From a virus, in the IMG/VR virus record IMGVR_UViG_3300027847_001471, positions 1 to 32,869 of that record: 32,869 nt of DNA; one strand, given 5' to 3'. Positions within the stretch are counted from its first letter, which is position 1; every line of letters starts with the position of its first letter. The position numbers and the translations under genes are program-made. This document shows, piece after piece, positions 1-32,869 of the stretch. Under the pieces are notes generated by a model. The model searched no databases. It was not told where the DNA came from and saw only the letters and a program-made list of their open reading frames with translations.

Positions 1-164
1 ATCCGCAGGGCGGTGCGCCATTTCCAGCCGGCACGCGGGTGGGCGGCTACTACTGCCAGATCCAGGCGCAGATCCTCTGCACGGGTGCCAGCTACGGCTG
101 GCTCGTGGGCGTCATCGGTGCGCGTGCTGGCTACCTGCTGCGCATTGGCCAGGAGCTGCCCCAC
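1..164. repeat. Left copy of 164-bp terminal direct repeat
   Basis: Bases 1-164 recur at 32706-32869 with two substitutions, at 35 (G here, C in the right copy) and 38 (G here, C in the right copy). Both fall in third codon positions of the exonuclease gene and change neither residue (Thr, Arg). The repeat shows that the sequence closes on itself: either the contig of a circularly permuted or circular genome, or true terminal redundancy. Confidence 0.95.
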
Positions 165-560
165 AGCACCTGGCGCCAGCTGCGCATCGAGGCTGACGAG
201 CAGCTGCACTCCACCATCGAGGCGGCCGTGGCCGCATTCTGGTCGCAGTATGTCGAGCCGCGCGAGCCGCCGCCGCTGCTGGGCAAGGGTGATCTGCGAG
301 CGCTCAAAGCTGCCTACAGGCAGCACGCTGACGGCCGCACCATCGAGCTGCCAGACGGCGAGGCATTTGCGCAGGCGCTCGACCAGGCGCGCAAAGAGGC
401 CAAGGCACAAAAGGCCACCGGCGAAGACGCAGAGGCGTGGCTGCGCCGCGCCATGGGCGACGCAGAGGCCGCCGATTGCGGGCCCTACAGGGTGACATCG
501 AAGACAAACAAGCGGGGCGTGCGCCCCATAAGGATCCGCCACACGGGAGGCGCAGAGTGA
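1..560 (+). CDS. YqaJ/lambda-type exonuclease, C-terminal part (continues from right end)
   Basis: This is the downstream part of a 5'-3' alkaline exonuclease whose start lies at 32279. It is read from the codon at position 3. Joined across the repeat, the protein is 328 aa, a plausible length for the YqaJ viral recombinase family. The Tyr-Tyr-Cys-Gln-x-Gln segment just inside the left end matches the conserved late motif of the family. The region after about base 290 is a charged, Ala/Lys-rich tail with no motif I recognise. The stop codon overlaps the GTG start of the RecT gene, so the two are translationally coupled. Such exonucleases resect double-strand ends to give 3' single strands for the annealing partner. 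Confidence 0.9.
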   Translation, partial: PQGGAPFPAGTRVGGYYCQIQAQILCTGASYGWLVGVIGARAGYLLRIGQELPHSTWRQLRIEADEQLHSTIEAAVAAFWSQYVEPREPPPLLGKGDLRALKAAYRQHADGRTIELPDGEAFAQALDQARKEAKAQKATGEDAEAWLRRAMGDAEAADCGPYRVTSKTNKRGVRPIRIRHTGGAE

Positions 561-1300
561 GCACCACGATCGTCGAGTACATGGATCGCCCGGCATGGCA
601 CGAGCGTGTAAACGGTGCGCTCATGGGCGTCATGTCATCGCAGGCGTTCACCGCAGGATGCCTTGCCGCGCTATCAGACGATCGCCTGCGCCAGTGCACG
701 GCCGAATCACTGGGCTCGGCGTTCCTCAAATGCGCCAGCCTGGGCCTGCACCCAGGCCCGCAGCAGCTGGTCAGCCTGATCCCGCGTCGCGGTGAGGTCA
801 CGGTCATGCTGGGCTGGCGCGGGATCGCGTGCCTATTTCAGCGCCTGCCGCACGTGCTGGACGTGACGGCGGTGCTTGTCCACATTGACGATCCCTTTTC
901 GATCGACGCAGCCGGCCAGGTGCAGCACCAGCGCGATCCATTCGATCGCGAGGTGACCAGCCCAGACAACTGCCGTGGCGGCTACCTGCGGATCGAGCAC
1001 ACTGACGGGCGGGTCAAATACCACGTGACCAGCGTGCGCAAGATCAACGAAAACAAGCAGGCCGCAGGTAACTCCAGCGTCTGGCGCACATACTTCGCGC
1101 CCATGGCGCTCAAGACGATCTACCGCGACGCATGGGCGCGCGCTGCCGTCAGCTTTGAGCCGTCAGGCCCGCAGGCGCAGCACATCCTGGCCGCTGAGCT
1201 GCACGAGCGCGAGGTCAATGATGAGAGCCCAGCCAGGGTAAACGCGCCCCAGGCTGCAACCTCACCGGCCACCGCTGCGATCAGCTACACTGAGCCCTGA
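557..1300 (+). CDS. recT: RecT-family single-strand annealing protein
   Basis: A 247-aa RecT-type annealase that would load on the 3' strands made by the upstream exonuclease and pair them with homologous DNA. The family core is visible: an ASLGLHPGPQQ segment, then SLIPRRGEVTVMLGWRG, matching the RecT 'LGLxP...Y/LIP...GY/WRG' signature. The C-terminus (about the last 30 residues) is Ala/Pro-rich. The start is GTG at 557, overlapping the exonuclease stop (GTGA) and preceded by GGGAGG six bases upstream. A longer reading of the same frame, from 437, lies inside the exonuclease gene and is rejected. It is the last gene of the plus-strand operon and is followed by a strong hairpin. Confidence 0.92.
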   Translation: MSTTIVEYMDRPAWHERVNGALMGVMSSQAFTAGCLAALSDDRLRQCTAESLGSAFLKCASLGLHPGPQQLVSLIPRRGEVTVMLGWRGIACLFQRLPHVLDVTAVLVHIDDPFSIDAAGQVQHQRDPFDREVTSPDNCRGGYLRIEHTDGRVKYHVTSVRKINENKQAAGNSSVWRTYFAPMALKTIYRDAWARAAVSFEPSGPQAQHILAAELHEREVNDESPARVNAPQAATSPATAAISYTEP

Positions 1301-1356
1301 TGCGCGGGGCGTGACTCGTTGCCGCAGCAGTCGCCCCAGACGCACCGCGCAAAGGT

Positions 1357-1389
1357 AAGGCAGGGTCAGGCAATGCCTGGCCCTGCCTT
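1357..1389. terminator. Bidirectional terminator-like hairpin between convergent genes
   Basis: An inverted repeat with arms AAGGCAGGG and CCCTGCCTT encloses CAGGCA-A-TGCCTG; the only unmatched pair is a T-G wobble. It sits between the convergent ends of recT (1300) and the small HTH gene (1397). Short T runs follow on both strands. It has the same CAGGCA-N-TGCCTG core as four hairpins at 2379, 2830, 3152 and 5029. Confidence 0.8.
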
Positions 1390-1396
1390 GTTGCGC

Positions 1397-1579
1397 CTAG
1401 TGCTTGGCGCGCCAGCGCGCGGCCAGCTCGGCAATAAACGCACGCGCGTCCACCTCTGGCAGCGCCGCGAGCAGCGCGGCCACCTCGGCCACGTTGGGCG
1501 AGCGCTGCCCGCTCACCCAGTTGCTGACGCGCCGGGGCGTCACGCCGATCCGCGCCGCTATCTGTGCAGGCTTGTCCAT
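1397..1579 (-). CDS. Small Cro-like helix-turn-helix regulator
   Basis: A 60-aa protein that is almost entirely a helix-turn-helix domain. Residues 5-30 read QIAARIGVTPRRVSNWVSG, the XRE/Cro type of recognition unit. The ATG at 1579 has a good GAGGTGG site three bases upstream. A longer reading to 1672 has an Arg-rich, non-helical N-terminus and is rejected. The gene has its own promoter (1604-1632) containing a GACGCGC operator-like sequence, so autoregulation is likely. Its position next to the other HTH gene, convergent with the recombination operon, fits a Cro- or repressor-type switch protein. Which of the two regulators binds the shared operator cannot be told from sequence. Confidence 0.8.
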   Translation of the reverse strand: MDKPAQIAARIGVTPRRVSNWVSGQRSPNVAEVAALLAALPEVDARAFIAELAARWRAKH

Positions 1580-1603
1580 CAGCCACCTCACTGTGCTGCC
1601 CGC

Positions 1604-1632
1604 ACAGTAGCGACGCGCTCTGCGCCTAGCAA
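1604..1632 (-). promoter_or_regulatory. Sigma-70-like promoter for small HTH gene
   Basis: On the minus strand: -35 TTGCTA (1632-1627), 17-base spacer, -10 TACTGT (1609-1604). The spacer holds GACGCGCTCTGCGCC (plus-strand reading, 1612-1626), a variant of the operator found in the promoters at 3466 and 5348. The identical -10 box and operator placement support a shared regulator. Confidence 0.7.
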
Positions 1633-1635
1633 GGT

Positions 1636-1866
1636 TCACGGTGCCACCGTGGCGACCACCCGCGCAGGCCACACGAGCTGCACCAGCGCAGGCGGCTCAA
1701 AGCGCTGGCTGTAACCGCAGGTGTCGCACACGTCGTCGCCGCCGTCGTCGCACACATCGATCCAGGCGCCACGCACGTCAACGCCCAGGGCGCGCCCCAC
1801 GATCACCAGCAGCGCATCCTGGCTGATCACGATCTTGCGCTCCTCTATGCCGTGCACGGCGCTCAC
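1636..1866 (-). CDS. Small CxxC protein, unknown function
   Basis: A 76-aa acidic protein. Residues about 39-50 contain Cys-Asp-Asp-Gly-Gly-Asp-Asp-Val-Cys-Asp-Thr-Cys, which could bind a metal ion, but only three cysteines are present. GTG at 1866 overlaps the stop of the upstream HTH gene (GTGA), so it is probably translated with it. Its last codons overlap the upstream edge of the promoter for the small HTH gene. I do not recognise a family. It could be an accessory factor to the regulator it is coupled to, but that rests only on position. Confidence 0.6.
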   Translation of the reverse strand: MSAVHGIEERKIVISQDALLVIVGRALGVDVRGAWIDVCDDGGDDVCDTCGYSQRFEPPALVQLVWPARVVATVAP

Positions 1867-2330
1867 GGCGCCGCCGCCCCGTTGTGCCAGGTGCCAGCGT
1901 CCCAGCCGGCCACCACGGTGCCCAGGCGCTCAAGCCTGCCACGGTTGTCGGTGGTGGCAAAAGCCACGCCCGACTCCCAGTTGCGGATACAGCCCTCGCT
2001 GACGCCCAGGCTGCGGCCGAATTGCTCGGCCGTCGCGGCCAGCTCTTCCACGCGCAGCCTGTGGACCATGCCCGCCCAGTGCGCAAGCGCATATCCGCTG
2101 GCGCCAGAGCGATCCAGGGCGCGCCTGCGCTTCATCAGCGAGCTGCCCGACAGCCGCCGCCCTGAGCCATACGCCAGCGGCGCAGGCGCCGCGTCCACGG
2201 CGGGCAGGGTCAGCTGCCCGGCGGCCTGCTCGTGAGGCGCCAGCGCCTCGGCCACGGCCACGATCCCAGCGGCCAACTGCACCAGCGCCGCGCCCAGCCG
2301 GGCGTGCCCGGCCTCGTTACTCTCGATCAT
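1863..2330 (-). CDS. XRE-type HTH transcriptional regulator
   Basis: A 155-aa protein with a C-terminal helix-turn-helix: residues 98-120 contain EQFGRSLGVSEGCIRNWESG. The N-terminal 80 residues are Ala-rich without recognisable motifs. The start ATG at 2330 has GAGG six bases upstream; ATG at 2342 is possible. This is a candidate phage repressor or antirepressor. Without an integrase in the genome, lysogenic control is uncertain and it may simply time early transcription. It overlaps the 76-aa CxxC gene downstream and is preceded by one of the repeated hairpins. Confidence 0.7.
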   Translation of the reverse strand: MIESNEAGHARLGAALVQLAAGIVAVAEALAPHEQAAGQLTLPAVDAAPAPLAYGSGRRLSGSSLMKRRRALDRSGASGYALAHWAGMVHRLRVEELAATAEQFGRSLGVSEGCIRNWESGVAFATTDNRGRLERLGTVVAGWDAGTWHNGAAAP

Positions 2331-2378
2331 TCTCAACCTCATTGCCCCAGCCGCCGCCCCATGCGCCGGCACCCACAA

Positions 2379-2406
2379 AGCCCGCACAGGCAGTGCCTGG
2401 CGGGCT
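2379..2406 (-). terminator. Repeated hairpin element, copy 2
   Basis: Minus-strand stem AGCCCGC ... GCGGGCT closes a CAGGCA-N-TGCCTG core with a single bulged base, followed by TTT. A longer homologous block (about 2369-2425) adds outer arms CACCCAC/GTGGGTG. It lies between the DUF3846-like gene and the HTH gene, where it could terminate or attenuate read-through. Confidence 0.7.
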
Positions 2407-2429
2407 GGTGGGCTCGTGGTGGGTGCGCG

Positions 2430-2783
2430 TCAGGCCAGCTCGCCCACCGGGATCACCAGGGCAGGCCCAACGATCCAGATCGCAGACTCAACCAGCAGTG
2501 TGGCAAGCGGGTTGAGGTCGAGCCCCTTGCTGCGCCCGTCTTCGTCAACGAGCATCACAAGCCGCTCACCGCCCTGCTGGTAACGCTCAGCCAGCGGCAC
2601 CGCCTCAACATAGCCGCCCACCGCTGCCTGCATCTCAGCCAGGGTGAGCCGATCGCCTGCCGGCACGATGAGACCAGACGGACCAGACGGGCGCAGCAGC
2701 GGAAACCCGCCCATGTCATCGATCCCGCCAACGATCGCCAGCGCGGCAGCGTCTGCCGGGTTTTGATTGCTCTGCTTGTCCAT
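2430..2783 (-). CDS. DUF3846-like small protein
   Basis: A 117-aa protein whose C-terminal two-thirds match the DUF3846 pattern: AAVGGYVEAVPL (about residues 53-65), a 'LVMLVDEDGRSKGLDLNPLA' stretch (75-94) and a closing 'IVGPALVIP'. Proteins of this family are common in phages and plasmids; their biochemical role is unknown to me. The ATG at 2783 follows GAGGAG at a normal distance. A hairpin copy stands on each side, so it forms a separate unit in the small-gene block. Confidence 0.7.
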   Translation of the reverse strand: MDKQSNQNPADAAALAIVGGIDDMGGFPLLRPSGPSGLIVPAGDRLTLAEMQAAVGGYVEAVPLAERYQQGGERLVMLVDEDGRSKGLDLNPLATLLVESAIWIVGPALVIPVGELA

Positions 2784-2829
2784 GCCTCATCTCCTCGCCG
2801 CCCCAGCGGCCGTGTGGTTGCACCCACAA

Positions 2830-2857
2830 AGCCCGCTCAGGCAGTGCCTGGCGGGCT
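2830..2857 (-). terminator. Repeated hairpin element, copy 3
   Basis: The stem-loop matches copy 4 exactly across its stem and core: AGCCCGC, bulged base, CAGGCA-N-TGCCTG, GCGGGCT (plus strand), with TTT following on the minus strand. It begins about 20 bases past the stop codon of the 78-aa gene ending at 2878. Confidence 0.72.
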
Positions 2858-2877
2858 GGTGGGCTCGTGGTGGTGGG

Positions 2878-3114
2878 CTAGCTGCCGAGCACACGGCCGC
2901 GAGCGTTGAGAGCGTCGATCGCCAGGCCCCAGATCCGCCGCAGCGCGCAGTTCCCGTTGGCCTCGTGGGGGAGACCAGCGATGCGATAGTTGTTATCCAG
3001 AACCAGCGCGGCCAGCTCGATGTCGTCGCAGGTCATTGTGGGGGCCTCGTCGGTGACCCGGCGGCAGGCGCTGATCTTGCGGATAAGCTCTTGGGTGAAA
3101 GTCTCGGTGGTCAT
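2878..3114 (-). CDS. Small protein of unknown function
   Basis: A 78-aa protein starting METHT-like (Met-Thr-Thr-Glu-Thr) at ATG 3114, with GGAG seven bases upstream. It contains TCDDIELAALVLDNNYRIAG and a central RRIWGLAIDALN, predicted to be mainly helical. I do not recognise a family. The longer reading to 3330 runs through the hairpin element and the next gene and is rejected. It stands between hairpin copies 3 and 4 in the small-gene block. Confidence 0.6.
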   Translation of the reverse strand: MTTETFTQELIRKISACRRVTDEAPTMTCDDIELAALVLDNNYRIAGLPHEANGNCALRRIWGLAIDALNARGRVLGS

Positions 3115-3151
3115 CTTCGCTCTCCGGTGGGTCTGGTTGTTGCACCCACAA

Positions 3152-3179
3152 AGCCCGCTCAGGCAGTGCCTGGCGGGCT
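3152..3179 (-). terminator. Repeated hairpin element, copy 4
   Basis: Same stem and core as copy 3 with TTT following on the minus strand. The wider homologous block covers about 3142-3198 and ends at the stop codon of the gene at 3200. Confidence 0.72.
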
Positions 3180-3199
3180 GGTGGGCTCGTGGTGGGTGT

Positions 3200-3427
3200 C
3201 TACTGGCCGCGCTGGGCAGCCGCCTCGCGCTGAACCAGCCACGCCGGCTGCGCCCGCTCGGCCAGCGCGTGCCGGATCCACTTGTTAAGCTGCAAGCGCC
3301 GCGAAGCCGCCAGCTCGCTGTCAGCGCCACAGCTCTCGATGGCTGCGCGCAGCCGGGCGGCTGCGTCCTGCACGGTGTTCACATTCTGCACCGCCGCCGG
3401 TATTTTCACGTTCAAGTCGCTCATCAT
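3200..3427 (-). CDS. Small protein behind regulated promoter A, unknown function
   Basis: A 75-aa, Ala/Arg-rich, probably all-helical protein. Two consecutive ATG codons (3427, 3424) follow CAGGGGCGAG; either may be used. No family recognised. Its promoter and 5' leader are near-duplicates of those of the gene at 5079-5309, and both proteins are about 75 aa and open with Met-Met, although I see no clear similarity between the proteins. Expression is probably controlled by the GACGCGC operator and by a leader hairpin that sits just before the ribosome site. Confidence 0.6.
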   Translation of the reverse strand: MMSDLNVKIPAAVQNVNTVQDAAARLRAAIESCGADSELAASRRLQLNKWIRHALAERAQPAWLVQREAAAQRGQ

Positions 3428-3547
3428 CTCGCCCCTGGTCTGGGTGGGAATCTCCCCACACCCAGACAGTACAAAACGACGCGCAGCGCGTCAACAGTAA
3501 AGCACCCGCAGCGCGTAAAACACGCCAGCAGTCTAGCGGTTAGGCGC
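3422..3547 (-). repeat. Duplicated promoter-leader block, copy A
   Basis: About 125 bases here are highly similar to 5304-5428. Shared, in transcription order: a CGCCTAACCGCTAGACTG segment, operator(s), the -35/-10 promoter, a leader hairpin (GTCTGGGT ... ACCCAGAC) and CCAGG(G/A)GCGAG-ATGATG. The hairpin arms are identical in the two copies while the loops differ, as expected if structure is kept. Confidence 0.85.
3466..3494 (-). promoter_or_regulatory. Promoter A with palindromic operator
   Basis: On the minus strand: -35 TTGACG (3494-3489), 17-base spacer, -10 TACTGT (3471-3466). The perfect 15-base palindrome GACGCGCAGCGCGTC (3478-3492) covers the -35 and most of the spacer, a typical repressor position. 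A second, 13/15 match lies at 3503-3517. Confidence 0.82.
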
Positions 3548-3563
3548 CCCGCTACGGGGCGCC
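3543..3563 (-). terminator. Perfect 9-bp GC hairpin after the SprT-like gene
   Basis: GGCGCCCCG and CGGGGCGCC are separated by three bases, just downstream (minus strand) of the SprT-like gene stop at 3571. There is no U tract, so it may protect or attenuate rather than terminate; with promoter A next, insulation is plausible. Confidence 0.55.
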
Positions 3564-3570
3564 GTGCCGA

Positions 3571-4983
3571 TCAGTCCAGGTCGAGGCCAGCGAACCGCGC
3601 CGATCGCGCCGGCGCCCTGGCCCTGCGCGACGGTGCGGGCACGTCGTCGAGGTCCAGCCGCGAGGCCCTGACCGAGCGCTGCGCTGCGGCAGGCGCTGCC
3701 AGCACACCGGCGCGGCGGGCCTCGGCCAGGGCGAACCGGCCAGGCGCGCGCAGCTGGTGCGTGCCGCAGTAGCCGCGAACGGTGTCCTCGACGGCGTTCA
3801 TGTCATGCGCGGCGGTGTCGGTGGTGCAGCCGGGCAGGGCCAGCTCCATCAGGTGCCGCAGGGTGGCGGTGCCAGCGGCCACGCCCTCAAAGGCAGGCGA
3901 CGGCAGCGCTGTGCGCTCAGCGGCGCGGCGGGTGCGCGTCGCCGCGCTGGCGCCGTAGCGGTTTTGCACGCCCTGACCCTCAACCACGCCCAGATCCGCA
4001 GCCTCACCCAGCCCAGCGGCGCGGGCGTTGGCGGTGCGCTGCGCTTGCGCCTCAGCAGCAGCAGCCTCACGCGCGGCAGCCTCGCGGCGGGCCACGCGCG
4101 CGGCGGCCTCGGCGGCCTCACGGGCCTGGCGGGTGGCCTCCTCAGCCGCCGCACGGGCCTGGCGCGCACGCTCGTCACGCTCAGCCCTGAGCAGCGCGGC
4201 GCGCTCGACGGCGCCTGCGTCATCCTCGCCCGTGCGGCTGACAGGCACACCGGCGAGCTGGCAAAGCTCGAAGCCCTCAGCCATCACCACCGTGGTGCGG
4301 CTGTGCACGCCCAGGCCCTCGCACACCGGGCACAGCGGTGTGGCCTGCGCCGCCCAGGTGCGCGTCATGCGCACCTTGAACCCGCAGCCGTCGGTCAGGC
4401 ACTCGGCCTTGAGCATGCGGGTGCTCTGGCGGCGGCGCTGCGAGTCATGCGCAGCGAAGTCGACGCCCGCGTGCGGGTAGTCACCGAGCTGCCCAGCCCA
4501 GCGGCTGATGTGGCCGCGCAGCTTGGTGCCGTCAGGCCCCGTGGCGATCGTGGCGCTGGTGAGCGGGCGGGCCAGGCCCAGCGGCTTGGCCAGCCGCGCG
4601 AAGCGCGGGCCATGGCCTGCGCCAGGTGCCCAGCTGTGCAGCGTGGCGTGCATCAGCTCGTGCATCAGCACCAGCAGCACGGTGGGGGCGTCATCCATCT
4701 TGGGCGAGATCCAGATCTCAAAGCTGGCGTCAGCGCTGCTCTGCGGGTAGACGCACTCACCGCGCACGCGGTTGCGGATCCCGCCTGACGGGTTGCTGCA
4801 TGCGACGCGCAGGTTGGCGGGCATGCATGGCAGCGGCTCGTCACTGCCGCCCACGCGCTGATCCATGTCAGGAAACGCGATCGACGGGGATCCCATCACC
4901 ATGATCTCGTGGTCGATCTGCCCGCGCATCAGCTCAACCGCCGCCGTCAACCAGGCTTCTCGTGTGGTGTGGATCTTGCTCAT
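3571..4983 (-). CDS. SprT-like zinc metallopeptidase with zinc ribbon and coiled coil
   Basis: A 470-aa protein. Residues 108-112 are HELMH, the HExxH zinc site, and GHGPRF supplies a third ligand (His124), as in SprT/Spartan proteins. Cys195, Cys200, Cys218 and Cys221 form the following zinc ribbon. Residues about 257-325 are a long Ala/Arg/Glu-rich predicted coiled coil, and the last 130 residues are basic and low in motifs. SprT proteins in bacteria and phages are usually much shorter, so the C-terminal half is an extension. Spartan relatives cleave proteins crosslinked to DNA; here the substrate is unknown. The start is ATG at 4983 with GAGGGG seven bases upstream; the open frame continues upstream to 5487 but across a hairpin and another gene. 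Confidence 0.82.
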   Translation of the reverse strand: MSKIHTTREAWLTAAVELMRGQIDHEIMVMGSPSIAFPDMDQRVGGSDEPLPCMPANLRVACSNPSGGIRNRVRGECVYPQSSADASFEIWISPKMDDAPTVLLVLMHELMHATLHSWAPGAGHGPRFARLAKPLGLARPLTSATIATGPDGTKLRGHISRWAGQLGDYPHAGVDFAAHDSQRRRQSTRMLKAECLTDGCGFKVRMTRTWAAQATPLCPVCEGLGVHSRTTVVMAEGFELCQLAGVPVSRTGEDDAGAVERAALLRAERDERARQARAAAEEATRQAREAAEAAARVARREAAAREAAAAEAQAQRTANARAAGLGEAADLGVVEGQGVQNRYGASAATRTRRAAERTALPSPAFEGVAAGTATLRHLMELALPGCTTDTAAHDMNAVEDTVRGYCGTHQLRAPGRFALAEARRAGVLAAPAAAQRSVRASRLDLDDVPAPSRRARAPARSARFAGLDLD

Positions 4984-5028
4984 CGTGCCGCCCCTCGCCG
5001 CCCCAGCGGCTGTAACTTGCACCTGAAA

Positions 5029-5056
5029 AGCCCGCTCAGGCAGTGCCTGGCGGGCT
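5029..5056 (-). terminator. Repeated hairpin element, copy 5
   Basis: Same stem and core as the other copies, with the longest T run of the set (TTTT, then CAGG) on the minus strand. It sits between the 76-aa gene ending at 5079 and the SprT-like gene starting at 4983, and so may reduce SprT expression from promoter B. Confidence 0.75.
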
Positions 5057-5078
5057 GGTGGGGTTGTGGTGGGTGCGG

Positions 5079-5309
5079 CTAGCGCGGCCAATAGATAACG
5101 CCGGCCTCGGTGGCGGCCTGGGCCTGCGCGCGCACCAGCTCGGCGTGGCGCGCCATCACCAGCCCTGACACGCGGGCGACAACCTGCGCGCGCTTGCTGT
5201 CGGCGGGCACCGCCTGCGCCTCCACGGCCAGCGCCTGCACCGTCGCCGCGCAGGCGAATAGGTCCATCGTGGGCGCCCGAAAAATAATCGTGGTCAGGTT
5301 CTGCATCAT
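5079..5309 (-). CDS. Small protein behind regulated promoter B, unknown function
   Basis: A 76-aa, mainly helical, Ala/Val-rich protein. Two adjacent ATG codons (5309, 5306) follow AGGAGCGAG; spacing slightly favours the second. The N-terminus (QNLTTIIFRAPTMDLFACAA) is hydrophobic but too short and polar for a clear membrane span. No family recognised. It is the first gene behind promoter B and precedes the SprT-like gene, from which it is separated by a hairpin. Confidence 0.6.
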   Translation of the reverse strand: MMQNLTTIIFRAPTMDLFACAATVQALAVEAQAVPADSKRAQVVARVSGLVMARHAELVRAQAQAATEAGVIYWPR

Positions 5310-5428
5310 CTCGCTCCTGGTCTGGGTGGGATCCTCCCCACACCCAGACAGTACAAAACGACGCGCAGCGTGTAAACGTCTTTGACGCGCTGCGCGTAAA
5401 ATACCGCGACAGTCTAGCGGTTAGGCGC
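5304..5428 (-). repeat. Duplicated promoter-leader block, copy B
   Basis: Partner of 3422-3547. The leader hairpin arms (GTCTGGGT/ACCCAGAC), -10 box and double ATG are conserved; the operator region differs, with a mutated first operator and a second, inverted one. Confidence 0.85.
5348..5398 (-). promoter_or_regulatory. Promoter B with two operator-like palindromes
   Basis: On the minus strand: -35 TTTACA (5376-5371), 17-base spacer, -10 TACTGT (5353-5348). Operator-like GACGCGCAGCGTGTA lies at 5360-5374 over the spacer and -35, and GACGCGCTGCGCGTA at 5384-5398 just upstream. The second site could support cooperative binding. Confidence 0.8.
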
Positions 5429-5432
5429 GGCG

Positions 5433-5702
5433 CTAAGCCTCGCCCCAGGGCGGCACCAGCACGATCCACGTGCGCGCGGGAAACCAACCAAACAATCCGA
5501 CCAATTGGGTTGTTGGGATTGTTTGGTTGGTTTCCCGCACGTGAAGCGGCGCCACTTCAGGGTGCGGCGTGCGCGCGGGATCGTCGGGGTCGTCGCCCTC
5601 CACGATGGTCACCACGTCGCCGCGCTGGCCGCGCAGCACCACCTCTGCAACCACGTCATGCAGCGGCGCGCGCACCTCGCGCCACTCGTCGCCCTGGCTC
5701 AC
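5433..5702 (-). CDS. Last gene of the late transcript, unknown function
   Basis: An 89-aa protein with an acidic middle (EGDDPDDPARTPHPE) and an aromatic, hydrophobic end (LVGLFGWFPARTWIVLVPPW). GTG at 5702 overlaps the stop of the preceding gene (GTGA). Codons for residues about 54-77 are made of a large inverted repeat (5476-5538), and this stretch is visibly less GC-rich than the genome. The unusual composition suggests an insertion or a structural RNA constraint. No family recognised; a role in lysis or regulation would be guesswork. Confidence 0.55.
   Translation of the reverse strand: MSQGDEWREVRAPLHDVVAEVVLRGQRGDVVTIVEGDDPDDPARTPHPEVAPLHVRETNQTIPTTQLVGLFGWFPARTWIVLVPPWGEA
5467..5543. 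repeat. Long inverted repeat (23-bp arms) inside a coding region
   Basis: Arms 5476-5498 and 5516-5538 are perfect reverse complements of 23 bases around a 17-base loop. The loop contains the palindrome CCAATTGG. Each arm is bordered outside by a CACGTG palindrome (5467-5472 and 5538-5543). There is no U tract on either strand, so it is not a standard terminator. Confidence 0.9.
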
Positions 5703-5935
5703 TCCAGCTCGACGGCTACGCCCTCGCTGATCTCCAGCGTGCCAGCGTCGATCGTCACAGAGTCAGAGCGCAGACGCGCCAGCAGCTCGGCCAGGTCCAT
5801 GATCCCCACGAGCGCGATCGCGTCGGCGGCGTCACCGAACCGCGCGTCACCGGTCAGCTGCCCCAGGCCGCGCAGGAACCCAGGCACCAGCGCCGCCCAC
5901 TCGGCGGCCTGGCGCCCGTCATCATCGAGCGCCAT
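5699..5935 (-). CDS. Small acidic protein, unknown function
   Basis: A 78-aa acidic protein, rich in Ala, Asp and Leu, starting MALDDDGRQAAEW. It contains no cysteine, no membrane span and no motif I recognise. The ATG at 5935 lies inside the 3' end of the preceding lysis-type gene, and its stop overlaps the GTG of the following gene. Tight packing and clean high-GC coding pattern support it as real. It may belong to the end of the lysis module. Confidence 0.6.
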   Translation of the reverse strand: MALDDDGRQAAEWAALVPGFLRGLGQLTGDARFGDAADAIALVGIMDLAELLARLRSDSVTIDAGTLEISEGVAVELE

Positions 5936-6386
5936 CGCACACCTCGCGCGGCAGCTTGATCTGCACGTCAGCCCAGCAGACCGTCACCACGTCTGGGTCA
6001 CCGTCGCCGCTGATCACAGCGCAGGTGCTGCCGTCGGCGGTCTTCGCCACGCGCATGGTGCCCTGGCGCAGGTGATAGCTACTGCCGCAGCTCATGAGCA
6101 CCAGCGCCAGCCCGGCCACCAGCATCAGCAGTATCGCCTCCACGTTGGCGCGCCCTGACTCGTCGCCCGGCGCGGCATCATCCGGGATCGTGGCCAGCAG
6201 CCGCGCGCCCAGGCGCACCGCAAACATCAGCACGGGCAGGGCCACGGCAGTCCAGGCCGCGCCGAGCAGCGCCGGATCGAGCATCGCGCCGCCGTCGAGG
6301 TAGTGAAGCACGAGGGCCACGATGGCGGCGGCCACCGCGCTCAGCTCGGCGTGGTCTGTGGTCTGTGTGTGCAGTCGCGGGCTCAT
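5922..6386 (-). CDS. Three-span membrane protein with lipobox-like cysteine (holin/spanin candidate)
   Basis: A 154-aa protein with hydrophobic segments at about residues 15-31, 41-62 and 82-99. The third ends in LVLMSC-GSS, close to a lipoprotein box with Cys100 as the possible lipidated residue. The remaining 54 residues are polar and contain three further cysteines. It follows the endolysin and a TM-coiled-coil protein, so a holin, spanin or combined role is plausible. A start at an internal Met just before the third segment would give a short Rz1-like lipoprotein. It overlaps its neighbours on both sides (ATGA with the upstream gene). No family assignment is secure. Confidence 0.6.
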   Translation of the reverse strand: MSPRLHTQTTDHAELSAVAAAIVALVLHYLDGGAMLDPALLGAAWTAVALPVLMFAVRLGARLLATIPDDAAPGDESGRANVEAILLMLVAGLALVLMSCGSSYHLRQGTMRVAKTADGSTCAVISGDGDPDVVTVCWADVQIKLPREVCDGAR

Positions 6387-6712
6387 CGTTCCCCCAGGGT
6401 CGAGACCATCGTTTCCAGCCTGACGGTCAGGCGATCAATCTGTCTAGTGGCGGCCTCTTGCCGCGTCACCGCAGCGTCCAGGCGCGTCACCGATTCGCTG
6501 ATGCTGCGCACGTCGCTGCGGATCTCCACGATGTCAGCGGTGTGGAGCAGGGCCACAGCCTCGACGCGCTCGATCCTGACCGCCTGCTGCGCGTGCTGCG
6601 CCTGTAGCATTGTCCACTGACTAGCCGTGCCCACCAGCATGGTGGCCGCCATGCCCGCCCAGGCCGCGATGGTGCCCACGTGCTCACGTGCCCACGTGGT
6701 CACGGCGGTCAC
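6383..6712 (-). CDS. Membrane-anchored coiled-coil protein, XhlA/holin-like
   Basis: A 109-aa protein with one N-terminal membrane span (about residues 13-30, TIAAWAGMAATMLVGTAS) followed by a helical heptad-type region to the C-terminus (HTADIVEIRSDVRSISESVTRLD). This layout is seen in XhlA-type lysis accessory proteins, although those usually carry the span at the C-terminus, and in inner-membrane spanins such as Rz. GTG at 6712 overlaps the endolysin stop. Its place directly after the endolysin gene supports a lysis role. Holin versus i-spanin cannot be decided from sequence. Confidence 0.65.
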   Translation of the reverse strand: MTAVTTWAREHVGTIAAWAGMAATMLVGTASQWTMLQAQHAQQAVRIERVEAVALLHTADIVEIRSDVRSISESVTRLDAAVTRQEAATRQIDRLTVRLETMVSTLGER

Positions 6713-7317
6713 GGTGCGGCCACCCGCACAAAGCCCACCAGACGATCCCACGCCTCGTCACCTGCGGTGATTCGCTCACGCGCCACGGCGCCGCCGCCTG
6801 GCACGCGGCTGTGCCCGTGGCCGGTACTATTTCCAGCGATCAGGTCGATCGTGCGCGCCACGGGATCGACAGCTGTGACCAGGGCGACGTGCCCTTGACG
6901 CTTGGCGCCGCCCCTGGCCGCCTCGGCATCAATCACGGCGCGACTCACGCGCGTGCGGATCATCACCAGGCCGCGCGGGTCTGCCGTCCAGATCTGATCG
7001 GGGCGCAGCTGCCGCTCTGGCGGCGCTGACTGCCAGTGTGCCACCGCGCGGCCTGTGCGCGCATACTCGATCACCATGCCAGCGCGCTCGATCTGGCGGC
7101 AGGCGCTGGTGATAAAATACGCGCACCAGGGCGGGCGCGCGCTGGCCGTGCCGCCGCCATCATGGATCAGCCACGATACGTCAGGGCCCGCGTTGCTGCC
7201 GTCCACCTCAGCCACGCCCTGGGCGAGCCAGGCCTCGGCCAGGTACACCAGCGCCGCGCCCACGCCAGAGCCAGGCCCCAGCGCGCTGCGGCGCAGCAAT
7301 CGCGCGAGCCAGCCCAT
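6709..7317 (-). CDS. CHAP-type peptidoglycan hydrolase (endolysin)
   Basis: A 202-aa protein with the CHAP/NlpC-like papain fold signature: RPPWCAYFI gives the catalytic Cys65, QGHVALVT gives His143, and LIAGNSTG gives Asn163. Such enzymes cleave peptide or amide bonds of the cell wall. There is no signal peptide, so release would depend on a holin. No separate wall-binding domain is visible; the first 40 residues are helical. ATG 7317 lies one base after the stop of the upstream gene (TAG-C-ATG). It is followed by two overlapping membrane-protein genes, forming a lysis cassette. Confidence 0.82.
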   Translation of the reverse strand: MGWLARLLRRSALGPGSGVGAALVYLAEAWLAQGVAEVDGSNAGPDVSWLIHDGGGTASARPPWCAYFITSACRQIERAGMVIEYARTGRAVAHWQSAPPERQLRPDQIWTADPRGLVMIRTRVSRAVIDAEAARGGAKRQGHVALVTAVDPVARTIDLIAGNSTGHGHSRVPGGGAVARERITAGDEAWDRLVGFVRVAAP

Positions 7318-7318
7318 G

Positions 7319-7690
7319 CTACTCGACGCCCTCGAAGCCGTTGGCGGCTGTAATGTCTGGATAGTCGCTGGCCTGCTCGCGGCCCAGCACGGCGGTGATC
7401 TGGTAGCCCATGTCTGTGCTAACGGCGCTGAGCACGATCTGCTTCATCCTCACTTCGAGCACCCCTGTGCTGTTGCCCAGGGCCAGGCCCATGTACGCGT
7501 CCGCGCCCAGGCCCGTCGCCGTCGCCCCGAATAGCAGCGTGCCCGCGCCGGTGGTGGCCGTGACGTTGACCACCTCCGTGATGGATTCCAGCGCGATCGT
7601 CAGCGTGGCGCCGCTGGTGATCGTGCCGCTCTTGAAATACGGCGCGCGGGTGACTGACGGCGAAGGGTGCGAAGCTGCGAAACCGGCCAT
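7319..7690 (-). CDS. Small beta-rich protein, possible virion decoration or tail protein
   Basis: A 123-aa Thr/Ala/Gly-rich protein with alternating hydrophobic strands (SGATLTIALESITEVVNVTATTGAGTLLF split over residues about 24-53). It resembles small structural proteins of the tail-fibre region, but I cannot name a family. ATG 7690 has GGAGG seven bases upstream; a TTG two codons earlier is less likely. It is preceded by 91 non-coding bases with a large GC palindrome and a -10-like box, so it may be expressed separately. It lies between tail-tip genes and endolysin. Confidence 0.6.
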   Translation of the reverse strand: MAGFAASHPSPSVTRAPYFKSGTITSGATLTIALESITEVVNVTATTGAGTLLFGATATGLGADAYMGLALGNSTGVLEVRMKQIVLSAVSTDMGYQITAVLGREQASDYPDITAANGFEGVE

Positions 7691-7713
7691 GATCAAACCT
7701 CCAGGGCGCGCAC

Positions 7714-7742
7714 ACTATACATACCGCGCGGCGCCGCGCGGT
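7714..7742 (-). promoter_or_regulatory. Leader with 20-bp perfect palindrome and -10-like box
   Basis: In the gap between 7782 and 7690, the palindrome ACCGCGCGGCGCCGCGCGGT (7723-7742) is followed on the minus strand by TATAGT (7719-7714), one base off the -10 consensus. No good -35 lies at the right distance, so this may be an activator- or repressor-dependent promoter, or an RNA hairpin in the leader. Confidence 0.4.
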
Positions 7743-7781
7743 GGTGGTGGGCAATATCTAAGCAGGGCTGCGCAGTTGGCG

Positions 7782-8432
7782 TCATACGCTCAGGCTGTCG
7801 GCGGTGTCGCCGCTGGCAAACGTGGCGAGCGCCGGGCGGTGCCAGGCCAGCCGGATGCCCCACAGCACGCCGCCATATCCCTGGTGATCGGGCTCCACGT
7901 CGGTGCGCTGCACGTCCACCGTCATCGTCACCAGCGACGGCTGCGCCTGGTGCGGGTCAGCCACCAGCTTGATCGCCCTGGGCTCTGCCGTGGCGGTGCC
8001 GTTGACGCCTGTGGTGCTGACGCTGCTGGCGTTTGCCAGCTCGTTGCCCGTGCCTGTGCCCTGTGCGTTTAAGCCATAAAGACGGATCCCCACGCTGTCG
8101 ACTGGACACGAGATGTCGAAGCGTAGCGCGCCGGTGAAGTAGCAGGTGACGTGCGCAAACTCCACGCGCGGAGGCGCCAGCACCATCACCGGCACGCTAT
8201 TGACGGCTGCCGCGTAGCTGCCTGAGCCGCCTGACGTGCCGCCGTCGGGCACGTCACAGCCGATCCAGACGCCCGGATTGCCCCAGGATGTCATCAGCGC
8301 CCACTGCGCGCGCTCGATATCTGTGAGCAGCGCCACCCTGCCGGTGGTCGGATCGGGCAGGTCGCGGGTGGCGGTGGTGTCGACTGCCTGCCCTGCATAC
8401 TGGGCGCGGGCGTTGCCGGTATATGAGGCCAT
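7782..8432 (-). CDS. Tail-tip/fibre-region structural protein
   Basis: A 216-aa protein with a helical N-terminus (ALLTDIERAQWALMTSWGN) and a beta-rich remainder. ATG 8432 follows the stop of the preceding gene by two bases (TAGACATGG). The frame is open much further upstream, but only inside the preceding gene. A Ser-Ser-Val-Ser-Thr-Thr-Gly segment is shared with the neighbouring 340-aa protein. No enzymatic motif is seen. Position after the tail-tip genes suggests receptor binding or tail-tip structure, as inference. Confidence 0.6.
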   Translation of the reverse strand: MASYTGNARAQYAGQAVDTTATRDLPDPTTGRVALLTDIERAQWALMTSWGNPGVWIGCDVPDGGTSGGSGSYAAAVNSVPVMVLAPPRVEFAHVTCYFTGALRFDISCPVDSVGIRLYGLNAQGTGTGNELANASSVSTTGVNGTATAEPRAIKLVADPHQAQPSLVTMTVDVQRTDVEPDHQGYGGVLWGIRLAWHRPALATFASGDTADSLSV

Positions 8433-8434
8433 GT

Positions 8435-9457
8435 CTACGGCTCCCTGAAGATCTGAAGCGCCAGCAGCGAAACAAAGCCGGTCCCGGCGCTCTTTGATGC
8501 AGTAACTGCCACCGTGCCGCCCTGGGCGCCCATGGTGATGGTGCTGTGCACCCACGCGCCGGTGGTGCTGACGCTGCTGCTGGCCTGCTGGCTTCCGTCG
8601 GCCACGAGCACCGCCGTGCCGCTGGCATCCCCTGACGCGATCACGTACCAGCTCACGCGATAGGTGCGCGGCACGTCGGTGGTGCCGGGCGGCAGCCAGG
8701 CCATGCCCACCAGGCTGCTGTCGGCGCCGTCGGTGTTCCACGCCTGCCTCAGCCCGCTGGTATGGTGCGGGTGCTGGATCGTTACCAGGCACGCCACGCG
8801 GTCACGCGCCATGGCGCGGCAGTTGTTCCAGCCTCGTGAGACCAGCTCGGTGCTGATCGGCTTGTCGGCCTCGGCGGGACTGGTGGCCGCATAGGCTGCG
8901 TCGAACGTGTCGCCCATGGGCGCATATGCTGCCGCGTCAGCGCCGCCGCTGCTGCGGTCCTCTGCCTCGTAATGCGCTGCGGCTGCTACCAGCACCACGT
9001 GGTTGCTGTCGTCGGTGTACCCATCCACGGCCAGCTCAAGCGGCGCGCTGCCGCTCGTGGGCCTCACGCTAATTGTGTGCAGCGTGGCGGCTGTCGCCGT
9101 CACCGTCGCGCTCACCGTCGCGCCACCGTAGCTGGCGCGCAGCGTGCCCGTGGTGCCGCCGCTGGTGACCAGCGCCCAGACGCTCACGGTCACCGTGCGC
9201 GGCGCGGCGTTGCCCATGATGATCCACCGGCCGAGCACATCTGGGCTGCCGCTGCTTGCGCTCGTGCTCGCCCCGGTGCTGGTGCCGCTGTTTAGGCCAA
9301 AGGTGGAGCTGAAAAGGTGCGGCGTGTGCGTGGTGTGCAGCCAGCGATCGGTATTGCAGAGCCGCTCCCACAACGGTGGCACCGAGCCGCCGCCCACGGG
9401 ATTGATGCCGGGCACGAGGTAGGCCAGGTCCATGGGCCTGTAGTCGATCGTCGGCAT
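8435..9457 (-). CDS. Tail-tip/fibre-region protein with beta-sandwich look
   Basis: A 340-aa protein. After about residue 50 it is Ser/Thr/Gly-rich with repeated short strands, resembling carbohydrate-binding beta-sandwiches (RWIIMGNAAPRTVTVSVWAL; later YRVSWYVIASGDASGTAVLV). Two similar halves are suggested by these two passages. The start ATG 9457 overlaps the stop of the 900-aa gene (TGATG). It is a candidate receptor-binding protein. I cannot name a specific family. Confidence 0.6.
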   Translation of the reverse strand: MPTIDYRPMDLAYLVPGINPVGGGSVPPLWERLCNTDRWLHTTHTPHLFSSTFGLNSGTSTGASTSASSGSPDVLGRWIIMGNAAPRTVTVSVWALVTSGGTTGTLRASYGGATVSATVTATAATLHTISVRPTSGSAPLELAVDGYTDDSNHVVLVAAAAHYEAEDRSSGGADAAAYAPMGDTFDAAYAATSPAEADKPISTELVSRGWNNCRAMARDRVACLVTIQHPHHTSGLRQAWNTDGADSSLVGMAWLPPGTTDVPRTYRVSWYVIASGDASGTAVLVADGSQQASSSVSTTGAWVHSTITMGAQGGTVAVTASKSAGTGFVSLLALQIFREP

Positions 9458-12159
9458 CAGACCAGCTCCGATCCGGTGTCGTTGTGGACATAGGCGGCCT
9501 GCCTGGTGGTGCAGCTCGCCAGCACCGGGTATGTGATCACCGTCGAGGTGTCCACCCAGGCAGGCAGCGCAGCGGTAAACGTGACCAGGCGCGGGTTGGC
9601 GTCGGTGATATCAGCCAGCGCCTGGATCGTGGCCTCTGCACTCTTCGGCGTGGTGGCGTCTTGCTCGTCGCCGGGTGTGTGCAGCAGCACCACGTCAGCC
9701 ACCACCAGGCGATCCAGCACGTCGAACAGGTTGTCGACCGTGACCGTGGTGGTGCTGTCCACCGAGCTGATCCCCACGCTCGGGCACAGCGGGCCCGCCG
9801 CCAGCATATTGCCGGCCAGCAGCAGCGTCAGCGTTTGCGTGCCGCTGTACAGATCAGCTGACCAGCCCAGGCAGCGCGCGCCCACAGAGGCCGGCGCACG
9901 CGCGGCGGTCTTAAAGTCATACGTGACCGGGTGCGCCATGGTCAGGTTGACGAGATCGCCCGGCTGCACCTCGACCCACGGGCCCACTTGGATCGTCAAG
10001 ATGCTCTCACCGTTGCCGCGTCGCATAATCGCCACAGCCAGCTGGCGCGCCTCATCCAGCGCCATGCCTGGCGCCTTGTAGCCGGCGGTGTGCGGGCCCT
10101 CCACTTGAATGCGCGGCACGTCGTTGACGGTCAGGCTCACAGGGTCGCTCATCAGCTCTGTCTGCGTTTCTACCGTGATCGCGTTGGGCGACTCGGCGGG
10201 CTCTGGCGCGCCGACAGCCTCCAGCACCGCCTCACCTATCGAGATGGTGACCGCAGCAGCGTCTGCCACGCCCACGTCGATCGGCACGGCCGCCAGGTTA
10301 ACGTCACCCGTGGTCGCCGCGCCCGGCGCCTGCACGTCTGGGTGCGTCATGCGCTGCACCAGGCACAGCCCGCGCAGCGCCAGGTGCCCGCCCAGCAGAT
10401 CCGCGATGGACGCAGCGCCGGCGCTGAATAGATGCATCACGTGGCCCGCCAGGCCCGCAGCGCTCAGGCTGTTGGCGTCGATCAGCGAGTCGTCAACGCC
10501 GGCGCCCTGGCCCAGCGCCAGCGTGTCATACGATCCGCGATTGCCCGATCCGCTCGACTCCAACAGCGTCAGCAGCACCTCGGCCACGCTGCCAGACTTG
10601 CCGGTGATATAGCCCACCGTCGCGCCGGTGTTCCAAAAGATGAACCCGCCAGCGACGTGGACCACAGACACCCGCAGCAGCACCAGGCTGGGCACGTCGA
10701 CGTTAGCAAAGGAGCCGTCGACCTTTGCGTCCCACTGGATCACGGCCTTGCCCTCGTCGCTCTCGATCACGCCGTAGCCGCTGCCGGGAAATTGCACGTC
10801 TGCCCACTCCTGGCCCTCGGTCTGCACCACCGGCAGCCAGAATCCTGGCAGCGTAGCCGGGTGGACAGACGGCATCCTGACCGGGATCCTGAACTCAAAG
10901 AAGGCGTCGTTGATCGTGTAGCCGCCGCCGCCCGTGCTCGCGTTGTATTGCGGCTGGTAGATCCCAGGCCGCAGAAAATACGGCCCACCGGCAGGCACGT
11001 GGATGAACGACTGCGACGAGCTGAGCGCGGTGCTGTACGTCATGAACCGCAGCGAAATATAAGGCAGGCCGGCCACGCCACCGGCGCCAGGCAGCGGCGC
11101 AGGCAGCGCCCCCCAGCGCACACCGTCGCCCACATTGAGCGCGTCGCTGACGCTGCTGGCGTCCACGGTGGACCAGATCGGATCCGTGACGCTGCTGCTG
11201 TAGGCGTCCACCATGCAGGCGTGCGCGATCTGCCCCAGAGTGAACACGCCATCAGGGTGCGACGGCTTGACCGTGCACGTGCCAGACACCGTGGCGCTGC
11301 TGGCCCAAACCCAGTTGAACAGCACCGAGCCGGGCGCGGCGTACACCGGCAGGCCCGCGATGGCCTCGGGCGCATAGTCGGGTTCGGGCCCGGCCTCGTA
11401 GCAGACGGCCTCAACGTCATGGCCGATCGGCTGCGCGGCTTTGCGGATCAGCGGCAGGCACCGCAGCACCATGCCGGGCCCCGTCGGCCTGGGTGGCGAG
11501 TCAACATAGCCACGCCAGATCACCCGACAGTGCTTGGCCAGCGTGCCGGTGTCACACCATTCATCATTGAGCACGCGCCCGTCGGGGCTGACGAGGTGCC
11601 GCCACAGCGTGACGTGTCGCCCACGCCAGGTCACCGGCTTGTCTGTCACGTGTTTCATGGTCGGGCTTTGCCGCTTATACGTGCCCGCCATGCTGCCGGC
11701 CAGGCCGCGCGTGGTGAGGTCGACATGGGTGCCGTCCACCACGGTCAGGGCCACGCGCTCGGTGCCGATCCATGCGTTCGCCGCTGACCAGCCGGTGGTG
11801 TCTGTGACCAGCACCGAGCCCGTGCCCGTGCCCACGTCCTCGTCCAGCATCATGGACGCGCCCGGCAGGCTGAACAGCGCAGAGGTCAGCGCGTTGTCTT
11901 CGAGGCCCTGCCAGGTCAGGGTCACGTCATAGGCTGCGCCGCTGGCCACGCCGCTCTGGCGGTCCACCTCGATCGCCACGCTGTCGCCCTCGCCCACCAG
12001 CAGGCACTCCACGGCTGACGTGTAGCCAGGCGGCAGGGTGGGCGTGCTCGTGGAGTCGACGCGCGGCGGCACCGCCTCACAGAATATGTGCGGGATGCCC
12101 TCGATCTGCACCACGTGGATCCAGCTGTAGCCAGAACGCACCAGGCCCTGCCAGCTCAT
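9457..12159 (-). CDS. Large tail-tip / tail hub protein
   Basis: A 900-aa protein, the second-largest open group after combining with the tape measure in this tail region. It opens with SWIHVVQIEGIPHIF, similar to the opening of many phage tail-hub proteins, and ends in a beta-rich region (PGDLVNLTMAHPVTYDF) reminiscent of hub domains. The middle (about 400-620) is Ser/Gly-rich. Its place after two medium-size tail proteins and before fibre-region genes fits the siphovirus tail-associated protein. ATG 12159 overlaps the upstream stop (ATGA). No enzyme motif is evident. Confidence 0.7.
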   Translation of the reverse strand: MSWQGLVRSGYSWIHVVQIEGIPHIFCEAVPPRVDSTSTPTLPPGYTSAVECLLVGEGDSVAIEVDRQSGVASGAAYDVTLTWQGLEDNALTSALFSLPGASMMLDEDVGTGTGSVLVTDTTGWSAANAWIGTERVALTVVDGTHVDLTTRGLAGSMAGTYKRQSPTMKHVTDKPVTWRGRHVTLWRHLVSPDGRVLNDEWCDTGTLAKHCRVIWRGYVDSPPRPTGPGMVLRCLPLIRKAAQPIGHDVEAVCYEAGPEPDYAPEAIAGLPVYAAPGSVLFNWVWASSATVSGTCTVKPSHPDGVFTLGQIAHACMVDAYSSSVTDPIWSTVDASSVSDALNVGDGVRWGALPAPLPGAGGVAGLPYISLRFMTYSTALSSSQSFIHVPAGGPYFLRPGIYQPQYNASTGGGGYTINDAFFEFRIPVRMPSVHPATLPGFWLPVVQTEGQEWADVQFPGSGYGVIESDEGKAVIQWDAKVDGSFANVDVPSLVLLRVSVVHVAGGFIFWNTGATVGYITGKSGSVAEVLLTLLESSGSGNRGSYDTLALGQGAGVDDSLIDANSLSAAGLAGHVMHLFSAGAASIADLLGGHLALRGLCLVQRMTHPDVQAPGAATTGDVNLAAVPIDVGVADAAAVTISIGEAVLEAVGAPEPAESPNAITVETQTELMSDPVSLTVNDVPRIQVEGPHTAGYKAPGMALDEARQLAVAIMRRGNGESILTIQVGPWVEVQPGDLVNLTMAHPVTYDFKTAARAPASVGARCLGWSADLYSGTQTLTLLLAGNMLAAGPLCPSVGISSVDSTTTVTVDNLFDVLDRLVVADVVLLHTPGDEQDATTPKSAEATIQALADITDANPRLVTFTAALPAWVDTSTVITYPVLASCTTRQAAYVHNDTGSELV

Positions 12160-12860
12160 AGCGCCACCGCGCTGACCAGCAGATCCACCTCGGCCACGCT
12201 GCGCACATCGTCAAGCCAGCGCACAGACCGCAGCCCCAGCGGCCAGCCGTCGAGGTAGCCGATCGGGTTGCCGCTGGCGATCGCGTCCGTGTTGGTGCCC
12301 GTGCCGCCGCTATCCCTGCCGATCACCCTGACCTTGCTGCGCAGGGCCCAGCCCGTGCGCAGAGCTGACAGGCCCTCGGCGTTAGTCGTCAGGCGCCAGC
12401 GCCAGACGCGTGCGCCGCCGTACACGTAGCCGTGTGTGCGTGCGAGTCGATCCACCTCATATTCCACCGATCGATCCACCTCCACCTCATCCCAGCTGGC
12501 GCCGTAAAGCGGGATCGAACCAAGCGGCACCAGCGCCGACTCGGCCTCGGTCACGCCGCCCATGGTATCACCTGGCTGCACGCCCATGCCCAACAGCTCA
12601 CCCAGGCGATCCGGCCAGACAAGCGTGGCTGACGGCCCGGTCAGCCTCACGGCGCCTGTGCCGGTGGTGGCCGCTGACCAGCCAGCCGGATCGATCGCAG
12701 TGTCCAGCGCCGTGATGAGGTCGGGCCATACCTGCCCGGCGTCGCCGCTGTCGGCCAGCGTGTATGTGGTGCCGTCGATCGTGATCTTGCGGTACCCGCG
12801 CGCTGACGTGCTCACGTAGGCGTGCAGGTAGGCCGCAGGCGTGAACCCAAACGCACTCAC
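12156..12860 (-). CDS. Distal tail protein (paralogue of upstream neighbour)
   Basis: A 234-aa protein starting at GTG 12860, which overlaps the previous stop (GTGA). The N-terminal half reads KITIDGTTYTLAD ... ALDTAIDPAGWSAATTGTGAVRLTGP ... LGELLGM, a pattern that also fits the preceding gene product. The C-terminal half is a beta-rich domain (YVYGGARVWRWRLTTN). It lies between the tape measure and the large hub protein, where distal tail proteins are coded. The frame is open to 12989 but that part is inside the neighbouring gene. Confidence 0.6.
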   Translation of the reverse strand: MSAFGFTPAAYLHAYVSTSARGYRKITIDGTTYTLADSGDAGQVWPDLITALDTAIDPAGWSAATTGTGAVRLTGPSATLVWPDRLGELLGMGVQPGDTMGGVTEAESALVPLGSIPLYGASWDEVEVDRSVEYEVDRLARTHGYVYGGARVWRWRLTTNAEGLSALRTGWALRSKVRVIGRDSGGTGTNTDAIASGNPIGYLDGWPLGLRSVRWLDDVRSVAEVDLLVSAVAL

Positions 12861-13495
12861 AGCGCCACCCACTGAGACGTGCCCTTGACGTTTAAACGCC
12901 CAAGCTCTGGCGACTTGCCCAGGCGCTTGCGGGTCACGCTGTCGACGCGCAAGCGCCCGGCCTGGGTGCTGCCGTGCCACAGATCCCACACCTGATCGGC
13001 GCTGAATGCGGCCTCATATGTCCAGACATTGGCCAGGGTGCCGTGGATCTCCAGCGAGAGCGCGCGGGTCGAGGCCTGGGAAAACACGCCGCCAGAGCCG
13101 TCTGCGATGCTGGCGACGGTGGTGGTGGCGTGCATGGCCTCGCGGAGCTGTATGCCGTGCTCTGGATAGAGGCCGTCCAGGTGCGCGCCCAGCGCGCCCA
13201 GCTTTGTGCCGCTGGTGCTCGCGGCCATATCCAGCCGCGTGCGGATCACGCCCGCGCAATCGATGCGCATGCTGATCGCCGACTCCCAGCTGAGCACACC
13301 GGTGCTGCTGGCATACGCCACCGCTGCCGCGTCGAGGGCGCTGGCCGTGGTGGCAATGGCGCGCGCCAGCACGATCGCTGACGTGCGCGTGGCGGGCACG
13401 ATCGGCACGGTGGTGGCGCCAACGGTCACCGACAGGGTGCCGCTCCAGCCGGTGAGCACCTGGGCCAGGCCCATCACGTTGCGCGGCGCGCCCAC
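12857..13495 (-). CDS. Tail protein downstream of tape measure
   Basis: A 212-aa protein starting at GTG 13495, immediately after the tape-measure stop (TAG then GTG). Residues about 22-95 (SVTVGATTVPIV ... ASALDAAAVAYASSTGVLSW ... TRLDM) align by pattern with the next gene product, suggesting tandem duplication. The C-terminus is basic and includes RKRLGKSPELGRLNVKG. It probably forms part of the tail tip ring. No defined family recognised. Confidence 0.6.
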   Translation of the reverse strand: MGAPRNVMGLAQVLTGWSGTLSVTVGATTVPIVPATRTSAIVLARAIATTASALDAAAVAYASSTGVLSWESAISMRIDCAGVIRTRLDMAASTSGTKLGALGAHLDGLYPEHGIQLREAMHATTTVASIADGSGGVFSQASTRALSLEIHGTLANVWTYEAAFSADQVWDLWHGSTQAGRLRVDSVTRKRLGKSPELGRLNVKGTSQWVAL

Positions 13496-15886
13496 CTACC
13501 AGCCCGGCGCGGCGCCGGTGCCGCGACTGCTGTGCGCTGCCTGCTGGACGGCAGCGGCCACGGCTTGCGGGTGGCCCAGGATCACACCGCTGGAAAACTG
13601 CACGATCACGGTGCGGCTGCCGTCGGTGTCAAAGCCGCCGCTGCTGGCGTCACCGCCCGCGCCCGTCGCGCTCGTTGCTGCGGCCGTGGAGGCGCCACCG
13701 CCACCGCCGGCCGCGCTGCCGGCACCGGCAGCCACGGCGCCAAAGAGCCCAGCGCTGACGATATGCATGGCGCCCTTGACGTAATTTTGGCTCGCAAACG
13801 CAGCCACGCTGTGGGCGATCTCCATGGCCATGGCGATCGCTGCCTTGGCGCGCTCATCCTCCAGAAACGACTGCGCCGCCACGCCCAGCGCGCCGGCCGT
13901 GGAGGCTGCGGCCTCGCCCACGCTCACCTGTCCGTCGGCATAGTCGCCCCAGGTCGTTGCCGCCGCGCCGGCAGCCTGAGTGATCGGCGCCAGCTCGCTG
14001 CCCAGCTGTGACATTTGCGAGCTGGTCGCCGCCATCACGCTGCTCACGTCGCGAAAATGCTGCGCCAGGTCACTGCGCTCGATGCGCTCAGCCTCCAGCG
14101 CATAGGCCGCCTGTGCGTCAGCCAGCTGCTGGGTGATGCGCACGCGCTCGACCAGTGACGCATTCTCGTCGTCGCCAAGCTGGCGCAGCGCGTGGGCGGC
14201 CTCGATCTCGGCCTCACGCAGGGCCAGGTGCGCGCGCTGCAGCGGGTCGGCCGCCGCCGCTGCGGCGCGGCGCACCTCGGCCAGGGCGCCAACCGCCTGC
14301 GCCTCGTCGCGCGCGGCGGCCAGCTCGGCCTGCGCGCCGTGCGCCGCGTCGTCGCGCGCGGCGCCTATGTCCAGGGCGGTGCCGAGCCACACCTCGGCCA
14401 GGCGCGCCGTCTCAGCGGTGCGCAGGGCCTCGATCGTCGCAGACCGGGCGCCGTTGGCGCGCATCTTTTCGATCTTGGCCTCTGACTTTGCCACGTGCTG
14501 CGCGTGCTCGACGCGGGCCAGATCCAGCGGATCCGTGGCGAGCATGATCGCCAGCTGCTGGCGGGCTGCTATCAGCGCGCCCTCGGCCGCCGCGCGCCCT
14601 GACGGCGGCGCCTTGGCCTTGGGCTTGGGCGCCGTCGAGGGCGCCAGGCCCGGCGCAAACGGCACGCCCCATATTTGATCGAACACCGAGCCCTCAGCTG
14701 CGCGGTCGAATGATTCAGCCACGGCATCGACAGCCACAGCGAGGGCGCCCGCGTCGCTCGCTGCACGGCGCGACTCACGGGCCAGGCCCGCCATCCCCTC
14801 GATCACGCGGCGAAGGTGGGGCGGGATCCCGCCGACCGTGGCCTGCATCTCCTGCCACTTCGCCAGCCTCATCTGCTCGGGCATCTTGGCGAGCGCCTCG
14901 CCCAGGTCGCGCGCGGCGGCGCTCTGGGCGGCCAGCAGCTGCACGCCCATCGCGGTGCCCAGGCCCTGCGCGCTGTCGTTGACCAGATCCACGCTGCGAG
15001 AAACGCCGGTCAGGGTGTCGGCCAGGTCGTCAGCGTCGGATCTGAGCGCGCGCAGGGCGTCGTCCACCAGGCCCAGCGTGACCATGAAGCCCTCGCTGGC
15101 CCAGACAGCCAGATCGCTCATCATGTCGCCCATCGCGGTGGTGGTCTGCTGGGCGTCCAGGCGGAAGTCAGCCAGATCCACGCCGTCAAACTGCTCGCCC
15201 AGGGCCTGAAGCGCGGCGGGCAGGGCGACTTTGAGGCGCCGATCCATCTCGTCAAGCTCGCCCACGGCCACGCCGGTGGCGTCTGCATATGCCTGGGTGA
15301 GCCCTGTGATCTTGTCGAGGTTGACGCCAATGTCGACCAGGCCGGTGGTGCGGCCTTTCAGCGACGACTCGATCACCTTGGCCACGTCGAGCACCCCACG
15401 GTGCTGATCGATCGCGGCCTTGGTGGCCAAGTCCAGCAGGCGGGTGGTGTCATCGACAGACACGCCCAGGCGCGCAAAGCGGTTAAGTACTACCTGCAGG
15501 TCTGTCGCCTCCACCAGGCCAGCGGTGGCACGCTGCGCGTCGCCCAGCACCTGCGCGTGGTCGGCAAACGCCTGCGCGAACCGGATCCCCACGTTCGCGG
15601 CCTTCTCACCGCTCACCGCGAAATCCTTGAAGCCACGCGCCAGGGCGCCGATCGCCAGGGCGCCGATCCCCAGCTGCCCCATCGACTTGACCGTGCGCGA
15701 GACGCTCTTCCCAAGCTTGCGCAGGGCCGTGCGCTGGCGGTCGAATACGCGCGCCGAGCGCTCGCCCGCGCCGGTCAGCTTGAGCAGCTGCGCCTCATTT
15801 GCGCGCATCCCTGCCTGTACGCGCTTCAGCTCAGCGATCGCGTTGCCCTGGGCGTCAACCGCGATCAGCAGGGTGTCACCCGCCAT
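13496..15886 (-). CDS. Tape measure protein
   Basis: A 796-aa, Ala-rich, mostly helical protein. The N-terminus (residues 1-60) is a coiled coil of basic heptads, followed by small hydrophobic stretches (LGIGALAIGALARGF), a long helical middle with many Ala/Glu/Arg heptads (about 440-620) and a hydrophobic Gly/Ala-rich end (about 680-770). This layout and its position after the tail chaperones are typical. By the usual rule of about 0.15 nm per residue the tail would be near 120 nm. ATG 15886 overlaps the stop of the preceding small gene. Confidence 0.85.
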   Translation of the reverse strand: MAGDTLLIAVDAQGNAIAELKRVQAGMRANEAQLLKLTGAGERSARVFDRQRTALRKLGKSVSRTVKSMGQLGIGALAIGALARGFKDFAVSGEKAANVGIRFAQAFADHAQVLGDAQRATAGLVEATDLQVVLNRFARLGVSVDDTTRLLDLATKAAIDQHRGVLDVAKVIESSLKGRTTGLVDIGVNLDKITGLTQAYADATGVAVGELDEMDRRLKVALPAALQALGEQFDGVDLADFRLDAQQTTTAMGDMMSDLAVWASEGFMVTLGLVDDALRALRSDADDLADTLTGVSRSVDLVNDSAQGLGTAMGVQLLAAQSAAARDLGEALAKMPEQMRLAKWQEMQATVGGIPPHLRRVIEGMAGLARESRRAASDAGALAVAVDAVAESFDRAAEGSVFDQIWGVPFAPGLAPSTAPKPKAKAPPSGRAAAEGALIAARQQLAIMLATDPLDLARVEHAQHVAKSEAKIEKMRANGARSATIEALRTAETARLAEVWLGTALDIGAARDDAAHGAQAELAAARDEAQAVGALAEVRRAAAAAADPLQRAHLALREAEIEAAHALRQLGDDENASLVERVRITQQLADAQAAYALEAERIERSDLAQHFRDVSSVMAATSSQMSQLGSELAPITQAAGAAATTWGDYADGQVSVGEAAASTAGALGVAAQSFLEDERAKAAIAMAMEIAHSVAAFASQNYVKGAMHIVSAGLFGAVAAGAGSAAGGGGGASTAAATSATGAGGDASSGGFDTDGSRTVIVQFSSGVILGHPQAVAAAVQQAAHSSRGTGAAPGW

Positions 15887-16196
15887 GGCGCGTCCCCTGC
15901 TCCATGGCGTGCGCCTGGCGGTCTGCCATCATCGCGCGCAGCTGCGACCAGACGGCAGGCACCCACGCGGCAAAGGTGTCAGGCCAGCCGCTCAGCGGCG
16001 CCAGCTTGCTCGACGCCTCCAGCTGCGCGACGCCCTGAACATACGGATCGGCCATGGCCTCGCGCAGCGGGCAGCGCGCCCACTCAGCGCCCAAGTATGT
16101 GCCGCCCCTGGCCTCACAGATCGACGGATCTGACGCGCACGCGGGATCGCCCTCAGCGCAATCGAGGCCGCTGCGCGCAAGCACGTCTGCCCACAC
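15876..16196 (-). CDS. Second tail assembly chaperone-like ORF (T position)
   Basis: A 106-aa protein reading VWADVLARSGLDCAEG at the start. Many siphophages place here a -1 frameshift extension of the first chaperone. This ORF is indeed in the -1 frame relative to the upstream gene, but I see no X-XXY-YYZ slippery heptamer before the upstream stop. Instead GTG 16196 has AGGG five bases upstream, placed over the previous stop, so independent coupled start is more likely. Its frame is open to 16601. It overlaps the tape-measure start by 11 bases. The function as chaperone is from position only. Confidence 0.6.
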   Translation of the reverse strand: MWADVLARSGLDCAEGDPACASDPSICEARGGTYLGAEWARCPLREAMADPYVQGVAQLEASSKLAPLSGWPDTFAAWVPAVWSQLRAMMADRQAHAMEQGTRHGG

Positions 16197-16204
16197 CAGC
16201 GCCC

Positions 16205-16585
16205 TCAGACGCTGGCGCCGATAGGGTCGGGCGGTGCCAAGCTCAGCTCGAAGATAGCGCCGCCCAGGGCGGCCAGCTCGGCAGGCGGCAGGCGATCTAG
16301 CAGCTCGGTCAGCGCCGTCGCCGCCGTCTCGTCGAGGCCGGGCGCCTTGGCGCGCGTCACGCACATGATGCAGGCGTCCACGCTCACCGCCGCAGGGCTG
16401 TCTGATCGCAGGCGCAGCACCTCGCTGGCGCGCATGGGGCGCACCGTCATCACCAGCGCATCGCCCTTGACGGTGGTGCACTCCGCTGGGCTCAGCCAGC
16501 GCACAGGGCCATCGTCGCAGACCACTGACGGATCGGTGGACGCTACCAGATCGATCCGATCTGACGTTCTGAGCAGTGGCAGCAT
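16205..16585 (-). CDS. Tail assembly chaperone (G position)
   Basis: A 126-aa acidic protein between the tail tube and tape-measure genes, the usual site of the tail assembly chaperone. It has a beta-rich N-terminal part (RTSDRIDLVAS) and a helical C-terminal part (LTELLDRLPPAELAALGGAIF). ATG 16585 has GAGG eight bases upstream; GTG 16594 is possible. The frame is continuous with the upstream tail tube gene, from which only one TAG separates it. No conserved motif allows a family name, so the assignment rests on order, size and composition. Confidence 0.65.
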   Translation of the reverse strand: MLPLLRTSDRIDLVASTDPSVVCDDGPVRWLSPAECTTVKGDALVMTVRPMRASEVLRLRSDSPAAVSVDACIMCVTRAKAPGLDETAATALTELLDRLPPAELAALGGAIFELSLAPPDPIGASV

Positions 16586-16621
16586 GAACAGCACCTCGCA
16601 CGTGGTCGCATCCTCGGGCTC

Positions 16622-17848
16622 CTACATAAACGCGAGCCGCACCGGGGTGTCAATTGCGCTGCTGTTACCGTCGCCTGTGCCGCCGTCGGCGTCGTAATAG
16701 CCGGGCTTGATCGTGTGGGTGATGCTAACGATCCCCTCGCTGTCGCCCAGGGTGCTCTGCACGTCTACCTGGCCAACGGGCACCAGCAGAGAAAACGCTG
16801 CGCCGGGCGTGCCAGTTCCAAGGTCGGCCTGGAGGTAGCTGTAGGTGTCGCCCGGCGCCTTGATCTCGCCGTCACCGATCGTGCTGGCGAGCACTTCCAT
16901 ATTGATCGTCACGTCGCGCGAGGTGACCACGTATTGGCTCACGCCCTCGCTGCTGGAGTGATTCAGCACCGCTGAATACTCGCAAGCGATCTCGATGCTC
17001 ATGGACGCCACGTCAACGCTGGTGCCGCTGCTGCGCACGAGCGCGCCCGTGGCACCGGTCGAGGCCGGCAGCTGCGGCAGGCTGTACGTATAGAGGCCAG
17101 GATCGCCGCCAGAGCCCACAAACTCCCAGTCGGCAAACTGCAGCTCGGCCTCCAGCACAGGCTGCTGCTTGGCGTCCAGCGTGATCTTGGCGCTCGTCAC
17201 GAGGCCGTCGAACATGATGATCCGCGAGCTGGCGTCAGCACCCAAAAACTCCATCGACAGCGGCACAGAGGGCTGACCGTTGCTCAAAAAGTGACTGATC
17301 GAGCCGTACACCGGGCGCCCCGCGATGGGCGAGCTGGGCGCGTTGCTGGTCAGGGTGGTCACCGCACCGCTGACCGACTTGACCCAGCCCACGATCAGCG
17401 TGCTGTCATCAGCGGCGGAGCTGGCCAGCACCGCGTCAGCGGCCACGCTGGTGGGGCTGCCGCTCAGGGTCAGATCGGGCGCGCTGTAGCTGTCCACGGT
17501 CTTGCCCGCGACGCCCGTGGTGTAGTCGGTCCCGCCGAGCGCGTATTCCAGGATCAGCGAGTCGACGTGCTGATCGCTGCTGGTCGGGTCAGCGCCGGGC
17601 GTGGTGGCGCTCCAGCCATGCAGCGGCAGCTTGACGCTGGCCGTGGCACCCTCGCGGCTGCCGGCCGCGACGCGGTGCTGGTGATAGCCGCCACGGTAGG
17701 CCTCAGTCATGAGCGCCTCGCGCGTCAGCGAGGGCGTGGTGATCTCGCACTCGGCATAGGCCGCAGCGCCAAAGGTGGTCTGTTTTGTGCCCCATGCGGC
17801 CTGCTTGGCCAGCGAGACGCGCCCCAGGTTTGATGGATGATAGGCCAT
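16622..17848 (-). CDS. Major tail tube protein
   Basis: A 408-aa beta-rich protein beginning AYHPSNLGRVSLAKQAAWGT, typical of long tail tube proteins of siphophages ('...K Q..WGT/ GT...'). Two similar beta domains are suggested: residues about 20-180, ending at the YGSISHFLSNG hairpin, and 190-390. Length is above that of the simplest tube proteins (about 150-250 aa), so an added domain probably decorates the tube surface. ATG 17848 follows the previous stop by two bases. The gene order terminator, tube, chaperones, tape measure is canonical. Confidence 0.78.
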   Translation of the reverse strand: MAYHPSNLGRVSLAKQAAWGTKQTTFGAAAYAECEITTPSLTREALMTEAYRGGYHQHRVAAGSREGATASVKLPLHGWSATTPGADPTSSDQHVDSLILEYALGGTDYTTGVAGKTVDSYSAPDLTLSGSPTSVAADAVLASSAADDSTLIVGWVKSVSGAVTTLTSNAPSSPIAGRPVYGSISHFLSNGQPSVPLSMEFLGADASSRIIMFDGLVTSAKITLDAKQQPVLEAELQFADWEFVGSGGDPGLYTYSLPQLPASTGATGALVRSSGTSVDVASMSIEIACEYSAVLNHSSSEGVSQYVVTSRDVTINMEVLASTIGDGEIKAPGDTYSYLQADLGTGTPGAAFSLLVPVGQVDVQSTLGDSEGIVSITHTIKPGYYDADGGTGDGNSSAIDTPVRLAFM

Positions 17849-17850
17849 GT

Positions 17851-18276
17851 CTAGCTCACTCCGGTCAGGCGGTAGGTCACGTCAGCTGATATGCGCGCCT
17901 CGATGGCGCCGTCTCTCTCGTCAATGTCAAGCGGCTGTGTGGCGGCAGCGTATATGTCAGCCGCCTGGGTGTGCAGCCTGACCAGCGCGCGGTCCACGCG
18001 CTCCATGTCATCCGACACACGATCCAGCGTGGCCGCACCTGCGGCAGAGTAAAGCACGGTGACGGTAAACTGCGCGCGCAGGGCGTCAACGGTCATGAGA
18101 TCCGCACGGTTTGGCGGGTCGCTCAGGTCGACAACGAACACGCGATCAGGCGCGCGCAGCCCGTCGCGCAGGGCGGTGTCGACGTGCCTGAACACGTCGC
18201 GCCCGCTGGCCTGGGCGTCTGGCGTGATCGCCTCGATGGCCGCGATCACGGCGTCTCTGACCGCGCTCGCCCTCAC
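17851..18276 (-). CDS. Tail terminator-like protein
   Basis: A 141-aa protein with a helix at the N-terminus (AVRDAVIAAIEAITP) and strands DRVFVVDLSD, AQFTVTVLYS and ISADVTYRLTG, the alpha-beta layout of lambda gpU/HK97 gp10-like tail completion proteins. Its place just before the tail tube gene fits the tail terminator, which caps the finished tail. GTG 18276 overlaps the previous stop. No motif gives certainty. Confidence 0.62.
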   Translation of the reverse strand: MRASAVRDAVIAAIEAITPDAQASGRDVFRHVDTALRDGLRAPDRVFVVDLSDPPNRADLMTVDALRAQFTVTVLYSAAGAATLDRVSDDMERVDRALVRLHTQAADIYAAATQPLDIDERDGAIEARISADVTYRLTGVS

Positions 18277-19166
18277 CTGCGCACCACGCGCATGGTGTAC
18301 ATGGGCGCCACCTCGCCAGCATCTACCGCGCCATCGTCATCACGATCGATCCAGTTGTTCGCGACGGCTTCGGCGATGAGGCGCCGCAGCGTCTGCTCTT
18401 GATCGTGCTGGTATGCCGTCGGGTCGTACCCTGCAGGCACGAGCGCGTCACTGGTCGCGCACTCCAGCCGCAGCGCCGCCAGGCCCGCCGACTCAAACAC
18501 GGATCGATCGCCCACCATGTGCGGGTAGTTTCCGTCTGCGCGCAGGATGTTCCTGACCCGCTGGCTGGCTCGCCGCGCCAGCTCAAAGTAATGGCCAGAG
18601 TCGAGCCCGGTGGCGTAGCCGGGAAAGGCCAGCGCCAGATACCGCGCAGCGTCGTCGCCGCTCACCGCGTCGGGCCAGGGCGTCTTAACCACGTCAACGA
18701 TCGTGCGATAACGGCGCACCGTGCCGTCGCCGTCAGTCACAGACCACTCAACGCGGTGATTGAGCCCGCGATCTGCGGTGTCGGCAGCCGTCAGCGGTGC
18801 TGACACGCGTTGGCCCACCAGGGTGTCACCGACTGCCAGGGTGCCCGGTGGCGGGTGCTCCAGGGTGATCGTGGTGCCTGACACCTCACTCACGCCCACA
18901 GAGGCCGCCCAGCCGCTGGCGCTGGTCAGCCAGTAGCGCACGCCGGGCGTCATGCCCGTCGCGTTGTCCACCGTCATCGCCGTCTGGGACGTGACGGTGG
19001 CCACGGTCGCGGTGCCTGCATCACCGATCGCGTCCACCGTAACGGTGGGCGTGGCCAGGGCGGTGCCGCTGGTGCCATAAAACGTGGCCGTGGCGCTGAC
19101 CGGCGCGGCGGTGTCCGGGTACTCTGACACCGTGGCAGCCGCGTCCTCTGTCACCTCGATCGCCAT
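18273..19166 (-). CDS. Head-tail connector protein with EF-hand-like loop
   Basis: A 297-aa protein. The first 130 residues are Thr/Val-rich strands of an Ig-like or connector beta domain. Residues about 165-270 are helical (DDAARYLALAFPGY ... FESAGLAALRLECA). The C-terminus contains D-R-D-D-D-G-A-V-D-A-G-E (274-285), which fits the canonical EF-hand calcium loop at positions 1, 3, 5, 6, 9 and 12. Position after the capsid gene suggests an adaptor or neck protein. ATG 19166 has a strong GGGAGG site. The calcium loop is unusual for this class, and binding is inferred only from sequence. Confidence 0.65.
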   Translation of the reverse strand: MAIEVTEDAAATVSEYPDTAAPVSATATFYGTSGTALATPTVTVDAIGDAGTATVATVTSQTAMTVDNATGMTPGVRYWLTSASGWAASVGVSEVSGTTITLEHPPPGTLAVGDTLVGQRVSAPLTAADTADRGLNHRVEWSVTDGDGTVRRYRTIVDVVKTPWPDAVSGDDAARYLALAFPGYATGLDSGHYFELARRASQRVRNILRADGNYPHMVGDRSVFESAGLAALRLECATSDALVPAGYDPTAYQHDQEQTLRRLIAEAVANNWIDRDDDGAVDAGEVAPMYTMRVVRR

Positions 19167-19188
19167 CGGCCCTCCCTGGCTCGGCGGT

Positions 19189-19214
19189 GGCGCCAGGCCG
19201 TCAGGCCCAGCGCC
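19189..19214 (-). terminator. Hairpin after the major capsid gene
   Basis: GGCGC, CA, GGCC, a 4-base loop, GGCC, CA, GCGCC: an almost perfect 26-base stem-loop in the 57-base gap after the capsid stop. It has no U tract; it may stabilise the capsid mRNA or attenuate transcription into the tail genes. Confidence 0.5.
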
Positions 19215-19223
19215 GCGCCGTTA

Positions 19224-20201
19224 CTAGGACGGGTTACCGGCGATCCCGATCGGCTCAGGCTTGGCATCCACCGCCAGAGCGAAGTCGACGACCAGCTTGC
19301 GGGCCAAGGTGTCGGCGTCCTCGGTGATGCGCAGAACCGGCGGCAGGCGTTGCCACGCCACCAGGCAATTCTCCAGCTTGGGCAGCAAGTACCACGCGTT
19401 CGTGTCGGTCAGCCAGGGCGCCACCACGATGTCAGCCAGCCCCATGTACTGGCCCACCATGTTGTTTAGTCCCTGCGAGGGCGAGGCGGCGCTCGACGTG
19501 TCGGAGGCGCTGCCCACGGTGGTGGTCACGCTGGTCAGCGTGTACGTGGATCCGACAGCGGCCATGGCGGCCTCTTCGAGATCGGGCGGAACCACCAGGG
19601 TGAAACCACCCGCCACGAGGTCATAGGGCGCGCCGGTCGAGTCGACCCAGGCCCTAGCAGACTTGACGGCGGCGGCTACACCGGCCGCGTCGAGCGCGCT
19701 GGTGATGTAGTTGCTGCGCGTGGTCGGCCCGCCGCTCGGCGTGCCCGGCACGGTGTGATCCGTCGCGAACAGCGTTTTCGGCGTAGGCAGGCCGGTGGTG
19801 ACCGTGCCGCCCACCAGGCCGCCCTCCAGCGTGGTGTAAACCTGCTTGGCATAGGTGTTAGCCACGGCGATGCCCATCCGGCGCGCCATGTCGGCCACGA
19901 GGTTGGGGATGATCTCCGCGTCGAGTCGGCCCACGGTCACCATCGATCCGTACTGCGCGATCGCGATGTCCTTGGTGCCACTCGCGCCGGCCGCGCTGGC
20001 CGTGGCGCTCAGGTCGGCCGAGCCATCCCAGCTGGCCACCTCGCCCAGCGAGGCCATCGAGGTCATGCGCAGAGCGCCAGACTGATCCGTGCGGAAATCC
20101 GCCACGCGGCGCCAGTGATCCGGGATCGAAGCCAGGCCGTCAACATAGTTGATCGTGGCAATAGAGCGGGCGTTACTCGAAGAAAATGCGGTGAGTGCCA
20201 C
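19224..20201 (-). CDS. Major capsid protein (Mu gpT-like, HK97 fold)
   Basis: A 325-aa protein. The passage GLNNMVGQYMGLADIVVAPWLTDTNAWYLLPK (in parts, residues about 244-275) matches the end region of Mu-type major head subunits. The N-terminal 60 residues look like the N-arm and E-loop. GTG 20201 has GGAGG seven bases upstream. A 95-base gap, the longest in the head module, precedes the gene, which may hold a leader for high expression, but I see no convincing promoter there. Scaffold lies upstream and connector downstream. Confidence 0.85.
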   Translation of the reverse strand: MALTAFSSSNARSIATINYVDGLASIPDHWRRVADFRTDQSGALRMTSMASLGEVASWDGSADLSATASAAGASGTKDIAIAQYGSMVTVGRLDAEIIPNLVADMARRMGIAVANTYAKQVYTTLEGGLVGGTVTTGLPTPKTLFATDHTVPGTPSGGPTTRSNYITSALDAAGVAAAVKSARAWVDSTGAPYDLVAGGFTLVVPPDLEEAAMAAVGSTYTLTSVTTTVGSASDTSSAASPSQGLNNMVGQYMGLADIVVAPWLTDTNAWYLLPKLENCLVAWQRLPPVLRITEDADTLARKLVVDFALAVDAKPEPIGIAGNPS

Positions 20202-20296
20202 GGGACAGCCTCCAGGTGTGTGTGATCCGTCAGACGCCCAACAGCCTAGCCCACCCTGCCGCGCACCCGCTGGCGATCACCCAAACCCGCGCCAGG

Positions 20297-20779
20297 TCAC
20301 CGGCTTACGGTCACAATGCCCTCGCGCACGGCGCCGGTGGCGCCTGGGATGCGTGCCATCTCATCCTTCCAGCTGTCGCCCACGCTGCGCTCGATGCGCT
20401 TGCGCAGCTCGCGCTTGCGCTCGTGGAGCATGCGGTAGGCCTGGTGAGGGATGCACAGGTACAGGCCGCCGCTGTCGCCGTCGGCCGATTCAAAGCCAAC
20501 TTTCTTTAGCCCCTGCGGCGCGCTCTGGTAGCCCATGCGTCGCATGTTCGCGGCCAGCGCCTCGGCCCTCGGCGCGCCGCGCTGGCCGCAGCGTGTAAAC
20601 ACCCAGCCCTTGGCATAGTCGTCGGGCATTCCATACCAGCTGCCAATACTCATGCGCTCGGCCTGATCGTGGGCCTGGAAATACTCATTGAGCTGCAGCA
20701 GGCTCTGCGCCTCGGCCTGAGCCGCGCCAGCGTTGATCGTGGCAGCAGCGTCCAGCTTGCCGCCCTTCTTGCCGCTCAT
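20297..20779 (-). CDS. Head-region protein of unknown function
   Basis: A 160-aa basic protein (MSGKKGGKLDAAATI) with a helical start, an aromatic middle (GSWYGMPDDYAKGWVF) and a charged C-terminal helix (LHERKRELRKRIERSVGDSW). It lies between the scaffold-like gene and the capsid gene, the position of head accessory or maturation proteins. ATG 20779 overlaps the previous stop (TAATG). I recognise no family or protease motif. Confidence 0.6.
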   Translation of the reverse strand: MSGKKGGKLDAAATINAGAAQAEAQSLLQLNEYFQAHDQAERMSIGSWYGMPDDYAKGWVFTRCGQRGAPRAEALAANMRRMGYQSAPQGLKKVGFESADGDSGGLYLCIPHQAYRMLHERKRELRKRIERSVGDSWKDEMARIPGATGAVREGIVTVSR

Positions 20780-21357
20780 TACTCGCCCCCGAACGTCGCG
20801 CGCATTTGCGCGCGGTGAAAGTCAGCACCAAAGGTGCCGTGCTGGCTCGACTTCATCTGCTCGTTCATTTGCGCGGTCTGGGTCGCGCCCTCGGTCTGGG
20901 TGGCGAACAGGCCGCCATTGCCGTCACGCCACGCCTGGAGCGCCTGGGCGCCGTCGGCGGTGCCCGGGTCAGCGGCAGGCGCGAGTGTCAGCAGGTGCGA
21001 GTCAGACAGGCTGGCGCTGGCGCCCATCTTGCGCAGGTAGTCGACGCGTGCGCGCTGCGCCGCGCGTGCGCTGATCGCCTCGACGGCCTCACGCGCTGAT
21101 CGCGTGCGCTCCAGCTCGGCAGACAGCTCGGCACGCAGGGCGCCCATGCCATCGTCATCGGCAGGCGAGGCCGCCACCGGCACAGGCGGCGGCTCGGCCG
21201 TCAGCTGCACCGGCGGCGGTGTGGTGGCTGGCGCGGGCGTGGTGGGCTCTGGTGTGGCGGGTGCTGCCTGCTGCGGGGCGGCAGGCGGCGGGGCGGCAGG
21301 CTCTGGCGGTGTGGTTGCGTCAATGGGCGCACCAGCGACAATGGCGGCATCGCTCAC
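20779..21357 (-). CDS. Scaffolding-like protein
   Basis: A 192-aa protein. The first 70 residues are Pro/Ala/Thr low-complexity; residues about 75-115 form a charged coiled coil (LRAELSAELERTRSAREAVE), and the C-terminal 60 residues are helical and Gln-rich (QTAQMNEQMKSSQHGTF). A low-complexity start plus coiled coil next to the capsid gene is the normal look of capsid scaffolds. GTG 21357 overlaps the previous stop (GTGA). No protease triad is seen, so an unrelated protease or none would be used for maturation. Confidence 0.65.
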   Translation of the reverse strand: MSDAAIVAGAPIDATTPPEPAAPPPAAPQQAAPATPEPTTPAPATTPPPVQLTAEPPPVPVAASPADDDGMGALRAELSAELERTRSAREAVEAISARAAQRARVDYLRKMGASASLSDSHLLTLAPAADPGTADGAQALQAWRDGNGGLFATQTEGATQTAQMNEQMKSSQHGTFGADFHRAQMRATFGGE

Positions 21358-21578
21358 CTTGCCGCCCGATACAGCGCCAGGGCCTCGCTGGTGGCGGCCA
21401 TGGTCACCAGGCCGCCGGCGCGGGTGTGCGGGCGAAAGCCGAACCGGGATTGCAGCCGCGCGGCCTCGGTCTCGTCCACCTTGACCGTGTAAACGGTCGG
21501 CCCGCCATGCGTGGCCACATCAGGGCGCAGACGCGGCACGGCCTTGATCTTGCGCACCTTGGCCCTGCGCTCAGTCAT
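21354..21578 (-). CDS. Small basic head-region protein
   Basis: A 74-aa basic protein opening TERRAKVRKIKAVPRLRPD, then a beta-like part (PTVYTVKVDE) and an Arg-rich end. Start ATG 21578, just inside the end of the previous gene, and stop overlapping the scaffold start, support coupled translation. I do not recognise a family. Position between portal-proximal genes and scaffold suggests a head-assembly accessory role. Confidence 0.58.
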   Translation of the reverse strand: MTERRAKVRKIKAVPRLRPDVATHGGPTVYTVKVDETEAARLQSRFGFRPHTRAGGLVTMAATSEALALYRAAR

Positions 21579-21798
21579 CGCCGCCCCCGGTGCTGGCCAG
21601 GTAGGCGTCAGCCGCTTGCTGGTCGGCCACCATCACATACTTGCCGCCGCTGGTGCCCGTGGCCTGCCACCCGCACCTAACCATCACGGCGGCCTCGTCG
21701 GGGTCAGACAGACACGAGGCCACCGCCACGCCATCCATGGCGCGGGCGGCCTTAAGCTGCGGCAGCTTTGCCGATCGGGGCTTCTTCGCCTTGCTCAC
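21571..21798 (-). CDS. Small head-region protein, unknown
   Basis: A 75-aa protein with a Lys/Ala-rich start (SKAKKPRSAKLPQLKAARA) and a second half with a glycine turn and short strands (GTSGGKYVMVADQQAADAYL). GTG 21798 overlaps the previous stop and has GAGG six bases upstream. No family recognised. It forms a run of four overlapping small genes leading into the scaffold and capsid genes. Confidence 0.58.
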   Translation of the reverse strand: MSKAKKPRSAKLPQLKAARAMDGVAVASCLSDPDEAAVMVRCGWQATGTSGGKYVMVADQQAADAYLASTGGGDD

Positions 21799-22655
21799 CT
21801 GGCACCTCGCTGGGCTTTCTTGAAGTCGGCGCGCACGCGCTCGATCGCCTTGTTTCTTGTGCGCAGGCGTTTACGCGCTGTCACTGATGTCTGGGCCAGC
21901 TTTAGCATGTTGACCAGCGCAGGCACAAACAGCTGGCCCACCAGGGCGTTGATCTTGGTCATGTCAGCCGCAGACACGTCGATCAGCGGGCCATACTTGT
22001 CGCCCAAGAACCGCGCCAGATCGCGGTTGTTTTTTGCCTGCCCCGTGCGCCGCCCCTTGCTGGCGCCTGCGCCGAGCAGGCCCGCCTCCTTACGGCGCCC
22101 GCCGTAAAACGAGATCCGCACGCGGGTCGGCCCCATGGGGCGGATCTGCATACTGCGCGCCAGGGTGCCGGTGTTGACCAGATTGACGCCAGAGGCGGCC
22201 TTGCTCGCGTCGCCCGCTCTGCGAAACTCGCCATACGTGCGAAACGCTGACCAGCCAGCCCAGCGCCCCGTGCTGATCCTGAACGCCTCCTGGCCAGCCT
22301 GGCGCGCTGATAGGCTGTGGCTCGGCACCCAGTAGTGCCCCTCGGCCTCGCCTGAGCCCTCACGGCTTGACCCTGGCGCGGGGCGTGCCTTGGGCCGCAT
22401 GTCGCTGTACCTGCCCAGCCCTCGCCCGCTCGTGCGGCGCCCGTCCACAAACAGCCGTTTGCTGACGAGCGAAAACACCAGCCGCGCCACGTGCAGCACC
22501 GGCTCGGCGAGGCGCATCTCGTCGGGCCTGATTATCTCGGGATCCCAGCCCGTCATATTGATCCGCTGGCCTCGTCGCCCACGCGAGCTGACCTTGCTGA
22601 CCGTGCGCCCGCCCTTTTTTTGACGCTTGCCCAGTCTATAGTCAGGCGCCACCAT
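21795..22655 (-). CDS. Virion morphogenesis protein, basic
   Basis: A 286-aa basic protein. Residues about 160-195 (VNLVNTGTLARSMQIRPMGPTRVRISFY in parts) resemble the 'N-T-G-x-L-x-x-S' turn of HK97 gp10/phage virion morphogenesis proteins, which help attach tails. It is longer than those (usually 130-170 aa), with Arg/Lys-rich ends of unknown role. An A7 tract near the start (22615-22621 on the plus strand reads as T7) contains the heptamer AAAAAAG in the -1 slip phase. ATG 22655 overlaps the portal stop (TGATG). Function is tentative. Confidence 0.55.
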   Translation of the reverse strand: MVAPDYRLGKRQKKGGRTVSKVSSRGRRGQRINMTGWDPEIIRPDEMRLAEPVLHVARLVFSLVSKRLFVDGRRTSGRGLGRYSDMRPKARPAPGSSREGSGEAEGHYWVPSHSLSARQAGQEAFRISTGRWAGWSAFRTYGEFRRAGDASKAASGVNLVNTGTLARSMQIRPMGPTRVRISFYGGRRKEAGLLGAGASKGRRTGQAKNNRDLARFLGDKYGPLIDVSAADMTKINALVGQLFVPALVNMLKLAQTSVTARKRLRTRNKAIERVRADFKKAQRGAR

Positions 22656-24202
22656 CAGGCCACCACCTCAAGCGGCGCGGGCTGCGCTCCACCGAGCACA
22701 CGGCGCGCCGTGGCCTCGGTCACGCCAAGCGCCTCGACCATGAACACCACGCCGCCGTCGACCGTCAGCTGGCCGTTGCCCACGCGCTCAGCCACGGCCA
22801 GCGCGGCGACAACCTGCGCACCATTCAGCGCGGCGCCCTCGGCGCCCGTGTCGGCAGCCATTGCGGCCTTTTGCGCCAGGTTCGCGGCCACGCGCGCCTC
22901 TGCGTCCGCGAGGCTCATGGCCTCGCGGCGGCTCAGATCCTCGGCGGGCGTGGTGATGCCCATTGCCACCAGCCGCTCCAACGCCTGGGCCTGGTGCAGC
23001 TCGTCGACAATCTGCACCGGTTCGCGGTAGCTGACGGCCACGTCTGTGGGCGGCACCACCTCGACACCGGCCTGGTGGTTGATCCAGCCGCGCACCGCCT
23101 CGGCCAGGCGCGACTCAGCGCGCGTCATCTCATTGATGTGACGGCGCCGCTCCACGTCGCGGTCCAGGTTATCCAACCGCTTGGCCAGCGCTGTGAGCGC
23201 GCTCGACTTTAGGACGGTCGCAGGGCTCATCCCCTGCAGCGCCACGCTCATCTTCAGGTAGTGATCGATCACGCCCCTGTAGGCGTCGAGGCGCGGATCC
23301 GCCTGGACAAACTCAAAGCGGTGATCGGGGTCGCTGAGCCCCACCACCGTCTCAGGCCCCAGCTCGATCTCCGCTGCCGTGGCGTGCGGCACGCCGCTGA
23401 GCACGGCCTGCCCGGCTGTCTGGTGGAGCGCGACCACGCCCAGAGACGTGGCATCCTCCTGCACGGCGCGCTGGCACATCAGCAGTGTCTCGTTGGCGTG
23501 CGCCCAAAACTCACCGGGCGCCGGCAGGGCGTTGCGCAGGCGCACCGCCGGGATGAACCCCAGCGGGTTGCTGCCGTCATCAGCCCAGATCCCTTTGCCG
23601 GCCAGGTCGCCCGGCGCGTCAGAGGTCCACTCGGCGCGGGTCGGCGTGATCATGGCCGTGCCAAAGCTGGTGATCCCGCTGCCCACGTCGCTGCCCACCG
23701 GCAGGCGCACAAACCACCTGGACACGTCGGCCTCATCGTGGCTCGTCGGATCGCCAAGCTCAACCGCCTGATCATGGGGCGGCGGCACGAGAAAACGCAC
23801 ACCGCCGCGACCATCAGGCCAGACCCAGACGGTGCTGTTATTGAGCGCGCACAGCTGCTGGTGCGCGCTCAGCAGCACATCGTTGGCGGCGCCATTGCGA
23901 TACGCGCCCAACATGCGCTCGGTGGCGGCCTCGTCCAGGCCGTCAAAGGTGCGCTGCGGCGGGTTTAGGTAGAGCTGCGCCTGCTCCATTGCCAGGCGCC
24001 GCACCAGCGGCACAGGCTTGAGCATGTGCTTGCCATAGGTCACGGGGAAGCGGCGGCGGCGCTCGTCCTCCACGTCACGCATGTCGCTGCGCAGGTACTG
24101 CCAGAGCAGCCGCGTGATGGTGCGCCAGGCGGTGCCGCCGGCGCGATCCTCAGCGGAGGAGGCGGCCGTGGTGGCCAAGTCGAGAGGTGCGGCGACTGCC
24201 AT
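22655..24202 (-). CDS. Portal protein
   Basis: A 515-aa protein directly downstream of the large terminase, overlapping it by 53 bases. It has the composition and layout of SPP1 gp6-like portals: an N-terminal helical part, a central domain with AYRGVIDHYLKMSVALQGMSPATV (in parts), and a long C-terminal helical region with the DNRD-like 'LDNLDRDVERRRH'. The protein forms the dodecameric DNA channel at one vertex and docks the terminase. ATG 24202 is used although no strong ribosome site is seen. Assignment rests on order, size and these helices. Confidence 0.8.
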   Translation of the reverse strand: MAVAAPLDLATTAASSAEDRAGGTAWRTITRLLWQYLRSDMRDVEDERRRRFPVTYGKHMLKPVPLVRRLAMEQAQLYLNPPQRTFDGLDEAATERMLGAYRNGAANDVLLSAHQQLCALNNSTVWVWPDGRGGVRFLVPPPHDQAVELGDPTSHDEADVSRWFVRLPVGSDVGSGITSFGTAMITPTRAEWTSDAPGDLAGKGIWADDGSNPLGFIPAVRLRNALPAPGEFWAHANETLLMCQRAVQEDATSLGVVALHQTAGQAVLSGVPHATAAEIELGPETVVGLSDPDHRFEFVQADPRLDAYRGVIDHYLKMSVALQGMSPATVLKSSALTALAKRLDNLDRDVERRRHINEMTRAESRLAEAVRGWINHQAGVEVVPPTDVAVSYREPVQIVDELHQAQALERLVAMGITTPAEDLSRREAMSLADAEARVAANLAQKAAMAADTGAEGAALNGAQVVAALAVAERVGNGQLTVDGGVVFMVEALGVTEATARRVLGGAQPAPLEVVA

Positions 24203-25634
24203 AGGTGCGGTCCATGGTGTAGGTGGATCTGCTCTGCTCGGCCATAACCACGGCTGCCATGCGCAGGCAGTCGCTGGCGTGATCGTGCACGCCGTCTTTC
24301 TGGGCTCTCATGGTGTCGATCGTGCCGTCGGCGCGCTGCTTGTATCGGTAGTTCAGCATGGCTTTGATGAGGGCGCGGCGGTCCTGGCGGGCCGCGATGC
24401 CCGCCGAAAGGTATAGCATGGGCGGTCCGTCGACAGGATCGAGGAGCGAGTTAACCACGCCGATCCCTGCCACGATGCTCTGCTCTTCGCGGCTGCGCAT
24501 CCGGCTCACCTGTGCCCTCGGGAACTGCTGCACCAGCCAACTCATCTCAGAGCGCACCGCGCGGTCACCCACGGCCCAGCTGGGCGGGCGGCGCAGCTCT
24601 TTGCACCGGCGCTCGATCATGTCGCGGAAGCGCATGGTGCTGGTGCCGCCGTCTGGGCACAGCTCGTCAAACACCACCAGCGCGCCGTCGGGCAGGATGG
24701 CAATAAACAGCGCGTGTGGGTTGGCGTGCCCCCAGTCACAGACGATCAGGTAGGGCGCCTCTGCGTTGTGCGTGTAGGGGCGAACGTGGTCGTCGCGGCT
24801 GAACTGATACACCGCAGCGTGCGGCTTCAGGATCTCGCCCAGCACCTCGGCGCGGTATAGGCGCTTGGAGTAGCTGCTGCGCATTTGCCGCACGTAATCA
24901 TCAGGCAGGTGCGGGTTGTCCAGGCTGCTGGCCCTGATGGTGTACCAGCGGCGCAGCTCGGCCTGCACCTCGGCCTGGGCCAGGCCGCGCGCAGCGTGCC
25001 TGCGCTCGATGAACATGGCCGGGATCCCGCGCAGGCCCTTGGGCGTGGTCGTCGCCCACAGGGCGCGCATCCTGGCGCGCGGATCCCGCAGCCGCCCCTG
25101 CAGCACGTGCCAGATATAGGGCGGGTCAAAGCTCACCTCGGATTCATCGATGCAGGCCCAGGCGAGCGTGCGCCCGCGCATATTCTCGATCTTTGAGAAG
25201 CTCCGCCAGCTCACGGTGCCACCGCACACCAGCTGAGCCTCCAGGCGGCTCTTGACCATGCGCCGCACCAAGGGGAAGCCGGCGCGGTGGAGCTGCTCGA
25301 TCGCCTGCTCCCAGTCTGGCAGCAGCGTTGAAACGCACAGATCGTAGGTCGGGCCAAGCACCACCCCGTGGCAACCAGGATTACAGATCGCGTGGATCAT
25401 TTGCTCCCTGACTGACCACGCGGTTTTGCCCGAACCCACGCCAGAGCAGAAAAGTTTAAAGCTAGTCTGACCGGGCGCCGCGCCGGCCAGGTGCGCGCGC
25501 AGCTGGTGCGGCAGCGGCACATAGTCGGTGGCCGCGCCGATCAGCCGCAGGGCGCCCAGGCGATCGCTCGAATCGCCCAGCCGCTGCCGCAGGCCGAGCC
25601 ACCGCTCGCGGTGGTTATCAAATGAGATCGTCAC
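24150..25634 (-). CDS. Terminase large subunit
   Basis: A 494-aa packaging motor. ATPase: Walker A GVGSGKT (65-71), Walker B ACIDESE (160-166), and coupling motif TTTP (195-198). Nuclease: CDWG (D300), GDRA (D357) and HDHASDC (D455 with neighbours) supply the metal-binding acidic residues. Start GTG 25634 has GAGG nine bases upstream; TTG 25652 would add six residues. It overlaps the upstream gene by 17 bases and the portal by 53. Which packaging type it uses cannot be told from sequence here, but the circular map with no unique cohesive end fits headful (pac) packaging. Confidence 0.92.
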   Translation of the reverse strand: MTISFDNHRERWLGLRQRLGDSSDRLGALRLIGAATDYVPLPHQLRAHLAGAAPGQTSFKLFCSGVGSGKTAWSVREQMIHAICNPGCHGVVLGPTYDLCVSTLLPDWEQAIEQLHRAGFPLVRRMVKSRLEAQLVCGGTVSWRSFSKIENMRGRTLAWACIDESEVSFDPPYIWHVLQGRLRDPRARMRALWATTTPKGLRGIPAMFIERRHAARGLAQAEVQAELRRWYTIRASSLDNPHLPDDYVRQMRSSYSKRLYRAEVLGEILKPHAAVYQFSRDDHVRPYTHNAEAPYLIVCDWGHANPHALFIAILPDGALVVFDELCPDGGTSTMRFRDMIERRCKELRRPPSWAVGDRAVRSEMSWLVQQFPRAQVSRMRSREEQSIVAGIGVVNSLLDPVDGPPMLYLSAGIAARQDRRALIKAMLNYRYKQRADGTIDTMRAQKDGVHDHASDCLRMAAVVMAEQSRSTYTMDRTYGSRRTSRLGHHGRLLR

Positions 25635-25995
25635 CGGTGTCAGCCTCGTCAAGGTGCACGGCGCGCAGCTCTGGCGGCACCTGCACCATGGCGGTGGCCG
25701 CGTCGCCCACGCCGCCGCTGACGAGCGCTATGCGGTACAGCAGCCGCAGGTGCTGGCTGATGCGCGGGGCGGCATCACCGCCGGCGCTCTGGTCGAGCAG
25801 GTCGGCCATCAGCTGCGCAGCGGTCACGGCGCCCAGGTCGCGCATGGTGAAGCCGCCGCGCCCCACGATCTCGTCGACGCGCTCGGCGATCTGGCGCGGG
25901 TACAGCGCGCGCACGCTGGTCCACGCGATCGGCACGTCGGCGGCTGACTCGGCCAGGCGCAGCTGATCCTGGCCCGTGCGGCTGGGCCCGCTCAC
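25618..25995 (-). CDS. Protein upstream of large terminase, unknown
   Basis: A 125-aa, mostly helical, acidic protein. Residues about 30-60 read ALYPRQIAERVDEIVGRGGF. It starts at GTG 25995 (GTGA overlap) and its C-terminal codons overlap the terminase start. A clear HTH-bearing small terminase is found further upstream, so this is not needed for that role. No family recognised; an accessory to packaging is possible from position only. Confidence 0.55.
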   Translation of the reverse strand: MSGPSRTGQDQLRLAESAADVPIAWTSVRALYPRQIAERVDEIVGRGGFTMRDLGAVTAAQLMADLLDQSAGGDAAPRISQHLRLLYRIALVSGGVGDAATAMVQVPPELRAVHLDEADTGDDLI

Positions 25996-26387
25996 CCGCC
26001 CGCCTCTGACGCAGCCACCAGCCAGTCGCGCAGCCAGTCAGCCGGCACGTCGCTGACGCTGGCGGCGTGGCGCCTTGCCTCTGCGATCGCGTCGGCATCG
26101 CGCGCCGCGTCAGAGCCCACGCGCCACAGGTGCCGCCAGATACAGGCGGCCACCCAGTCATGCAGCTGATCAACGTCGCGCCAATCCGCGAACGCCTGGC
26201 GCCCGGTGCCCACTTGACGCACGAGCGCGGGGCGCGCGGCGATGGCGGCGGCCGTCTCGCTGGCCGGGCTGCCGCAGTAGGCCGCCAGCATCACCAGGCG
26301 GCGCTGCGTGCGGCGCAGCGGGATGCCCTCGGCGTCGCGGTCGAACGCCCGCAGCAGGCGCCAGGTGTCGGTCAGCACGTACCTCAA
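25992..26387 (-). CDS. Unknown helical protein
   Basis: A 131-aa protein rich in Trp, Ala and Arg (WRHLWRVGSDAARDADAIAEARRH), likely all-helical. TTG 26387 would overlap the previous stop (TTGA); GTG 26378 is an alternative. No motif recognised. It is coupled to its neighbours on both sides and lies between the nuclease gene and the terminase-proximal ORF. Confidence 0.55.
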   Translation of the reverse strand: MRYVLTDTWRLLRAFDRDAEGIPLRRTQRRLVMLAAYCGSPASETAAAIAARPALVRQVGTGRQAFADWRDVDQLHDWVAACIWRHLWRVGSDAARDADAIAEARRHAASVSDVPADWLRDWLVAASEAGG

Positions 26388-26695
26388 AGGCCCGCCATCA
26401 TCCTAATAAACGGCTCCAGCCGCAGGCTGACCATCCACTCGGATCGATCGTCGCGCCAGGCCACCACCGGCTCACGCCCGTCGGTGTCGTTGCACGCCTG
26501 GCGATAGGCCGAGCGCACGTTCACCTGCTTGCCGCGCTTCACCTCGATCCAGGCCGGCAGGCCTGGCCCGTCCACGTCGCAGCACCTGGCGCCTGCTGTC
26601 TGGTCGGTGCGCGCCACATCGTAGCCGGCGGCGCGCAGCAGGCGCGCCACCTCCTGCTCACCGCGCTTGCCCTTGTTTCTGCTCATGCTACCCAT
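26384..26695 (-). CDS. PDDEXK-type nuclease, Holliday-junction-resolvase-like
   Basis: A 103-aa protein (from Met-Gly-Ser-Met at 26695) with MSRNKGKRGEQEVARLLRAAGYDVAR, then DVDG and WIEVKRGKQ. The pattern E ... D ... ExK is the PDDEXK core: E in RGEQE, D in CDVDG, and E-V-K. Such small phage nucleases resolve branched DNA or nick termini. It overlaps the small-terminase stop. ATG 26695 has GGAGG six bases upstream; ATG 26686 is possible. Next to packaging genes, it may clear branched concatemers before DNA is packaged. Confidence 0.75.
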   Translation of the reverse strand: MGSMSRNKGKRGEQEVARLLRAAGYDVARTDQTAGARCCDVDGPGLPAWIEVKRGKQVNVRSAYRQACNDTDGREPVVAWRDDRSEWMVSLRLEPFIRMMAGL

Positions 26696-27113
26696 CGTCC
26701 ACCTCCAACAGCCTGGCGCGTGCCTCGATATAACGCACCCGCTGGCCGGCCTCGGCCTGGGCAACCTGGGCGCGCGCCTCGGCGGCCATCAGCTCGGCGC
26801 GCTTGCCGGGGTCCATGAACTCCGCTGGGGCGCGGCGGGTGAGCAGCCAGCTGGCGGCGCGCCAGTCGGTGTCGGCGGCCTGGGCGACCTTGGCCACCAG
26901 GATCGCCACGCTGTCAGCTTGGGCGCACTCCATGGCGCGCAGAAACTCGGCGTGCTTGCCGCCCTTGCACTCACGCCCACGCTGCAGCCACGAGAAAACG
27001 GAACGATCGCTAACGCCGGCGCGCAGGGCCGCATACTTGATCGGCAGGCCCTCGCGCACCGCGCTGGTCAGCTCATCCACCACAGCTGGCGTCATCTTGG
27101 TGCGGCGCGCCAT
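26688..27113 (-). CDS. Terminase small subunit
   Basis: A 141-aa protein with an N-terminal helix-turn-helix (REGLPIKYAALRAGVSDRSVFSWLQRG), followed by long helices and the 'W-x-x-A-S-W-L-L-T-R-R-A-P' segment found in many small terminases. It would bind the packaging site and recruit the large subunit. ATG 27113 overlaps the previous stop (TGATG). Unusually, it is separated from the large subunit by three genes, including a nuclease. The pac site is not identifiable from the sequence alone. Confidence 0.75.
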   Translation of the reverse strand: MARRTKMTPAVVDELTSAVREGLPIKYAALRAGVSDRSVFSWLQRGRECKGGKHAEFLRAMECAQADSVAILVAKVAQAADTDWRAASWLLTRRAPAEFMDPGKRAELMAAEARAQVAQAEAGQRVRYIEARARLLEVDDG

Positions 27114-27889
27114 CAGGAGGGCGCCACCCAAACACGCCCCCCAGGCCCGAATGTGCGGCGATTAAACGGCAGGCAAAGTAGACCCGCTCCCCGTTTAAAC
27201 TTAACGGGGGGGTGGGGGGTAACGCTTTGAGCCGCGCCAGGCCGCGCGCGGCGCCCCAGCAGCGGCGCTGTGGGCCATTTGACTCGTGCTGCCTTGCCCC
27301 AGCGGCGCAGCTCGCGCAGGCCACCGGGCAGCGCGCCGTCACATCGCTGGTTGCCGCGCTGCTCGACCGTGCGCCAGCGTGGCCCGCGATTTACTCGCAT
27401 CCAGGCGACCACCCAAAGGTCCACGCGCTTGCCGCAGGCGCGCCTGGTGGTGCGCAGCGCGTTGGAGATCTGGCCCAGATAGACGCCTGCGGCGCTCATG
27501 GCGTCGCGCCTGTCAGCACCCGCGCGCACCGCCCAGGGCCACAGCTGAAACCAGCCCACGGCTTTGGCGATGCGCTCACCTCGCACCTCACGCCAGTCAC
27601 CCAGCGCGTCAGCGGTGCAGTGTGACTCGCTGCAGGCTGTGGCGGCCAGCAGGCCGCGCAGGCGCTCGGGCACGCCGGCCAGGCGCTCCATGTCCAGCCA
27701 CGCGGTGACGGTGTACGGATCACAGCCGCACTCTGCGGCGGCCTCGACCACCATGCGCGCGCGGCTCGGTGCCTGGCCGAGCGCCGCTGAGCACAGCCAG
27801 CCCGTCAGCATCACCAGCGCCACCACGATGGTCACCGCAAGCACCGCCGCGCGGCGCTCGTGCTCGCGCGCCCTATCATGCCACTCCAT
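27113..27889 (-). CDS. Membrane-anchored lytic-transglycosylase-like protein
   Basis: A 258-aa protein. One membrane span lies at about residues 14-38 (AVLAVTIVVALVMLTGWLCS). The SLT-like part reads LLAATACSESHCTADALGD (Glu88 as the likely catalytic acid) and then AVGWFQLWPWA and AGVYLGQI, matching the E-S ... G-x-x-Q ... YL pattern of lytic transglycosylases. The last 60 residues are basic and low in motifs. It starts at ATG 27889, or GTG 27898. It lies between a methyltransferase and the small terminase, away from the endolysin, so it may serve in entry or as a second wall-degrading enzyme. Confidence 0.65.
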   Translation of the reverse strand: MEWHDRAREHERRAAVLAVTIVVALVMLTGWLCSAALGQAPSRARMVVEAAAECGCDPYTVTAWLDMERLAGVPERLRGLLAATACSESHCTADALGDWREVRGERIAKAVGWFQLWPWAVRAGADRRDAMSAAGVYLGQISNALRTTRRACGKRVDLWVVAWMRVNRGPRWRTVEQRGNQRCDGALPGGLRELRRWGKAARVKWPTAPLLGRRARPGAAQSVTPHPPVKFKRGAGLLCLPFNRRTFGPGGRVWVAPS

Positions 27890-28514
27890 CGTCACCACCC
27901 AGCAGGCTCAGCTGCGCACCCTCCAGGCCCAGCATGGTGCGCCACTGCGCCACCTGGGCATCGTCAGGCGCCACCCTATCCACCCACTCCACCGCTGTCA
28001 CGCCACGCGCCTCTGGCAGCCAGATGGCCCAGCAGTGTGACGAGGTGTCAGCCTTGCCGTCGCCGGTGAAGCTGATGCGCCCACGCATCCACAGCAGCAC
28101 GTCAGGCGCCAGGTCACTGCGCTCGCCCTCGCCCCACCACGTCACGCGGCTCAGCATGGCGCCCACCACGCCGTGCTCTCGACTGTGCGCCGCGATGCGC
28201 GCGGCGAAGTCGCCCAGCGCGTGCCCGTATGGCGGATTCGCGATCACCGGCAGGGCGGGCCAGGGCGCGGTGAGGGCGTTTACACTGAGCACCTGGCGCA
28301 CCTGCGGGATCGCCATCAGGTCAGGGGCGAACGCCGGCAGCAGTTCGATGCACTCCCAGTCATGGCCAGGCCCGAACCACAGCGGCAGCGCGCCGCGCCC
28401 GGCGCACGGGTCAAGCAGCGGCTCGTGCTGGTCAAGCACCCACCACAGGCGCTTGACCAGCGGCAGGGCTGCCTCTGGTGGCGTCGGGTAGTACTGGGTC
28501 GGGTTGTCACTCAT
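27876..28514 (-). CDS. DNA N6-adenine methyltransferase-like protein
   Basis: A 212-aa protein with an N-terminal YYPTPPEAALPL segment, AdoMet motif LLDPCAGRGAL (DPCAGRG at 35-41) and catalytic motif ANPPYG (93-97). The NPPY tetrad marks amino-methyltransferases; adenine is more likely than cytosine N4. Recognition sequence unknown. ATG 28514 (or GTG 28517) overlaps the stop of the C5-methyltransferase gene. No restriction enzyme gene is near, so a role in evading host restriction is the simplest explanation. The C-terminus overlaps the next gene. Confidence 0.82.
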   Translation of the reverse strand: MSDNPTQYYPTPPEAALPLVKRLWWVLDQHEPLLDPCAGRGALPLWFGPGHDWECIELLPAFAPDLMAIPQVRQVLSVNALTAPWPALPVIANPPYGHALGDFAARIAAHSREHGVVGAMLSRVTWWGEGERSDLAPDVLLWMRGRISFTGDGKADTSSHCWAIWLPEARGVTAVEWVDRVAPDDAQVAQWRTMLGLEGAQLSLLGGDDGVA

Positions 28515-29248
28515 CACTCACCCCCAAGGGCGCGCCATGCAAAGCGCGCCACCGCTGGTACTTGCCCCCCCCCAAGGGCCCTAAGCCTGTCCACCCTAGC
28601 GGCCATCCCATCAACCACTCGACCCACAGCGGGCTCAGCTTGCCACCAGCCACCGCATTCAGCGGCAGGGTCGCGCGGCGGTGCTGAGCTGGCCCGCCGT
28701 TGTTGCTGGCGTCCTGACGCGTCGGTGTCGGCAGCCATGATCGGCGCATCGGGTTGGCGCGCGACGATCCACAGGCGGGCGCGCTTGTGAGGCGCGCCGA
28801 TTGCGGCGGCGCCTGCGCCGACAACACCCCACCGGCAAGCGAACCCCAGATCGGCCAATCCGCCGCAGACAACAGCGAGGTGGTGCCGGAGGTTGGGGCT
28901 ATTCTCGATGAACACCCAGCCGGGCGCGCAGCCTGCGATAACTCGGAGCATTTCAAACCACAGCGATGAGCTGGGCCCGGTGATGCCCTTGTGCGTCCCG
29001 CACGCCGCCAGGTCAGTGCATGGAAACCCGCCAGACACCACGTCAACAGCGCCTCGCCACACGGCGGGCTTGAATGTCCTGATGTCGTCCCATATTGGAA
29101 AAGGGTCAAGGGCTCCATCGTTCTGTCTGGCCAGCAGTACGCCTCGGGCGTATCGGTCAATTTCAACAGCGCAAACGGTGCGCCATCCGAGCAGCTGTCC
29201 GCCAAGTATGCCGCCACCAGCGCCTGCGAAAAGTGCCAGCTCACGCAT
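28514..29248 (-). CDS. DNA cytosine-C5 methyltransferase with G9 tract
   Basis: A 244-aa protein with AdoMet motif LFAGAGGG (6-13), catalytic GGFPCTD (Cys77), FIENSPN (E115, N116), and HKRARLW (154-160), the order of C5 methyltransferases. It is small for the family (usually 300 or more), with a compact recognition region. A run of nine G in the coding strand (28565-28573, C9 on the plus strand) encodes ALGGGQVP, where the related motif X is usually ALGNGQVP. A one-base length change would shift the frame before the last 35 residues. ATG 29248 overlaps the 50-aa gene. Confidence 0.88.
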   Translation of the reverse strand: MRELALFAGAGGGILGGQLLGWRTVCAVEIDRYARGVLLARQNDGALDPFPIWDDIRTFKPAVWRGAVDVVSGGFPCTDLAACGTHKGITGPSSSLWFEMLRVIAGCAPGWVFIENSPNLRHHLAVVCGGLADLGFACRWGVVGAGAAAIGAPHKRARLWIVARQPDAPIMAADTDASGRQQQRRASSAPPRDPAAECGGWWQAEPAVGRVVDGMAARVDRLRALGGGQVPAVARFAWRALGGE

Positions 29249-29393
29249 CACCGCGCACCTCATCAGCGCCCACCCACTGGGTCACCGTCTCGCCGCACGG
29301 GTGCCTGAACCGCACCTGCAGCAGTCGCTGGCCAGCGTCGTTCGTGTGCTCGTCGAGCACCTCGGCCACGTGCGTGCCCCATAAGATCACCAT
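29241..29393 (-). CDS. 50-aa protein between helicase and methyltransferase
   Basis: A 50-aa ORF starting ATG 29393, overlapping the helicase stop (TGATG), and ending inside the methyltransferase start. It reads VILWGTHVAEVLDEHTNDAG and closes with HPCGETVTQWVGADEV, giving several beta strands. Overlaps on both sides with coupled starts and the coding-like codon pattern support translation. I recognise no family; a small protein of similar look could act in DNA metabolism, but that is a guess. Confidence 0.6.
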   Translation of the reverse strand: MVILWGTHVAEVLDEHTNDAGQRLLQVRFRHPCGETVTQWVGADEVRGDA

Positions 29394-30781
29394 CACGCCC
29401 CCCTCGGCGTCTCAAACGCCATGCGTGCGCCGTTCCATCGCACCTCACCCTCGACCACCGAAAACGGCGGCCCGTGCCTGAACTTGGGCACCGCGATGGA
29501 CGCGCGCTGCCGCTCCTCCTGAATGCGCATCCTCGCCGCGTCGCTGTTGGGCAGGATCTCTGGGCGCATGTTTGGGCGGTGCGGGATCAGCGCCACGTCA
29601 GCGTCAGCCGCGATGGCCTGGCTGCCCCTGGCGTCGCTCAGCTTGAGCGCCGAGCCGTCGCCGCGCGCCGCCGCGCTGGTGGGCTGGCTCAGCGCGATGG
29701 CCGCGCAGTCATACTCGATGGCGCAGCTCTTCATCATGCGCGAGGCCGCCGCGATCTCGGCCTCGTCGGTGGCGTCGCGCCGCCTGGTGCCGCCACGGCA
29801 CAGCTGGAGATAGTCCAGCACGATGAGCCCCAGGCCGCCCGCGCACTCGTGCTGCACCCGCTGACAGCTCAGGCGCAGGGCCTCGGGCGTCAGGGTGTGC
29901 GCGTGCTCGATGTGCAGCTGCCAGTGCGCGGTGTCGTCGAGCGCCTTGGTGTACGCTGACAGGTCGCGCCGGCTCAGGTTCTGCAGCCCGCGCCGCGCGA
30001 CATTGAACGGCACCGCCGACAGCTGGCTGATGAGCCTGCCGCACAGGTCAGCCGCTGACATCTCCAGGCTGATGAACAGCACCGCGCGCCCGGCCTGCAG
30101 AGCACTCAGCGTGTAGCTCAGGGCCAGGCTGGTCTTGCCCACGCCGGGCGCAGCCAGGATCACCGCCAGCCAGCCGGGCTGTATCGTCATGCGCTCGTCG
30201 AGCGCCGCCACGCCAGAGCGCACGCCGCCCCCCTCGGCCTCACCCTCCAGGCACCGCCGGTGGTGTTCGTCAAAGCCGCTGCGCGCATCCTCGGCCGTCG
30301 TTGGCACCAGCACCTCGGTCGCTTGGCGCACGGCGCGCTCAGCCACCGCCGGCAGCTCTGTGGGCTCGTTGTCGGTGTCATAGGCCAGCGCCTCCAGGCG
30401 ATGCGCTGCCGCGATCAGCTCGCGCCGCCCACGGTACTGCCTGACGATCAGCGCGTAGGCGTCCACGTTGCCGCTGGTGCCCGCGCGGTCGAGCACCTCG
30501 CTGAGCCCTCGAAAACCCACCATGTCCCAGGTGCTCGCCTGCTGCAGGTACGCAATGATCAGCGCCTCGTCACAGGTGCCGTGCGCCTCATAGGATCGCA
30601 CCACCGCTTCCCAGATCGCGCGGTGGCGCGGCACATAGAAGTCGGCGCCCTCCAGCGCTGTGGCCAAGTGCAGGCACGCCTCCGGCGCCACTATAGCCGC
30701 CGCTATCACCTCGCGCTCTGTGGCCACGTCATGGGGCGCGCGCAGCTCGGTGCCGTCCACCACCGCCAGGCCCCCGCTCAC
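29393..30781 (-). CDS. dnaB: DnaB-family replicative helicase
   Basis: A 462-aa protein. The N-terminal domain (about 15-115) is helical and DnaB-N-like. The RecA-type motor has Walker A ILAAPGVGKTS (208-218), SLEMS (238-242), Walker B LIVLDYLQL (319-327), and ALSQP (363-367). It moves 5'-3' on single strands and unwinds the fork. GTG 30781 overlaps the initiator's stop (GTGA), so initiator and helicase are coupled, as in phages where the initiator loads the helicase. No separate loader gene is seen. Length is normal for phage DnaB proteins. Confidence 0.92.
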   Translation of the reverse strand: MSGGLAVVDGTELRAPHDVATEREVIAAAIVAPEACLHLATALEGADFYVPRHRAIWEAVVRSYEAHGTCDEALIIAYLQQASTWDMVGFRGLSEVLDRAGTSGNVDAYALIVRQYRGRRELIAAAHRLEALAYDTDNEPTELPAVAERAVRQATEVLVPTTAEDARSGFDEHHRRCLEGEAEGGGVRSGVAALDERMTIQPGWLAVILAAPGVGKTSLALSYTLSALQAGRAVLFISLEMSAADLCGRLISQLSAVPFNVARRGLQNLSRRDLSAYTKALDDTAHWQLHIEHAHTLTPEALRLSCQRVQHECAGGLGLIVLDYLQLCRGGTRRRDATDEAEIAAASRMMKSCAIEYDCAAIALSQPTSAAARGDGSALKLSDARGSQAIAADADVALIPHRPNMRPEILPNSDAARMRIQEERQRASIAVPKFRHGPPFSVVEGEVRWNGARMAFETPRGA

Positions 30782-31428
30782 GTCAGGCCCCGCTCTGCGC
30801 GCATCGCTGCGCGTTTCTTGGCCAGGGCTGTCACCTGTGCCCGTTGCTCATCCGAAAAAGAAGAAAAAGAAGGCCTCGCCTCGCGCGCGTCAGCGGGCGT
30901 CTGCGCACCCGCACGTGAGGGCGTCGTCAGGCTCTCCTCTTCTCTTCTCTTCTCTTCTCTTCTCTTCTCTCGCGAGTGCGTGAGGGCTAGCGCATCGCTA
31001 GCAGGCTGATAGCACGTTGCTAGCGCATCGCTAGCGCCGGGCGACTGCTCGCCATCTGTGCCCGCCTGCGCGGGCGGATCCTGGCCGGCGGCGGCCCCTG
31101 CTAGCGCATCGCTAGCAGGCTGATAGCACGTTGCTAGCGCATCGCTAGCAGGCTCGATCCAGGCCACCCAGCCACCCGCCAGCAGCGGCTCCAGGTCCAC
31201 CGCATCGGTCGCCCCGATCTGCCTCGCCAGCCAAGCAGGGTCAGCCGGGATCCGGTTGTCTGTGCGCGCGGCCACCAGCCACAGACCTATCAGGTGCGCC
31301 TTGCTCGCGTCGGGCAGCTGCGCCCACTCGTAATTGCTCAGCAGCGTGCGGTGGAGTTTGATCCACGTGGGATCGCGGTCCTTGTAATGCTGCAGGTTCG
31401 CCCAATTGGGCACGCTCAAATAGTGCAC
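30778..31428 (-). CDS. Replication initiator, lambda O-like, with iterons in its gene
   Basis: A 216-aa protein. Residues 1-90 (LSVPNWANLQHYKDRDPTWIK; then LPDASKAHLIGLWLVAARTD) match the N-terminal winged-helix domain of phage initiators. Residues about 93-150 are a linker with two ASDALATCYQPASDALA copies, encoded by a 50-base DNA repeat. Then a charged REKRREEKRREEE stretch encoded by a pentanucleotide repeat leads to a short helical C-terminus that may contact the helicase. GTG 31428 has GGAGG six bases upstream. By analogy to lambda O, the gene would contain the origin. Confidence 0.78.
   Translation of the reverse strand: MHYLSVPNWANLQHYKDRDPTWIKLHRTLLSNYEWAQLPDASKAHLIGLWLVAARTDNRIPADPAWLARQIGATDAVDLEPLLAGGWVAWIEPASDALATCYQPASDALAGAAAGQDPPAQAGTDGEQSPGASDALATCYQPASDALALTHSREKRREEKRREEESLTTPSRAGAQTPADAREARPSFSSFSDEQRAQVTALAKKRAAMRAERGLT
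30938..30967 (-). repeat. Six tandem copies of a pentanucleotide (TCTTC / GAAGA)
   Basis: On the plus strand TCTTC is repeated six times without error, with partial units at both sides. The coding strand is pure purine here, and lies next to the iterons on their helicase-gene side. The unit length is not a multiple of three, so each gain or loss would shift the frame of the initiator gene. Confidence 0.95.
30986..31149. repeat. Iteron array, candidate replication origin
   Basis: GCTAGCGCATCGCTAGC, itself an inverted repeat with a 3-base centre, occurs four times: 30986-31002, 31019-31035, 31100-31116 and 31133-31149. Pairs are 33 bases apart and embedded in two identical 50-base blocks. A second palindrome (TAGCA-CGT-TGCTA) lies between the members of each pair. 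An array of initiator-sized sites inside the initiator gene beside an asymmetric purine tract has the same layout as the lambda origin in gene O. Confidence 0.82.
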
Positions 31429-31495
31429 GTGTCACCTCCGCGCGGTCAGGCTACGCGTCGCCCGCCCCAGCAGGCCAGCGCGCAGCGGTTACTGT

Positions 31496-32038
31496 CTAGA
31501 ACGGTATGTCATCATCCCGATACGGGTTGTTCTGCTGCGCCGCCGGTGGTGCGTTGAAGCCGCCATGCTGCAGCTGCGGCTGCGGCTGCGGCTGAGCGGG
31601 CGGCTGCTGCGGCTGAGCGCGCACCGGCTGCTGCTGCGGCGCCTGGCTGTACTGCGGCGCGGGCGTGGCCTCGACGCTGGCGTGCTGCGGCTGCGTGCCA
31701 GGGTCGCGCCAGTAGTCGCGATCGGTCTTGGGCCGCTGCGCCGCGTCAACGCTCGGCACGCCCAGATCGGCCACGCGCACGCTGGTCCACTCGCGTCCTT
31801 GATCGTCCTTTCGGCTGCTCAGCTCGCCGTCGATCGTGACCATTGTGCCCTCGCTGATACGCTCGGCGGCTGCCTTGGCGCGCTCGCCAAACATCACGCA
31901 CCGCGTGTAGGCCTGGATCACCCGCCCGTCGGGCAGGGTCTTGCCACTCCTGATCTTGAACGTCAGAAACTCGCCCGCACGGCCCTGCTTAACCTCTGGC
32001 GGAAAGGCCACCTCGCCTGTGCCAAACACTCTCAACAT
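31496..32038 (-). CDS. ssb: Single-stranded DNA-binding protein
   Basis: A 180-aa SSB. Residues 1-110 form the OB fold, with LRVFGTGEV, FLTFKIRSGKTLPDG and YTRCVMFGERAKAAAERI. The linker is Gln/Pro-rich, and the last residues are DDDIPF (175-180), the acidic tip by which bacterial SSBs recruit their partners. ATG 32038 has a GGGGGGG run upstream as ribosome site; the frame is open to 32140 but that part has no homologous look. As first gene of the minus-strand transcript it begins just past the divergent regulatory region. The acidic tip is a sign that the phage SSB contacts host or phage repair proteins. Confidence 0.93.
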   Translation of the reverse strand: MLRVFGTGEVAFPPEVKQGRAGEFLTFKIRSGKTLPDGRVIQAYTRCVMFGERAKAAAERISEGTMVTIDGELSSRKDDQGREWTSVRVADLGVPSVDAAQRPKTDRDYWRDPGTQPQHASVEATPAPQYSQAPQQQPVRAQPQQPPAQPQPQPQLQHGGFNAPPAAQQNNPYRDDDIPF

Positions 32039-32077
32039 GCGCACCCCCCCTTGTGTGAGCCCACACCCTGGTGGATA

Positions 32078-32092
32078 GACGCGCAGCGCGTC
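32078..32092. promoter_or_regulatory. Perfect operator in the divergent promoter region
   Basis: GACGCGCAGCGCGTC, identical to the operator in promoter A (3478-3492), lies between the ssb start (32038) and the plus-strand operon. On the minus strand TTGACG (32094-32089) overlaps it, as in promoter A, but I see no good -10 for ssb at 17 bases. Confidence 0.8.
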
Positions 32093-32099
32093 AAGGAAG

Positions 32100-32128
32100 T
32101 TGACCGAGATCGCGCGCCGCGCTACAAG
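32100..32128 (+). promoter_or_regulatory. Promoter of the plus-strand recombination operon
   Basis: -35 TTGACC (32100-32105), 17-base spacer, -10 TACAAG (32123-32128). The GACGCGC operator ends eight bases upstream of the -35. It would drive the 44-aa ORF, exonuclease and recT. Confidence 0.65.
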
Positions 32129-32151
32129 ATCCGCACACACTGAGGTGGACC

Positions 32152-32286
32152 ATGCGACGACGCAGCCCGATCTTTTCCCTCCCCGCAGGCGCAGCCTTTG
32201 AGCGGCTGCCGTTCATCGCTGAGGCCCTGCGGCTGTACGGCAGCCGCGCGACCCTGGGTGACCTTGTGAGGCTGCTGCGTGGCTGA
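32152..32286 (+). CDS. Short basic protein, first gene of recombination operon
   Basis: A 44-aa protein (MRRRSPIFSLPAGAAFERLP, then a helical EALRLYGSRATLGDLVRLLRG). ATG 32152 has GAGGTGG upstream. The stop codon overlaps the GTG start of the exonuclease, so it is probably co-translated. The Arg-rich start suggests nucleic-acid contact, but no family is recognised. It could be a small regulator or leader peptide for the operon. Confidence 0.6.
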   Translation: MRRRSPIFSLPAGAAFERLPFIAEALRLYGSRATLGDLVRLLRG

Positions 32287-32869
32287 CCAGGAAGCCCGCC
32301 GGGCCTGGCTGCAGGGGCGCAAGTCCTCAGTGGGCGCCAGCGACGTGGCGGGTGTGCTCGGCCTGGGCGATCCTCGCTGGTCCACGCCGCTGGCCGTCTG
32401 GCAGTCCAAGATCAGCGAAGACGTGGACATGGCCACCAGCGGGCCCGCCGCCATGGGCCTCGATCTGGAGCCGTTCATCCTGCGCGAACTGGGCAAGCGC
32501 CTGGGCGCGGAGGTGTACAGCGCCGAGGCCGAGCCGATCAGGCACCCCACCGTGCCGCTGGCGGTGAACCCTGACGCCATGGTGGCCGATCCTGAAACGG
32601 GTGAATGGTGCCCGTGCGAAGTCAAGTTCGCCACCGGCGACCAGCTAACCAGCTACCAGTACGATCCAGCGCTGGAATGGAACATGCTGCAGGCGTGGCT
32701 GAGCGATCCGCAGGGCGGTGCGCCATTTCCAGCCGGCACCCGCGTGGGCGGCTACTACTGCCAGATCCAGGCGCAGATCCTCTGCACGGGTGCCAGCTAC
32801 GGCTGGCTCGTGGGCGTCATCGGTGCGCGTGCTGGCTACCTGCTGCGCATTGGCCAGGAGCTGCCCCAC
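32279..32869 (+). CDS. YqaJ/lambda-type exonuclease, N-terminal part (continues at position 3)
   Basis: The first 197 codons of a 328-aa exonuclease. Motifs in order: VGASDVAGVLGL (18-29), GLDLEP with Glu64, AVNPDAM with Asp99, and EVK (114-116), forming the PDDEXK-type active site of YqaJ proteins. GTG 32279 overlaps the stop of the preceding 44-aa gene. The reading frame runs through the last base of the window and continues at the left end without interruption, which supports the circular map. It acts with RecT as a two-component recombination system. Confidence 0.9.
   Translation, partial: MADQEARRAWLQGRKSSVGASDVAGVLGLGDPRWSTPLAVWQSKISEDVDMATSGPAAMGLDLEPFILRELGKRLGAEVYSAEAEPIRHPTVPLAVNPDAMVADPETGEWCPCEVKFATGDQLTSYQYDPALEWNMLQAWLSDPQGGAPFPAGTRVGGYYCQIQAQILCTGASYGWLVGVIGARAGYLLRIGQELPH
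32706..32869. repeat. Right copy of 164-bp terminal direct repeat
   Basis: Matches 1-164 with two differences, at the sites matching 35 and 38; both are synonymous in the exonuclease frame. See the left copy. Confidence 0.95.

Follow-up and report, generated by a model that had tools for sequence, protein, structure and literature searches.

A 99-bp in-frame insertion carrying a perfect 23-bp inverted repeat in a small late gene of a phage, probably the product of a foldback event

A perfect inverted repeat with 23-bp arms lies within a protein-coding gene of an uncultured phage, and the question it raises is whether such a structure is a conserved signal or a piece of DNA that the gene has recently acquired. 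The window, i.e. the whole stretch of DNA analysed here, corresponds to one IMG/VR virus record, 32,869 bp long and with a G+C content of about 69%.

The palindrome and the gene that contains it

The arms found in the inverted-repeat scan occupy positions 5476-5498 (GCGGGAAACCAACCAAACAATCC) and 5516-5538 and are 100% complementary. The 17-nt loop between them (5499-5515) contains a palindrome of its own, CCAATTGG, at 5501-5508. The arms are less GC-rich than the window (52% vs. about 69%), and the motif CACGTG stands on both sides, at 5467-5472 and at 5538-5543. The right-hand copy lies within the insert described below, at the outer end of the second arm. In the left-hand copy, read on the gene strand, CACG is part of a direct repeat and TG is original gene sequence. 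When four extra nucleotides (CGCG) are bulged out of the left arm, base pairing runs on into the CACGTG copy at either side. In its perfect arms, their base composition, its loop and its CACGTG borders, and in its position within coding sequence, the palindrome is as the earlier note on this DNA had described it.

Elsewhere in the window, perfect short-loop inverted repeats reach no more than 11 bp, and the longest in eight dinucleotide shuffles are 10-13 bp. Moreover, the gene-strand RNA, folded over a 131-nt stretch, reaches -79.8 kcal/mol, compared with -47.7 ± 3.8 in shuffles (z = -8.55, or about 8.6 S.D. under the shuffles). Therefore, the 23-bp inverted repeat is real and far above chance. 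A second, weaker hairpin may be read in the sequence of the insert at 5535-5567 (minus strand; CCGCAC..GAAGTGGC/GCCGCTTC..GTGCGG), and competes with the outer end of the large one.

The whole palindrome falls inside the minus-strand ORF 5433-5702, which encodes a small late protein of 89 residues; in the mRNA, the end of the stem is 39 nt ahead of the stop codon. No PHROGs or Pfam family matched the gene product. The upstream genes are those of a small tailed phage, comprising terminase, portal and long tail genes and a CHAP-like endolysin candidate, whose CHAP match is under Pfam's cut-off. A 124-nt gap with promoter-like dyads follows the ORF. The gene order and this gap fit the previous description of the gene as the last of a long transcript, and from its setting it appears to be the last late gene, although the transcript ends themselves are not readable from sequence.

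Repeated promoter/operator-like dyads (TGACGCGCTGCGCGTCGTTTTGTACTG and variants) are seen upstream of early small genes at 3477-3538 and 5350-5400 (minus strand), and similar dyads occur at the same place (10560-10640) in L003, a contig from a related phage. They are probably regulator-binding sites. After the small early genes there is also a terminator-like hairpin, CCCACCA..CCCACCAGCCCGCCAGGC...GCGGGCTTT, at 5020-5060 of the window (minus strand) and, in similar form, at 10940-11000 of L003.

The 99-bp insert and its empty site

Contigs from relatives were obtained by searching with the endolysin candidate. In L003, a syntenic contig belonging to a record of 32,551 bp, an ortholog of the host gene sits among the same neighbours, and L007 carries a more distant homolog; the protein identities of the two to the window's gene are 55% and 32%. 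Additional searches found no relatives carrying the gene beyond these two, and tblastn against phages, with the gene product and the endolysin candidate as queries, gave no match.

In both relatives, 33 residues are missing at one and the same point. The ortholog in L003 has the C-terminus ...VTIVEG-DPDDPNRTFLVLVPEWGSA (also written ...LVTIVEGDPDDPNRTFLVLVPEWGSA), the homolog in L007 is likewise short, and the protein of the window reads ...VVTIVEGDDPDDPART-[PHPEVAPLHVRETNQTIPTTQLVGLFGWFPART]-WIVLVPPWGEA. In the DNA, two exact copies of a 13-bp direct repeat (CGTGCGCGCGGGA), at 5469-5481 and 5568-5580, are spaced exactly 99 bp, or 33 codons, apart. The extra segment (5482-5580, minus strand) consists of 86 bp of unique sequence and one copy of the repeat, and its boundary may slide by up to 13 bp. 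It comprises exactly 33 codons with no stops, has an open frame on both strands (the one in use and its counterpart on the opposite strand), and has a G+C content of 58.6%, compared with about 69% in the window. When one unit is deleted, the protein of the window ends in ...VTIVEGDDPDDPARTWIVLVPPWGEA and gives ...DPDDPARTWIVLVPPWGEA, which matches ...DPDDPNRTFLVLVPEWGSA of L003, and the DNA aligns with that of L003 with a sole 3-nt gap near the site.

Because the 33 residues are absent in the relatives, the 13-bp repeat is present, and removal of one unit restores the alignment, the palindrome is, as judged from this comparison, the core of a larger, stop-free, in-frame insertion of 99 bp. That the palindrome sits in a larger insertion is new beyond the earlier observation. 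A target duplication of 6 bp (CACGTG) was rejected as a description of the same site; it makes the insert 71 bp long and leaves the gene out of frame, for which reason the 13-bp/99-bp reading is the better one. With the gene present in no more than two relatives (55% and 32% identity), the insertion would be dated only to after the split from L003. A structure prediction of low confidence (mean pLDDT 62) hints that the 33 added residues fall between two predicted strands, lengthening that region.

The earlier note had offered a recent foldback insertion as one of several possibilities and had proposed to see whether related phages have the gene without the repeat. The genes of L003 and L007 do lack the hairpin insert, and the missing 33-residue stretch with its flanking direct repeat lends support to that suggestion. 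It had also considered that the same protein sequence, conserved in relatives with no palindrome, would speak for a protein-level feature; the peptide itself is absent from the relatives.

Since the nearest relatives are without the insert, a single foldback insertion seems more likely than a conserved signal. A selected RNA or DNA signal, acting as a late-mRNA 3'-end stabiliser, an RNase III site or a protein-binding cruciform, would accord with the perfect arms, with the very stable fold given above, and with the position of the hairpin shortly before the stop codon of the apparent last late gene. However, no hairpin of such size is present within or downstream of the gene in the syntenic relative, the hairpin would be melted by translating ribosomes, and no T-run terminator follows it on the gene strand. 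As nothing comparable to this inverted repeat occurs at that place in the relatives, a conserved role as a transcript end, packaging site or binding site is unlikely, and a selected signal of any of these kinds is given a low probability. The binding-site, packaging or recombination-site and stabiliser roles listed in the earlier note thus gain no support, copies of the motif likewise not having been found, while its statement that the position is not that of a normal terminator holds.

Known classes of structured element were also rejected. An intrinsic terminator is not indicated, as the hairpin is inside the ORF with no U-run or terminator-like site on the minus strand. No Rfam family reached its gathering score, the sole matches being to microRNA hairpins, below threshold and ascribable to chance, and no tRNA was found.

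Origin of the insert

The moderately favoured explanation is a recent, lineage-specific 99-bp in-frame foldback insertion into the small late gene, probably by polymerase template switching; otherwise, the source may be an uncatalogued palindromic mini-element. In a template-switching event during replication, the growing strand would leave its template and copy about 70 nt from another source, would then snap back, copying the AT-richer arm onto itself, and would return to the gene through short homology (TCCCG...CACGTG). A return of this kind would explain both kinds of repeat, direct and inverted, and the 4-nt bulge at once. The insert has the near-perfect inverted repeat and the microhomology junction typical of template switching, and the pairing runs into original gene sequence, reaching the CACGTG of the original site 2 bp past the direct repeat, as a return by microhomology would give such reach. 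The insert would then have no selected signalling role and would be tolerated as a protein insertion. Because the palindrome lies between direct repeats, its precise loss should be favoured, and could take place by slippage between them.

Some points stand against this explanation. The window offers no donor for the roughly 70 nt of new sequence, its matches being at most 11 nt long, i.e. at chance level; the donor may lie beyond the DNA searched, as the record may be incomplete. Moreover, the 13-bp direct repeat and the complex insert fit a transposition-like event too; the repeat is a possible target-site duplication but may stem from microhomology instead. In reports on template-switch (quasipalindrome) mutation, the process is documented in coding genes, including those of yeast (PMC8604942), where multi-residue changes result (PMC8604942, PMC7202029). 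The phage insert resembles such mutations in its perfect arms and in rejoining at short homology, but in most known events an imperfect inverted repeat already present is homogenised, whereas here about 70 nt are added and the template was not found.

The main rival is an uncatalogued mobile mini-element, similar to MITEs or to the Rickettsia palindromic elements (RPE), a copy of which would have moved in trans, duplicated its target and kept an open reading through host genes. The size of about 100 bp, the hairpin shape and the foreign base composition would suit such an element, as would the 13-bp flanking direct repeat, the insertion in frame, and the open frame on one strand with its counterpart on the other. 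RPEs themselves are palindromes of 100-150 bp within ORFs, which they do not break (PMC3767692, PMC10969869). Nevertheless, whatever boundary is chosen, inverted repeats at the ends of the insert do not exceed 3 bp, and no other copy was found. No second copy occurs in the window, and the records of three relatives yield only a single 14-nt match. Searches for the exact 21-nt arm sequence in 2.9 million IMG/VR contigs and 84,980 GTDB genomes found nothing, and a gapped pair of 13+13-nt arm pieces is likewise missing from IMG/VR. Arm pieces of 16 and 17 nt do match exactly in unrelated genomes, with no opposite arm nearby. In 50,697 phage records, 72,556 plasmids and E. coli genomes, the matches are at chance level or absent. 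Membership in a repeat family was accordingly rejected, there being no match above chance in any of these collections, although diverged copies could escape such searches. A mobile mini-element is hence regarded as possible but distinctly less probable than template switching. The narrower proposal that the insert represents the first member to be sampled of a family of protein-coding palindromes carried by phages, inserted in frame with duplications of about 13 bp and spread by an enzyme, is improbable.

In terms of effect, RPEs are the closest known analogue. The insert shares with the palindromic elements of Rickettsia and Wolbachia (RPE/WPE) a length of about 100 bp, a palindromic form, an in-frame position in a coding gene and absence from some orthologs. 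In contrast, those elements have many copies per genome (PMC10969869, PMC3767692), whereas the phage insert is known in one copy and has no sequence match to any family tested. Because the defining multi-copy character, related copies at unrelated sites, was looked for and not found, the insert is not filed as an RPE; it may be said to work like a protein-coding palindrome, with no membership in any repeat family being claimed. With prokaryotic MITEs it shares short length, inverted repeats and a flanking direct repeat, but its inverted repeat is internal rather than terminal, and no parent transposase or second copy was found. It resembles an integron attC site in its imperfect folded single-strand hairpin, but lacks the R''/R' core sites (RYYYAAC/GTTRRRY), and an attC site was rejected.

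In programmed translational bypass (T4 gene 60 and the yeast mitochondrial byp elements), a hairpin insert lies between repeated codons of a coding gene. The phage insert is likewise a hairpin between repeats in a coding gene, but is a multiple of three and stop-free, and ordinary translation would therefore need no bypass.

An assembly or amplification artefact, such as a chimeric fold-back read or an adapter, is very improbable. The insert is seen in one metagenomic contig only, and chimeric by-products of strand-displacement amplification are known (PMC9484634). However, the ortholog resumes in frame on both sides of an insert bounded by an exact 13-bp repeat, and an adapter would recur, whereas IMG/VR contains the exact arm in this contig alone.

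The window and L003 provide a clean pair of filled and empty sites, and show that a single hairpin insertion can add 33 codons to a late gene of a phage while its frame is kept. Taken as a single event, this is an instructive yet ordinary mutation. Recurrence of the hairpin in further phages would add viruses to Rickettsia and Wolbachia as carriers of these rare protein-coding palindromes.

Other repeats and gene order in the window

Elsewhere in the window, the gene 30778-31428 (minus strand) contains, at 30986-31150, a set of four palindromic repeats (GCTAGCGATGCGCTAGC) and, after them on the gene strand, a purine tract (GAGAAGAGAAG...); they adjoin a gene for a DnaB-like helicase. Similar repeats (GCTAGCACATCGCTAGC) with a TTCTCTCTCT tract occur at 1708-1820 in the ortholog of a relative (L089). 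The arrangement looks like a replication origin of the lambda-O type inside an initiator gene, the names helicase and initiator coming from a reading of the proteins rather than a family search. The initiator gene is at 31 kb in the window and at 4 kb in G001, the record that contains L003. Because the gene order is circularly permuted in this way, the comparison suggests that both contigs, of 32-33 kb, are near-complete, circularly mapping genomes.
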